A stretch of 64,000 nucleotides of DNA from assembly GCA_006384855.1 (NCBI GenBank), contig VCJN01001321.1, forward strand, positions 124,001-188,000, read 5' to 3'. This DNA comes from Tetraselmis striata. Taxonomy: Eukaryota; Chlorophyta; Chlorodendrophyceae; Chlorodendrales; Chlorodendraceae. The notes below the pieces were generated by a model. It searched no databases. It was not told the DNA's origin and worked only from the letters and a program-made list of their open reading frames with translations. Below are positions 1 through 64,000 of the stretch, one piece after another (the stretch's first letter is position 1; each line of letters opens with the position of its first letter). The position numbers and the translations under genes are program-made.

Positions 1-163
1 GATGTCACACCCGTATACTCCATCTGTGAGGGATCTCTCTCGATGAGGAGGCACTTAGTAAGGTGGTGAGGGACCGCCAGGGGTGACCCGGGAGAGGGGA
101 GGGACGTGTGTATGGGGGTATTGGTGGGTGGCGGAGGGGCGGTAAAGCCGCACCGCCGAGTCC

Positions 164-717
164 TTGCCCTTCGTGGCCCGGGCCGGCTGCAGCCGCGGCG
201 ACCTGTCTGCGGTCATCCCGAAGCCTCGGGGCAGGGCCAAGCTGCCCGAGCGGTGGCTGCGCGTCGAGGCGGCCAGCGCCCTTGGCAGCGTTGGGCGCGC
301 GGTCGTGGCAGCCAGCGTCATCGTGCACATCATGGTGTTTCGTAGCGTCCCGGCGGAGGACGTTCTGTTGTGATGTACGGGCCAACACCCTGGCGCGGGG
401 TCAGGCCGAAACGGCCGCGAGTGTACAGGTTGGTGGGGGTAGCACTGGGTGGTGGAGGGTGTCGTGTGTAGGTGATGCAGCAGGCCTGGCGCTGCCTGGC
501 TGACGTGGAGCTTGAATGTGGGCTCGACCTGCGCTGGCAACCAGCGGCGCCATCTGCCCTCTGCCCTGGCCTGGCGGAGATCGCCGAGGCGCGCCCGGCA
601 GGCCGCCAGGCAGCGAGGCAGGCAGGAGAGTTTACCCTGTATCAACGGGCGCGGAGGCGCCTGCGCGATACCAAACTGGCGACAACGAAAAGCCACGCAT
701 ATAGGACGTGTAAATGA
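164..717 (+). CDS. Possible 3' exons of an upstream gene (uncertain)
   Basis: Two stretches look like coding exons but cannot be tied to a family. The first (about 164-373) reads as a basic segment followed by a hydrophobic stretch (VVAASVIVHIMVF) and a stop. The second (about 479-717) starts after a gtgatgcag-type acceptor and encodes an Ala/Arg-rich, partly acidic segment. Both have high GC at third codon positions, like the real exons further right. The window begins inside or just before this gene, so its 5' part is not visible. The two stretches may belong to one gene or be chance open frames. No domain is recognised and no function is offered. Confidence 0.2.
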
Positions 718-1816
718 TGGAAATGTAGCTATATTACAAAAGTATAACAACGGAAATGCCATCAATTCTTATATAATTATTACCGTCGCGTCTCGTTCTA
801 TAGCGACTTTATTTAGTCCCTACTGATGTCGGCGGACGATGCTGACCAAATCACTGATTCCTATCAGTGATTCCTATCACTGATCAGTGATTCCTATCAC
901 TGATTCCTGTCACGAGCTGTAAAAGCGAGTAGTAATATAGTCTGATGCGTGGGCTCGTGCCCATTCTGCGTCTTCTCATGTTGCTGCTTCCACCTCGGAG
1001 TCGCTGTATAGGACCTTTCTAATTGTCCTTTTTTTTTGGTGATTTCCTGACATCGCCTCCTGCTGCTAGCTCATATAGGTAATGTAGCGACTGCCCGAAC
1101 GGGTAGAATCCCAATTTGTCATCGCTAATGTGCGCTCCAGTAGCCCTAATGACTGGGAACTCTATAAATGCCCTCGACGTCCCTCACTCCGCGAGCGTGG
1201 AAACTACACGAGACTGTATATAGTGTGGCAAGCCATGTCCCAGCAGCATGCCAGCAGCATCACCCGACCTGCATTCCGCGGCCGCGCTACTGTTAGTAGC
1301 GACACGTAGTCGCTAATCCTTACTAAGGCTACAGTATTTTCTAATATTTAATTGCGGCGCGCTAATCAAGCCATTTCTATATTAACTTTATGTGTTGTGG
1401 CGTCACTACACTTTACACCTTCAGCCGACACTTCACCATGACGCTCTCCCTGTATTAAACCAAAAAGTTTAATAATAGTCGCTACACCACCATGGCGGTG
1501 TGACATTAATACGAAACCAAGACCGTGTCCGTGCCAGTGATCTCGAGCCGCCAGTCCTCCCCGTCTCCCCCGCATCGCGCCCCCCCTCTCGTCATCTCGC
1601 TTTTTATTCACCGCGTCCCTCCTCGCCGTTGTTGCCCTTACAGCAGAGTTGAGATCCCCTCGCATCTGCTGGCGAGCCCTCCATTAACTTAAAACCTGGA
1701 GATGTTCTGCTGAGGGATCCGCCGCGGGTGTCTCGCGAAACCGGCTGCCGGGCGGCGGGTTATCGGATAATCGGGCGAAACCGGTTGCCGGGCTGGGAGG
1801 GTTTCGTTTCGGCGCT
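718..1816. other. Intergenic stretch upstream of DUS3
   Basis: No convincing exon is seen. The stretch is more AT-rich than its surroundings. It holds a short tandem/palindromic repeat of the type TCACTGATTCCTA at about 850-913 and a copy of the motif gtcgctaatccttact near 1,310, which recurs elsewhere in the window. The last 100 bases before 1,817 contain two copies of a gcgaaaccgg(c/t)tgccggg motif just upstream of the DUS3 start codon, probably in its 5' leader. Confidence 0.5.
850..913. repeat. Short tandem/palindromic repeat, TCACTGATTCCTA type
   Basis: Four to five imperfect head-to-tail copies of a ~13-18 bp unit (tcactgattccta / tcagtgattccta) lie here. The alternation of CACTGA and CAGTGA makes part of it palindromic (tcactgatcagtga). 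No gene overlaps it. Confidence 0.7.
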
Positions 1817-3973
1817 ATGGCCGATGATGCGGCCGGGAGCACCCCGGCGGCGGCACCCAGCGACAGCGCCAAGCCAGCGCGGCCGTCGCTATCGGTGGAT
1901 GAGATGATAGCACAGGGACGCGCTCCCGTGAAGGCGGAGTACCTGGTGGTGGCGGCGCCCAAGGTAGCGGTGGAGGCCGTCACGGGCGGCGGCGGCGGGG
2001 GCGGCGTACAGGGCGGCGGCGGCGCGGCGAAGAAAAGCCGGAACCAAGTCAAGCGGGTGCGCGCCCGTATTTTAAACCTCTTGACGACATGTATCATCCC
2101 GACCTAGTGACGTCACACACACGAGTCCCGACATATGTATCATCCTGACAGCCGATGAGCCTAAACAGGTAGGACACCGAAGCGCGTCGACGTGCCTACC
2201 ACCTGGAAGCCTTATCGCCCCGCCCCCTGCCCTCTGCCGGTGCGGCCCGCAGGAGAAGCGGGAGGAGCGTCACGGCGCCGCGCTGCTGTGCCTCAACTAC
2301 GTCAACGGCAGCTGCCGCTTTGGCGACAAGTGCAACCGCAACCACGACGTCGCCGCCTTCCTGGCGCAGAAGGTGGGCGCAGCCCCCACCTGCCCGCCTG
2401 TCTGCGTGCCTGCCCCCCGACGCTCACAGTCCACACCCCGCACCCGCCCGCCCACCCCACTGGACTCACCTCCCCCCCCCCCCCCCCCCCCCCCCAACCG
2501 TCATCTCCAGGAGCCTGAGCTGCCGGGCCACTGCCCCTTCGAGATCACCGGCAAATGCAACTACGGTGCGGCCATCAACTCCCCCCCATCCCAGCACCTC
2601 ATGCCGGCTCTGCATGCCTCCCTGCAGGCAACCAGTACTTGTAGAGCTGTGCACTTTGCTTTTCTGCTGGGTACCCATTCGCCGCTGGAGGGCAAGTCTT
2701 GTCATAAGAGCGCGGCATGCTATAGCCGTCTCCCCAAAAATCGCCACACACATACCACAGCCTTTTTTATCTGGGCTCGGGACTTTGAATTAAGAAATTT
2801 AGGAAGTTTTTGTCCCGCTCCGCCGAGCCCACGATTCCGTGCCATGCTCGTGATATATTTGGATACGGCTGTCAGCGCGGTAAGAAGCGCGCTGCGACTC
2901 AGAAGCTGCCGTGCCTGCCGGATGTGGAATATAAACGAAACTCTATAGCGGATGTTCTTACAGGTTGCACGCGACCCCAATTTGAGGCTAATAACAAGAA
3001 GGGTTCTTACAGGTGCATTGGCACCCGTCGCTAGCTGTAATACAGATAGGGTTTTCTTTGAGAGGGGAGTAAGAACAGTGATGTATAGCGAAACTGTAAT
3101 GAGGTGAAAGGCGCGGTGGCATACTTGCGTTGCTGACGCCCCGCCTTGAGCCATGTCGCCACCGCTCCCACTGACCGGCCCTTCTACCTGTTGCCCCTCC
3201 CCGGCCCCGTCTCGGGCTGTCCAGGCATCGCATGCCGCTGGCTGTCCAAGCACCAGACGCAGGACGAGCTGACGCTGAAGCACCTGGACGCAATCAAGGC
3301 GGAGCCGCAGGGCGATGAGGGCGAGGCAGCGGCGGTGGAGGGGGGCGCCGGCGGGGACGGCAGCGTGCCTGCCGGGACGGTGGAGCTGCCGGTGCCGGAG
3401 AGCATTGAGCCCGAGGTCAACTTCCTGGGCTACGAGCTGCAGACGAATCTCAGAAAGTGCGCCGCGGCAACCCAACCCACCCCGCGTCATCCCGTCCCCC
3501 GCGGTCGGCGCCTTTCTGCTGAGACCAGTGTCACCACATGTGGGGCAGATGGAATAACAGTGCTCGATCTCGATGGAATCGGGTTGTCAGTGTCGGCAGT
3601 GCTCCTCCCGTTGGAACGAAGTGTGGGTGCGGCGCGAACACGAGGTTGGTGATGAGACCTGTTTTGCACGTCAGTCTGACTGCCGGTGACGACAAAACAA
3701 CACAACAAAGAATTACTACGGTTTCTGAGACCTCGCGGGTGCGCTCGGATGGTACGGGGCAGATACACAAATTCGTGCTGATGGGTGGGCGTTGTGGCGA
3801 CGGAGTGTGGGTGATGAGACCTGTTTTGCACGTCAGTCTGACTGCCAGTGACGACAAAACAACACAACAAAGAATTACTACGGTTTCTGACACACTTTTT
3901 GCTGGTCTTCATATGTGAGAAAGATAGGGGGGGGTGGGGGGCACTCAGATGGCGGCCGAGATGGCGCGAGCGC

Positions 3974-4010
<37 letters not shown>

Positions 4011-7000
4011 ATTTGGGAGGCAGCTGCTTGAAAGATGGGTCTTGCATGCGATCCTGTGTGGGCGCGCTGCAAAGTGCGTCGGAGTGTGGGTGATGGGACC
4101 TGTTTTGCACGTCAGTCTGACTGTCGGTGATGACAAAACAACACAACAAAGAATTACTACGGTTTCTGACACGTCGTCTGTTGGGCTCTGTCAGGAGACG
4201 GGGGTGGGTGGAGGTGGCGGAGGTGACGGTAGTGGTGGTGTTGTATGCATCCATCCGTGTGCATGTGAGCCTGCCTGACTGTTTGTGCCAATAGTTGACA
4301 CCATAGAAGAACTGTGTGGGCGCGCTGCAAAGTGCGTCGGAGTGTGGGTGATGAGACCTGTTTTGCACGTCAGTCTGACTGCCAGTGACGACAAAACAAC
4401 ACAACAAAGAATTACTACGGTTTCTGACACGCCTGCTGCTGGTCTTCATATGTGAGAAAGGGAAAGGGTGGGGAGCGGGGGCAGCCGCTGATGAGACCCG
4501 TTTTGCACGTCAGTCTGACTGTCGGTGATGACAAAACAACACATTAAAGAATTACTACGGTTTCTGAGGCGCCCCGAGCCGACACGAAAGTGAGGGAGTT
4601 GGTGGCCTGGCGGGTAGCCTGGCCGGGCATAGCGTCGCCCGAAGTGCAGCATGCGTTGGTGTTTATGAAGTGGTTGTCGTGGCATGTTGCATTACTGCCG
4701 TTATAGGCCACCATTTGAATCAGGATGTCTAGGACGAGATGGATTTAATAGCCGGCACAGTGCCACATGACTCCGCCCATAGTCTGGCTGCCATTGTCTC
4801 TAGTCCCTCGCTGAGCTGTAGAGCCCCGCTCCGCCCCCCCCCCCACACACACCCACCCATGCTGCAGGAGTGTGGACATCTTCCCGCGCTCCAGTGTTGT
4901 GCTCAAGGAGCTGGGCTGCCAGATCAGCCGGCGCCGGCACTTTGAGAAGCAAAAGGTGACACCTCCCCCCCCCCCCCCCCCTTCCCCTTCATGTTCCTTT
5001 CCGCAACGGGGATTCGCAACGATTTCATCATGCGCCCGTCGCAGATTCATCGTTAATAAAAAGCACCCAGAAACCCTCTGGCACTTGAGTGTCTGGGTGC
5101 GTGTGGCGCGCCTACTGTAGTCCTCAATGCCAAATATCCCAATACAAAGTCAACACGAAAGCGACTCTCCGTACCAGGGTTGGGCTGCAGTATCTACTGC
5201 GCTGCAGACTGCAGAAACTGCAGCCTGCAGTTAAGCTCCTGCGCTGCAGCATGCAGTCCTTCCCGAAAAGGGGCTGCAGTGCAGTTACCCAAAGTGCCCC
5301 AAATATATGCCCTTCACTGTCCCGCCCTTCCCTATAATCAGCAGTTTCAGTGCTACTGCAGCCTGCAGTTCTGCAGCCTACTGACTGCAGCCTGCACTGC
5401 AGCCTGCCTGCAGCCTGCAGTACTGCAGCCCAACCCTGCTCCGTACCAGTAATACTACGCGTGAAATATCGGTATACCAGTATGACTGTACGAGTACAGG
5501 TACATGTACTTGGCCATAATATCGGCGTCGCAGGTTTTGTGGTGGAACTAGGGTAGTCGCTAGGCGTAACCCTAACATTCCCACCCCTCTGAAAAATCCA
5601 GAACGGGACGAACTGGAAAGTGTCACCGGGGAGAGTACCCCCCCCCCCCCCCCCCTGGCTGTCTAATCCGTGCGAGGCTATCCCCGGCTCTTTTATGCTC
5701 TGTCCACCTATGACCTCTATTTACCTCTCACCTCTGTCTGGCTGGATGGGTCTAACAACGTGGGCCGTAATGTTACATGTGTCTTGAAATATGTGGGCGG
5801 GGGGGGGGGGGGGGGGGGGGTCTGACAAGTCTCGTGCGGAAGTGACACCCTTATCAACGCTGTGGGACGCTAGCACACGGGGTGGACCCAGCCAAAGGGG
5901 TCCTCCGCCTCCTCCTGCTGGATGTCCGCCAGCGCGCGGTACATCTCCTGCGCCACCGGACCCGGCTGGCCGCCGTTGAACTCAGTCCTCTTGCCCTGAT
6001 GGCACACACGGCGGCAGCATGGCTTAGCACCTGCCCGTGCCAGTGAGTTGGGTTCACGGGCCGAAAACATGCTGAAGATAAGTCAACACTAACAGTTTTA
6101 CAGCATTAAGTCAGAAGATCAATGCAGACTCTATGGTGTATCCTCGTACATTCCCGAATGAACGCAGTTTTCTTTTTTGAGGGTTTCAACTGAATGGTAT
6201 ATTACGGACTCAAGGCATGCCTTCGGATGAGTTGCGCACGTAGTGTTTTTGGGAGGAGATAGGGGTATGTAGGTATAGGGTTACCTGGTAGGTTAGTGAG
6301 GCCACGGGGGCCACCACCACCGCGGTGCCAGACGTGAACACCTCGTCGCTCTCAAGCGCGGTATGCACGTGCAGTGGGCTTTCTTCCACCTCGTACCCCC
6401 GCGCCCGCGCGAGCTGCAACACACTGCGCCGTTCGGACGGGACAGTGGCCGGGGTGTGTCAGGGGTGGAGTGGGGCGCGCGGCGCCGCGAGTGGGCAGGC
6501 GGCGCTGGAGTTGCCGCACCTGTCTCGCGTGACGCCAGGCAGGATGGTGCCGGACAGCGGGGGCGTGTGTATGCGGCGCCCCTTGACGGAAAACACGTTG
6601 CAGGCGGACACCTCCTCCAGGTGCTCCTGCAAAGGCAGTTGTGTAATGGTGTCAATAGCCATACTGCAGCGCATCACACCAGACAAACTCACGAGCAGCA
6701 CAGGAGTTAATATTTTATAATGCAGATAGTGCGGGCTTGATGGGTGGTTGATACATGGGGATATAAGGAGGGCGGGGCGTACTCCGGTTGCGGCGTCCAG
6801 GTAGACGACGTCGTTGAAGCCTGCGCCCTGCGCGGCCACGGTGTGCGCGAGCCCCGAGGCGTAGTTGCCGGCGCACTTAGTGCTGCCGGTGCCGCCGGAC
6901 ACCGCGCGATGCGTGCCCTCGGCGACCTTGAGGTGGATGGGCGCCATCTTGCCGCCCTGTTGAAAAGTCGCGAGTTGGACCAGGGACGAGCGCCGATGGC

Positions 7001-10000
7001 TTTATTAGTCACATTGTTGCGATCGGAGAGCCCCCCAGGGACGGTATATCAAGGCTATAGGGGCGCGTCGGACTTCTGATGGTTCGAAGCGTCACCTTGA
7101 AGTACGGCCCCACAGCGACTGCGTAGACGAGGAAGGTGTACTCGGTCGCGGGCTTCACTCCGAGCACGCTGCCGCTGCCGATGAGTAGCGGCCGCAGGTA
7201 TAGCGAGCCGGCTCCCTTAGGAGGCACCAAGTCAGCGTTGGCCTCCACCTGGAGCAGTCGACACCGAGGGAGGGGAGGGGATTCAGAATTGCTATAGCGT
7301 ACGTCGACTGCCGATTGTATTGAAGGGCGCTCGCGCTCTCGGGTCGGAACTCGCGTCGGTGCAGGAGGGTGAAGCTCGTGCGTATTGATTGACACGTAGA
7401 CTTGTATCGAGCCGCCCCGAACATTTTATAACAAACCCGCTTTCAAGGAAAAAAAAGACACAATTATACATAAGTAAGGGCGCGGCGCGGACCGCACCGT
7501 CTTACACACGGCGTCGAGAAACAGCTCCTCCGGAACGGGGGGCATCATCATCCGGCGTGCCCCCTGCGTCATTCGAGCCGCGTTGGCGTCGGGTCGGAAC
7601 AGCGCGACTCGACCCCGGGCGGTGCGGTACGCCTTGAGGCCTTCGAAGATGCTCTGCCCATAGTTGAGGACGTGAGCGGTCGGAGGCAGCGACAGTGGTC
7701 CGAACGCCGCGGTCTCGCCCACCCAGCTCCCGGCACCGTCAGGGCCCAGCCGAAGCGTGCTCCGCCACATGGTCTCGCCGATGTGCGTGTCGTCGAACCG
7801 GAGCGACGACCAGTCCACGCCGGGCCGCGGTGGAGGCGTGGGCGCGTGGGCGACGTGCGGATCAGCCTGCCTCGCTGTCGCTGAGCTGGCAAGCCCCGCC
7901 GCGCCCAACCAGACACCTCTTCCCGCCAAGGAGCGAAGCGCAATATAGCTCCCACCCGCACCGGCGGCCGCTCGTCTAGCCAGGCCTGCGGAGGTAGCGA
8001 GGGGCGCCATAGCGGTGGCGAGTTGATCCACGGGAGCGGTGGTGGACTGTTGCGCGGGCACCAAGCAGGCGTTTGCGCGCGCCTTGTGAATGGGTGTCGG
8101 AGCCTACAGAGTGCGCGCGCCGGGGGGGGGGGGGGGGGGGGGGGCTGCATTTAGCCTCCCATTATTTCCCGCTCCAACGCATCGCTGCAACTCGGCGTTG
8201 GTCCGCTGCTGCCCTTCGCCTGCTGCTGATGCCACTGCCGCCGCACAGCGGCAGCGCCACCACCCAGCACAGAACTTGTACCGGAACAGTACCGTGCTGC
8301 GACCGACATTCCATCGCGATATTGCTGTTATGTATATTTTTTATTACATGTTGCAACTGTTCATCGCGTCAGCATCCGGCCCCCGATAGCGACCGTCAGT
8401 CGTCCGTCACACGCGTACGCCGATTTTATATTTAGCGCTACGCGACGTGACGACCGGTACGATAGGGACTAATCCTTAATCCTTACTTGCAGTACAACCT
8501 CGTACTACCTCGAGAAACGCCAATCTTGCGAATTGCCAAAACCTTAATTGCCGAGACCTTCCACTGCCATATCCGCATTTGCCCTCTTATTAAAGCCCCC
8601 CCCCCCAACCCTACACGCTCCGCTGATTCGCTCCGCGCTGCACGAATAAGGCTTTTTTTCCCCGCTCCAGGGACGGAATAGGGCTTAGTCGCTACCTGTA
8701 CGCGCTAAATACGCGCGGGCCTTTGCCCCGTCAGCGCGTGCACCGGCCGACGTCAGCGGCCCGCTTCCCAGATGTCGTCACGCCGGTCAGGCGTACCCGT
8801 ACCTGCATACCCCTTTTTGTAATTCACACCTGCATATCGACGCAGTATCGACGTATACTCCCGACAGTCCGACACTGCGAGTATAGGGTTTTGGGTTAGG
8901 TTTTTCCTACAGGTGGTCCCTACACGCCCTCGCTATTTGTAAATACGCTCTCGGGCCCTCGGGTCAGCTGTGAAAAATGCGTTCCGAGATATCGGGCTTG
9001 GTTCCGCTGCCGACGCCGCCAGTTGTGACACTGGGCGAACGGCGTTCGACTGGACGGACAGCCGCATACATACTTGACCACACACATACTTGGCCGTATT
9101 TCGAGTTCGGGGCAATAAAAGCTCTACGTGTAGTTTATCTCGCGGGACGCTCGTTTTGCAGAAAGGCCAAATCGTATGTGCGACCTAAGGATGCGTTAGC
9201 CGAAGTTTTGGGCGAAACAGGCGGCATGAAGAGAAATAATGCACTGCGTAGTCGCCACGCAGAATGCTGTATCGTCGGGTCCTGTCCCAGGCTGGGCTCG
9301 CACGGGTGAAAAACACATCACTACCGGGTATACATTTATGGAGCTATACGGCACCTAGAGCAAGCGATGGAGACCTGCTGCTTAAGAAAGAGTAACGACC
9401 CGGTGACGTGACAATTTGACGAGACCAACATGCTCGTGACGTAGAAATATTGCCCGTTGCGCTAGTGTTTGCGGCCTGTCCGCTACCACACCATGCTCCA
9501 CAGAATCCGAGCTGCCGAATGGTGTCCGTCTAACACGCCATCGGTTGCGCTCTGGCGTCACAGGGGAAAAAGCTGCAAAAGACAGCAGCCAGTGCTGATG
9601 TGGCCTCCGGCGAGGCCGCAAAGATTTATGACGTGCGGCGTGAGGGTGCGCTCCCCCCTCCCCCACCCCCTCTTTTCTGGTCAATTGAATCCGATGACTC
9701 AATGAGAGCTTTGGGACCTCTGCGTATCTGTGTACCCGGGTGCCAAACTGTTCCGGCAATTCGCGCTTCTGACACCGCCGCCCCCTGCCGCATCCTCCCC
9801 TAACCCTGCTCAAAAACCCTACCTCCAGGGACGGGCTTCGACAAGGAGCTGCCCATCAGGCCGGAGGAGAAGAAGCGCATCGACTTTCGCGGCAAGCTCT
9901 ACCTCGCGCCGCTCACCACCGTCGGCAACCTGCCCTTCCGCCGCATCTGCAAGGCACTCGGCGCGGACGTGACGTGCTCCGAGATGGCGATGGCCACCAA

Positions 10001-12457
10001 CCTGCTGCAGGGCCACAAGAGCGAATGGGCACTGCTGAAGCGCCACCCGTGTGAGGACCTGTTTGGGGTGCAGGTGAGGCGCGCCCCCTGCTCCGAGAGG
10101 CGAGAGACGCGCTCCATTTGCCTTGGCTTCTCTCCGACCACCGCCTCGCCTTACGAGCCGATGGCTTCGCTGACATGCCGGTCTTGCCTCCTCGGCGCGC
10201 AGATATGCGGCGGGTACCCCGACGCAGTGGCGCAGACGGCCGAGATGCTCGGCGACAATATCTCGCTCGACTTTCTAGGTGAGGCTTGTCTCCCTGCTCG
10301 AAAAGGCGGGAGAGGCGATCCATTTGTCATGGCGCCTCTAACCACGGTTTTGCTTCATCACCGGATGACCCCGCTGACACTTTCCTCTTGCCTCATCCAC
10401 GCACGCAGACGTCAACTGCGGCTGCCCAATCGACCTGGTGACACCCCCCCCCCCCCCCCCCTTGGACCCACCGCACATGGCACGCCTGCTGTGGCTGCGT
10501 GCGGCAGAGCGGGGTGCTCTGCTGCCGGTCCGGTAGACTGACTGACTGGCTGACTGACTGGCCGTCCTGGCAGGTGTGCAGCAAGGGCGCCGGGAGCTCG
10601 CTGCTTACCAAGCTGGAGAAGCTGGAGCAGGTGGTTCGTGCGGGGTCGCGCAGCATCGCCTGCCCCTTTACTTTCAAGGCATGCCACCCTCTGACCCCTC
10701 CCTCCCTCTCCCGCAGTCCTACCTGTAGAAATTGATCATCAACTGCATCTTTTGTGGAGTTGTATACGATACAGTTCAAGTAGTACGTGGTGTGGGTCGT
10801 CAAGGCAATTTTGTGGTCCAGTATACTTGAATTGCACCTATACAGTGCAACATGACACCCGCTACATAGATCATGTATAAGCTGCTCCGAAACCAATACT
10901 GTTATTGGGCTCGTCATATGCGCCACAGCGACATCATTACTTTAATATGTATTTTACACATTTCCACAAAGATACCGCACAGGGACACCGCCGCACCATG
11001 ACAAAACGGAGGCCGGGATGGACTGATCTACCATCCCCCTTCCCCCCCCCCCCCCCCCCCCTCCCTCCCCACCCCAGTAGCATTTGCTTCTCTGTGCTTT
11101 TATGTCAAAATCTAGGGTTCTACAACTTAGGGCCCCAAAACCCTACATATCGACAGCATGGGTAACGTCCGCCGCAAGTCAGCATTCCTAGCGGATGGCC
11201 GATATGCCACGTACCGCTTGCAGACTGGCAGGGTATATGCAGCTATGGTCGGGAGGGTTGCCACCTTCATTCATTTCTCGGAGGCCCGTCTGTTTGCGGC
11301 ATGAGGCGCCGACAGCGTACACACGAGCTGGACCTATTTCGGGATGGTGTGTTGGATGCGCTGTTCCGCCTCATCTGCGGCGCTCACGCGCCACCCCAAT
11401 GCCGCGGCGCAGGTGAGGAAGGGCTACCACGACAACCACGACGTCGCGCACACCTTCCTGCCCAAGGCCGCCGAGTGGGGCGCCGCCGCGGTGACGCTGC
11501 ACGGGCGCACGCGGCAGCAGCGCTACTCGCGGCGCGCGGACTGGGACTACATCCAGCGCTGCTCTGCCGCCGTGGCGCCGTCCGGCCTGCAGCTCATCGG
11601 CAACGGCGACGTCTATTCCTACGCCGAGTACAGGGAGCGCATGGATGTGCGTAACCACCCCATGACACCCCCCCCCCCCCCCCCCTTCTCCGTTGGGTCA
11701 CAGGCAGCAGAGTACACTTCACTGTTGAGGGGCACAGTGCGGTTTGTTATTGGGGCTAGGAGCTGCTCGGAGGGTGTTCAGGGTACTGAGTCGGTGAAAG
11801 CAGAGCCGCTGAAGTGTCTGAGCCACTGCGTGGCTCGTGCGCGTCCAGGCGGCAGGGCCGGACGGCGGCCTCGCGACGTGCATGATCGCGCGGGCCGCGC
11901 TCATCAAGCCCTGGATCTTCACCGAGCTCAAGGAGCAGCGCGAGTGGGACATCAGCGCGGGCGAGCGGCTGGACCTGCTGAAGAAGTTCTGCAGCGCGGG
12001 GCTGGAGCACTGGGGCAGCGACTCCAAGGTTTGCACCTCCCCCTTCCTACATCTGACAGCTCACAATACAGGGCTGGGCGCCGCTGACCGTTCGGGCCAC
12101 GTGGCTGCCATGCTGGTGTAGGGAGTGGAGACAACGCGGCGCTTTCTGCTCGAGTGGCTCAGCTTTCTGCACCGCTACATCCCCATCGGCCTGCTGGAGC
12201 GCCTGCCGTGCCGCCTGCACTGGCGGCCGCCCGCCTACGCGGGCCGCAACGACCTCGAGACGCTGCTTGCCTCCAGCAGCGCCAGCGACTGGGTGGCCAT
12301 CAGCGAGATGCTGCTCGGGCCCGTGCCGGCGGGCTTCAGCTTCGCGCCCAAGCACAAGTCCAACGCCTACGCCGCCGCGGACAAGTCGGGCGGCGGCGGG
12401 GGCAGCGAGGCCGGCATGGCGCTGGCTGAGGCGGACGAGGACGTGGAGAACGGCTAA
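1817..12457 (+). CDS. DUS3: tRNA-dihydrouridine(47) synthase 3 (DUS3L-like), about 12 exons
   Basis: FMN-dependent enzyme that reduces a uridine of the tRNA variable loop to dihydrouridine. Visible exons: 1,817-2,056; 2,253-2,372; 2,511-2,565; 3,225-3,456; 4,868-4,955; about 9,829-10,073; 10,203-10,278; 10,409-10,437; 10,574-10,678; 11,413-11,646; 11,849-12,028; 12,122-12,457. Exons 2 to 4 encode two CCCH zinc fingers ([20 protein letters not shown], then [17 protein letters not shown]), as in human DUS3L. The barrel follows with [30 protein letters not shown] carrying the active-site Cys, [18 protein letters not shown], then the helical end [14 protein letters not shown] and SEMLLGPVP. Intron phases join cleanly except between 4,955 and 9,829, where the phases disagree, so at least one short exon in that 4.9-kb intron is unrecognised. 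The intron after 10,678 has a GC donor. The same large intron contains an antisense BCAT gene. Several introns carry C-runs beside the splice site. Confidence 0.93.
3651..4567. repeat. Five-copy ~80-bp minisatellite in a DUS3 intron
   Basis: Five nearly identical copies of a ~79-bp unit start at 3,651, 3,813, 4,092, 4,350 and 4,490. Each runs from gatgagacctgttttgcac to gaattactacggtttctga. Spacers of variable length separate them, and some spacers are also shared (gtgggcgcgctgcaaagtgcgtcggagtgtgg before copies 3 and 4; gctggtcttcatatgtgagaaag after copies 2 and 4). Each unit has the internal palindrome cagtctgactg. They lie in the 1.4-kb intron between exons 4 and 5 of DUS3. Confidence 0.9.
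3975..4006. repeat. (GT)n microsatellite
   Basis: About 16 GT dinucleotides, preceded by gcgcgc, in the DUS3 intron between minisatellite copies 2 and 3. Confidence 0.95.
5185..5432. repeat. CTGCAG-rich stretch
   Basis: About 250 bases built largely of ctgcag, gcctgcag and tactgcag words, giving more than a dozen copies of the CTGCAG palindrome. It lies in the large DUS3 intron, downstream (3') of the nested BCAT gene. Confidence 0.85.
5870..8064 (-). CDS. BCAT: Branched-chain amino-acid aminotransferase (BCAT), six exons, nested in a DUS3 intron
   Basis: PLP enzyme that transaminates leucine, isoleucine and valine with 2-oxoglutarate. Exons by splice signals: 8,064-7,498; 7,248-7,097; 6,956-6,783; 6,626-6,520; 6,423-6,285; 5,995-5,870 (stop TAG). 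Phases agree at every junction. Fold type IV features: [14 protein letters not shown] near the substrate pocket, [14 protein letters not shown], then [16 protein letters not shown], whose Lys is the PLP-binding residue of the family signature, followed by [14 protein letters not shown] and the C-terminal [15 protein letters not shown]. The first ~65 residues are Ala/Arg-rich with few acidic residues, which suggests an organelle transit peptide. The start at 8,064 is the first in-frame ATG; one at about 8,010 is also possible. The gene is antisense to, and entirely inside, an intron of DUS3. Confidence 0.93.
8122..8143. repeat. Poly-G tract (poly-C on the BCAT sense strand)
   Basis: About 22 G in a row, just upstream of the BCAT start codon. 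It is one of many long C runs on the sense strand of genes in this window. Confidence 0.9.
8144..9828. other. Rest of the large DUS3 intron; dispersed repeat pieces
   Basis: No clear exon was found, although intron phases predict at least one small DUS3 exon somewhere in 4,956-9,828. The stretch contains gactaatccttaatccttac (about 8,467) and ccctttttgtaattcacacc (8,811-8,830), both of which recur elsewhere in the window. It probably holds decayed small repeats. Confidence 0.4.
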
Positions 12458-12591
12458 GCAGAACCAGTAGGGACGCCACCGCGCGGCCTGGAAACTCTCC
12501 CAATGCGGACGGATAAATGGGAGCCATGCCCGTGCCGTCCGCCTGGGCTTGCGAGTGTTGCAGAAACAATGAACCGTTTCGCATCATTGAG

Positions 12592-12627
12592 CCCCCCCCC
12601 CCCCCCCCCCCAAAAAAAAAAAAAAAC
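12592..12627. repeat. C run followed by A run downstream of DUS3
   Basis: About 21 C followed by about 14 A, some 135 bases after the DUS3 stop codon. Around it (12,458-13,515) I see no gene. Confidence 0.85.
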
Positions 12628-13515
12628 CTTGTGTGAGAGGGGCACTGCCTTCTTGGTTGGGAGGTGAGGGAGGGGGGGACATCAAGGAGACATGACAATG
12701 AGTGGACAGTGCGCCACCAAGGTACGTGCAGCCAATGGCGGGCCCTAAATAAGAACAACTCATCGGCGTGGGCGGCGAAGGGCAGACATTCAGCACGTAA
12801 TTCAGATTCTGGATTGCTGGACGTAATTGGATTGCTGCCTAAACGGCCGTCGTAGAGACGCTGCAAGGGTTTCACTGGTGCCAGTCCTGTCCCGGGGGCG
12901 AAAAAACAATCAGATTCGAATTTCAATCGCATCATTGAGTCACGACGTTTCCGTGGCGTTTCCGTGACATTCTCTGTCATTTTCTGGTAACACATTCACA
13001 GCCTGCCTGCCTGGCGGATAGGCGCACACTTTCAAACCCACATTTCAAATCAATGATGCATTCGTGTAGTATTCGTGGGTGTTACAGGCATGTCGACGTG
13101 CAGGTATTGACATGTGAAGTTCAAGTATGCCGTGTACAGATTGTCCACCTTTTCAATAATATCCCAGGTTCAGCCTTGCCGTTTTGCGTAGGGTCAGTCC
13201 GCCTATGTGCCGATTGCGTACACTGTGTACTTTTCAGTCTTCGCAATGGCGGCCGAAAGCAACATCCTGTCACGAACCAAAACTGTGGTGATGATGCCGG
13301 AGACACACAGTGGGTCCACGCATACGAGTAACATTAAGATCGCCTGATGGCTATGCCCCACCCCCCCCCCCCTCCCGGCTCCCCGCCACGACGAGCGCAA
13401 ACAAAAAAGTACTTGTACCGTAGTCAAAGTTCATCAGCATATACCCCTGTGGTTTTGGAAATATACCTTCGCGTGATTGGGCGATGAACGCGTGATTATT
13501 TGGGGGACGCGTGAA

Positions 13516-14132
13516 GCCATCCAAAAGGGGTTCAGGGAATGCCTTGCTCCTGGCTTGCTGCATCGGTGCCTCTCCCGGATGCTCCCATGCGCTCCCGGGT
13601 GCGCTTCCATCCGGCGTGGGCCACTCCTGCCCCGTCACGCACCTCAAGTTTGGCGCCCTATCTAAACGGGGGCCGGAATACGAAACCTTTCAATGTAATA
13701 GAATGTTTGGGGTGCTGATTAGCGGCACTTGCCCAGCTACGTCCCATCTTCAATATATACTCATCTGATTTTTGGATGGCAAAAGCGGGGCGCTGACAGC
13801 TAAGTTCGTCGTCACCCATGCTTCGGGCCATCCAAAAGGTGTTGTGGGAATGGCTTGCTGTGTCCGCCTCGGTGCCTATCCCGGATGCTCCCATGCGCTC
13901 CCGGATGCGCTTCCATCCGGCGTGGGCCACTCCTGCCCCGTCACGCACCTCAAGTTTGGCGCCCTATCTAAACGGGGGCCGGGATAAGAAACCTTTTAAT
14001 GTCATAGTTTGTTTGGGGTGCTGATTAGCGGCACTTGCCCAGCTACGTCCCATCTTCAATATATGCTCATTGGATTTTTGGATGGCAATAGCGAGGCGCT
14101 AGCAGCTAAGTTCGTCGTCACCCATGCTTCGG
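13516..14132. repeat. Tandem duplication, two ~310-bp units
   Basis: Unit 1 starts at 13,516 and unit 2 at 13,827; both begin with gccatccaaaagg and end with catgcttcgg. Long blocks are identical, for example cactcctgccccgtcacgca and caagtttggcgccctatcta. Small differences are spread through both units. No coding function is evident. Confidence 0.9.
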
Positions 14133-14396
14133 AACATCCTCTTCATTTAATCCTTTGGGGGCAAACGGCGATATGTAATCTAAAGTTCGCCCCGGGACAT
14201 CGGTCGAAGCCGCCCCAGCACTTGACCCCTTGCGCCAACTGCAGTCGTAGGTCTGGCATAGCCCGTAGACCATTGCCTCATTCGAACCCCGAAGGGCTAA
14301 TGCATCAGTCAGGTAAACGCCCGGTTGTGATCGAACTAGAGACCTCTGGCGTAGGAGACTACCACTCCACCGAGCGAACAGATACCGAGGCTTGTT
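14133..14396 (-). mobile_element. tRNA-derived SINE-like sequence
   Basis: Read on the minus strand, it begins with a segment like a tRNA gene: a D-arm/A-box-like part (gctcggtggagtggtag), an anticodon-arm-like part, and a B-box-like part (tagttcgatca). A second ggggttcgaatga lies further on. A tRNA-unrelated body follows and ends with attaaatgaagaggat. The stems do not pair well enough for a working tRNA. It directly abuts the second unit of the 13.5-14.1 kb duplication. Assignment rests on layout only. Confidence 0.45.
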
Positions 14397-14464
14397 AAGT
14401 GACCAATGTTGGAGGTGCGTCGGCACCCGTACTTGCGAATGCGCACCCAGCGGTGTTGCTGGCC

Positions 14465-15648
14465 TCAGGCAGTGCGACCGCCCAGGAACCCGACCATGCT
14501 CGAGCGCCGCTTGGCCTCCTCCGGCAGCTGCTTCATCGCAGCCCGCCTCCAAGCCACCAGCCGCGGGTACTCCGACAGCATCGGGCGCAGCATGTCGGCG
14601 ACCAGCTTGGGCGTCAGCGCACTGATCACCACGGCGCCCTCGTCCATGGCGGGGTCGAAGCACTCCAGCGCGATGGCGACGGCCATGTCCGCGTACGTCA
14701 GTGTGCCGCTGCCAGTCAGAGAGCCGCCCTTCTCGCACTCCTGGGTGGCCATCACCGTGTCCAGAAACGCCAACGCCTCCCTGCACGTTTCTCTTGATAT
14801 GGCTGCATCGCTCTGGAACTTAAAGGAGAACCACCTGTGCAGTGTGCGGTGGCGGTGACAAGCCAGCTTAGGGACAAATGTACAGCAATAGATTGCAGCG
14901 TGCTGACATTGCGCAGACACAGTGTGCCCCTCTTGACCACAATGTAAGCAGGAAGGTGCCCTCAAGAGGCGCCGCCACACTCACTTTGAGACCGCCCAGG
15001 CGATCGCCGTGCGGAGTCCGGGGATGGCGGAGACCGGCCACGGGAGGAGCTTGGCCGCCGCGCTGTCTCCGCAAGCCCCCATGTTGGCGCGCAAAAAACG
15101 GCAGAGCACATCCGCTTTGTCCACCAGCGCGTCAAGCTCGCACTCGTTGCCACTTGGCGCGCCTTCATCATCACTGTCGCGGCCGCCCAAGGCCCATCTG
15201 GGGACACAGGAATACGCCCACACCACCATATCCCATTCATTCAGTGGGAAGAAGGCAAAGGGTGCGCATGCGCAGAGCAGTCACTACGAATAAATCATAT
15301 TTTATTTGGCATTTATCTAATCGGAATAACGGCACGAGTGGGGCAAGCCGACGCCATCTTGTAACGACTAATCCTTACACACTTTGCGATGTCTCCCGAG
15401 TCGAACAAGTGAGACGCATTTGGCGATTTCTTGAACAGCACCGGGACTGTGATGCGCTCGGCGCTGAGAAGCTTTCCGAGCCTCAGCCGCAAGTACAGCT
15501 CGCCGGGGCCGGGCACGTGCTCCGTGTAGCGCTCCACCTGAACATTTGCGGCGCTGAGAGCCCACAGCACTCTGAGCGACCAGGGCGATCCGCGAAGGTA
15601 CACTAGCTCCGCGGCACATGCGCCCTCGCGAGACGAGTGAACGGGCAT
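14465..15648 (-). CDS. Glutathione S-transferase-like protein
   Basis: Exons: 15,648-15,379; about 15,197-14,988; 14,834-14,465. Exon 1 encodes a thioredoxin-fold start (LVYLRGSPWSLRVLWALSAA) and then VPVLF and FDSGDIAKC, which correspond to the GST N-terminal domain's cis-Pro loop and its Ser-containing glutathione-binding turn. Exons 2 and 3 encode an all-helical C-terminal domain with GTLTYADMAVAIALE, resembling the GST motif around the conserved Asp. Length (about 280 residues) fits the family. The phase at the exon 1/2 junction does not match cleanly, so a small exon or other splice site was missed. Substrate unknown. Confidence 0.7.
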
Positions 15649-16045
15649 GGTCTAACGCCGCGGCCGGACGATATAACCAGCGCCAATTATCTCTGACGAG
15701 CCCCTCTCGGTAGTTCCACCGATGGGGTCGGTGCCTCGATGCGTGCCACAACAACGTCCTCGTTGACTTAAGATAATGCCAGCGGTGCTCGGGTGACGAA
15801 CCGCGTCACGGAGTCGTTCGATTTGGCAGTGGCCTACTACTGGCCTCCCCTTGGCTTGGATGGGATGATGATCGGCTGGATGATAGACATGATGTGGTTC
15901 CGGCTTGCTTGGCGCGACTGCAGCAGGTTTATTTAGCATTGCGTGTATGCTGCTGGGGATAATGGTGTGAATTACAAAAAGGCCAGCAGTAACAGATCTA
16001 CAGCGAAGTATAAATGGGTATAATCAAGCAGTATAGTACCGGTAG
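15649..16045. other. Intergenic, dispersed motif
   Basis: No gene seen. It contains ggtgtgaattacaaaaagg at 15,964-15,982, a dispersed motif found in five places in the window. Confidence 0.5.
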
Positions 16046-17044
16046 TACTATAGCCTCCTACAGCCATGCTCTTGTGCTTTTTGCTCCTTCTCGGTACAGG
16101 GTATGCTGCCCCGTTTTGAGGATGCTGGCGTGGATTTCACTCCTTCAACTTGGGCGGTCGCATACGCAGATCACGTGGCACGTTGCTCTGGGGGCGACTC
16201 CAATCACGCCGCACACGAGTGGGCGGCACATGGCCTTTCCGACATTTGCCACGACGTGAAGTCCGCGCTGGGCGTGGGTGTCCAGATCCTCACGGACCCG
16301 TCGGTGCTTGTTTCTCTCCCGAAGGGCAGCGACGGCCGGCCGGCCGATGTTGGGCTTTTTGGGTATGGCGGTATCCGCGGGAACACGGTTGCTGTCGATA
16401 CCACCATTGCCCCTATCCTCTGCGTGTCAAGCTCGGATCCAACGACTGCTTTGTGGGCTGCAGAGCGCCACAAAATCCAGAAGTATGACGAGGGTGTCCG
16501 AAACGCCGCTGGCATGCTTCGCTTTGTTCCTTTCGCCGTTTCCGAGTTTGGCTCGCTGGCCCCGCACGCCGAGGCTTTCTTGGTGGAGCTCGCGAAAGCT
16601 AGCCACACACACACTGGCCAAAAAATCGGCCAGCTCTTGTCTGCGTGGCGCCGCCGTTTCTCCTTGCTCATCAACATGGCACATGCAGACAACGTTCTTG
16701 GCGGGGTCGCGGCCGCGCGTGCGGCACGTGATGGTGCTCATGCGCCTGCGTCGCGTCGCTCGTCGGCATGTGTTGCTATGACTCGGGTCATTGGCTGCAA
16801 GCGTCCTCGCCGGGGCTGATAGCCTACCCCGGGGCGGGGGTCCCTTTGGTTCCTGGCAGCTAAGTGACCTCGTGGTTCCCTTGGCTCCTTCTTGGTTCTT
16901 GGCTCCCTGTCCTCCTGCTCGACCTTGGTTGCAGGCTTATGTCTCTCTTTTGCTGGCAACCATTCATAGTTGCTGTTAGTTCTGTTTGTAGTGCGCTTTT
17001 GTGAAAGCCATAATGTAATATATTATACTATAGCCTCCTGCAGC
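16046..17044 (+). mobile_element. 5'-truncated LINE (3' end of ORF2) with target-site duplication
   Basis: The inserted copy spans about 16,065-17,025. It is flanked by 19-bp direct repeats tactatagcctcct(a/g)cagc at 16,046-16,064 and 17,026-17,044, which differ at one base. It encodes the C-terminal part of a LINE ORF2 (open to 16,819) with features of the post-RT region: RPADVGLFGYGGIRGNT, VAVDTTIAP, FVPFAVSEFGSLAPHAEAFL, WRRRFSLLINM. The last 35 bases (ttgtagtgcgcttttgtgaa...tgtaat) are shared with three other insertions in the window. The family is not one I can name. Confidence 0.75.
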
Positions 17045-17084
17045 TAGCTCATGTAATAACTAATAGTACCGGTAGTAGTACAAG

Positions 17085-17216
17085 ATCAACACAGCAAGCC
17101 GCCTAAAAGCGGCCGAATACATGTGTAAATTACAAAAGGGACAGTAACAAATCCACCGCTAAAAGAAGTACCAAAAGATCAGTACAGCAAGCCGCCTAAA
17201 TAATAAAGCGGCCCGC
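17085..17216. repeat. Short duplicated repeat with gcaagccgcc motif
   Basis: The phrase gatca(a/g)(c/t)acagcaagccgcctaaa occurs at about 17,085 and 17,178, each followed by a gcggc(c) palindrome partner. Between them lies aattacaaaaggg, a version of the dispersed motif. Confidence 0.6.
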
Positions 17217-19400
17217 ATCCCGCACGAGGCGGGATGGACGAGTGATGCGCGCACAGTTCAGTCCGGGCCACGCATTCACATGAGTGTGAGGGTGATCCAC
17301 GGACGTGTTGTGCAGCTTCGGCAACGGGATGAGGGACGAATCTGCGCCGTCTGCTGATGAGGCAGGAAGCACGCTCTCGAGCCGCCACAAGCTCATGACC
17401 CCGAGGAAATCTTGCGAGTAAGGCCTCTTGGTGTGCCGGGGTGGTGCACCAACTGCCCCGCGATGAGAGGGCACCCCGATCCGCGGCCATGCATGCGACA
17501 CCGCGCACAGTCCGGCGCACCCCCTTGCTCATCTCACCCACGGTGCCGAAGACCATGCCCGAGTACTCCGACACATCCCGGATGTCTCGAAGATGAGGGC
17601 CCTTCTGTCCCGGCTCCGTGTTGTGCCACGCCGCATCCCGAACTGCCAACCCCCGTTGTATGTCGTCCAGCAAGAAGCGCTCAAACCGATCCACAACCGT
17701 GGCCCGGGGCACCGCAGTGTACTTGACCCCGTACCGCACTCTTGCACTCCAGCAACGTGGACTTCAAGCTCCGGGGATCATAGCTCCCGGTCACGACGTT
17801 AAACGCGGGGAGGGAGAGCTATATATGCGTCCGGCACCAGGTCCTTGAGTTCATCCCAGGGTACGGTGTTGCCGAGCGGCACAGCCTGCTGGATCGAGTC
17901 ATCCACACCCCGGTTTAACAGCGATACCCATGTCCTGAACACAGTGATCGCAGAAGGCGTGTGCGATATCGTCGTGTTGTACACGCCAGTGGGCGTTTCC
18001 AGGTGCCGGAAGGTTTATGAGCGCGTCTCCATAGAGGTCGTCAGTGACGGGGTTGTGCTCTGTCGAGGGCAGAATGATCTGACTCCTAAACACCGAGGCC
18101 ATGCATGGGCTAGCATAAAGAAGTATCCGGCAGCGACCTCTCGCAATCGGAGTCATGACCGTGCGTGCGGTGGGGATGGCCACCGTCTACATGCCCAACG
18201 CTGCATCGAGTTGGTTGAACAAGATCCGTTCCCTACATATGGCATGGGGGAGTGCACACCTCATTCTGAAGCCGAGAGTTATTTGCATGGTTTAGAAATG
18301 CCGTCAGCTTCTTTTGCGAGCCCGACGCAAGCCTCCGCCGCTTCCCGCTCCATTACGCCTCGGAGAGGTGGCCAACAGTAGCCGCCTGGAGGCGGCCCCA
18401 CGCGTCATGCACCGCCGCGGCGTAGTTGGCCGACCCACGAGCATCGGTGGGGAAGTGGTCATACCGGCGGGCGGAAGAAGTTGCGTTGAAGCTGCACCGG
18501 CCAATTACGGACTCAAGCTGTGGGTCAAAGAAACCAAGGGTGGAGGTGTCGGTGTCGGAGTTACTAGTGAGGAACCTCGGGAGGATATCATTCATGCAGC
18601 CAATGAAGGCGGCATCGGACGGTAGCCATCACGAATAATGGTAGGCATGCGGCGGATGCCAGCGCCCTTCAACCGAGTATAGTGGGGAGATGAAACATGC
18701 TGCGCGCCCTGGCCACTGCATCCTCGCTCAAAGTAGCCGCCTCTGCTGCCATGGGATGAGGGTCATGAAAAGCACCACCGGATTGGTGTCTATTCCGTAC
18801 GTAGACGGATCAAAAGAGACCCCTAGCACCCGCTCGGCCGCCGTGAGGGCGGTGCTGGCATCCACCGCCTCCGCAAAGGCCTATATACCTCGGAGGGAGG
18901 CAGTTGCGGAGCCAATACCCTTGCCCCGTGCTGCATACAATGTTTGAGCAGGTCCTTTGCGTGGTGAATGATGCAGAAGATGGGTAGGTGTACAGACGGA
19001 TGGGCTTGGCAGATAGGAGCTTGCTCAGTAGTCTGGCATCTACCTCCGCCTTGTCGCGCATATAGGCCTCCACATACCCTGGCGATCCGAGCGGCACGTC
19101 GAGGACATAGATGCCGTGGTGGCCATCCAGCTTGGGCCACTCGATGTCGGCCGGAGCCTCACGCCGCGCGGTCTCCATGTCCGCAATATACGCGTGCATC
19201 TTGCCAAAGCGCACTTCAAGCCCCACGGACGCCTTGATGGGCGTGCGGAAGGCGTGGAGGGCCGGCCAAACGTGCTCCGGGAAGCCCACCAAATAGTATA
19301 ATATAGTTACATGAGCTAGCTGCAAAAGTCGATCAGGAAACCAGCCAAAAAGACCGCAATGTGAAACGTCCACCACAGCAATTGTGTAGCAAAGCATCAC
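17196..19400 (-). mobile_element. Decayed LINE, post-reverse-transcriptase region
   Basis: Minus-strand frames recall the part of algal and protist LINE proteins that follows the RT fingers and palm. In order from 19,400 down: GLEVRFGKMHAYIAD with VLDVPLGSPGYVEAYMRDK, then a helical AWGRLQAATVG segment, RILLYASP, and near 17,740-17,550 VVDRFERFLLDDIQRGLAVRD followed by VFGTVGEMSKGVRRTVRGVA. The pieces lie in different frames with stops between them, so this copy is non-coding. Its C-terminal type differs from that of the 16-kb LINE, so it is a different family. Confidence 0.55.
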
Positions 19401-20520
19401 CAGAAGAGGCCCACCAAATATCTATCGTTAGCGCTGAAGCGCGCCGCCCCGTCTATGGCCCCTAACGTGCTATCGCACTCCTGCACCTTGGGGTAAATCG
19501 CGACGCAGAAGCAAGTCGTGGCCAGCTTAGTGGATAATGGTACCGGTCATCGATTAAACAGGTTAAAAATGTACCTAATGTATTAACATGAGTATATTTG
19601 GTATGGATCCTTAACGGTACTACACCCCTCCACATAAGTCCGGGTTTTGCATTTTCGATCGCAAAGCGCACGCATGGGCGAGGATAACGCCGGCTGCATG
19701 TGCATACATTCTAACTACAATGGGAAAAATTCGGCCGAACGCCTATTGTGCGCTTTATACCCACCCATGCGAGATCACGACCATTTGTGGGCGCCCTTTG
19801 AAAAACGCGAAATCATTGCATGATGCGTTTGCGCCGGAAAATTTTGGGTTACGCCAACCGTCCAAACCTATGGAAAAAGCGACACTCGTCGCACCAAACT
19901 CGGTGAATACGGCCCTTGGCATAAGTTGCACCCACCGTGCGTGTAGGCCACTGAAAGCATGTCGCTATAGGCACGACGTGACACCCCAACGACAAGTTGG
20001 CCACTGTGGGGAGCAGTTTTGGGGTGAAAATGCTGTTGTTTCTGTGGCGAACGCACGTAGGAGAGGCGCTCGATGGCCCCCTTGGCGTAGGGCGATGCTC
20101 TACTATGGGGGCGCGTGGTGGAATGCCAGTTGCACCGTTTCGTGGGCGGGGTGGCGCGGTAGTAGGGGCGTGGACTTTAATTAATATGAAATTCCTTTAA
20201 AAAATGCTGTGGAAAAGGGCATTTGGCTGGTAGATGTATGTATCGCTAGAAAGCGGCACATGCCAAGTGGTTGTGGTCCTTGGTCGTCCACACACATAAC
20301 GCTCTCGCACAGCCGAGTATGGGGCTTAGACACGCACTTGGCGCAAAGCCACGCGCCCGACATGGGTGGGCACATGAGGCAGTGAGGGGCCACTTGGATG
20401 ATCATATTTGGGGATTTTCCGGGCCCAACAGTAATGCAACCTATTTTGCCCCGAGGCACGCGGTGCATTGTGGTTAGGTCTAAATTAGGGTTTGGGGGCA
20501 GCAGTGGGATTGCAAGCTAA
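19401..20520. other. No recognised gene
   Basis: One plus-strand open frame of 154 codons (19,720-20,184) lacks any recognisable motif and has no splice or codon evidence in its favour. I regard this stretch as intergenic. Confidence 0.4.
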
Positions 20521-20554
20521 TATGAATGCCGGTTGGTTCATTTTGTGCCAAGTC

Positions 20555-20745
20555 GGGGAAACCAATTCCGTCCAAGCAGGGACAAATCAAAAGAGTGAAG
20601 GAAACGGGATGGTTACAAGAAGTTTGCGCCATCGGGGGCTGAAACTCTGTCCAAACTGGGACAAAAATAAGGGCGGGGGCCGTGATGGCTACAAGTAGTT
20701 TGTGCCGTCCGGGGCTGAGACTCTGTCAAAGCCGGGACAAAACAT
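20555..20745. repeat. Subterminal repeats with GGGACAAA near the left end of the element
   Basis: Three imperfect ~75-bp units, each containing (t)gtcca/tgtcaaa...gggacaaa, then g(g/a)tggctacaag(t/a)agttt and ccgggg-type words. The inverted pair tgtcc...gggaca forms short dyads. They lie just beyond the stop codon of the methyltransferase-like gene. Confidence 0.75.
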
Positions 20746-20772
20746 ATGAGCGGCGAATTTTGCGGAATTGTA

Positions 20773-23700
20773 CTACATATCATCATCTTCGATCACATAA
20801 TCCCCTCGGCGCTCTGCCGCCTCTTGCCTCTTCTTCGCTGCCGCAAGACGCTCTGAGAACTCCTCTGACACGGTCATTGGATGGGGTAGACCCGGCCACT
20901 TCTCGAAGTCACTTGGACGCAGTCTTTGAGTCTCGTCCCATGGCTTCTCTTTGAACCATGAGGTCATCCTGGACTTCATCCCAGCGATTTGCGTCTTCTG
21001 GTTGTCAATGAGGATAATCTTCAAGTTCCTGTGTGTGAACGAGTAGGTATGATCCATATGGTCCCACCACACGGAAAAGGCCGCAGCGACCTGGAAAAGG
21101 CGTGGCAAACCGCACAAGGCGTTAGTTTTTTTATGCTGATCCATTAAGACACTCACCCGGGTTGCACCCCTCACGCTCCGCGGTTGTCCCGGTTCCGGCT
21201 GTGACGTCGACGATTGTTGTCCCGTCTGTTGCCGCCATCTTAAGGTGCTTAGCGAAGAGAGCGATAGGCTTTTGGTACTTGTTCACCGTCTGTCTGTTCT
21301 CGTCCTTCAATTTCGAACTGTCTTTGAAGTGACCCAACATGATGGATGTAGAGAACCTGGAAAGGCACAACCGGCTTAGCGAGTAAATAAATACAAGCCG
21401 GCTATTTTCCACGGATCAAATCTCACCTTCGGGGATCATCGAAACGGATGTTGTCAGCTATGATGCTTGGCGGAGGCTTCCTAACGTAGAGGTAGTACTC
21501 AGCGTCGTGACGCAGAGAGCTGCCCATCTTCATCCCGCAATCCTTAGCCCAAGTCAGGACGTGATAGATGAGGTCCTCAGCTTGTTTTTGAACGGCTGTG
21601 ATTGCGGATCCAAGTTGCTGGTCCGAGAGGTGAATGAAGAAATGGCACCCATCGAGAGCAGTGTGGACGTCAGAAGATCCAGTCTGGATATTCAACTGCC
21701 TGCGCGGGGGTAAATCGGGAATGAGATAAATGAAAGCACAGTCATCTAGTACGCACCGGGGTTGTGGGGGTTGTCTTGCCTGGCGAAAGCAAACACGTCG
21801 TTGAAGTCGTCCGTACCCCACGCAGCATCCTTCGAGTCCCATGTGTGCGAACCAGCTCCGAAAAGCGCGTCGGCAATGAAGATTGTTGCCTTTTTGGCAC
21901 GAACTGCCGACATGGCGTCCGCGACGAATTGTTTTGTCGCGGGAGCCTTGAAGTTCCCCTCCACAATGCAAGTCTTGCAAAGCTCCGTGTTCAACCACAC
22001 CTTGTCATCCTTGTCGACCCCTTCTCCCTTGGGCATCACCGGAAGTTCCTCGGCCTGTGTGTATTAGAAAACAGATTCGGGTTAATAGCTCACAACGAAA
22101 ATTCAGAAGAGCATTTGTGGGTGCACAAGATCTTAGTTACCTTCATCGATATCCACAGCTCATTAGAAACATTCGGAGCGGAAACCGCGATAAGCTCCGG
22201 CGCACATGCCAGAAGAGCAAACTCTGTGAAGAAGGAGATGACTAAGTCCGGCATCTGATTCTTGATGCGATACGCCTCACTCCTGATGGTGGTGTTGGTG
22301 GCCGCGATATGCTCTCGAACCGGTAGTGGTGTGAGACAATCGGCGGATTTCATGTCCCCCCATCTGGCAGGAGGGGTCAGCAAGACCATCAACGGACCGG
22401 AGCGATGAGCACCTTTGAACAAATCCTGGAACTTTCTGGGGAAGCCTGTTGGGCCGAGGTCATCAACATTGGCTCGGAACTTGGTGATGGCGTCAAGGCG
22501 AGCGGCCGCTTGCTCATCCGACACTTTGTCTTGCACATCCCAATTCGATGATGTGGTCCGAGAGATATTTCCCCCAATTCCTGGCCGGTTCGTCCGGCGT
22601 CAGCAGTTGGATTGTCTCCATGCCCTTGGCCGTGTCAATGACATTCATGAGCTTGATGCTTGCTCGACGCAAGAGATCGCGAAACCTCCAGGTCTCAATC
22701 ATCGCGAGCCACTCCGCGTTGGTGTGCGTAACAGCCATGGGGCCATTGTCGCCGGCGTGCTTACTGTCATCCACCAGCTCGTAGAGGCTCGGGGTCACAC
22801 TGTGCTCGCCTTGGATGAGCAGTCCAACCACCAGGTACATCTGGCCCACAGGGAGATCCGCGCTGTCGCTCTGCTTGGCAAGAGACGGCTCGTCTAGCCA
22901 AGGCGCATGGGGTCCAAAGCCGACATCCTGGGTCGGAAAACAAACTTCAGTACGGAGAAAGGAATCAATGATAGTATTCCATATGATTAAGACAGTGGGG
23001 TCGGTCACAACTTACCTCCATGAGGGCGACTCGGAAGTGAGCTCTGTCTTTCCCGAAGCCGTACTTCTTGTTATCGAGGATTGTATTGATAGGCTTCCGA
23101 ATTGCTTCGTAAACCTTCCTCACTTCCTTCTGGGTGAGTTGCCTGCCGTAATTGAGACGCTCGACTCTATCGAGTTCTTGCTGGTAGTACACAAATAGGT
23201 CTCCGAGTTTGGTTCTGGCTTCGTCCCATCCTCGAACCCCGAGGTCCACATGCCGGTTTGCTTCAGAAATCTGCTCAAGGGGCTCAAAAACACTGCGCAA
23301 ATCATTTGTCAGAATCTAGCAGCATTAACAACACGATAAATTTTCATCATGTACGCAGCTCACCGTTGTGGGCGCGAGCAGAGGTCAATCAAATTTGAGA
23401 ACTCGCTGCTCTTCTCATCTTTGATACCGATCTTCTCAAGTTCAACTTGAAAAACTTCAGACTTCTTGAACTCCTTCACTACCCTGATTTGCGGAAGTGC
23501 CCTAAAGCCGGGGCGATTTGCATCATGTTCTGCATACCAGCTCTCGAAACATCTGCGAAGGTTCTGCAGAAACAGTTGCACCGATTTCAAAATTCAAAAC
23601 GATTGTACCTCGATGACAAACCGTTTCGTCCCGCTGATGACAGAACGTTTCGTCCCACTAATGACAGACCGTTTCGTCCCACTGATGACAGACCGTTTCG

Positions 23701-26700
23701 TCCCACTGATGACAGAACGTTTCGTCCCACTGATGACAAACCGTTTCGTCCCACTGATGACAGAACGTTTCGTCCCACTAATGACAGACCGTTTCGTCCC
23801 ACTGATGACAAACCCTTTCGTCCCGCTGCTGACAAACCGTTTCGTCCCACTGATGACAAACCGTTTCGTCCCACTGATGACAAACCCTCTCGTCCCGCTG
23901 ATGACACACCGTTTCGTCCCACTGATGACAGGCCGTTTCGTCCCACTGATGACAAACCCTCTCGTCCCGCTGATGACAAACCGTTTCGTCCCACTGTCAT
24001 ATTTTTAACCCGCTAACGACAGAACGACTTTTGTCACACTTTACGCCTATTTGCTGCCACGCTCTGCTAAATAGTAATCTGGGAGAAGGGGTCACTCACC
24101 AGGAGTTTGTGCATCGACGTGTCTCCCACGACGGTGTGACCCGCCTCGTGGAGCTTCATAGACATGTAGCGGCAGACTTCCGGCGAGAGGCCGATGTACA
24201 TCTTAGCCGACGTGAGGTGGATGCCTTTGTTGGCTTTGTAGATTTCCGGGTAGTTTTCTTTCACCATGCGCTTCGCCTCCCGTCTGTGGCTGCCGTCGAT
24301 GTTGGCTTGACGCGCGCCGTAGGCGCTAAGAAACTCGATGATGACGTCGATCTCTGGCTTGTAGGAACTTGAATCCGCCAACCTCGGCTTCTCCCCGCCT
24401 TCGTGTGCTGCGACTAGCTCCTTGAAGTTGGCCATGGTCAGAGCGAGGGGCTCGTACTCTTCGGAGAAACAATCGCGGTTCTTGTGGACTACTGGAAAGG
24501 ACACCGAGAAATTCTCGGCGGACAGGGAAGGATTCCTCTGAATAACAAATGCAAGAAATGGATGTCAGTAAGTTGCATTGTGTATTGATATACATGTAAC
24601 TACACATATCTGATCCGGATAGGTACAACAGGTCGCGATAGGCTTTTACTTTGTAGCTTTGCGCCACCATATTGCAGTCTTGCAGCTTTGGGGAACGGAA
24701 TTCAAATTCCGGCGGCGGAGCGACGAACTTATCGGATATGAAGCTGAAAATGTGAGGCAGCCCCGTATCCTTGTCGACGACGAGGTTGACTCTGTCGGCG
24801 TATAACGTGTTGATGTCGCCACCGTGAGATGTCTTCACCTCTGGATCAGCAATCTCGACTCTGAGGTGGCCGTAAGATATCCAGTCGACGGCACCGGTGT
24901 TGTTGAAGCCATTCAAGGCCGGCGGGACGGCCAACGTGTTGACGTATGGAAGCGCGTTCTTAAAATCCTTGTCAATGTTGGCCAAGTCATCGATGTCAAT
25001 CTGATCAGACGCGAAACCTGTCAGCGCCTGCGCCAGCACATTGCGCTCGACCAAAGTCCATGCGTAGTAAGACTGGAACCGCGGTTGGAAGGAGAGTGGC
25101 GGTTGGATCGCGTGGAGTAGCAATCTCTCAAAGCTGACATCGATCCTGAACTCCTTGTGCACTGTCAAGCGATAAGGTTCAAGAGATATCTGCGGTAACA
25201 AGCATAAGAATACTAATACTTATTGAAACACGACATTGACACGAATTCAGACATCATATAAGCTTTACTCACCTCGTAGTTTCCGGCCGAGTCCAGCTCG
25301 ACGTCCTTGATCTTTCCGATACACGCGAGAAGTGGCCCCTTCGGATCATCGAAAAAGTCCTTGCCAGTCAGCAGGCTCGCCTTGTGCAATTCGATGTACA
25401 AATAGATCTGTACCTCAGCACTTGTGTTCTTGAACCAGTGGATAGTCCAGCTCCTTGAGGTAAAGTCGCTGTAGGAGTCATTTTCTTGGGACCCGTCCCT
25501 CTCGTCAAAGAAGTCGTCGTAAGAGGCGACCGTCATCAGCTTTGTCTTCCTCTCGGGTCCAGGAGTGCCGGTGATGTCGAGAGCTTGCTTACGCTTCTCT
25601 GCCGCCCGTTGCCTCTGTTCTTCCTCTGTGCCGAAGACCTCTTCATCCGTGCACATACTGAGGAATTCAGGAACCATTCTCGGAGCCTCGGCAATAGGGG
25701 CTCGAGAACCAGAGGCTCCAGAACCAGACGCTTGCCCGGTAGTCGGCGCTGGAGTCTCGAGCTCGGCCTCTGGCTCCGGGTCAAGCCGAGTGGGCTCGGG
25801 CTCCGGCTCCGGCTCTGTTTCCGGTACTTGAGATGGGCCTTTAGACAAAGAAGAGGCTTGATTCGGGGAACCTGTAAAGAATGAGTAGAGAGTACTCAAC
25901 ACACCTACAGTGGGCGTCACGATTAACTACTGAACGGTATCGCCATACACCATCAAAGCCAAGCGTAATTTTTCTTACCTGGGGATCCCGATTTACCAGC
26001 TACTTCCGACGCGGTTGCCTGCGCCAATTTACGACCTGTTGGAACGTCAGATAACTCATTGACGAGAAAGTAATCGAAGGGAGTGAGAAGGCAGGGATTG
26101 ATACTTTCAGTCACAATTACCTGGAGTCACAATCGTCTCTGAAACCTTTTCTTTTCCCTTGGATTCCTTTGAAGCTTAAGTCGCTACTGGCTCATGTGCG
26201 CGTCCTTTCGAACCTGTCAACACACATGATTTCAAACAATGTCAATATGACACAGTGCACTCACAAAGGCAGGGATTGATACTTTCAGTCACAATTACCT
26301 GGAGTCACAATTGTCTCTGAAATCTTTTCTTTCCCCTTGGATTCCTTTGAAGCTTTAGTCGCTACTGGCTCATGTGCGCGTCCTTTCGAACCTGTCAACG
26401 CACATGATTTCAAACAATGTCAATATGACACAGTGCACTCACAAAAATCATATGATTGGAGAGGCAAGGACCTGATCGATAGTAAGCTTGCATGAGCTTT
26501 TCGTAATCCATTAGCCTTCGCGCTATCTGCATTTGAGCATCTAAGAGGACCTGGCCGCTCTTGATTCGGGCCCTCAAAAGCAAGGCGGCCGATCTTTCTC
26601 CTTGCGAGTGCGTGCCGTAAGCCGGCACCCTACCTCCTAAAAGGCTCGGTTTCCAGGGGTTACCTGATGCCGCAGCGCCGGCTCTAGCTGCAGAAGCTGA

Positions 26701-28040
26701 GGCTGCACGCTCTTCGCCGCCGGCTGCTCTGGCACAGAAGATGACGCCTTGTGTTTTCTCCCTACTAGCGCTCCGAGCGCATCGAATTCTTTTGCTTTCT
26801 CGGTAGGTTTTGATGTCCGCTTGGACCTTCGGCCTACAAATATCATATCCTGTCAGACCCTTTCGTCCCGCTGATGACAGAACGTTTCGTCCCACTGATG
26901 ACAGACCGTTTCGTCCCACTGATGACAAACCGTTTCGTCCCACTGATGACAAACCGTTTCGTCCCACTGATGACAGAACGTTTCGTCCCACTGATGACAG
27001 AACGTTTCGTCCCACTGATGACAAACCGATTCGTCCCACTGATGACAGACCGTTTCGTCCCACTGATGACAGACCGTTTCGTCCCACTGATGACAGAACG
27101 TTTCGTCCCACTGATGACAAACCGTTTCGTCCCACTGATGACAAACCGTTTCGTCCCACTGATGTAAAAACCGTTTCGTCCCACTGATGTAAAAACCGTT
27201 TCGTCCCACTGATGACAAACCGTTTCGTCCCACTGCTCACAAACCGTTTTGTCCCACTGATGACAAACCGTTTCGTCCCACTGATGACAAACCGTTTCGT
27301 CCCGCTGATGACAAACCGTGTCGTCCCGCTGATGACAAACCGTTTCGTCCCGCTGATGACAAACCGTTTCGTCCCGCTGATGACAAACCCTTTCGTCCCG
27401 CTGATGACAAACCCTTTCGTCCCACTGATGACAAACCGATTCGTCCCACTGACGACAGAACGTTTCGTCCCACTGATGACAAAACTATTTTCAATACATT
27501 ATGTACTGCGGTTTAATAATGTAATGTCTTTAAGTACTGCGCTTCACACTAATATTAAACCACTCCTTACGGCGGAGTACAGGCAGAGGTTCCCCCTGGC
27601 TGCTCTTCACCCCCACCCCCTCCCACCACCAATTAGCATCCTTACTGCTTGCCGCAGCTGCCTCGACGGGACGTAATACTACGCTGCAGGACCCTGATGC
27701 CGCTCGTCTCGTTTGGGTTTCTATTCCCACTCGTCTGCCTACACCTCGAGCGGTCCTAGATTACACCGCTTCTACAGGGAACCCTAACCGAACTCGCTAG
27801 ATCTGGCCGCATCACGCGTCGAGCAGGCAGGCGGCTACTGTACGCTGCCACTCGTCTGCCTACACCTCGAGTGGTCGTAGATTACACCGCTTCTACAGTG
27901 AACCCTAACTGAACTCGCTAGATCTGGCCGTATCACGCGTCGAGCAGGCAGGCAGCTACTGTACGCGCGCGCAACTCACCTGGGGTGGCGTCGTCCTTGT
28001 CTTCCTTGTCCTTGGCAGGCTCGTTCTTCTTCGGCGCCAT
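20773..28040 (-). CDS. Large element-encoded protein with C-terminal beta-class-like DNA methyltransferase domain
   Basis: About 15 exons; clear ones are 28,040-27,980, 26,833-26,664, 25,871-25,273, 25,189-24,627, 24,537-24,100, 23,563-23,364, 23,292-23,016, 22,928-22,141, 22,054-21,757, 21,699-21,427, 21,356-about 21,158, 21,090-20,773. The first exon gives a Lys/Glu/Asp-rich start (MAPKKNEPAKDKEDKDD). A Pro/Glu/Ser-rich linker follows and then unrecognised globular parts. The end matches the motif order of beta-class N4C/N6A DNA methyltransferases: IFIADALFGAG...WGTDDF at the motif IV place, LTWAKD...RHDAEYYLYVRKP (VI-VIII), KYQKPIAL (motif X), VDVTAGTGTTAE (motif I, AdoMet loop), then LKIILID (motif II). 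Motif IV is DALF rather than DPPY. Some junctions, notably within 22,928-22,141 and after motif I, do not join in frame, so this copy may be decaying. Introns carry two 24-bp repeat arrays. Confidence 0.65.
23612..24000. repeat. 24-bp tandem repeat array 1 (~16 copies)
   Basis: Unit GTTTCGTCCCACTGATGACA plus AACC, with C/T, A/G and A/C variants. It lies in the intron between exons 24,537-24,100 and 23,563-23,364 of the minus-strand gene. The unit carries an imperfect dyad GTTT(C)GTC...GAC(A)AAC. Confidence 0.95.
26088..26446. repeat. Tandem duplication (~178 bp) that doubles a short exon
   Basis: Two head-to-tail copies start at 26,088 and 26,266 with aaggcagggattgatacttt. On the minus strand each contains an exon-like piece GSKGRAHEPVAT(K)ASKESKGK between plausible splice sites. 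The copy nearer 26,160 is not open throughout, so only the other is likely to be used. Confidence 0.85.
26853..27488. repeat. 24-bp tandem repeat array 2 (~26 copies)
   Basis: Same unit and same physical direction as array 1. It lies in intron 1 of the minus-strand gene, whose flanking exons (ending 27,980, starting 26,833) join in phase (A/T P then GRRSKR), so the array is spliced out. Confidence 0.95.
27727..27968. repeat. Tandem duplication, ~120-bp unit
   Basis: Two copies, starting at 27,727 and 27,848 with ccactcgtctgcctacacct and ending in gagcaggcaggc(g/a)gctactgtacg. They differ at a handful of bases. They lie in intron 1 of the minus-strand gene, directly next to its first exon. 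Confidence 0.9.
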
Positions 28041-28584
28041 TCTGGCGGTAGGTAGGTTGACGCGGTAGATGAGCGGGTTTCTTGGTGGGAAGCGGTGAGG
28101 GAGAGGTGGAAATGACGTGGTTTCTGTCTGCCGCCGCTCTGACCCCTGCTGGACCAACGGCGCGCGTGCGCACACTATAGTGTACCTCGTCGTCGTCATC
28201 AGGTTCATGTATTTTGCACCGCGACGAATATAAATGGCTAACTACTGCGACTATATATTACTATTACTGGAAGATAAAATATTCCCTACTCGAGAGTCAT
28301 AACGGTACGAGAGTACAGTGGCGTGGCAATAATATTCCTTCATGGGATGATATATTCCTTGGATTGGATTCGGGTGTACTTACTAGTATAGAACTATTTC
28401 CGACATACGAAAGAAGCACGAAATAACACGGTATTTGAGTCATCAATTATTTTGACCCGTAGCTGGAAATTATGCACCATGGTCAACGGCCCGTCCGAGA
28501 ACGGTCATCGGCCGTCACTCTTCCTCACCACACATCACAGTCCTTCACCCCCCCCCCCCCCCCCACCCACTCGCCCCGCGCTGC
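28041..28584. promoter_or_regulatory. Shared region between the two divergent element genes
   Basis: The minus-strand gene starts at 28,040 and the plus-strand gene at 28,585, leaving 544 bases that must hold both 5' leaders and promoters. A C run of ~15 lies at 28,549-28,564 just before the plus start. No TATA box is evident at a conventional distance. The layout is all that supports this call. Confidence 0.45.
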
Positions 28585-31500
28585 ATGGCGGCTGTCGAAA
28601 GCATGGCCTCTTCTCCAGGATCCGGCGAGTCGGACACTACAGTTACATTACCGCTGTGTTCGTGCCGCAGCGGGTACTCGTGTGATTGCGACGCGCGTGC
28701 GAGTGATCGTAAGGAGCCTGAGAAAAGGAAGTACACGTGGGGCAAGGGCTCCGATGAGGTCGCCGAAAGCGATAATGGCAAGGTCTCGTCTCTGATCAGC
28801 AAGCGCACCTCTCGCGATTGTATCCGCCTCATGCTCGCCAAGGAGGCTAGCGAGCAGTCGCCATGCTGTTCGCGCAAGTGCGTGCACAAGCTATACACAC
28901 AGTGCGGAGAGGCCCTCGTTGATGCCGTGTTGGACCGTGCGTTGACCGTATACTCTCGCAATCAGAACCGCTCCTTTGACCGGCTCGCTCAGGTTCTCAG
29001 GGGTGGCTACGAGTCGGCATCCGACAAGTTCGATTACATGTTCGATCACGGTGGCTACTTGCGATCTTTCGATCATCGCGGCCCCATCTACACGTGTGGG
29101 CGTGCGTGGGAGGTCTTGCATCAGGTCTCGAAACACAGACGTCTCGTGATCCAGCGGCCGGTGGTGGATAACGAACCCACGTACATCAGGCAGCGCAAGC
29201 AATACGAGAGCAGACAGACCGGACCGAGGGAGCATGTGCGCATGTTTCTCGAGCACTTCTTCTCGGATGACCTCGGTCACGTCGAGATCATGCCTTTTCA
29301 TGACGGAAACAGCGAGACCTTCAAGAAGCACCTACCTCCCTGGATGACCAAGATTTGCGTCTACTACTACTACAAGTCGTGGGCCGAGGACGACAACGCC
29401 ATTCTCCGTGGTGAGGCCCATTTTGTCCCACTGATGACATACCGTTTCGTCCCGCTGACGACAGACCGTTTCGTCCCGCTGATGACAAACCGTTTCGTCC
29501 CACTGAGGACAAACCGTTTTGTCCCGCTGATGACAGACCGTTTTGTCCCACTGATGACAGAACGTTTCGTCCCACTGAGGACAAACCGTTTTGTCCCGCT
29601 GATGACATACCGTTTTGTCCCACTGATGACAGACCGTTTCGTCCCGCTAATTACATACCGTTTTTGTCCCGCTGATGACAAACCGTTTCGTCCCACTGAT
29701 GACAAACCGTTTCGTCCCACTGATGACAAACCGTTTCGTCCCACTGATGACAAACCGTTTCGTCCCGCTGATGACAAATCGTTTTGTCCCGCTGATGACA
29801 AACCGTTTTGTCCCACTGATGACAGACCGTTTCGTCCCACTGATGACATGCCGTTTTGTCCCACTGATGACAAACCGTTTCGTCCCGCTGATGACAAACC
29901 GTTTCGTCCCGCTATCGCCAGAACGTTTAGTCCCACCGACGCCCGACCGATTTCGTCCCACTGATGACAGAACGTTTCGCACCGCTCATGGCATACCGTT
30001 TCGTCCCACCGACCACAAAAGTATTTGTCCCACATAATTAGCCGATATCGTCCCCCTGCAGAGAGAACGTCTTGTCCCACTGCTGAGAGACGGTTTTGTC
30101 CCACTACTGAAATACCGTTTCGTCACACTGATGACAGATTGTTTCGCCATGCTGATTACAAAATTATTCACCAACTACCGATATAATTATTTCGACCCAC
30201 TTTAGACCGAACTTTTCTGTCTCGCAGTATGAGACCTTATTTGTATACCGACCTATCATGCCCCTGCCCCTTTGTAGATTTGGCTACCGAGAGCGAAGTG
30301 AAGCTCGCATCGTTCGACACTTTCCGCCGGACTTGGAAGGAAGACTTCCCGGATGTTACCACGCCGAAGGTGAAGCGATTCAGCCACTGTCCCATATGCG
30401 CGGCAGGCAAAGCACTCAGAGACCAAGCTCGCGAGATTTGCACAAAGGACATGACGCCAGAGGAACGTCAAGTGCACCGTCAACATCAGCAGCTGGTGAG
30501 GCGTCAGGTCAGAGCTGAGCAGAAGGTACACCTCGAGAGAGTTCGCCAGGAACGAAGGGATCTGAACAACGCCGTCTTCCAGTCGCGCCTTGGCCATGGA
30601 AACTTCTTCTTCTTCGAAATTGATAGCATGGACTCCGCGAAGACCCTGCTGCCTCACTGGGTTCGCATCCCCAAGACTGTGAAGCCCGACATGCTCCTCA
30701 AGTACCACCTCACCTGTGTGAAGTACGACGGATACCGCCCGGACGACATCTACTACTACACCAACACCATCCCCCACGATTCGTCCACGACGTGCACTCT
30801 GATATGGATCACGATCATGAAGGTGAGCTCGTTAGCCTCCCGATAGGTTCGCCGTGGTTGTCCGGTAGCCATGGACTGATGAAATCTGGTCTGCGATGCA
30901 GGAAATTCAACACCGTGGTAGAAAGATTCCGTACATCAGAATCCAGATGGACAACACCGTTAGGGAGAACAAGAATAGGAACGTGGCGGCCCTCTGCAAT
31001 TGGCTTGTGTCTATCGGCATCTGCGACGTCATTCATTTGTTCTTCTTGCCTGTCGGGCACACTCACGAACGGGTTGACCAGATCTTCAGCCGCATCAGTC
31101 TTGCGCTATCTCGCAGCTCCGCCTACACAATCGAGGCCTTTCTTGACTTGGTGGCGAAGGCATTCTCGCCCACTCCGGAGATTGCTGAGCTCTCATTCTC
31201 CCTCGACTTCTCTGAGTGGTTAAGGCCCCATTTCCAAGACCACATTCAGGACATCAGTAAGCCGCACAAATTCGAGTTCACCCGTGACGACGCCGCCGCG
31301 TCTGGCGGCTCGTTGCGCACCGCCTTGTGGTCCAACACACCGCTTTCTGAGCCCGTGCAGATCTTGAAGAGCGCGCCAACTGGGACGCCCGAGATTCGTG
31401 CGGGCCGGCCCCTTTTGTACGCTCTCTGCGACAAATAGAAGCCCGACGCGGTGAAGGTCCAGAGGTACTTGGATGATTTCAAGAAGGTCAGGTCGTACAT

Positions 31501-32549
31501 CACGGACCTGGCGGTCCAGTGGCACTTCTCCCCAGTCGAGCGCGAGAGCTGGAAGAATCTGCTCGACGACTTGGATGAGATGCAAACTGCTCCTTTGGCA
31601 GCTTTCTCCGGGTTCTGACCACAACGGAAAGAGGAAGTTGACGACTTCTTGCGCGAGCACGGGCAGACCGCGCCTGCTGAGGCACGTCACACGATGGCTA
31701 CCAACGCAGACCTCAACAATGCCAAAGCCGCTCGCGTTGAAGCCGAGGTTCGTGCTCAAGTGCTTCAAGATGACAGCGCCTTCCGGGGAGTTCACGCCGG
31801 CGCCAAGGAGAGGCTTCATGACAACACATCGCCCAGCGATGCAAAGGGCTCGAACCTCGTTGTCATCGACGTCGCCGATGTGAGTCCCATTGTTTGTCAT
31901 TTTTGTCCTTTACGGGACAAAACAATTTGGTTCTTCTACCTTGCTTGTTATTTTGTCCCAGCTGGGACAAAAATGGCGTGGCGTCTCGCTCGGGACTAAC
32001 ATAGCTCGCGGTCTTGGTCATCGTTAGGTGCATGAGGAAGACAAGTGTCCTGAAACTCTTGGTGATTGGGAGTCGAGATTCGTCATCGGGCTTGTGAAGT
32101 CGCGCGAGACTACCGAAGACACGTTGACCGTGGCCGTATACGAGCCCTTCCATGCCGATGCAAAGGGCAAACCCCTCATGCCCCTATGGTTGTACGCGCA
32201 GACAAAAGGAGGGAAGAAGCCAGTTGACACAAGCTGGGAGAAGTGCCTGACGCTTCCTTGGAAGCTTGTTGAAGCCGTCCCCCTATCGTACGCGAAGGCC
32301 ATCCACGACGCGTCGGGAAGTCGAGAGGTGTTCAACGAGGACGGCACCATGGTCAGAAAGAAGTGGTACGGTAAAAGCGTCCAAGTCGTGAAGACATATG
32401 CGCAAACTGGGTGGCAAATCAGCCAGCCACGAAATAACTGCGTCCACGTCATGTCAACCACCCCAGCGCAACGCAAACCCGGCGGAGTCGTCAAGTTTAA
32501 CGCAGCCACGAAGAAGGACTTGCTTGAGTTGGGGATGCTCAACGAATAA
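28585..32549 (+). CDS. DUF7869-type transposase-like protein of the element
   Basis: Exons: 28,585-29,411; 30,277-30,822; 30,901 to about 31,878; 32,028-32,549 (stop TAA). Exon 1 has a Ser/Cys-rich start, a Cys cluster (SPCCSRKC) and the segment YTCGRAWEVLHQVSKHRRLV, which this family carries ahead of the core. Exon 2 contains HCPICAAGK, a possible zinc-binding pair, then a coiled basic stretch and FFFFEIDSMD. Exon 3 has the diagnostic block IRIQMDNTVRENKNRNVAA, then HLFFLPVGHTHERVDQIFSR, with Asp/Asn, Glu and His/Asp residues suited to an RNase H-like metal site. The last exon ends the protein with WYGKSVQVV. Exons 1 and 2 join in phase across the repeat array (cgt g/at ttg). The open frame is interrupted in the latter part of exon 3, so this copy may be inactive. 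Assignment as transposase is inference. Confidence 0.65.
29415..30215. repeat. 24-bp tandem repeat array 3 (~23 good copies plus ~10 diverged)
   Basis: Same unit as arrays 1 and 2, with T replacing C in many copies (TTTTGTCCC). It lies in intron 1 of the plus-strand gene. Copies decay progressively to the right of about 29,960. Physical direction matches the other two arrays although the host gene is on the other strand. Confidence 0.95.
31896..31975. repeat. Two TTTTGTCCC/GGGACAAAA dyads in the last intron of the transposase-like gene
   Basis: The two dyads are ttttgtcctttacgggacaaaa and ttttgtcccagctgggacaaaa. The second is almost a perfect palindrome. Both contain the core of the 24-bp repeat. 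Confidence 0.85.
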
Positions 32550-32620
32550 ACTATCAGCAACGTCTTGTGGCTAGCCGATGGATGTAATCATCATAATAAA
32601 TATTGATTTCATTGCCTCAT

Positions 32621-32643
32621 CTTGTCCCATTTTGGACAAAATG
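32621..32643. repeat. Right-end dyad cttgtcccattttggacaaa
   Basis: A palindrome of the same kind, 70 bases after the stop codon of the plus-strand gene, forming part of the proposed right inverted end. Confidence 0.75.
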
Positions 32644-32664
32644 CTCCAAAACCAACATTGGATA

Positions 32665-33782
32665 TGCGTCGCGGCTGGCCTGCACGCTGATGAATGCTGC
32701 ACTGCACCCAAGGTCTACAAACCCAAGCTACATCACAAGTGAGTCTTAAGTACTGATAGTAGACCCGGGAACTAGGGTATAAACAAACCCTACGGTGCAA
32801 AATGAATTCCACGGTGCAAAATAGGTTAAATTATTGTTGCCCCCAAAAATCGAATTCTTGATTGAAAGATTAGTTTCGACGCAGATTTGAACAAGCAATT
32901 GCGTGGTATTTTCAAAAAGTTTTTTCTGAGCAAACCCTCAGAAGTTACAGCGTTTTAAAGCCAAGGGGGTGTTGCTGAGCGTGGCCGACATTATTGATGG
33001 CATGACAGTATCGCAACGCGACATATGTATTAGCCGCCGCCCACACGGCTGCACCCCAACCAAATGCACCCGGCGAGCCCCTCGCCAACGTGTTTCCTCA
33101 CGCGTTCATGGCCATCCCGCCGTTTGGTTGTCTATTCACGCGCGTCGGCGTGTGCGTGATACCGACCCTGGTTTTGGTGCAGTTGCATGCGACGCCCATC
33201 CACGCACCAAGTGCAGCGTGACACCCTATCTAGTCAAAGGTCTTTTAGCTTCGGTTTGAGCCACTCGTCATGCAGGTTTTATAAAACCCTCTGAGATTCA
33301 AGGGTTTCATCTCATATACCCTACGTTCAGGTACCCTAGACTTCTGAAGTCTTGAGACTGCCGAAAAGGGACCCCATACTTATGTGCAAGGGTGTAGTAC
33401 CTGGAGTCCTGGACCGCGGATGACCACGGATGGAGATGCCAGCCCTGGAGATATTACCCAGCCCGGGGGCGCCAAAAAAACCTACTCAGCCCAGGAGGTA
33501 CCAGTACCCTTTTTGTAATTCACACCATTACGCTGAACGAGCGCGGGCGGCCGCATCGCGTCACCAGCACCAGCATACCGGCAGTACCTCGTGCAGGCGG
33601 GCAGTAAGTCGACAGCGCCAGCATGCGTTGATGCTGCGTAGCGCGCTCGTGAGAAGCGAAAAGTCCGCCGACGCCCGTCTGCGTCACGCAGTCAGAAATT
33701 TCCACCCAGTCTCAGGCGGAAGTAGTCAGATAGTACGCGCTGCAACCGGGACCGTAAAGCGGGGCGTCCGGAGCGACCCGGC
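32665..33782. other. Intergenic, no recognised gene
   Basis: AT-rich near 32,800-32,950, then GC-rich. It contains the dispersed motif acccttttt-gtaattcacacc at 33,507-33,526. Short open frames here have no supporting features. Confidence 0.5.
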
Positions 33783-34280
33783 ATGGAGGGTCTCGGCGAC
33801 ACGGTGATGGTGGTGCGCGGTGGCGAGCTGATCGAGGTGCCGACAGCCACGCTGAGCGGGAAAACACTCGGTCTCTACTTCAGTGCACACTGGTGAGCAG
33901 CCTTGAGGAGACGCTAGTGGCCGAGGTGGGGCGGGAGAGCCGCCGGTGACGGGGTGCCTGGGGGGAGAGCTTCCTCGCTTGCCACGAAGCCAGAGCGTCA
34001 GGAAGCTAGGCTTGGCGGGGGAAACGGAGCGCAGCTTTTACTCTTGGGGTGGGGCGGAGTTTAGGGGCTCTTCAATTTTTTGTGGTGATATATGCTGATA
34101 GTGGCTTGGACTCGTGCGCTATTACACGGTCATTATACTCGTAGTAATACATGGTACACGGTCATATCACAAATTTGCAACACATACCGGTAGCAATTAT
34201 TTCTTCGCTATTATTTATTCGCCCCGACGCCGCAACAAACCTGTCGCTGAAACTCCCTCGGCTCGATTCCGCTCCATTTA

Positions 34281-34313
<33 letters not shown>

Positions 34314-35029
34314 CGGCGGGACTAGCGGGTAGCACAGGTGGGGGCTGATCGCAGCACTCCCGTGTGCCGGCAGGTGCCCGCCCTGTCGCGGGTTCACGCC
34401 GCACCTGAAGACCGTCTACGAGGCGGTGCAGGCGCAGCGGAAGGACTTCGAGGTGATTTTCGTGTCGCGCGACCGCGATGCTGACGCCTTCAAGGAGTAC
34501 TTCAGCTCGATGCCCTGGGCGGCGGTGCCCTTCGACGGCGGCGTGCGCGACAAGCTGTGCACCACCTACGGCGTCAGCGGCATCCCCTGCCTCGTCATCG
34601 TCGGGCCGGACGGCCATGTGATCGCCAAGAATGCCCGCGGGGCCGTGGCGAAGGACCCGACTGGGCAGCAGTTCCCATGGGAGGGCGCGACGGAGCAGCC
34701 GGGGTGAGCATTGGCATATAAAATAAAGAAATGCTCTTATATATAATATACTTACAGCTACACCTACACCTACCTACGCTCGATGTAAGTAAGGTCTCTC
34801 TCTCTCTCTCTCTCCACATAAAAAATATAAGGGTACTGGTACATTATTTACATACAATATATGAACGTAAAAGTACCGCCTCGCTTCCTGCTGTTGCACA
34901 TACTACTACGTGCGCCCTAAGCTGCCCTCATCCCAATCCCTGGGCCGCAGGTCCATGAACTTCCTGCTCATAGCGGCCGTCATCTTCATGCTCCTGCGCT
35001 ACGTTTTGGGCTGGAGCTTTGGCAGCTAG
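33783..35029 (+). CDS. Nucleoredoxin/tryparedoxin-like protein with C-terminal membrane anchor
   Basis: Thiol-disulfide oxidoreductase of the thioredoxin fold. Exons: 33,783-33,892; 34,374-34,703; 34,951-35,029; all phases agree. Exon 1 encodes the first strands (GLYFSAHW). The Trp codon is split by intron 1, and exon 2 continues CPPCRGFTPHL, giving the WCPPC active site typical of nucleoredoxins and tryparedoxins. Exon 2 goes on with EVIFVSRDRDADAFKEYF, MPWAAVPF, and VSGIPCLVIVGPDG with the cis-Pro. Exon 3 adds NFLLIAAVIFMLLRYVLGW and a stop, a single hydrophobic tail that would anchor the protein with the catalytic domain in the cytosol. About 172 residues, so one domain only. Intron 1 contains a ~31-base C run near its acceptor. 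Confidence 0.9.
34281..34311. repeat. Poly-C tract in nucleoredoxin intron 1
   Basis: About 31 C in a row, 60 bases upstream of the exon 2 acceptor, on the sense strand. Confidence 0.9.
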
Positions 35030-36870
35030 AGGCTTGCCGCCCAGGGTGCCATCCCTGGCGAGCATCGCCCAGCGACATTGGGGGACGGTGGCGGTAGGTG
35101 AGCTCCATAGGACAGTAGGGCTTTCTAGGGGAATGTCATATCGGGGTCGGCAGCTCCAGGCAGGCCACCAAGCATCCTTTCGCTCCATGGCCGCCCCCCT
35201 CCCCACTTCAGGGTGGGGGACTCCCTGTGGCTACTCTGGTCCGTCACACCGTCTCATGAGACAGCCGTGGATGCGCTTGTACAGTATTCCAGGCCATAAG
35301 GATGGAGGCATATTGAAATCTGCCCCCTACTTTGTTCACTCTCATTTACTGCAAAGCCTATCATCACGTCAGCGCCCCCACCAGTGGGCATGATTGCATG
35401 ACGTGGCGGGGCATCCTGAGGTGTCAGCCACACCGATGTCAGCCACGTGAGAGGCACACACCCCAACACACACTATCAGCACTCTACTTGCCAATCGGTT
35501 CCTGAAGATGGCGTGAAACCGTCTGATCTGCTCGCGTATCCATCCCGCGGACAAGGAGAAGCAGGGCCGCCAAGCCGCGAAGCAAAATGCGGTGTGAGAC
35601 CAACATCCAGAAGGTACCACGACACACTCCCAATCAGATGTGTAGGGGGGCAGCCCATAGGTCCGATGGCCGTCACTCTGGCTAGGGTTCGGACAACGAG
35701 GTGTGGGCGGTAGCTGCGCCAGGGCTCGCCCTTACCTTATCGAACCCGCGCTCAGTGGCAGGCTTGGCCGGTGATAAGCCCCGCCGGGAAGCACAGCATG
35801 GCCGCCCCTGCTGCAGAATCCACCTTGGGACACCCCAAGCGCCCTGGTATTGTCTGCCAAGCCCCCTCCCTACCCATCCCATGACTACCTATCATTGTCG
35901 CATGAGGTGAACACCATCGTCGACAACCTGCGGAGTTAACGCGACAAGACATGCGCATCGCTCGATGGATGCTGTCCAGCAGCTGCTACTCCAATTTACC
36001 TGTCCACATGCGCCCCGGCATTGCCGATCCGTCGGTAACTGCACAAGCAATATGGTGCTGCGTTGGCACCGGCATCGGTGTAAATCCTGCCTGCCCATGT
36101 CCGAGATCCCCAATAAGGAAGCACAAATAAGGCTCAGGACGACACCTCGGTAGGATGCATTGGCATATGTAGCCCACTGTTGCAGCACCCCGTGATGTTG
36201 GCTGCGTCTCCATGTAAGGGGGGTAAACAGGTGAGATGCTCCTCCAAGGTTAAGAAGGCGACCCGCATGGCACATGCGGTGGCATAAGAGGCTGCGCTGA
36301 TGAGCGAATGCTACAGATAATGATAGGTAGACAGATGGATGGATGGATGGATGATAGTGCAGATGCGGCCACAAGAACACTGCGAAGAAGAAGCCCGCCA
36401 CCTACATGTGGGGGGTAGATAAAACTAGACAAACCATGTGGCGGAACTGAGGCAATTGTTCCTGCAGTTTGCATGCGAGCCCAATTCGGAGGCTTGTACC
36501 AGGGTCTCTGGTTGTGGGGGTAGAAATAACCACATTGGCGCATCGCGGCTTTGAGATACTTACACCCGTGTTGACATCAGGGTTGAAACCACACTAACAA
36601 TTCAAGGCAATTGCCAATAAGCGTGTCCATTTCATCAAGGCGCCTTGATTTCATCGCCGTAACTGCGTGCATTATGAAAGCCGGACGGGAGGCGGTCCAC
36701 TACATCTCTCTGCATACGGTGGAATTCTAGAGCCTGGTAGAATTTCTTTTTCATACCGCCCTCTATCCCTTGCAATATTGGGAACGATAGAGCTACTATC
36801 TGTGTTTTTTATTCGCTGTCCAGTGCACACGGCCGGACTGTCCGCAAGGCTACTCGCACGCCTGCATCAG
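35030..36870. other. Intergenic region with short (GGAT)n repeat
   Basis: Convergent space between the nucleoredoxin-like gene (+) and glycosyltransferase gene 1 (-). No exon is convincing. A short ggat repeat (about five units) lies at 36,332-36,352. Confidence 0.5.
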
Positions 36871-39770
36871 CTACCTGTGGGTAGCGTGCATGGCGTCGTC
36901 GTCATCGTCGTCCGGGCGGCGCGCCCAGCGAGCCCGCACGATGGCGTTCGGATGGGCGCGGGGTGCCGGCTTCCGCGCCGCAGACACGGCCACTGGCTTT
37001 TGGCTAGTACTGGCGCTCGACTCGTCGTCCAGCGTGCCCTGGATCTCTGGCCGATACGCGCACAGCCCGATGCGCTGGCAGAGCTTCCAATACACGTTCT
37101 CCGGGTTGAGCGCTGTCAAGGTCCACTCCACCACCTCGCGCCGCGCCTTTCGGGAGCCCATCCCTATCTCGACTCGCTGCATGAAGCGGCCGAGCTGCGC
37201 GTTGAAGTCGGGCAGGCTGCTGTCCCATGGCACGGGCGTCACAAACGGCTGCTCCAGCAGCGGCTGCGGCACGCCGGCCTTGGTGCTGAGGAAGAGCGGC
37301 ATGCCGGCATACAGCCCTTCGTAGGCTGCGGGCAAATGGAGCAAGTGCCCGCCGCGCTGTCAGCGATTCAATTGAGAAACTACCGTAGAAATGAGCAATA
37401 GTCATTGAAGGCATGAACAGGTTCCATAGGTCCTGGCGAGGCCCAGCAAGGAGGTGAAAGGGAGGGAAAGAGGGGATCCCACCTGCACGCGGGTTGTTGT
37501 CAAAATGAGACCACAGGATCTGCCCGGCTGCCCGGCAAGCGTGGTCCATCAGCTCCGGCTTGCTCACGCGGCTGTGCACCTTGACCTTGATGCCGCGCTT
37601 TTTCCCCACCTCCGTCAGCGTCCGAACCAGCTTGCGCCCATCATAGGTGCTGAGGCCGCCGCTGCCGTAGAAGTGCACAGTGTAGCCGCGCAGCAGCTCG
37701 GGGTCCGCCTGCTCCAGAAACTTGAGCTGCCCCTTGTAGCGCAGGAACCGCGCCACGTAGAGCAGGTCCTTCTTCTTGTCATCGGCGCGCCAGCAGTGCT
37801 TCAGCTTCTCCAGGATCTCGTCGTCGCCGCCCATGGGCTTGAAGAAGGAGTCGTCCGGGATGATGTGGTCGAAGCCGAAGATGTTCTGCGGCTTGTTCAG
37901 CGCCTGCAGGCTGCGCACCGGGATGTGCACCTTGAGCGTGGCGTTTTTGTCCCACAGCTGGTCCAGCGCGTTCAGGCTGAGGAAGGACGCCCTGTCGCTG
38001 GGCCTCTCCGCGCACTCCTGCTTTGTGTTGATGGAATTCTTCATGGAGTGCAGCGCGCAGCCCACCGAGCCGGTGCCGATAGCCAACACCAGGTCGCCTG
38101 CACCGATGCCGTCCTCCACTAGCGTGGAGCAGCCTGCCCGCTCAAGCGCATCCCACTGCTTTCTGTAAGCACGGCTGCGCTTCGACAGCTCCGGGCTCAG
38201 GCAGACACTGCAGTCCATGGATTTCCCGTCCACCACCTTCCCATAGAACAGCCGCTTGCTGACATGCACCTGCCGGGCGCTCCAGTTGATGACCGGCACC
38301 TGTTGCACAGAAAGAGGCACAGTCGGTGGTACGGATGAGATGTCAGCAGGCCTTCAATTATATACAATCCTTACAATTGGTACTCATTTCCCCAAAATTA
38401 AATGGTAATTAATTAATCCAAAATATTACACGACGCGCCGATAACGCGCCGCGCGATACCAACGCTGGCGCAGCGACTAGTCGCCACGGGTACAGGGTAC
38501 GAGTGCCAGTAGTCGCTACCCATACCGCTAGTGTATAGCGACTAGTTATTGAAGGCTCTCGGGGTCATTTTATCCATAATGCACTCACAGGTCATAGCCG
38601 CTAGCGACCACCGTTATTGATACCCATTCTGTGGTGACCGGGGTGTGGACGTGTGGACCGCTGATGTAGACTGCAATACTAATCGTGCATGACTATACCG
38701 CCGTTCTGCTTAAATGTAGGGTTTTTCCTCCCCCAGTACTTTGCGTGAATTCTCCGGACGCTCTCCCTGTAACCAAAAAGTTCACTATACCGCCGCCGGC
38801 GTGCGCTGCCGGTAGGTGTACAAGTACGAGGTACCCGGGCCGGGGCGGCTAGGATATTTTCATAATATTCCCTATATTATTATTATATTCTCTGCTGACA
38901 TGCTGCAAGTATTCGACCACAGGGTAATCGACGGTACAATACATCAGTGGTACCATACATGTACAGGTACTGGTACATACTACCGGCATGACTATCCCGT
39001 ACTAGTGGGCAAACCGTACGTCCGCACGTCGCGATAACATATTGTTAAACATTTCCCACTGCATAAGTTCGTATATGACTCGCGTTTGAGACACCCCGGC
39101 CGAAGGAACAACACCCGGACGATTTCGTCCTCCGTACCACTCCGTACTCTGGTGTAGCTTCCGCGTAGCAGCCACCGCCACCGTAAATCCGAGTGTAGTA
39201 CCAGTAGTACCGACTGTAGTTTCCGTAATCCGGTATGAGGACTATCGTTACCTGGGTATGGTATCGTTACCTGGCTCAGGCTGAGCAAGCGTTCCTGCTT
39301 GACCGCTCTGTCTAGCCACAGCGCTACGCAGACGAGAGAGAAGAGCAGCGGCGGGAGGTTCGGCGGGGGCAAGTACCAGAGAGAGGGAAATGTATAGGGT
39401 GTTAGAGGTAGTCGTGGTAGTGTGTGTGTGTTTGTGGTGGTGGGGGGGGGGGGGGGGGGGGGGGTTGGAGGTTGCCTACGTGAGGGAAGACGCGCGCCAG
39501 GTATCGCGGCAGCTCGCCTCGCCAGTCGGAGGAGCGGCACACCGCCGGCAGCATTGCGGCAAGGATTATTCGCTTCACCGACGCACCTAGCGGCGTCAGC
39601 GGGTACATCGTATCCTGCTTCTCCTTAAACGCAGATTGGTGAATGAGTTCACTTGCTTCGCTGCACAGCAGGGGCAGCACCAGTCCCAGGAACAGCAACG
39701 CGCTCTGCTGCCGCCGGCGAGCACCCACGCTGCATCCTCGGCTGCCATGACGCCCCGGTCCCTGCACCAT
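36871..39770 (-). CDS. GT4-like glycosyltransferase, type II membrane protein, copy 1
   Basis: Exons: 39,770-39,480; 38,299-37,483; 37,325-36,871. Exon 1 gives a short basic start, a hydrophobic signal anchor (SALLFLGLVLPLLC), a stem, and the family-specific YPLTPLGASVKRI...LPAVCRSSDWRGELPRY. Exon 2 holds VPVINW, GDLVLAIGTGSVGC, TLKVHIPVR, NIFGFDHIIPDDSFFKPMG, LLYVARFLRYKGQLKFLEQA and VHFYGSGG, consistent with a GT-B fold using a nucleotide sugar. Exon 3 holds AYEGLYAGMPLFLSTKAG, matching the donor-binding region of GT4-type enzymes. The tail is acidic and His-containing. The 1.18-kb intron 1 carries a ~22-base G run (C on the sense strand) right after the donor. Donor and acceptor sugars are unknown. 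Confidence 0.75.
39443..39464. repeat. Poly-G tract next to the exon 1 donor of glycosyltransferase copy 1
   Basis: About 22 G on the plus strand, equal to a C run on the sense strand, about 15 bases inside intron 1. Confidence 0.9.
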
Positions 39771-40918
39771 GCTACCCACGGGGTACACAGCCTCCGTAGC
39801 TGACCGCACAGGTAGTGATCTCGGGCCTTCAAGGGCTCGGAAGTTGAAATGCTCCATGCACACAAGGGCGCTGAGCTGCGAAGAGCAGACAGCGACTGCC
39901 AATCGACAAGCCGATCAGCGTGGTGGCAAGCGTCGCGTTGTGGTGGTGGGCCTCTCCTGGTACCGCCTCATTATACGATTACGAGGCGATGGGCAACCTG
40001 TGTGTGCAGATATGACGCGCGACGCGACGTCGGCGCGCGACAACGCGCCATCAGCAGCAATACAGGTGTGAATTACAAAAAAGGCAGTTCCCCAGAATTA
40101 GAAAATCAACACAGCAGCAATACAGGTAGGGATCATGGTACCCGCCCGCAAGCATTGTAGACCTGTACAGTAGTCGCTAATCCTTGGTAGTATTATTTTA
40201 AAACTGAGAGCAGTGATAGCTTTGATAGCACAAGTATACGCGGCAGCTCCTGGCACCGCAGCAGCGCAAGTATCCGTATGTATTTATTCGTAGCATTACT
40301 AAGGATTTGCGCAAGCATTATCATAGGGCGCAAGTACATTATTCGAGGACCCGCGCGCTGACCCGGGCGCGCGCTATTCACCGGTTCGCGCGCGTAGGAT
40401 ACACGGTATATTAATGAAAAAGGGTTACAAAGAAGGGGGCCAGTCGCTCCGCCAAAAGTGCAGATCTCTTGCAAGATTTTGGCAGCGAGGGCAGCACGCC
40501 CTCAGTGCGCAATAATAAGGGAATCGGGAGGGAAGGTTTGTGTGAGTGGGAACTCGCGCAAAAGCAGGAGGTGGTCGCCCCGCTGAGTAGCGGAGCGTGT
40601 TATGCAGTAGTATATGGACGTGTTGTCCCGCGCTGCGACGCTGGTGGTTAATCGCATTTGAGTGAGAAGCCGAAACGTCTCCAATTGGCGCGGCACGATC
40701 GCCAGCCGGCCGCCCCAAGACATCAGTCAGCCAAAGAAGTGTCATGCTGCGCAGTAGTCGTGTCGATGTAGTCCAGCACTACTACGTCGGACTGCTCCTC
40801 GCCCCAGCAGCCGCCGAAATGTTTGATTGTATGCATTATCATCACGCCGATTATGTGGGCGGGAGTAGTCGCTCCTTATCGTAGCGAATAATGCGACGCC
40901 AGGCGAATCCCCCCGGGG
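39771..40918. other. Intergenic, dispersed motifs
   Basis: Contains ggtgtgaattacaaaaaagg (40,066-40,085), a gatcaacacagcagcaatac-like phrase also related to 17,085, and gtcgctaatcctt (about 40,172). No gene seen. Confidence 0.45.
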
Positions 40919-41319
40919 TCAGCTCATCGTGCACGGCCGTGAGCACGAGCTGCGGCGCTGGTGAGGGTGTCTACTTTCCAGGACGCGTACTTCTCGCCGT
41001 GACCCACGACTTATCTCGCCGCGGGCATTCGTCCGCCGGGCAGAGTCCAGACACCGCATCAGCAGGTCGGCGACGTAGTCCGGATGCGCCTCCACTGGCA
41101 ACTGGCATATAATAGCCAAGTCTACACTGGGGTACCATATTTGCCCTTCTTGACGCGATGGTACAGGAGAATCTCCCGGTGCGCCGGTACTACGAGGTCC
41201 CCGGACATGCACTCGACTCCCGCCCCGCCACGCGACAGGAACAAGAGGAGGACGATCACGGCCACGGCCGCTTGGAACAAGTACACACGTGGCAGCACGG
41301 CGTGTTGCTCCGCACTCAA
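40919..41319 (-). CDS. Possible 5' part of a membrane-anchored protein, incomplete
   Basis: Minus-strand frame starting at 41,319 encodes a short start, a strong hydrophobic segment (VYLFQAAVAVIVLLLFL) and a lumenal-looking part ending LLYHRVKKGKYGTP. The next minus-strand frame continues with SVDLAIICQLPVEAHPDYV and DLLMRCLDSARR, so an unrecognised splice or a frameshift lies near 41,130. The 5' flank is a LINE insertion at 41,390. No family is recognised; it might be another type II secretory-pathway enzyme. Confidence 0.35.
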
Positions 41320-41376
41320 GGTCGGCCCAACTCCCTCGCAAGGTTCCCGCTAGGGCCAGCGCCTTATACAGTACCT

Positions 41377-41907
41377 AAACTAAGTACCTTCCTTTCGCCG
41401 TTTCCGAGTTTGGCTCGCTGGCCCCGCACGCCGAGGCTTTCTTGGTGGAGCTCGCGAAAGCTAGCCACGCACACACAAGCCAAAACATCGGCCAGCTCCT
41501 GTCTGCGTGGCGCCGTCGTTTCTCCTTGCTCATCAACATGTATGGCACATGCAGACAACGTTCTTGGCGGGGTCGCGGCCGCGCGTGCGGCACGTGATGG
41601 TGCTCCTGCGCCTGCGTCGGCTGCGTCGCTCGTCGGCTTGTGTTGCTATGACCCGGGTCATTGGCTGCAAGCGTCCTCGCCGCGGCTGATAGCCTACCCC
41701 GGGGCGGGGGTCCCTTTGGTTCCTGGCAGCTAAGCGACTTCGTGGTTCCCTTGGCTCCTTCTTGGTTCTTGGCTCCCTGTCCTCCTGCTCGACCTTTGTT
41801 TCAGGCTTATGTCTCGTTTTTGCTGGCAACCTTTCATAGTTGTTGTTAGTTCTGTTTGTAGTGCGCTTTTGTGAAAGCCCTTATGTAATATTAAAAACTA
41901 AGTACCT
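41377..41907 (+). mobile_element. Second 5'-truncated copy of the 16-kb LINE, with target-site duplication
   Basis: The insert spans 41,390-41,894 (505 bp) and is flanked by the 13-bp direct repeat aaactaagtacct (41,377-41,389; 41,895-41,907). It matches the 3' half of the 16-kb LINE almost base for base (ttcgccgtttccgagtttgg onward), including the shared 3' end ttgtagtgcgcttttgtgaa...tgtaat. Small length differences relative to the 16-kb copy show it is not intact. Confidence 0.9.
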
Positions 41908-43344
41908 GATAACCTTAAAGCAAGATGCTTTAGTGCGGACAAGGAGAAGGTTTCCAACAAAGGTAATTATTACATTGTAGTGTAACAATTACTTGCACTA
42001 AAGCATCTTAGCACTTCACGTCCCCCTCCTCCGCCTCTACCAAGACGTACACGGCTTTATACAATCATTGGCTTGACAACCGATTGCACGCAGGCGCTAG
42101 GCTTGGAGATGCAATCTAGTCTTGGACCCATCGGGATTGCTGCGGACAGCCTCATCGGGCATTGGCAAAGGCATGCGGGTGTAATGTGGCCATACGCACG
42201 TCGGTTTGAAGTGTAATAGGTCACACTGGTCGCGCGTAGCGTACGGGCAATAAGCAATTGAGCAATACGGGTATGAGTATATATGGAGATATGAATATGC
42301 AGCAGTTGTTTATTTTACGAGTATTGGTACGAATGCAATGAGTAGTATGAGTTTGCAGGTAGGGTTATAGTGATAAGCCTAACATTCCACCCCGGCCCCC
42401 AAGAACTAGGCCTACGGGATACGCAGAGGGAAGCGGGCGGGGTATGTACTTTGCGGACATGGCAAGATATAATGGGCTATAAGTAAACATTTGATGGAGG
42501 GAAGGGGTTCATCGTGCGTAATGGTGTGGCATATCGATTAATGTATAGCTCCCATGGGTCGTGGGAGTCGTCGTAGCCGGACCTGTGTACTAAAAAAACC
42601 AAGGCAGGGCCGCGTGCATGATTCAAGGACTGCTGGTATGGTCGCGGATGGCATCGACGATGAATTCGTCTTGCGGGGGCTCGACCCGGCCGAGAACGGT
42701 ATCATCGGGGGTGCCCGGGGATTCACAGCCTATAAAAGCAAGAGATGCGGAACACAGGATGCGGTTGTCCATAGCGGGAGGCAAGCGGAGGTGGTTGATG
42801 GCTTATTTTGTGAGGAAATATTGCGGACGATGAGGTATAGATAGGCCGATATATTGTTGACGAAATTAGCTAACGGGTTGAGCAAAGAAAGAGGTGTTAA
42901 GTGGTCGGACAGGCACACCCGATCGCTTTCGTGAAATTCATCGGGACGTTCTACGGTTGGCGGAAGCTATTTGATAGCCGTTGGCGAGTGTAAAGTCCTC
43001 CGTGACTAGGGCGTGTGTGTTTTGTATTCTTTGCAGAATGTCAATGCGGTATACATTCCTCCGCACATCCCGACAGTCCCTGAAATGAAGTTACCATGCA
43101 TGCTGTCCAAATCCCGTACCTTCCACAACCTTACCACACCCACCCACCGGAAAAAAACACGGTACGCTTCCGAAGACCACCATACACGGCACCCCCGCTA
43201 CGGCAAGGGGGGGCAATATCAAGCGGCATGGAAGGAGGAGGGGCGCGGGCGAAGAGGAGAAATCACCGGGCAGCAACGGAGCACGCCCCTAGAGCATCCC
43301 ACCCAGCTCATGCACCTACAGCCACAGCCTGAGCGGCAACCGCC
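41908..43344. other. No recognised gene
   Basis: Mixed-composition DNA between a LINE insertion and a Ty3 fossil. Some of it may be decayed retroelement, but no motif is readable. Confidence 0.4.
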
Positions 43345-43863
43345 ATGACCGGAGTGCAGGCGGACGACGAGGACGAGCTTGAACTGAACTACGAGGAGAA
43401 CTACAGCACCATGGATGTGGACAGCACCCAACGCGGAGCAGCGAAGACACCAGGTATGGCTGACATTACCCTCGACTCCCTCCAACGCTCAATAGCGCAA
43501 CGTGCAAAACGACTGGTCGAGCTTCAACAGCTCACCACCGCAACCACAGAGCTGCCCGCTCTGTCCTCCTCATCTAGCCAGCCTGCACTCACGACCAAAC
43601 TAGCCAAACTCACAGCGAAGTCGCATCGACTGTGTAACCCACGGCGCTACTCGATCCGGCTCGAACACCACCCCCGCCAACCCCTCGCTCCCAGCAGCAG
43701 GCAAGGGCAAGGCAGCCGCATCTGCCAAGCACAATGCCAGGTAGGCGCGGCTTGCTGCTGCTACGGTTGCGGGTGGCGCCGCTTGAGCGACTACGACCCC
43801 TGGGCTGCTACTTCTTGTGCTTGGCAGATGCGGCTGCCTTGCCCTTGCATCCGTAATCCCTAG
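43345..43863 (+). CDS. Open frame of 172 codons, unknown
   Basis: Starts with an acidic segment (DDEDELELNYEENYSTMDVD) and continues with a helical, Gln/Leu/Thr-rich part (LQRSIAQRAKRLVELQQL). Third positions are GC-rich. It could be a gag-like or accessory frame of a retroelement, since it adjoins a Ty3 fossil, or a chance frame. No homologue is recognised. Confidence 0.25.
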   Translation: MTGVQADDEDELELNYEENYSTMDVDSTQRGAAKTPGMADITLDSLQRSIAQRAKRLVELQQLTTATTELPALSSSSSQPALTTKLAKLTAKSHRLCNPRRYSIRLEHHPRQPLAPSSRQGQGSRICQAQCQVGAACCCYGCGWRRLSDYDPWAATSCAWQMRLPCPCIRNP

Positions 43864-43899
43864 GGCGGTTCCCGCAGCGGTTTCGATAAACCAGACGGT

Positions 43900-45310
43900 C
43901 CTAAAAGCAACTCGGCTCAGGCAGCAATAGAGAGCGGCAAGTCAGCACGTTGACATTCAATTTCAATTTCAACTTCAATTTCGATGCGGTCATCGGCGGA
44001 TTGAACAGGTTGGAACAATAAGTTTGCGATGTACGCAGGTTTCTGCCCTAGCTCGAATGGAGTGCGTTTACAAAGAGCACGGATCTGCCAAATCACCATA
44101 CTTTTTAAGCTACGGTCCGCGACGAATCCGTGAAACATTTGGAAATTTACATGTCATTTTGAAGCAACATGCACATTATATTTGCATTTTATTGCTAAAA
44201 TTGTCTTTTAATACCACAACTGGAGTTTGGCTTTCAGTTTCATTTCCTGTCGATGCATGTGGTATCTCGGGGGCATTTCGTTATGGTCGATGTTATATGG
44301 ATATATCCATAAAAAGTAGGCATATCCCCCGCTTTTGCTGTGCGCTGTGTAGTGATTTCGGAATGGTAGGCATTGTTATAGCTGAATTCGGCGAGATAAA
44401 TTCTTGAGCCATTGGTCATGGTTTTGGTGTACGAAGGAACGAAGGATTTGCTCGATAATACTACGGTGCGTCCGCGCGGTTAAGCCGTCCGTCCGGGGGT
44501 GATAACTGATAAGACAAACTGATATTTAATTCGGTACGTAGCGATCGGAACAGTTTTTGCCCAAAAAACGGAGGTGAAGCGGGGGTCGCGGTCGGATCCG
44601 ATATAACCGTGCGACAAAAGCCATGATGGCGGGAAATATAGTCGATAAGCAGGGGGGCAAGCTGGGGGGCATCTATGTGAAACTTTGAATGCTGCATGGG
44701 ATGATGTGGGCATGTTTAGCACAAGTGCATACAAATGTGGCGATAGATCGAAGCCGTTTTGCATGGGCAGGCCAGTGATAAAAAATCCATGGAAATTTCC
44801 AGGGGCGTGTAGTGCCTTTGAGCAGGGGAGACCGAGAGCTCATTGGTTGATGGGTGGAGTTTTTATACGTTGGCAGGTTGGGCAGGTACGGCAGTCGGTT
44901 TTCATTGTTTTGCGCATATTAGGCCAACAGAATGTCTTACTGGAAACGATCGCAAGGGTGCATTCAGAATCGGGATGGCCGGCAGGGTCGTGCAATTCCT
45001 GGATAATTGATTTAAGAAGGGATTTCTTTAGCTGAGGTGGGCTGATATAGACCTCATCAGCCATCGTCTAGTAGAATTCGTCGTTTGATTCGAATGAAAT
45101 GTTGTTGGGAATTCGACTGCCATATTGAGTTGCGCCGGTTGTGTAGCCGTGGCGGATGCGGTCAATTAATTCCGGATTAATTTGTAAGTGGCACATGGTG
45201 GATAGAAATGAAATCGTGAAACTCTTCTAGGTCTCTTTCAAGGGGTTGTGTGTCGTGTTCTTTTAAATCGTGGCGTAAGTCTGGACGGCGGGACATGGTC
45301 AGCTTTGTCC
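43900..45310 (-). mobile_element. Ty3/gypsy retroelement fossil (RNase H end to integrase)
   Basis: Minus-strand frames show the SRRPDLR sequence that in Ty3 elements links RNase H to integrase (about 45,290), an integrase zinc-binding domain with spaced His and Cys residues (HDPAGH...CPTCQRIK, about 45,000-44,850), and the catalytic-core phrase SDRDPRFTS (about 44,600). A diverged integrase tail extends towards 43,920. The copy is truncated at both ends, with no LTR recognised, and has several breaks; it is old. Confidence 0.75.
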
Positions 45311-45380
45311 GAGGACAGCTTTGTCGGCGCGGGGGTAATTAGCAGAATAGGGGAGATATTACAGAGCCATAGTCCGCAGT

Positions 45381-45436
45381 ACATATATATATATATATAT
45401 ATATACATATATATGTATTTATGTACATATATATAT
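45381..45436. repeat. (AT)n microsatellite
   Basis: Alternating AT with short interruptions over about 55 bases, adjoining the Ty3 fossil. Confidence 0.95.
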
Positions 45437-45976
45437 CCAGTGACACATTGAACGGGACAGGGGGGGGGGGGGGACATCTTCCTTTATTGCAAAGAGGTTG
45501 TAGCATGAGCATTTTGCCGGGCTGGAATCCTGACTTTACATTGTTGCTGTGATGGCAAACCCTGGCACTACATCGCCACAGTCTGCAAGTGGTGTGACAT
45601 GCCACTACCTTAGCAGCTATAACCTGAGTCTGGTCACTATTACCTCAGACTGCCAGCACAAAATGATCTTATGGCGGACTGTTGGTATATTTAATGACGT
45701 CCAGCCATGTCGTTTCTGGGCACTCTGCACAATCATCCAAATGTATGTACAGTTGGGTTGCAAACGATTCAAAGGTGTCTGATCTAACGTATTTTCTACC
45801 CCTCATCAGCACCTTCAGCTTTGCACTGGCGAGATAACTCCTCACATGCTCCGTAAAGACAATCGCACATACCTAAAAGTCGCGTTTTCACGTCTTGAGG
45901 GAACTTACATGCCGCCACTGCTTGCCGCTCCCCCCCCCCTCCCCCCCTCCCACCATAACTCTATCAAGCCCGGTGA

Positions 45977-47293
45977 TCACGCAGCCGGCTGCTCACGCGC
46001 TCGTGCCAGCTCCTTCTCCACCACCACATCGGACTTCTTCCCCTGCTGGAACCTGGCCATCGGCACCAGGTAGTTGTACCGCTCGATATCCTCATTCACC
46101 GCTCTCACCAGCCCGCGGAACCTGGCCTCCGCCGCCGGCGTTACGCCCTCGCCTGTGCCTGCCGCCTCCCGGAGCCCTGTCAGCGCCTGCTGCCAAGTCG
46201 CGTGGATCGCCTTGCCAAGCTGGACCCACTCCGGCACCGCCACCGGTGGATCTGGCTCGCCGTCGCTGCTGCTGCTGCTGCTGGCGCTGGCAGCCTGACT
46301 GCCAGTGCCGCGCCTGGCAGCATACCTATTGGGCAGAGCGAGCGGCGCAAAGTCACTACTATGTTTACGGCCTTTATCCCCACCTTGCAGGGCTGACAAA
46401 ATGCGAAAGGGGGAGAGAAGGAAGCGCGTACTCCTTTGCCGCGGCCAGTGCCCTGTGCGCCCTGGCGCTTGCCTCCACCTGCAGCAAGGCACGCCAATTC
46501 AATGCACAGAAGGCGCGAGTCGTGAGCCTCCTGGGGGGCAGCAATGGGCATGCCGGATGCTGCCGCCATTCCGCAGCCGCACCTCCGTGGACGCGTCCTT
46601 CTGCAGGGTGGGCCCCGCCAGCGGCTGCCCCGCCCCCTGGGGGGAGGAATCCTGCAGCGGCTGCCCTGTCAGCGCGGCCAGTTGCTCCGAGGTCCAGGCC
46701 CCGGTGAGGGTGCGCAGCGCCGATGCCAGCTCCGCCAGCTTCACCTTCAGCAGCGCCGGGGGCGTGGACGCCTTGGCGGCCTCCACGGCAGCCATGTACC
46801 CGGACTTCCGACGTCGAAGCGCGGCGGGGGGGGGGGGGGGGGGGGGGGGCACCGATTCAGTCGAATACTTTATGCTGTCAATAGACGTAATCTCCTCCAG
46901 CACCGTCTCATGTAACGCGCGCCCTGCCGCCGCCACGGAGTAAGGTCCACTTCTCATACGCATGCGCGAGTGGTGGCGTCAAGCCCGAGGATAGTTTTCA
47001 GCCGCCTGCTGTCCGTGATTGGGCAGGGTGGCACATATATATTATCACGTCATTGCGCGCACCTGCAGCTCCTCTGGCTCGGCGCCCACGGGCACCGACA
47101 GCAGCTCGCGCTCCGGGCGGTAGCGGTCGTCCGCGTGGACGGCCCTTCGCCACACATGGCTCACTGCAGCGCACGCCGCGTGAGTGGCGGCTGCCTTTTC
47201 CGCCGGGCCGGCGCGCGGGTAGGGCACGGGGACCGGTGTCGCCGCCGCCAGCAGCACCCGAGCCGACAGGCACCGCGCGAGAAGTCGGGACAT
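45977..47293 (-). CDS. Small organelle-targeted protein with possible DnaJC28-like C-terminus
   Basis: Four exon-like parts: 47,293-47,063; about 46,922-46,850; about 46,820-46,560; about 46,330-45,977 (stop). The start (MSRLLARCLSARVLLAA) is Arg/Ser/Ala-rich without acids, like a mitochondrial presequence. The middle has HETVLEEITSIDSIKY and LLKVKLAELASALRTL. The end reads EWVQLGKAIHATWQQALTGL then FRGLVRAVNEDIERYNYLVP, which recalls the last helices of the DnaJC28/DUF1992 family (an N..I..YN..VP pattern). A G run of ~22 at 46,829-46,850 is C on the sense strand and may be a poly-Pro codon run or intron. The phase at the first junction is unresolved. Function unknown. Confidence 0.45.
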
Positions 47294-48048
47294 GCTGCCG
47301 AGCGTGTTCCGGGTGGCCACCGCTGCTGGAGTGGACTACACCACGCAGGTGTCCTGAAGCTGACAGTCCCACAGGTGATTCACCTCGAGTTGGATATCGG
47401 TCTATGCCGAGGGCCGTGCCCAGGTTCACTTGCTGCTTGCGGACGCGCTGCTTGTGCTCGTGGCTCGCGTCCTAGTATCCTGGGCTGGCGCCGCGTCGGC
47501 AAGCAGGGCAGTTGAAGGCAGCCATCCGATAATCATCTCATTAGTCATCGTCGAGTGCGCAGCAGCACTACGGTACTGTACTGTAGAAGACCAGGGAATA
47601 AGCATGGCCTCTAGCAAGGTGACGGAGATACTGCGATAGACATAACGCGAGGACAAGGTATATTACAATGACTGCTAATGGCATCTTGATTTTTTACATA
47701 GTCGCTGCTGTAGAGGATGAAACATAACCGCGTAAGTAACAGCGGCTACACCATCGTCCAGAAGTCACCGCCGAACAGCGCGCGGCGGACCTGCCGGCGC
47801 GCAACCTTAGCCGCGGCGCGCGGAGTGCGCGCTACTGCTCAATAACGCGCTGCGCCGCGTATGCATCGGGCAGGAGTTGGACAGCCCGCGGCGAGCCATT
47901 CCCTCGACAGCGACAGTCGCTCACCGACGACACGGCGCGGCAGCCTTGCGCAGCTTATGAACGGGATCTAGCTGTAGTATGTTGAGGCAACTGCCAGGGA
48001 TCCGGTGGTAGTAAAAGCGGGGCAAGCGACAACAAGGTCGGTTGCACT
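47294..48048. promoter_or_regulatory. Divergent intergenic region between the 46-kb gene and glycosyltransferase copy 2
   Basis: Two divergent genes start at 47,293 (-) and 48,049 (+), so both promoters must be here. It is GC-rich (cgcgc-type words at 47,760-47,870) and no specific site is recognised. Confidence 0.4.
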
Positions 48049-50255
48049 ATGGCTGCGGCGGTCAAAGCGGCGCGTCAGACGGCGGGGCGTCATGAGCGCG
48101 GGAGCACGCCGGCTCGCGGCCGCTCGCCGCTCGCGATCGCAGGGCTGGCGCTACTGCTCGCTACCTTCTCGCTGGTATTGGCACATCCGCGGCCGGCTCG
48201 AGCAGGAGGAGGTCCGGGCGGCAGGGGGAGTTAGTAGCGGCGCCGGAGCAGCAGCGGCAAGAGCAGTACCCGCTGACGCCGTTGGGGCAGTCGATAAAAC
48301 GCGTGGTCCTCGCCGGTATGCTGCCCGGTGTCTGCAAGAGTCACGACTGGCGCGGGGAGGTGCGGTGCCTAGGTCTGAACTTGGAGAAGAAGATCCTGGG
48401 TGGGAAGCCTGTCTTGGTCGACATTCAGATTTCGATCCATGCCGTGACGAGTGTGGAGGCGAAGGGGGGAGGGGGGTGCACATGCCAGTCGTTTCCAGGT
48501 GTGAGCTCCTACGCTGAACAGTCCGCGCCATCCTGCCTGCGCCCCAATCCTCAGGTACCGAAATACTTTGCGCGCTTTCTGAAGGTAAGTTCACTCCATA
48601 TACCGCCACTCTCTTCCGTGATGACTGTCTGGACTGTTCCGCCAGTGGCATGCTCGCCGGGCCAGCAGGGCAGGTGTTGGCAGGAGCGCCTGTGACTCAG
48701 CCCCCTGCTTGCAATTCTTGCTACGCACTTGCTATGCGATTAGGTGCCTGTGATAAACTGGGATGCGCGCAAATGGCGGTACGGGCGGAATGATGGCGGG
48801 CAAAGCATCAGCTGCCGGATGTGCAGGCACCCCGATGTCCCCATCCGCAAGCAGACCTACCGAACCAACTGCTCCGTCATCGAGACAGGAGGCATTGGCA
48901 AGGGTGATCTGGTTGTGGTGATCGGGACTGGCACCCCTGGCTGCCCGTACAACCCCAAGCTGCGCGATCTGCCCCAGTGCACACTCAAGCCGGGGCAGAA
49001 AGAGGCCTTCCTGTCGCTGCACGCGCTGGACCAGCTGTGGGACAAGAAGCGGACTCTCAAGGTGCACTTCCCGGTGCGCAACCTGCGCGTGCTCAACATG
49101 CCGGAGAACATCTTTGGCTTCGACCACATCATCCCGGACAACTCCTTCTTCAAGCCCATGGGCGAAAAGGGCGGCCTGCTCTCCGGCCTGCGCCGCTGCT
49201 ACCGGCACGACAAGCAGGCGGACCTGCTCTACGTGGCACGCTTCCAGGAGTACAAGGGGCAACTCAAGTTCCTGCAGCAGGCCGACCCCGCGCTGCTGCG
49301 CGGCTTCACCGTGCACTTTTACGGCAGCGGCGGCGAGGCGGAGTACCTGCGCCGCATCGCGGAGACGGCGGCGGGACGTGGCATTGCCATCAACCTGCAC
49401 AGCCGCGTGAGCAAGCAGACTCTGATGGCGCACTCGTGCCACGCGGCCGGCCAGATAATGTGGTCGCAGTTTGACAACAATCCCCGCGCAGGCGAGTGCG
49501 GCCCGCAGCCATCAAAAGCAAAACTGCATGCAGCCATTAGGCGCCCACCAATCTGCCTGAAATACCGAAACCACGCTTTGGGCCAGCTACACATCTGTGC
49601 CCCCCTCTAACTCCCCGCGAACAGAGAAAAACCACATTCTTTCAGGAAATAAATCTATCTTAGAATACATCACAAGTTATGTATCACGGAATGCTCGACT
49701 TGATGGCGGTATTTGTTTTCGACCGCACACCCAGCAGGTCACAGACACTAATTGTTATGATTGGACGCTGGTTGCCCTGCATCCGCCAATGCTTTGATGC
49801 CAGAGGGCTGATGAAACTGTTGCCATCGCTGCCAGCCTACGAGGGCTTGTACGTAGGCATGCCGCTCTTCATCAGCACCACCTCGGGCGTGCCGCAGCCG
49901 CTGCTGGAGCAGCGCTTCGTGACCCCCGTCGCATGGAACAGCGACACCGCGCGCTTCAACGAGCAGCTAGCCGGCTACATGGGGTACGTGCGCGCGTCGC
50001 TGACCTCGCGGCGGATGCGCCGCGCAGTGGTGGAGTACACGGAGATCGCTCTCAACCCCAACAACGTGTACTGGGAGATCTGCGAGCGGGTCGGCCTGTG
50101 TGCGCATAGGGAGCAGGTTGGGGGGCTGGACGATGACAGTGAGGATGACAGCGCCGGAGCGGCGGCAGCCGCGCTACCTGGCGCCAACTGCGTTCGATCT
50201 GAAGCAGCAGGCCGCTATGGACGTCAACATCGGAGGGATGGTGGGTGAGATATAG
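48049..50255 (+). CDS. GT4-like glycosyltransferase, type II membrane protein, copy 2
   Basis: Exons: 48,049-48,359; 48,555-48,584; 48,744-49,491; 49,836 to about 50,255. The start encodes a basic segment and a signal anchor (LAIAGLALLLATFSLVL). The downstream YPLTPLGQSIKRV lies in another frame of the same stretch, so a frameshift or missed splice lies near 48,235. Exon 2 is only 30 bases (VPKYFARFLK), split out of what is one exon in copies 1 and 3. Exon 3 has PVINWDARKW, GDLVVVIGTGTPGC, TLKVHFPVRNL, IFGFDHIIPDNSFFKPMG, LYVARFQEYKGQLKFLQQA, HFYGSGG. The intron after 49,491 has a GC donor (g/gcgagt) at exactly the position and phase where copy 1 has a GT donor. The last exon has AYEGLYVGMPLFISTTSG and a short acidic tail; the exact stop depends on frame (50,248 or 50,255). 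Confidence 0.75.
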
Positions 50256-50962
50256 CCGCTGCAGGTCCGTGACGCGGTTGGAAGCTATGGATTTGTGTCC
50301 ATGTACCCCGGGCACCCGTGATTCAGCAGTCTTTGTCTTGGCATGTGCATCTATATATGTGCGGCATACCCAGTATGATCGCCTGCCGCGTGGCGAGAGG
50401 TAGGTAATGGCAGGCTTTTCTTGTAATAGCAAAGGAAGGTGACATGAACTGCGCATAGAAGTGACATGGATAAGCTGACAGCCGAGTCGCAGTCGCCGGT
50501 GTCACCTCAAACAAGATGATGCGGCCTCCATTAGGATGCTCGCGAATGGTATGTGGAGCAGTAGCAGTAGTGGCTTCTGCCAGGTTGGATGTGAGACCAC
50601 ATGGCGCGATCTGCGGCTCCGTTGCTAAGAATCAGCCGCTGCTCCGTCGCACACCAGGCGCTGTCCGTCAGGGCTGCGGACGTTTGGCAATTGGCAATAG
50701 GGTTGTAGGTGTCTGCCGCATCAGGGCGGGAGTGTATGAGTGTATTGTATGGCAGTGCGATGCAAGCATCGCGGGACGGGGGCGGCGACAGCAGCCTTTC
50801 CACACCCTCAAAAATGATCACAGCTGTTGCCGTAGTTTATTTTCCTGCTGTAGTCAATGTGCTTACAGCAGCCGGCTGTGAGCTTCTTCCTACGAATCAA
50901 TAGGCGGAACTCCTTGGCCGCTCCACGCGAAGCCCACAGTGTCTGCGTCTACAGGCACGGCC
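50256..50962. other. Convergent intergenic region
   Basis: Lies between the 3' ends of glycosyltransferase copies 2 and 3. No gene or clear repeat is visible. Confidence 0.5.
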
Positions 50963-52829
50963 TTAGATTTCGCCAATCATGTCCGTCAGGGTGGCAGCAA
51001 AGGACATCTGAGATTCTGCTTCCGCTGACTGGGCGTCTTCTTGGTCGCCGCTGGGGAGGACGCCATCGGAAGAGGCCTCCTCGACAGCGGAGCTGGCCGG
51101 GTCGTCATCATCGTCAACAACGCCGACGATGCGTTCCGTGTGGGCGCACACCCCGATGCGCTCGCAGATCTCCCAGTACACGTTGTGCGGGTTGAGCGCC
51201 GTCTCCACATACTGGACCACCTCCTTCCTCCTCTTGCGAGAGGTCAGGGAGTCCTTGACAGCCACCATGAACCGCTCCAGCTGCGCATTGAACGCTGTCA
51301 GGCTGCTGTTGTAGGGAACCGGCGACACAAAGCTCTGCTCCAGCAGCTCCGCGGGAATGCCCGCTGTAGTGCTGACAAAGAGCGGCATCCCGGCGTACAG
51401 CCCCTCGTACGCCGCGCGGGGATTGTTGTCAAAATACGGCCAGATGACCTGGCCACCCGCGCGGCAGGCGTGCTCCATCAGCGCTTCCTTCCTCACGCGC
51501 CCATGGACAATCACCTTGATGCCGCGAGCCTGCGCTGTCTCCTCGATCTGCCGCACGTATTTTCTGCCAGTGAACTTCTCGTGGCCGCCGCTGCCGTAAA
51601 AGTGCACGGTGAAGCCCCGCAGCAGGCGGGCATCGGCCTGCTGAACAAACTTGAGCTGCCCCTTGTACTCCTGGAAGCGCGCCACGTAGAGCAGGTCCTT
51701 CTTCTTGTCGTTGCGCCAGCAGCGCTTGAGGCTGTTGAGGAGGTCGTCATTGCCGCCCATGGGCTTGAAGAAGGAGTTGTCCGGGATGATGTGGTCGAAC
51801 CCAAATATGTTGCGCGGCATGTTCAGCTCCTGCAGGTTCCGCACCGGGATGTGCACCTTGAGCGTGTTCTCCTTGTCCCACAGCCGGTCGATCGAGTTCA
51901 GCGACAGGTAGGACGTCTTGTCGCCGGGTCTGCTGGTGCACTCTGGCGTGTCGCGGAGCTTCGGCACGAGCGCGCAGCCCACAGAGCCCGTGCCGATGAC
52001 CAGCACCAGGTCGCCCTTGCCAATGCCCTTGGCGCACCAACCCCGAGCAGTCGTTCTCCTTGCGAAGCTTATTCCGCTCCAGCATGGGGAAATCCGGGTT
52101 CACGCACATCCCGCAGTTCACGTTCTTCACCCTCTTGTCCTGCTCGTAGCGCCACTGGCGCGCGTTCCAGTTGATCACCGGCACCTGCGTTTCATTCGCC
52201 CGGAGTAGGAGACCCCAATCAGCAGGCTGCTATCACTAGCGGTCTGCCGCGCAACCCCGTGCAAGCAACACTCGGGTTCACGAAGTTGTGGATAATATAC
52301 TCCACTACTCTTCGTGGTCTCCATATCTATGCCACTTAGAGAATGCATTCATCCGCGCAAGGGGACGTGCAGAGCAAAGGCAGGGTGTAAGACTGCCTAG
52401 GCAAGCGGGGGGGAATGACGCATCGGGCTGACGTATATATAGCAAAAAGCGCTGAGGGTGCAATAGCCCGTGATGTACAGTCAAGTGGCGCAGTAAGGGT
52501 TTCACGGGGAGGCGCGGTCCACTCACACGGGGCAGAAAGCGCGTGAGGTATCGCGGCAGATCCCCACGCCAGTCCGTGCTCCGGCAAACCGACGGCAGCA
52601 TCGCGACCAGGATGACGCGCTTGATGGACTTGCCGAGCGGCGTGAGCGGGTGCTGCGCCGCGGCCTGTTTCTCGTACTCCCGCCGCGCCAACCGCGCCGC
52701 CCGCCGTTCGCTCATCTGCCCCGCGCCCTCATTCGCCTCGCCGCCCATCTGCTCGCCGCTCGCAGCAAACAGCAGCGAGACGAGCAGAATCTGGGCGAGG
52801 GCCCACGCCTTGGCCCTCAGGGCGGCCAT
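50963..52829 (-). CDS. GT4-like glycosyltransferase, type II membrane protein, copy 3
   Basis: Two exons: 52,829-52,537 and 52,174-50,963. Exon 1: MAALRAKAW, signal anchor LAQILLVSLLFAAS, an Arg/Ala stem, then HPLTPLGKSIKRVILVAMLP and DWRGDLPRYLTRFLPR. Exon 2 continues VPVINWNARQW and, in the main frame from 52,006, VIGTGSVGC, TLKVHIPVRNL, IFGFDHIIPDNSFFKPMG, LYVARFQEYKGQLKFVQQA, HFYGSGG, FDNNPRAAYEGLYAGMPLF and the tail MIGEI. It lacks the intron found after NNPRA in copies 1 and 2. The frame changes once near 52,035 (the ENDCSG side versus the KGIGKGDLV side), so this copy may carry a frameshift or sequencing error. Convergent with copy 2. Confidence 0.78.
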
Positions 52830-53373
52830 GCTGCCCTGCCTGCCTGTGAGTTGGCAGTCGGCGAGGCCAAGACGCGCCGGTCGGCCGTTGGACGAGCCGT
52901 TCCTTGCGCAGTGACGCCCCGGCGGTAGTGGACACAAGTGTACCGCCTCACGGTCGCGACGCCCGCCTCGCGCCGGGGATGTGCAGGACGGGGCAGCAGG
53001 AAAGCCTGCCGCTTTGGGCCGTCTCTGCGCTGCGTGTGGCGGTCCGCTGTCGCCGTGCCGTGGAGGAGCTTTTTAGCGCTACAGATAGCGCTATCAGTCG
53101 TAATGCAGAGATAACCGACCGCCTGGTCGGCGCTCCGTCACGGGAGCATGTACCAGGCGAAAGCACGGGCTGCACGGCGTTCCCGACCGGCCGATCGATA
53201 CCTGGACCAAGCGCGTCGTGTTCGCATATGACCATGTGAGTACCCGATGTCGTACCGTAGGTAATCCTTACTACAGCTCATCAAATAACATCGAAAATAG
53301 AAAAAGCGGCAGGTAGACCTCTAAAGCCGGTAGAATCTTCTAGGATGCCGTTATGTTCTATGCCGTTACGTCA
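52830..53373. other. Intergenic between glycosyltransferase copy 3 and a retroelement
   Basis: Contains the presumed promoter of copy 3. No specific motif recognised. Confidence 0.4.
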
Positions 53374-53611
53374 TAAACTTGTTTACGGGGTTTCCTCCTG
53401 TCCCTGAACCGCTTTTCCAGCTACCGTGCGCTGCTCAGTGGTACGGGTTACTATGCACCTGTTGGTGCACCCTTTTTGGGTGCAGCACGAGTAGACATAA
53501 AAGCAGCCATAACATAACAGTTGAGCCTGTAGTGCGCTTTTGTGAAAGCCCTTATGTAATCAAAAACAGTTGAGCCTGCCATCTTCCAGTTTCGCTGCGT
53601 TACACGTAGCG
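53374..53611 (+). repeat. Left direct repeat of the 53-56 kb element
   Basis: Matches 56,435-56,615 closely apart from the insertion at 53,530-53,578. Both copies contain tggtacgggttactac/atg and cttcgctgcgttacacg. Confidence 0.85.
53516..53578 (+). mobile_element. 35-base LINE tail insertion with 14-bp target-site duplication
   Basis: The insert at 53,530-53,564 (tagtgcgcttttgtgaaagc through tgtaatcaaa) equals the last bases of the LINE seen at 16 and 41 kb. It is flanked by aacagttgagcctg at 53,516-53,529 and 53,565-53,578. The partner repeat at 56.5 kb lacks it, so it inserted after the retroelement arrived. Confidence 0.9.
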
Positions 53612-56434
53612 ATTAGCTGTCTCGTAACCTTTTGCGAGCAAGTAAGGTCACCCCAGGCAGGTTGTCCAAGACCACATCCGGCTCACCACCCATGTGTGAT
53701 ATTCTCATCCGTACGCACGTCCGTGCGTCATCATGTCAAATTGATGAACCCGTCGTGGAGCCAAATCGCTACAAGCAGACATGAAGACCCAGTCTACATT
53801 GCTGCGCTAGCTTGCAACAACGTTGGCTCAATTGACGGCCCGTGACCGTGTTGTCGGAGGCGGAGTACATGGCTCTGGTTCCGGGCAGCGCGCGCGTCGC
53901 GGGACGGCCGACATGCAGCGGGGGAGCCGCAGAGCACCCCGACTTGCTAGAGCTAGCCCAGCAAGGCGGCCATGTCGGAGCAAATTCCGTGAGTGACGAG
54001 GACGACTACCTCGCGGTGCTAGAGCTACTGCAACGAGCAGAGTCCGGTTACAAGGCCGTTCGACGACCGGTCAGCCGAGTGCTTGTGCTCTTTCCTCTGA
54101 GCACCGACACGACGAACAGGTAACCTCAAGCAGGATGACCGGCGTCGGCCGGCCCAGGAGGAGTATCTTTGGATGTCGTGTTTCGGAGCCCACATGGCCG
54201 CACTCTTCGTAGCTCTCGACGAGTTGCTACCGCGCTACGTCCCTGCTGCCAATCAAGACTTCACCCCCTACCTCACGCGCGCTCGGAATCATGCCGATGC
54301 CATCGACAAAGCGTTTCGCTTTCGTCTTGCCATCTTGCGGATGAGGCTTAGCGAGGTCAAACGTGTGCACGGTGACCAAGGTGTTATGGACGTACTGCGA
54401 GGTATTTAACATTTTCAGCATGTTGGTGAGCATCTGGGCTCAGCGGTTTTCGGTGATCCGATGAAGGAGTACGAGCGTCGTGTCTTCGAGGCGCCGACGG
54501 TTGCCAGCAGCGCGAAAGCTACCGCTAAGGCTCGGGTGGCGGCTGCGGCTGCAGGACGCGGGCGTGGGCGTGGGCGTGGGCGTGGGCGTGGGCGTGGCAG
54601 CGGTCGCGGGCGTGGCCACGAAGGCGGGCACGAGTGACGGTGTGGGGCGCCTTTCATCGCAGCTGTTGGGCATGAGCTTTGCGAGGCCACCTTTCGGTGA
54701 CCGCCGCACGGCGAACCCAAGCTGCTCAATGGCGAGATGAGCGCCATGCATGTGTCCAGACCGGACCCTCCCACCTCACAGACTTCATTTAGACCTTCCT
54801 CAGTGCGGCGCTTCTTATAGCTACAACCGAGTGCGGCTCAACCATCCGCACACCTATACATGGCGGCTCAACAGTGCGCCTCCTGCCATACCATCTCATC
54901 GCCGCGTCCGTCGGTTGTCACACTGCGTGTTACAATAGGTTCGCAACGACCAAGCTTCGCGCGTGTACGTTACGCGCGTGATAGGCGCTACGAGCGCGAA
55001 GGGCGCGCGGGGCGGCCGTCCCTACCTGAACCTGGCCCCGCAAACCCGTACTGATGCTGTTGCAAACCCGTCCAGCAACTACCGGCCAACCGCCCGAAAC
55101 CTAACCGTTCCCGCTGAATATTTTGCTCAGATGAACCGGCCCCATGTTACTTACTCCGTCGGTCAAGCGCCGTACTTACGTACTTGACGAGCCCGAGGCC
55201 GTCGCCCCTTGGGCTGCCTCACTCCGGTCTCGCTTACATGAGGCGTTCGGTTTAGATGAGCTGGGGCAGTGGACCCTCGACCTATACTCTCCAGCTCCCT
55301 TTCCGCTCAGGCGCTCAAGAGCTACGCCGGCAGACTGTCAGTTTGCGGAGTTCTTCTACCACGACTCCGAGAACATCAGCCCGCCGGAGGCGACCACTGC
55401 TACTGTCGTCCGGTACGTTGCTTGGATTGGTGAGCGGGGGCACATTGGGGCTAAGTCGTTACAACCCTATCTGTCAGCAATCAACACGTTCTTTGAGTTG
55501 CACAACATCGACCCGATCGCCAAGGACAGCTGCACCTTACCGCGGCTCGTCGTGGCATGATGCCAAGGCAACGCCGCGTGGAGGCTGCCCCTTTGCGGGT
55601 CCATTTGCCTACTAATGTCGCTTACAGCTTCGTCGAGCGGGCAGAGTTGATTGTGTATGCTCGTCCCTTCCCCGAGTACCAGTACGATTTCTGAGCCCTC
55701 GTGGCCTCGATCGGTTGTCAATTTCCTGTTTTTTGCCAGGGGACTTACTGGCGTGTACTGCCGAGTGCGGGACGTGCATGTCGACGACTGCAACAATACT
55801 CTGCAAGTGTATACCGCGAGAAAGGCCGCGCCGGTCGACGCGGCCCAAACGATTTGCTTGTGCTGCTCCTTCCAGTGTCGGAGCACCCCCGCATAGCGCA
55901 TCTCATGCACCATTTCATCGACCACGTACAGTCTGTCCTCCTGGCCCATGTTGCCTTGGCCGAAACAAACTTCTGGGCGGTCACCCCGAGCGAGCAGTAC
56001 CAGTCTTGGACTGCCGCCAAAATGTCGGACTGGCTCTCTACTACATACGGCCATTCGTCATGTCGGTGCCTCCCCACCCCCCCCCCCCCCCCCCCGCCGA
56101 CACTTCTTGGAGCTCACACAGCCTTCGCAAGGGAGCAACATATGCAGCTAACGCCATTGAAACTCCACTGTCCCACATTCGCTACCAAGGCGGCTGGGCC
56201 ACTAACTCCGATGTCGTTCTGGACTACATCGACCCCAACGTCCTTCCTTCGCCAGGCGCGTGGTTCTTCTTCGGTCACATCGCACCTCTCCGCCATTTCC
56301 AAGTCCAACAAGACTCCGCAGCGGTGGCCTTCCCGGCGCCCCCTGCATGACCTGGCGCTACCCCTTCTCCGTCAACCTACCGCTCTCCGCGTTCGCTCAT
56401 CACTGGCAAAACCAGACTCCACTTTGAAATGTTC

Positions 56435-56615
56435 TAAACTTGTTTATGGGGTTTCCTCCTTTCCCTGAACCGCTTTTTCCAGCTACCATGCACTGCTCAG
56501 TGGTACGGGTTACTACGAACCTATCGTTGCGCCCTTTTTTGGGTGCGAGTAGACAAAAAAGCAGCCATAACAGCTAAGCCTGCCATCTTCCAGCTTCGCT
56601 GCGTTACACGCAGCG
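56435..56615 (+). repeat. Right direct repeat of the 53-56 kb element
   Basis: Pre-insertion version of the left repeat; reads cagccataacagctaagcct across the site where the left copy carries the LINE tail. Confidence 0.85.
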
Positions 56616-56877
56616 CCCCCCTGACCCCCTTTTCCCTCCGCGCTTTCACTTAGCCTTCCTACTAATTTCGGCTCTTATCCCTGTAAATCAGCATGCGCGA
56701 AGTTTTTGGCAAAATTATACTCAACTTAGAACTAACTTTTCTTCATTTGCTAGTACCAGGTATCTTGCATTGTGCACTCTGATACGCTGCCAGTATCTTG
56801 CACTCCTCTGGGCACTGGCATGATTCCAGGGGAGGCAGCAATGTAGCTAGCTACATGCATGCCCTATAATCTCATTA
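56616..56877. other. Spacer between two tyrosine-recombinase elements
   Basis: No gene. The phrase ctacatg(catg)ccctataatctcat just left of the next element also occurs at 61,735-61,757 on its right side. Confidence 0.4.
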
Positions 56878-57238
56878 GACAGAGTGCGAGTCACGTTGCC
56901 AGAAGCGAGTGTCTTGTCTTGCAAGCCCCGCGCCACACCAAAACAAGATAGGTGGGACGGGTGGGTGCGTGAAGCGCAACAACAAAAGGGATGAGCGCTA
57001 TGGTCTAGACAGTCGGCTAAGTAGTAGCTGCAGGTAGGCAGGGAAGCAGGTCGGGAGCTGGTGCGGTCGCGAGTCCGCTGCTCACTGTCCCGTCCTGGAA
57101 TATTCTAGATAGAGCCGATGACTGGCTACTGTGCTATATTTTCCAGGTGGTAGTCGTTTGACCGCACAACTCGGTCCGTCGTCTGACTAAACTCAGTTAC
57201 GTACTTAACAACGATTAGACAGAGTGCGAGACACGTTG
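56878..57238 (-). repeat. B1-A2-B2 repeat block of the PAT/Ngaro-like element
   Basis: B copies share gacagagtgcgag(a/t)cacgt plus tgccag at 57,214 and 56,878. A2 lies between, from gcgtgaagcgcaacaacaaa to acaacgatta. Confidence 0.85.
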
Positions 57239-60200
57239 CCAGGCAAAACCGGAAGGCCACAGTTACCGGTTAAAATCAGTCACTGTGAAAGATTAGAAGC
57301 GGAACGCTGCGGTGCCAGGAAGCCGAAGAAGTAGCGGGCCCCAGCGGAGTCCAGGATGCCTGGCACGATGTAATTGAGCACCACGCCGCTGCCCACTGCC
57401 CAGCCGCCAAGCCAACGAACCGTAGGCATAGGGACGCCCGTGGCCGAGGCCGCGGACGCCCTGCCACTGCGAAGCAAGGCTGTGCGACGACCAGCAGAAC
57501 CCAACATGCGGGGTAGCGTCAACCGCCAAGGCAGCGGCAGTAACCCATTCGGAAACAGTAGCCGCGGTCCACATGCCGGGGCATCATCAGGGAGCTGCCA
57601 AAAACGAGTAGCACCGTGCATCACGTGATCGCGGCAGGTGACGAAGAACTCCAAAAGCTCCGCGATTTCGGGGTGCGCCTTGCGGGAAATTTGCAGCACC
57701 GGACGAGGCGCACCGGAAGGCATGCCCTTAAGTACTCGACGGTACAGCGTAATGTTGCAGGAATCAATCGCCAAATCGCGCACGCCGCACCCAGTACTAG
57801 TACCCCCGCGGTGACAAAAAAGGAAATTGACCGCGATAACGAGCGGGGCACGAAATGTGGGCAGGTCGCACGCGGTGGACCTGTGAGAAACCAGCCGCTG
57901 CGCACGCCGAATACAGGCGAGGGCGACGTCCGCAGGCAAAGGCACCCGGTAGTCCGGGGTGTCCAGCACCTGCTGAGCTAGCTCCCAACCGCGCATCGCC
58001 TGGTTGACGAAAGGCCCAAGCGCCGGCGGCTCCTTGAAGTTATCGGTGAAAAAGGCGTTGATCGCTGAAAGGTAGGGTCCAAAGGCACCAACCTTGTTGT
58101 TGCGGCCACGTGCCGCAACCCAAGAGATGTACCAAACGATGAGCGGCGGATCCGCCGTGTTCGGCAGCCTCCCATTCTGCGCGCAGAACTCGCAGAACAG
58201 GTTGAATTCAGACCCGTAAGACTCCACGGTACGTTCCGCGCGCGAAGATATCAAGATACTTGCGGCACGGCGGCAAACCTCGTCGTCGCCGAGTAACCGC
58301 AGTAGCCCGGGTCGCATAATCGCTGCCCATGGTGCAGACGGTACGTTCGATTTCAACCCGTACCGCACAGTCGGGTGTCGTCTGCTGTGAGCATCCGTAC
58401 GGGAGAACTGAAAAGCGTCCGCGGAAACGTCCAAGGTAGCAACAACATTACTTAACGCCCGGTAACCGGCGCGTCGCGACCGGTAGAAGAAGGACGGAAG
58501 GGAAGGTGGAAGAGCATCACGCTCCAGGGCGGCGGCCCGACGCCGGCGCGGCGCCCGAGCAGCCCGGGAAAGAACAGATCGCGGGAAGGAGGGTAGTGCA
58601 ATACTTCGGTAGCCATCTCATGTAGCTGCTGGAGCCAAGGGAAGCCGTGCCACGCCGGGGCGACCACGCACGGTCGCCGCGGCGCCCGATTGCTGCAGCT
58701 TTAGCACCATATCGTCCAGCAGCTGCCCGGGGGGATTGCACCTGTTCACTTTGGCGCGCCACGTGGCGTCCGACTGGGCCAAGGAGTCCACCGCCTCGGT
58801 ATGAGGGACCGTCCATCGCGATTTGTACCTAGGTACCATAGCGTTCTCCATAGTCGTGAATCGGTCGACCGTATGAGGTCCCCAGATGCGATTGACGTAC
58901 CGGAATATACGAGGATTGATCATCCAATCAGAAAAATCCTTCTCGCGCGAAAGCTTGTCCGCCCATGCGTTCGCTGCAGACCGAATGTACCGTACTCGGA
59001 AACGAATATCGTGTACATCCAGCAAATACCATAGCTTGCGCAGTTCCGCCATAAACACCGGTGACCGAGTAGTCAAATTGGACAGGATATGCACCACCGC
59101 CTGATTATCCTCGTACAAAAGTACGCGGCGCCCCATTTCCCGTGGCAAAAATGACTGTATGGCGAGACGTACCGCTTTGAGCTCCTTGTACGTTATATGA
59201 CGTCGACGATCCTCCTCGTACCAATACATACCCGCGTGCCTCCGCAGTTTCGCACAGTATCGCACCCCAGCCGTACTGGCTGGAGTCCGTGTGCAGATAG
59301 GTTGTCTCCACCGGGCGCAGAATCGGTGCGCCGTTATGGCGCGTGGGAACATCGCGCCACCACTCCAAATCGCGAATCAGCTTACGCGTCAGAACGACCT
59401 TGCCACTCGGAGAGGAGCATCGGCCCAGGACGGTGTGCGCCTCGCGGAGGTAGAAACGCGCCGGAGGCATCGCGAGGCATAGGAACTGGCCCGGCCCGGG
59501 GAGAGACGCAAGCAATTGGGCCGGCGCGTGGCGGTGGCCGCGCGCAGCGATGCACATGAGGTCGCGGGCCAGGTTGGAGAGCCGACGCAGTTTCGCCGCT
59601 TGGGCGCGGAACTGCATAGTGACTAGGTCCAAGTACAGGCCTAAGTGCTGCGGCTGCTGGGTGGGCTTGGAGTGCGCCGTGGTGGGGTGCTGGGCCAAGC
59701 CTAGGCGCCCCCAGACCCGCTCGATCTCGGCCCGTAGGCGTAGAGCAATAAGCAGGCACGAAGGTGCCCCAGAAACAGCAAATCGCAAGAGTTCATATGG
59801 CGCATGTCTATTAGCCAGCGACATGGTGCCACGTACGTTGATTGTAAAGTAGTCGCGGACGTCCTCCCGCAAGCCCAAGGCGTAATAGCCGTCCTGCAGG
59901 TCGAAGGAAAACGCCCAGTCGCCGCGCTTCGCCAGGTACCGTAGGCGACACAGAGTTTCGAATCGCATGGGATAGACCGCGCAGTAAGAGTTCATATGGC
60001 GCATGTCTACTACAAGGCGCCAGTTGTTGCAGCCCGGCTTCGGTATTAGAAAGACTCGCGACACGTAGTGCTCGCGCACGCCATGTTCTAGCGCGCCGAC
60101 TGTTACTAGTCGCTGGCTCTCCCGCTCCCACCACTCGAGCTGCTGAGGCGTAGCGTCCTGTAGAGAGACACCCCGGTGGAAAGGCGTGGGCGCCGCGCCC

Positions 60201-61410
60201 GAGAAAGGCAGCGGCACTCCCTTGCGAACCCACCGGAGTAGCACGCGCCCGCTCGCTCCGATTCGCTGCCACTCCCTCCAGTTCTGCCGCACGCGATGGC
60301 GCAGAAACGTGGAGGGGCGTGTTAGCGAAGCGGAACGGCGAGCCGCACCCTCATGCCTTGCCCTTGCCCTTGTCGGCGTCGTCGGCTGTTGGGCGAAGTA
60401 TGCATGGGCGTGGGCGGCGTCCGGAGGGCCGGCGCCGGCGCGCTCTGGATGGTGGCTCGTCGTCGTCCTCCTCCTCCTCGTTGGGGTCTGGTCCCACGCC
60501 GAAGCGATGTGGTACGGCTGCCTTTGCCGCCGCCGTGACGCTGTACTCGGCCTCGCGGCGCAAAAGCTCGTCGCTGAGCTGCGCCACTGCTTCCGAACCG
60601 TAGTCCGCGGAACCGGGCTTGAGGAGGCTGCGGCGAACCACGTGTGCGACTGTCTTGGTCCGCGCATCCGCATCGTTCGACGCGTTGAGTTGGATAAACG
60701 CCATGAAGTCGCGCCGGTGTTTATTTGAGACGTCGTAGGCCGCCACGCCCGCTTCAAGGAGGCGAAGGTCCTCCTCACTAGGGGGCTGCGCCGCGCTCGC
60801 CGCTCTCTTAATCGACGCGAGCGCCTCGCAGAGAGCCGTGTGGGCCACCGCATCGTAGAAGCCAAAGCAGTATAGAGAGCGGTACTGATCCAAAGTGGCC
60901 CAGTGCCGACGCGCGATGAGCTGGCGGTGCGTCTCGTCAAATGACATGTCGTACAACTGGGGAATCGGAGAGAGGCCGAGGCTGGGCTGGAAGGAGAAGC
61001 CGGGGCCAATTAAATGAGCCCACTCCTCCCAGACTAGGGAAGGGGCAGCAGCACTAGGGCCACCGCGGTGGGGCTGGGGCACGGAAACCTGCTCCGCGCG
61101 AGCCGGTGCGTCGTGTTGGGAGCTTGCCGCGGCAGCGCTACTAGCGGGCGCGCGGGGGCTCGGCAGGAGTAGAACCACTAGGCCGCTGAAGGTCACTCCG
61201 TACGGCTTCCAGAAGCTCCGTAAACTAAGCCCCGCGAAACCGGCCTCCAGCGCGGCGATGCGGTCTTCGGCTAGGCCACTAGGGGCGTCACCGGAGTTGT
61301 CAGGCATACTGAGCCCTGACAATGCCGTGCGTAGGGCGTCGTGCTAGCGCAGGGGAAAATATTGACAAGGATTGCTTCCCCTCGCGGCACCCGTGCCGCG
61401 CGATTGCTGG

Positions 61411-61665
61411 TGCGTGAAGCGCAACAGCAAAAGGGATGAGCGCTATGGTCTAGACAGTTGGCTAAGTAGTAGCTGCATGTAGGCATGGAAACAGGTCGGG
61501 AGCTGGTGCGGTCGCGAGTCCGCTGCTCACTGTCCCGTCCTGGAAGATTCTAGACAGAGCCGATGACCGGCAACTGTGCTATATTTTCCAGGTGGTAGTC
61601 GTTTGACCGCACAACTCGGTCCGTCGTCTGACTAAACTCAGTTAAGTACTTAACAACGATTAATC
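61411..61665 (-). repeat. A1 repeat of the PAT/Ngaro-like element
   Basis: About 255 bp matching 56,969-57,213, including ccaggtggtagtcgtttgac and ccgtcgtctgactaaactca. Confidence 0.85.
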
Positions 61666-61666
61666 T

Positions 61667-61737
61667 GTGAATTAGGCCCATCCCAGTACTTTTCGTAGTC
61701 ATGTACGGCTCTGAGCGCCTCTGATGACTGACTGGCT
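61667..61737. repeat. ~70-bp direct repeat, left copy
   Basis: The sequence atctgtgaattag...cccatcccagtacttttcg(t/c)agtcatgtacggctctgagc...gatgactgac occurs here and again at 62,886-62,956, with two short indels. It brackets the 225-bp satellite. Confidence 0.85.
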
Positions 61738-61764
61738 ACATGCCCTATAATCTCATCAATCATG

Positions 61765-61800
61765 TTTGTAGTGCGCATTTGTGAAAGCCTTGATGTAATA
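61765..61800 (+). mobile_element. Short LINE tail (fourth copy of the shared 3' end)
   Basis: Reads tttgtagtgcgcatttgtga followed by aagccttgatgtaat, one to three bases different from the other copies. A target-site duplication could not be settled. Confidence 0.7.
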
Positions 61801-61965
61801 ATTCTTGTTATGATTACACGTGCCAGCTGCAAAATTCAAGAAATCCATGCGGAAATCCAGAAGAAAATCCAACTACGGGCCACAAGAGGCGAGAACCGCC
61901 ATGACAGCCACCGATCTGGCATCGCCACCAGCCAGCCGCCGCTCCACGCAGTAGGGACGCTCTCC

Positions 61966-62872
61966 CCAGCACACAATCCCGGGCCACTCCAATAGCGGCA
62001 CTAGGCCGAATGTGATGTGAAGGCGCCGACAGGAAAGGGGCTTCGAAGTAGAGGTCTCGCAACAAGGAGCGGAAGTGGGGGGGTCCAACTCAGAACGGGG
62101 CGCCACGGGCGTGCAACAGACCCAGCGCCAAATCCGCCGCCAGCTCGGTCGCGTCCCTTTCCGCCAAACGTAGAACGCCTTCCACAGCACAACATCCCGG
62201 GCCACTCCAATAGCGGCACTAGGCCGAATGTGATGTGGAGGCGCCAACATGACAGGACGGGAGAGAGTGCTCAACGAGTAGGGAATGGAGAGCCGACCAG
62301 GCCAGCAACGACGTAAGACGCCGGTGTCCGGCGCGCGTTGTTCCGCCGAGCGCCAAATCCGCCGCCAGCTCGGTCGCGTCCCTTTCCGCCAAACGTAGAA
62401 CGCCTTCCACAGCACAACATCCCGGGCCACTCCAATAGCGGCACTAGGCCGAATGTGATGTGGAGGCGCCAACATGACAGGAAGGGAGAGAGTGCTCAAC
62501 GAGTAGGGAATGGAGAGCCGACCGGGCCAGCAACGACGTAAGACGCCGGTGTCCAGTGCGCGCTGTTCCGCCCAGCGCCAAATCCGCCGCCGGCTCGGTC
62601 GCGTCCCCTTCCGCCGAACGTAGAACTTCCTTCCCAGCACAACATCCCAGGCCACTCCAATAACGGCACTAGGCCGAATGTGATGTGGAGGCGCCGACAG
62701 GACATGAAGGGAGAGGGTGCTCAAAGAACAGCGAACGGGGAGTTGACCGGACCAGCAACGACGATAAAACGCCGGTGTCCAGCGGGCGTTGTTCCGCCCA
62801 GCGCCAGATCCGCCGCCAGCTCGGCCGCGTCCCCTTCCGCCGAACGTAGAACTCCCTTCCCAGCATAACATG
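61966..62872. repeat. 225-bp satellite, about four copies
   Basis: The phrase gcgccaaatccgccgcc starts copies at 62,125, 62,350, 62,575 and 62,801, and gccactccaatagcggcact recurs at matching intervals from 61,984. The period is 225-226 bp. A long minus-strand open frame across it (351 codons) is a by-product, since the period is a multiple of three. Confidence 0.92.
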
Positions 62873-62885
62873 TAATAATTATTAA

Positions 62886-62956
62886 TCTGTGAATTAGATA
62901 GACCCATCCCAGTACTTTTCGCAGTCATGTACGGCTCTGAGCCTCCGATGACTGAC
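62886..62956. repeat. ~70-bp direct repeat, right copy
   Basis: Partner of 61,667-61,737, immediately right of the satellite. Confidence 0.85.
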
Positions 62957-63000
62957 GAAGTGCGGAAACTGGGAAATAAATCTTCAGGGAGGGGGCCGGG

Positions 63001-63003
63001 GGG

Positions 63004-63036
<33 letters not shown>
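63001..63036. repeat. Poly-G tract
   Basis: About 33 G with one interruption, upstream of the MUS81-like gene. Unlike most runs in the window it is G, not C, relative to the next gene. Confidence 0.9.
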
Positions 63037-63038
<2 letters not shown>

Positions 63039-63357
63039 ATAAACCAGCATCAGGTGATTAAATCGGGGGAGCCCAGTCGGGAATTGTTCGCCTGGCGCAA
63101 TCCTCCCCGGGCAGATTGCCCGCGCAGACAAACGGAGCAAGTGAGCTCGTCTGCCCTCGCGGCGACGATTCCAGGCAGTCGATCAGGACCCCCGAGAGTG
63201 ACGCCACCGGCGGTGGAATCTTCCCGCGGAGCACTAACTCCCCAGCGGACTAACGCCCAGGCGGCAGCAGGCGGCACCGTGCCGCTGGGGCCCTGTAGTC
63301 GTGGGAGTAGCCGAGTAATCGGTGGCCGGGTGGCGAGGCTGGCGGGAGTATCCGAGA

Positions 63358-64000
63358 ATGCCGCTCTCCAAGGAGCTATTCGCCACAGCGCGACGGGTGG
63401 CGGGGGAGGCCGCCGAGGATCCTGACGCGGGAAGCGGCTCTGGACCCGACCTTGCCAACCCCCTCAACTTCATGCTGTGGAAGTTCCTGAGGCACATGCA
63501 GGAGGCCACACGCAGCGGCGGCGCGGGTGGTGCGGTCGGTGCCGACTTTTCGGCGGGCGACAACATCTGCGTCACCTTCGGCCACGCGGTGCAGTCGGTG
63601 CGCGGCTGCCCGTGGCGCGTCTACGACGCCCAGGCCGCGCAAGAGCTGAACGGAATAGGTTCTTGGCTAGCGAAGGTGAGCTCCACGTGGTGCGGCGGCA
63701 AGGGATATCAGGCCGGGCAAGGCCGTCGCGCGCGTGCCGTCTCTTGGACCGTTCCATTTTTTGAAATTGTCGGATGGTCGATCGACGGACAAATATAGTT
63801 TAAAACAACGCGAGGCTAGGAACGCCTGGAGCGCCTTTCATCACTGCCATCGACTGCGGCCAATAGGGCATGGGGTGTGGGTGGGCCCTGACGGCCAGGG
63901 CGCTGGCTTGTGCCTGCTCCAGCAAATCAAGCAGCTGTTCGACGAGTACCCGCAAGACCCGCCGACGGAGGAGGAGCTGGTGGCGGTGGCCGCTGCGAAG
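63358..64000 (+). CDS. MUS81: MUS81-like structure-specific endonuclease, 5' part only
   Basis: Exons 63,358-63,675 and 63,899-64,000 (cut by the window end) join in phase 0 across a GT-AG intron. Exon 1 reads NPLNFMLWKFLRHMQEA after an acidic linker, then ICVTFGHAVQSVRGCPWRVYD and AQELNGIGSWLAK. This matches the N-terminal helix-hairpin-helix region of MUS81, where a short conserved NP.F..WL motif is followed by a GIG hairpin. Exon 2 begins GAGLCLLQQIKQLFDEYPQD, an acidic helical linker. MUS81 with EME1 cuts branched DNA at stalled forks and recombination intermediates. The nuclease domain would lie beyond the window, so the name rests on the N-terminal region alone. The start chosen is the first Met of the exon that leaves the conserved block near residue 33; an upstream Met at 63,322 is also in frame. 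Confidence 0.6.

Follow-up and report, generated by a model that had tools for sequence, protein, structure and literature searches.

A multicopy cut-and-paste DNA transposon of Tetraselmis striata with a DUF7869 gene and a methyltransferase-fold gene

Transposons are the usual targets of DNA methylation. KDZ elements, to which TET/JBP-bearing fungal transposons are linked, make 8-bp target-site duplications (TSDs), and Sola1 makes 4-bp duplications, as other superfamilies also do. The closest described system is Sola1-1_Ec32 from the brown alga Ectocarpus, a 21.5-kb DNA transposon which, in the excerpts considered, encodes, opposite its transposase, a ParB-like/methyltransferase accessory protein that is 1104 aa long and has an N4/N6 DNA methyltransferase domain (PMC12477816). 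Similar accessory proteins are cited in the same excerpts for transposons of red and of green algae (pmid 21507349, pmid 40345196), and the authors suggest that proteins of this kind bind to the transposon encoding them and modify it. Excerpts of other papers describe TET/JBP genes in fungal DNA transposons (PMC12730594), Mariner elements that encode a transposase, an endonuclease and a methyltransferase in giant viruses of algae, as well as the 4-bp TSD of Sola2 (PMC3627910), and DIRS retrotransposons with Dam-like adenine methylases next to dinoflagellate retrotransposons with DNMTs (PMC5890265).

The element reported here lies in a window of 64,000 nt from the marine green alga Tetraselmis striata (GCA_006384855.1, contig VCJN01001321.1, positions 124,001-188,000) and carries a DUF7869 gene (gene D) and a gene with a methyltransferase fold (gene M). 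Like Sola1-1_Ec32, it is a large DNA transposon in which the gene for a long protein with an N4/N6 methyltransferase domain stands on the strand opposite the likely transposase gene. The pairing is therefore not new in kind; the original prediction had known of no description of it, and the DUF7869 version was likewise not found in the literature searched. Compared with Sola1-1_Ec32 by published description only, the Tetraselmis element is shorter (12.4 kb), has a DUF7869 transposase candidate, shows its ParB-like part as a motif only and has DALF in methyltransferase motif IV. In TSD length, 4 bp, it is like Sola transposons.

As far as the excerpts describe the other systems, it resembles the fungal transposons in that both encode a member of an enzyme family acting on DNA bases, and differs from them in the enzyme, in the lack of a KDZ match for gene D and in TSD length. 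Like the viral Mariner elements it is a transposon encoding a methyltransferase, unlike them it belongs to another superfamily, lies outside a viral genome, has no recognised endonuclease and encodes another methyltransferase family. With DIRS and dinoflagellate retrotransposons it has in common that a mobile element brings its own methyltransferase gene, here in a DNA transposon and of the beta-class fold. The literature searched contained no description of a pairing with DUF7869, of the changed motif IV or of the intronic 24-bp arrays reported below, and pmid 21507349 and pmid 40345196 may cover the same kind of element. DUF7869 as a literature search term returned no paper, and Tetraselmis is absent from the main text of PMC12695648 on eukaryotic 6mA.

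Our explanation, to which we give a probability of about one half, is that T. striata harbours a family of ~12.4-kb cut-and-paste transposons in which D would be the transposase and M a DNA-binding accessory protein with an N4/N6 methyltransferase fold that recognises the element's own DNA.

Ends and genomic copies

The outline of the element in the window is as follows.

20427..32838, no strand: whole element, 12,412 bp (end alignments of copies and TSD)
20423-20426 and 32839-32842: target-site duplication GCCC, 4 bp, flanking the whole element in the window copy
20427..20452, plus strand: left terminal inverted repeat (TIR) AACAGTAATGCAACCTATTTTGCCCC (copy comparison, exact end-pattern search)
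32813..32838, minus strand: right TIR AACAATAATTTAACCTATTTTGCACC (copy comparison, exact end-pattern search)
Subterminal repeats of the element: TTTGTCCC

The original prediction of two divergent spliced genes between imperfect inverted ends was borne out in the window copy, where the TIRs of ~26 bp pair at 22 of 26 positions. The predicted span of 20521-32664 was too short: aligning the ends of copies, as the prediction had proposed, together with the TSD placed the true ends at 20427 and 32838. The other 39 scored left-end regions start at window positions 20423-20427, the other 39 scored right-end regions stop at 32838-32848, and one relic of 80% identity also has its left end at 20427. Identity of the scored copies at the element ends is 97-99%.

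The exact left-end and right-end patterns occur 133 and 210 times in the genome, and reversed-pattern controls gave no occurrence. A correctly oriented right end lies within 16 kb of 26 of the 61 left ends among the matches listed (contigs up to C1399). Eleven dispersed copies were examined; all have TIRs, and eight are flanked by an exact 4-bp TSD (exceptions C1441, C914 and C2669). For at least four copies (C126, C464, C2428, C1441) there are uninterrupted empty sites elsewhere, with joined flanks that match across the junction; this search scored 40 of 4756 candidates, and the other seven copies may have empty sites as well. Between the same ends, the four exons for the methyltransferase part of M are present in all 11 copies, as are exons 2-4 of D; exon 1 of D is whole in eight and absent or partial in C2384, C126 and C914.

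When DUF7869 and N6_N4_Mtase matches were paired (150 matches listed per profile, spacing of 3-16 kb allowed), 54 of the 150 scored DUF7869 matches listed had an N6_N4_Mtase match at a distance of 6.5-13.2 kb and with the same divergent arrangement, and a single pair within 16 kb among the matches listed showed another geometry. Thus neither a lack of two-gene copies between the same ends nor unrelated distributions of the two genes, which the original prediction had named as evidence against itself, was seen. We conclude that the element is a real multicopy cut-and-paste DNA transposon.

Tetraselmis genomes host integrated polinton-like viruses, and in the legend to a figure on integrated viral elements DNA methyltransferase genes are listed (PMC10120064), which would suit an integrated virus of this type in place of a transposon. 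We consider such an identity extremely improbable, given that only two genes are recognised in 12.4 kb, the TIRs are short, the TSD has 4 bp and one of the genes is of the DUF7869 type. A viral origin was also rejected after viral contigs, a collection from which records near the window's own genome are possibly absent, had been scanned with alignments of the D and M proteins; the two scans gave 36 and 140 pattern matches, none of which was confirmed as a relative.

Gene D

Gene D and the region upstream of it have the following structure.

28041..28584, no strand: shared intergenic region between the start codons of D and M, putative two-way promoter (gene models)
28585..29410, plus strand: exon 1 (gene model and copy comparison)
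30278..30822, plus strand: exon 2, contains IDSMD (gene model and copy comparison)
30902..31879, plus strand: exon 3, MDNTVRENKN and VGHTHERVDQ, DUF7869 (gene model, copies, profile)
32028..32549, plus strand: exon 4, stop codon included (gene model and copy comparison)

In a Pfam hmmscan, gene D matched DUF7869 (PF25273) with E 5e-44 and 150.5 bits against a cut-off of 26; the only other matches in two such scans, one sub-threshold hit in each and to unrelated families, had E values of 0.11 and 0.32. No match was obtained with PDB sequences. Conserved Asp blocks are common to gene D and proteins from Riccia and Symbiodinium. The gene is strongly conserved, with a nonsynonymous/synonymous ratio of 0.22-0.25, and its reading frame is open in six of the 11 copies; the window copy is decayed, with stops at 31436 and 31616 in exon 3. 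Gene D, with DUF7869 and this strong conservation, is likely to encode the transposase, in agreement with the earlier proposal that the DUF7869 block is a transposase core. Membership of the element in KDZ was rejected on the absence of a KDZ profile match for D in hmmscan and on the 4-bp TSD.

Gene M and its motif IV

Gene M runs in the opposite direction and was modelled with the exons listed below.

27980..28040, minus strand: exon 1, start codon at 28040 (gene model and copies)
26299..26391, minus strand: small repeated exon, copy 1 (gene model and copies)
26121..26213, minus strand: second copy of the small repeated exon (in-frame stop in window copy)
25979..26035, minus strand: exon GRKLAQ (gene model and copies)
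25273..25871, minus strand: exon with acidic PEPE repeat (gene model and copies)
24606..25189, minus strand: exon ISLEPY (gene model and copies)
24100..24535, minus strand: exon with ParB-like motif NIDGSHRRE, 24277-24303 (motif only)
23364..23563, minus strand: exon NLRR (gene model and copies)
23016..23292, minus strand: exon VFEP (gene model and copies)
22141..22927, minus strand: exon DVGF-ISMK (frameshift near 22549 in window copy)
21755..22054, minus strand: exon with methyltransferase motif IV ADALF, 21854-21874
21427..21695, minus strand: exon with motif VIII-like EYYLYVRKPP (gene model and copies)
21179..21356, minus strand: exon encoding motif X (KYQKP at 21266-21280) and motif I (VTAGTGTT at 21182-21205)
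20773..21090, minus strand: last exon, motif II-like ILIDNQ and C-terminus (gene model and copies)

The model includes a predicted GC-AG border at 21754, and there are JGI models that lack the exon with SDQQL. The window copy of M is decayed by the stop in the small repeated exon, the frameshift and the loss of the splice donor at 21178.

Profile searches of both gene models, as suggested in the original prediction, gave matches above cut-off, PF25273 for D and PF01555 (N6_N4_Mtase) for the C-terminal part of M (30.5 bits, E 4e-7, and 27.6 bits in a second scan, the cut-off being 26.7). The single JGI model P0051, at 23.6 bits, and the relative P0091, at 20.8 bits, stayed below the PF01555 cut-off. 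The long M model matched phrog_67 (E 2e-8), and the CcrM-type profile NF050803 gave E 3e-4 (P0050) and 5e-4 (P0051) at ~19 bits, far under its cut-off of 830. The motif order IV-VIII-X-I is that of beta-class N4/N6 DNA methyltransferases, and the stretch of motifs X and I aligns with beta-class adenine methyltransferases including CcrM (PDB 6pbd, 1g60, 1eg2), weakly when the M alignment is matched to 6pbd (E 0.39) and 1g60 (E 0.81). Together with the copies, these results support a beta-class N4/N6 methyltransferase fold for gene M and its joint movement with the DUF7869 gene. Motifs VIII, X, I and II, which the prediction had listed, were confirmed; motif IV, which it had overlooked, is present in the altered form ADALF.

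Motif IV reads DALF in all 11 copies and lacks both prolines of (D/N/S)PP(Y/F/W), unlike CcrM and RsrI, which have DPPY. Among 41 M-type gene models (P0050-P0090), 26 contain ADALF and one TDALF, and the other 14 show neither of these nor any (D/N/S)PP(Y/F/W). Catalysis is therefore doubtful, and enzyme activity cannot be taken for granted. The motif's Asp, aromatic residue and Gly are conserved, as are motifs X, I, II and VIII. A second repeat family of the T. striata genome, F2, has a related gene with DSNY in motif IV, and one metagenomic relative has DANY. The pattern D-x-x-(Y/F)-G is common to M and these two relatives, so that this form of motif IV is conserved rather than a product of decay. 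The F2 relative aligned with 6pbd at E 7e-5, DPPY of CcrM falling opposite its DSNY.

Two sharper forms of our explanation can be weighed on these data. An active DNA methyltransferase marking the copies of the element, the mark protecting them or controlling excision, would account for the conserved motifs and for the residues kept in motif IV here and in the relatives; we regard it as rather doubtful in view of DALF in every copy and of 0/41 gene models with the canonical motif. Alternatively, M may be a catalytically dead methyltransferase fold that only binds DNA, for instance to regulate the transposase or to serve as its architectural partner. The loss of the prolines, shared with the relatives, and the retention of the cofactor-binding GTGTT point in this direction, but a pure binder would need neither the retained Asp and aromatic residue nor an intact motif I, and we put it forward tentatively, at clearly less than even odds.

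Gene M is more variable than gene D across copies and under weaker constraint, with ratios of 0.52-0.69 among copies and 0.47 against an older relic. Codons with gaps or stops were dropped from the variability and constraint counts, and for the constraint ratios also codons usable in fewer than five copies; the PEPE-repeat exon (ratio 1.39, from two copies only) was left out of these ratios. Variants common to at least two copies in the methyltransferase exons gave a ratio of 1.02 (36 nonsynonymous, 10 synonymous), so constraint on this domain in recent history is not clear. Such variability would be expected of a captured passenger gene without a role in transposition. We consider this origin of M unlikely, since comparison with the relic gives a ratio below 1, F2 also has a related gene and the Ectocarpus transposon, in the excerpts describing it, carries a comparable one.

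Repeat arrays, relatives and the proposed role of gene M

Three arrays of a 24-bp repeat lie in introns of the window copy.

23612..23996, plus strand: intronic array of the 24-bp repeat, 16 units
26857..27483, plus strand: intronic array of the 24-bp repeat, 26 units
29421..30136, plus strand: intronic array of the 24-bp repeat, ~30 units, in intron 1 of gene D

The repeat is present in 34-64 units per copy and in none of the flanks of the 11 copies. For the ParB-like part of M, a ParB match was sought in Pfam, PHROGs and PDB sequences and none was found, a PDB search with an alignment of the upstream part of M gave no match, and comparison with the F2 counterpart gave no significant match. 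The F2 relative carries VGNHRRAAS, with a weak match to the ParB family phrog_1033 (E 0.22) and none in Pfam. ParB_N (PF02195) had four matches in the T. striata genome, none of them gene M, on contigs that are taken as bacterial from their G+C and open frames. The exons of gene D had no match in 24 kb around one F2 copy, and no F2 transposase was recognised among five open frames scanned against Pfam.

We return to the explanation of a transposon with an accessory protein for its own DNA. The gene D protein would cut at the ~26-bp inverted ends and make the 4-bp target duplications. The gene M product is probably a DNA-binding accessory protein of the ParB-like/methyltransferase kind reported from algal transposons, which would recognise the element's own DNA, possibly at the three intronic 24-bp arrays. 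By labelling or covering this DNA it might keep the copies expressed or tune their movement; with DALF in motif IV, methyl transfer by M is doubtful. A wider proposal, and an improbable one in our estimation, is that M belongs to a self-recognition module of algal transposons, a distinct clade of DNA-binding methyltransferase-fold proteins with a non-proline motif IV (D-A-L-F, D-A-N-Y, D-S-N-Y) that would recognise iterated 24-25-bp arrays in introns of the element carrying them. It would occur in at least two repeat families of one genome, one with DUF7869 and one in which DUF7869 was not found, and would act by unusual chemistry or by base-reading without methylation.

With transposons that encode their own methyltransferase-fold proteins, one can ask whether base marks, or proteins reading bases, help such elements to evade silencing or to regulate how they move. 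The scored copies are young, judged by their identity at the ends, and numerous, the alga can be cultured and its genome was assembled from long reads, so that the question can be put to the test. The altered motif IV in three separate sequences of one clade may stand for a new chemistry or for a methyltransferase turned reader.

Ends, copies and insertion sites of the element

The features of the element in the window (C1059:124001-188000 within the 224-Mb genome) are as follows.

20427-32838: transposon of 12,412 bp
28040 to 20773, minus strand: gene M, 14 exons, the N-terminal ones uncertain
plus strand, divergent from gene M: gene D, four exons, protein of 956-957 aa
26088-26445: 178-bp tandem duplication, within which a small gene M exon occurs twice
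27727-27966: 121-bp duplication just downstream of exon 1 of gene M, within intron 1

In DNA searches with the end regions, the best 40 of 1606 first-look candidates (left) and the best 40 of 833 (right) were scored. The remaining 39 scored regions started at window positions 20423-20427 on the left, and the remaining 39 on the right stopped at 32838-32848. Ten whole copies were then compared with the window copy (n = 11), and all 11 had in common the left end AACAGTAATGYAACCT and, read outward, the right end AACARTAATTTAAC. Eight longer copies measured 12.2-12.6 kb, while those on contigs C126, C2384 and C914 lack parts and measured 9.8-10.6 kb. An exact 4-bp duplication was found in 8/11 copies (GCCC for the window copy) and was not seen in those on C1441, C914 and C2669. 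This length would fit Sola transposons. Genome-wide, exact end patterns occurred 133 times (left) and 210 times (right), with none for the reversed controls, and for 26 of the 61 listed left ends (contigs up to C1399) a correctly oriented right end lay within 16 kb, at 6.6-13.9 kb. Among the best 40 of 4756 candidates, uninterrupted sites elsewhere matched the joined flanks of 4/11 copies (C126, C464, C2428, C1441) at 91-98%; for C1441, which has no visible duplication, the joined flanks exceeded the empty site in length by about 4 bases. The original prediction, a transposon with other copies between the same ends, was borne out. The element is a mobile DNA transposon.

On contig C2683, up to 40974 (loci L029, L030 and L015), a decayed relic that matches the left part of the element at ~79% identity abuts a young copy, which was inserted directly beside the terminus of the relic itself.

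Gene D and its association with gene M

Gene D matched the DUF7869 profile (E 5e-44) and T. striata gene models (JGI Tetstr1, identity up to 98-99%), and its reading frame was open in 6/11 copies. From the identity to those models we take the host to be T. striata, a marine green alga. The relatives found outside Tetraselmis were one protein of the liverwort Riccia sorocarpa (E 6e-27) and one of Symbiodinium (E 1e-10), which have in common with gene D the blocks (I/V)D-(S/G)-MD, DN-x-VRENKN and (H/R)TH-x-x-(V/L)DQ. These blocks fit the expectation for a DDE/D core, from which we infer that gene D may adopt a DDE/D fold. In the genome, the best 150 of 548 DUF7869 candidates all scored 121-135 bits, and no second, more distant family was present among them.

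At least 54 of these best 150 had an N6_N4_Mtase partner in the same divergent geometry (spacing 9.3-10.6 kb in 40/54 pairs), a lower bound obtained by comparison with the best 150 of 259 N6_N4_Mtase candidates, a list that also takes in unrelated matches and a second repeat family with an M-related gene (F2). The only same-strand pair within 16 kb among the matches listed was at C67:75130-81136. Unrelated distributions of the two genes were not seen among these matches.

Selection was estimated as nonsynonymous/synonymous ratios from simple counts, without tree or significance test. Among copies, gene D gave 0.22-0.25. Gene M gave 0.52 for variants confined to one copy and 0.69 for shared variants; restricted to its methyltransferase exons, the corresponding values were 0.46 and 1.02. 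In comparison with the relic, gene M and these exons both gave 0.47. Pairwise ratios were 0.23 (D), 0.63 (M) and 0.80 (methyltransferase exons). Gene M is constrained, less than gene D; the counts give no clear sign of recent constraint on its methyltransferase part. In the same 11 copies, synonymous divergence was 0.037 for M, about twice the 0.016 for D, which suggests recombination or gene conversion between the element halves.

The methyltransferase fold and motif IV of gene M

The C-terminus of gene M matched N6_N4_Mtase (PF01555) at 30.5 and 27.6 bits, above the cut-off of 26.7; its matches to CcrM (NF050803; PDB 6pbd, E 0.39) and phrog_67 were weak. Its motifs follow the order IV, VIII, X, I, II, which is that of the beta class. 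The SDQQL exon is present in 1/41 JGI models (P0063) and absent from most; it is nevertheless real, since the metagenomic protein P0091 carries the same segment. The JGI model P0047 (TSEL_005106), which fuses DUF7869 and methyltransferase parts, is probably a gene-prediction artefact or a rearranged copy.

Motif IV reads IADALFGAG...TWD in 11/11 copies and ADALF in the relic. Among the M-type models P0050-P0090 (n = 41), 26 have ADALF and one TDALF; in the other 14, neither of these forms nor any canonical (D/N/S)PP(Y/F/W) occurs. P0091 (33% identity) has ADANYG and F2 ADSNYG, opposite which HMMER places, at low score, the DPPY of CcrM and RsrI. With DALF in the copies, the relic and most models, DANY in P0091 and DSNY in F2, the alteration is therefore a clade feature, not damage.

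F2 (L041:3600-9300; C2208:349100-354800) is itself multicopy: the best 40 of 83 candidates were 85-100% identical to the 901-bp query. Besides its 25-bp arrays it has VGNHRRAAS, which resembles a ParB motif, and no gene D match was found in 24 kb around one copy. Three other methyltransferase frames of the genome (L037, L038 and L039, on C1597 and C803) have DLPYG; in L038 and L039 an adjoining open frame was read as a tyrosine recombinase, and these two are possibly polinton-like-virus or Crypton-type elements. Contigs C2280, C935, C1010, C185 and C2009 (L031-L036), with ParB_N or methyltransferase matches in bacterial-looking sequence (G+C 56-65%), are probably contamination of the assembly.

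Repeat arrays and relation to known elements

Three introns of the element hold arrays of a 24-bp unit in a single orientation, with 34-64 units (up to 4 mismatches) in each of the 11 copies and none in their flanks of about 2.0-2.2 kb; the third array is missing from two of the shortened copies. Genome-wide, 2710 exact matches to the unit were counted (reversed control, 0). Of 100 listed places, 95 are no more than 13 kb away from a listed element end, and the other five are all at C30:88074-88362. The F2 methyltransferase gene region also holds arrays, built from another unit, of 25 bp. Two of its variants match their own reverse complement at 22/25 and 16/25, versus 12/24 for the 24-bp unit. 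The 24-bp unit contains TT(T/C)GTCCC; outside the arrays this sequence was counted 7 times in the element, versus 5 times in the other 51.6 kb of the window. We hypothesize that M or D binds the 24-bp units or TT(T/C)GTCCC.

In the open-licence literature, we found no description of the altered motif IV of the gene M type, of the intronic 24-bp arrays or of a DUF7869 transposon with a methyltransferase-type gene. The pairing is not new in kind: in the Ectocarpus transposon Sola1-1_Ec32 an accessory protein of ParB-like/methyltransferase type is encoded opposite the transposase, and comparable proteins are cited for transposons of green and red algae (PMC12477816). Other mobile elements, too, have methyltransferases (PMC3627910, PMC5890265). 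The element is real and partly known, with a testable twist.
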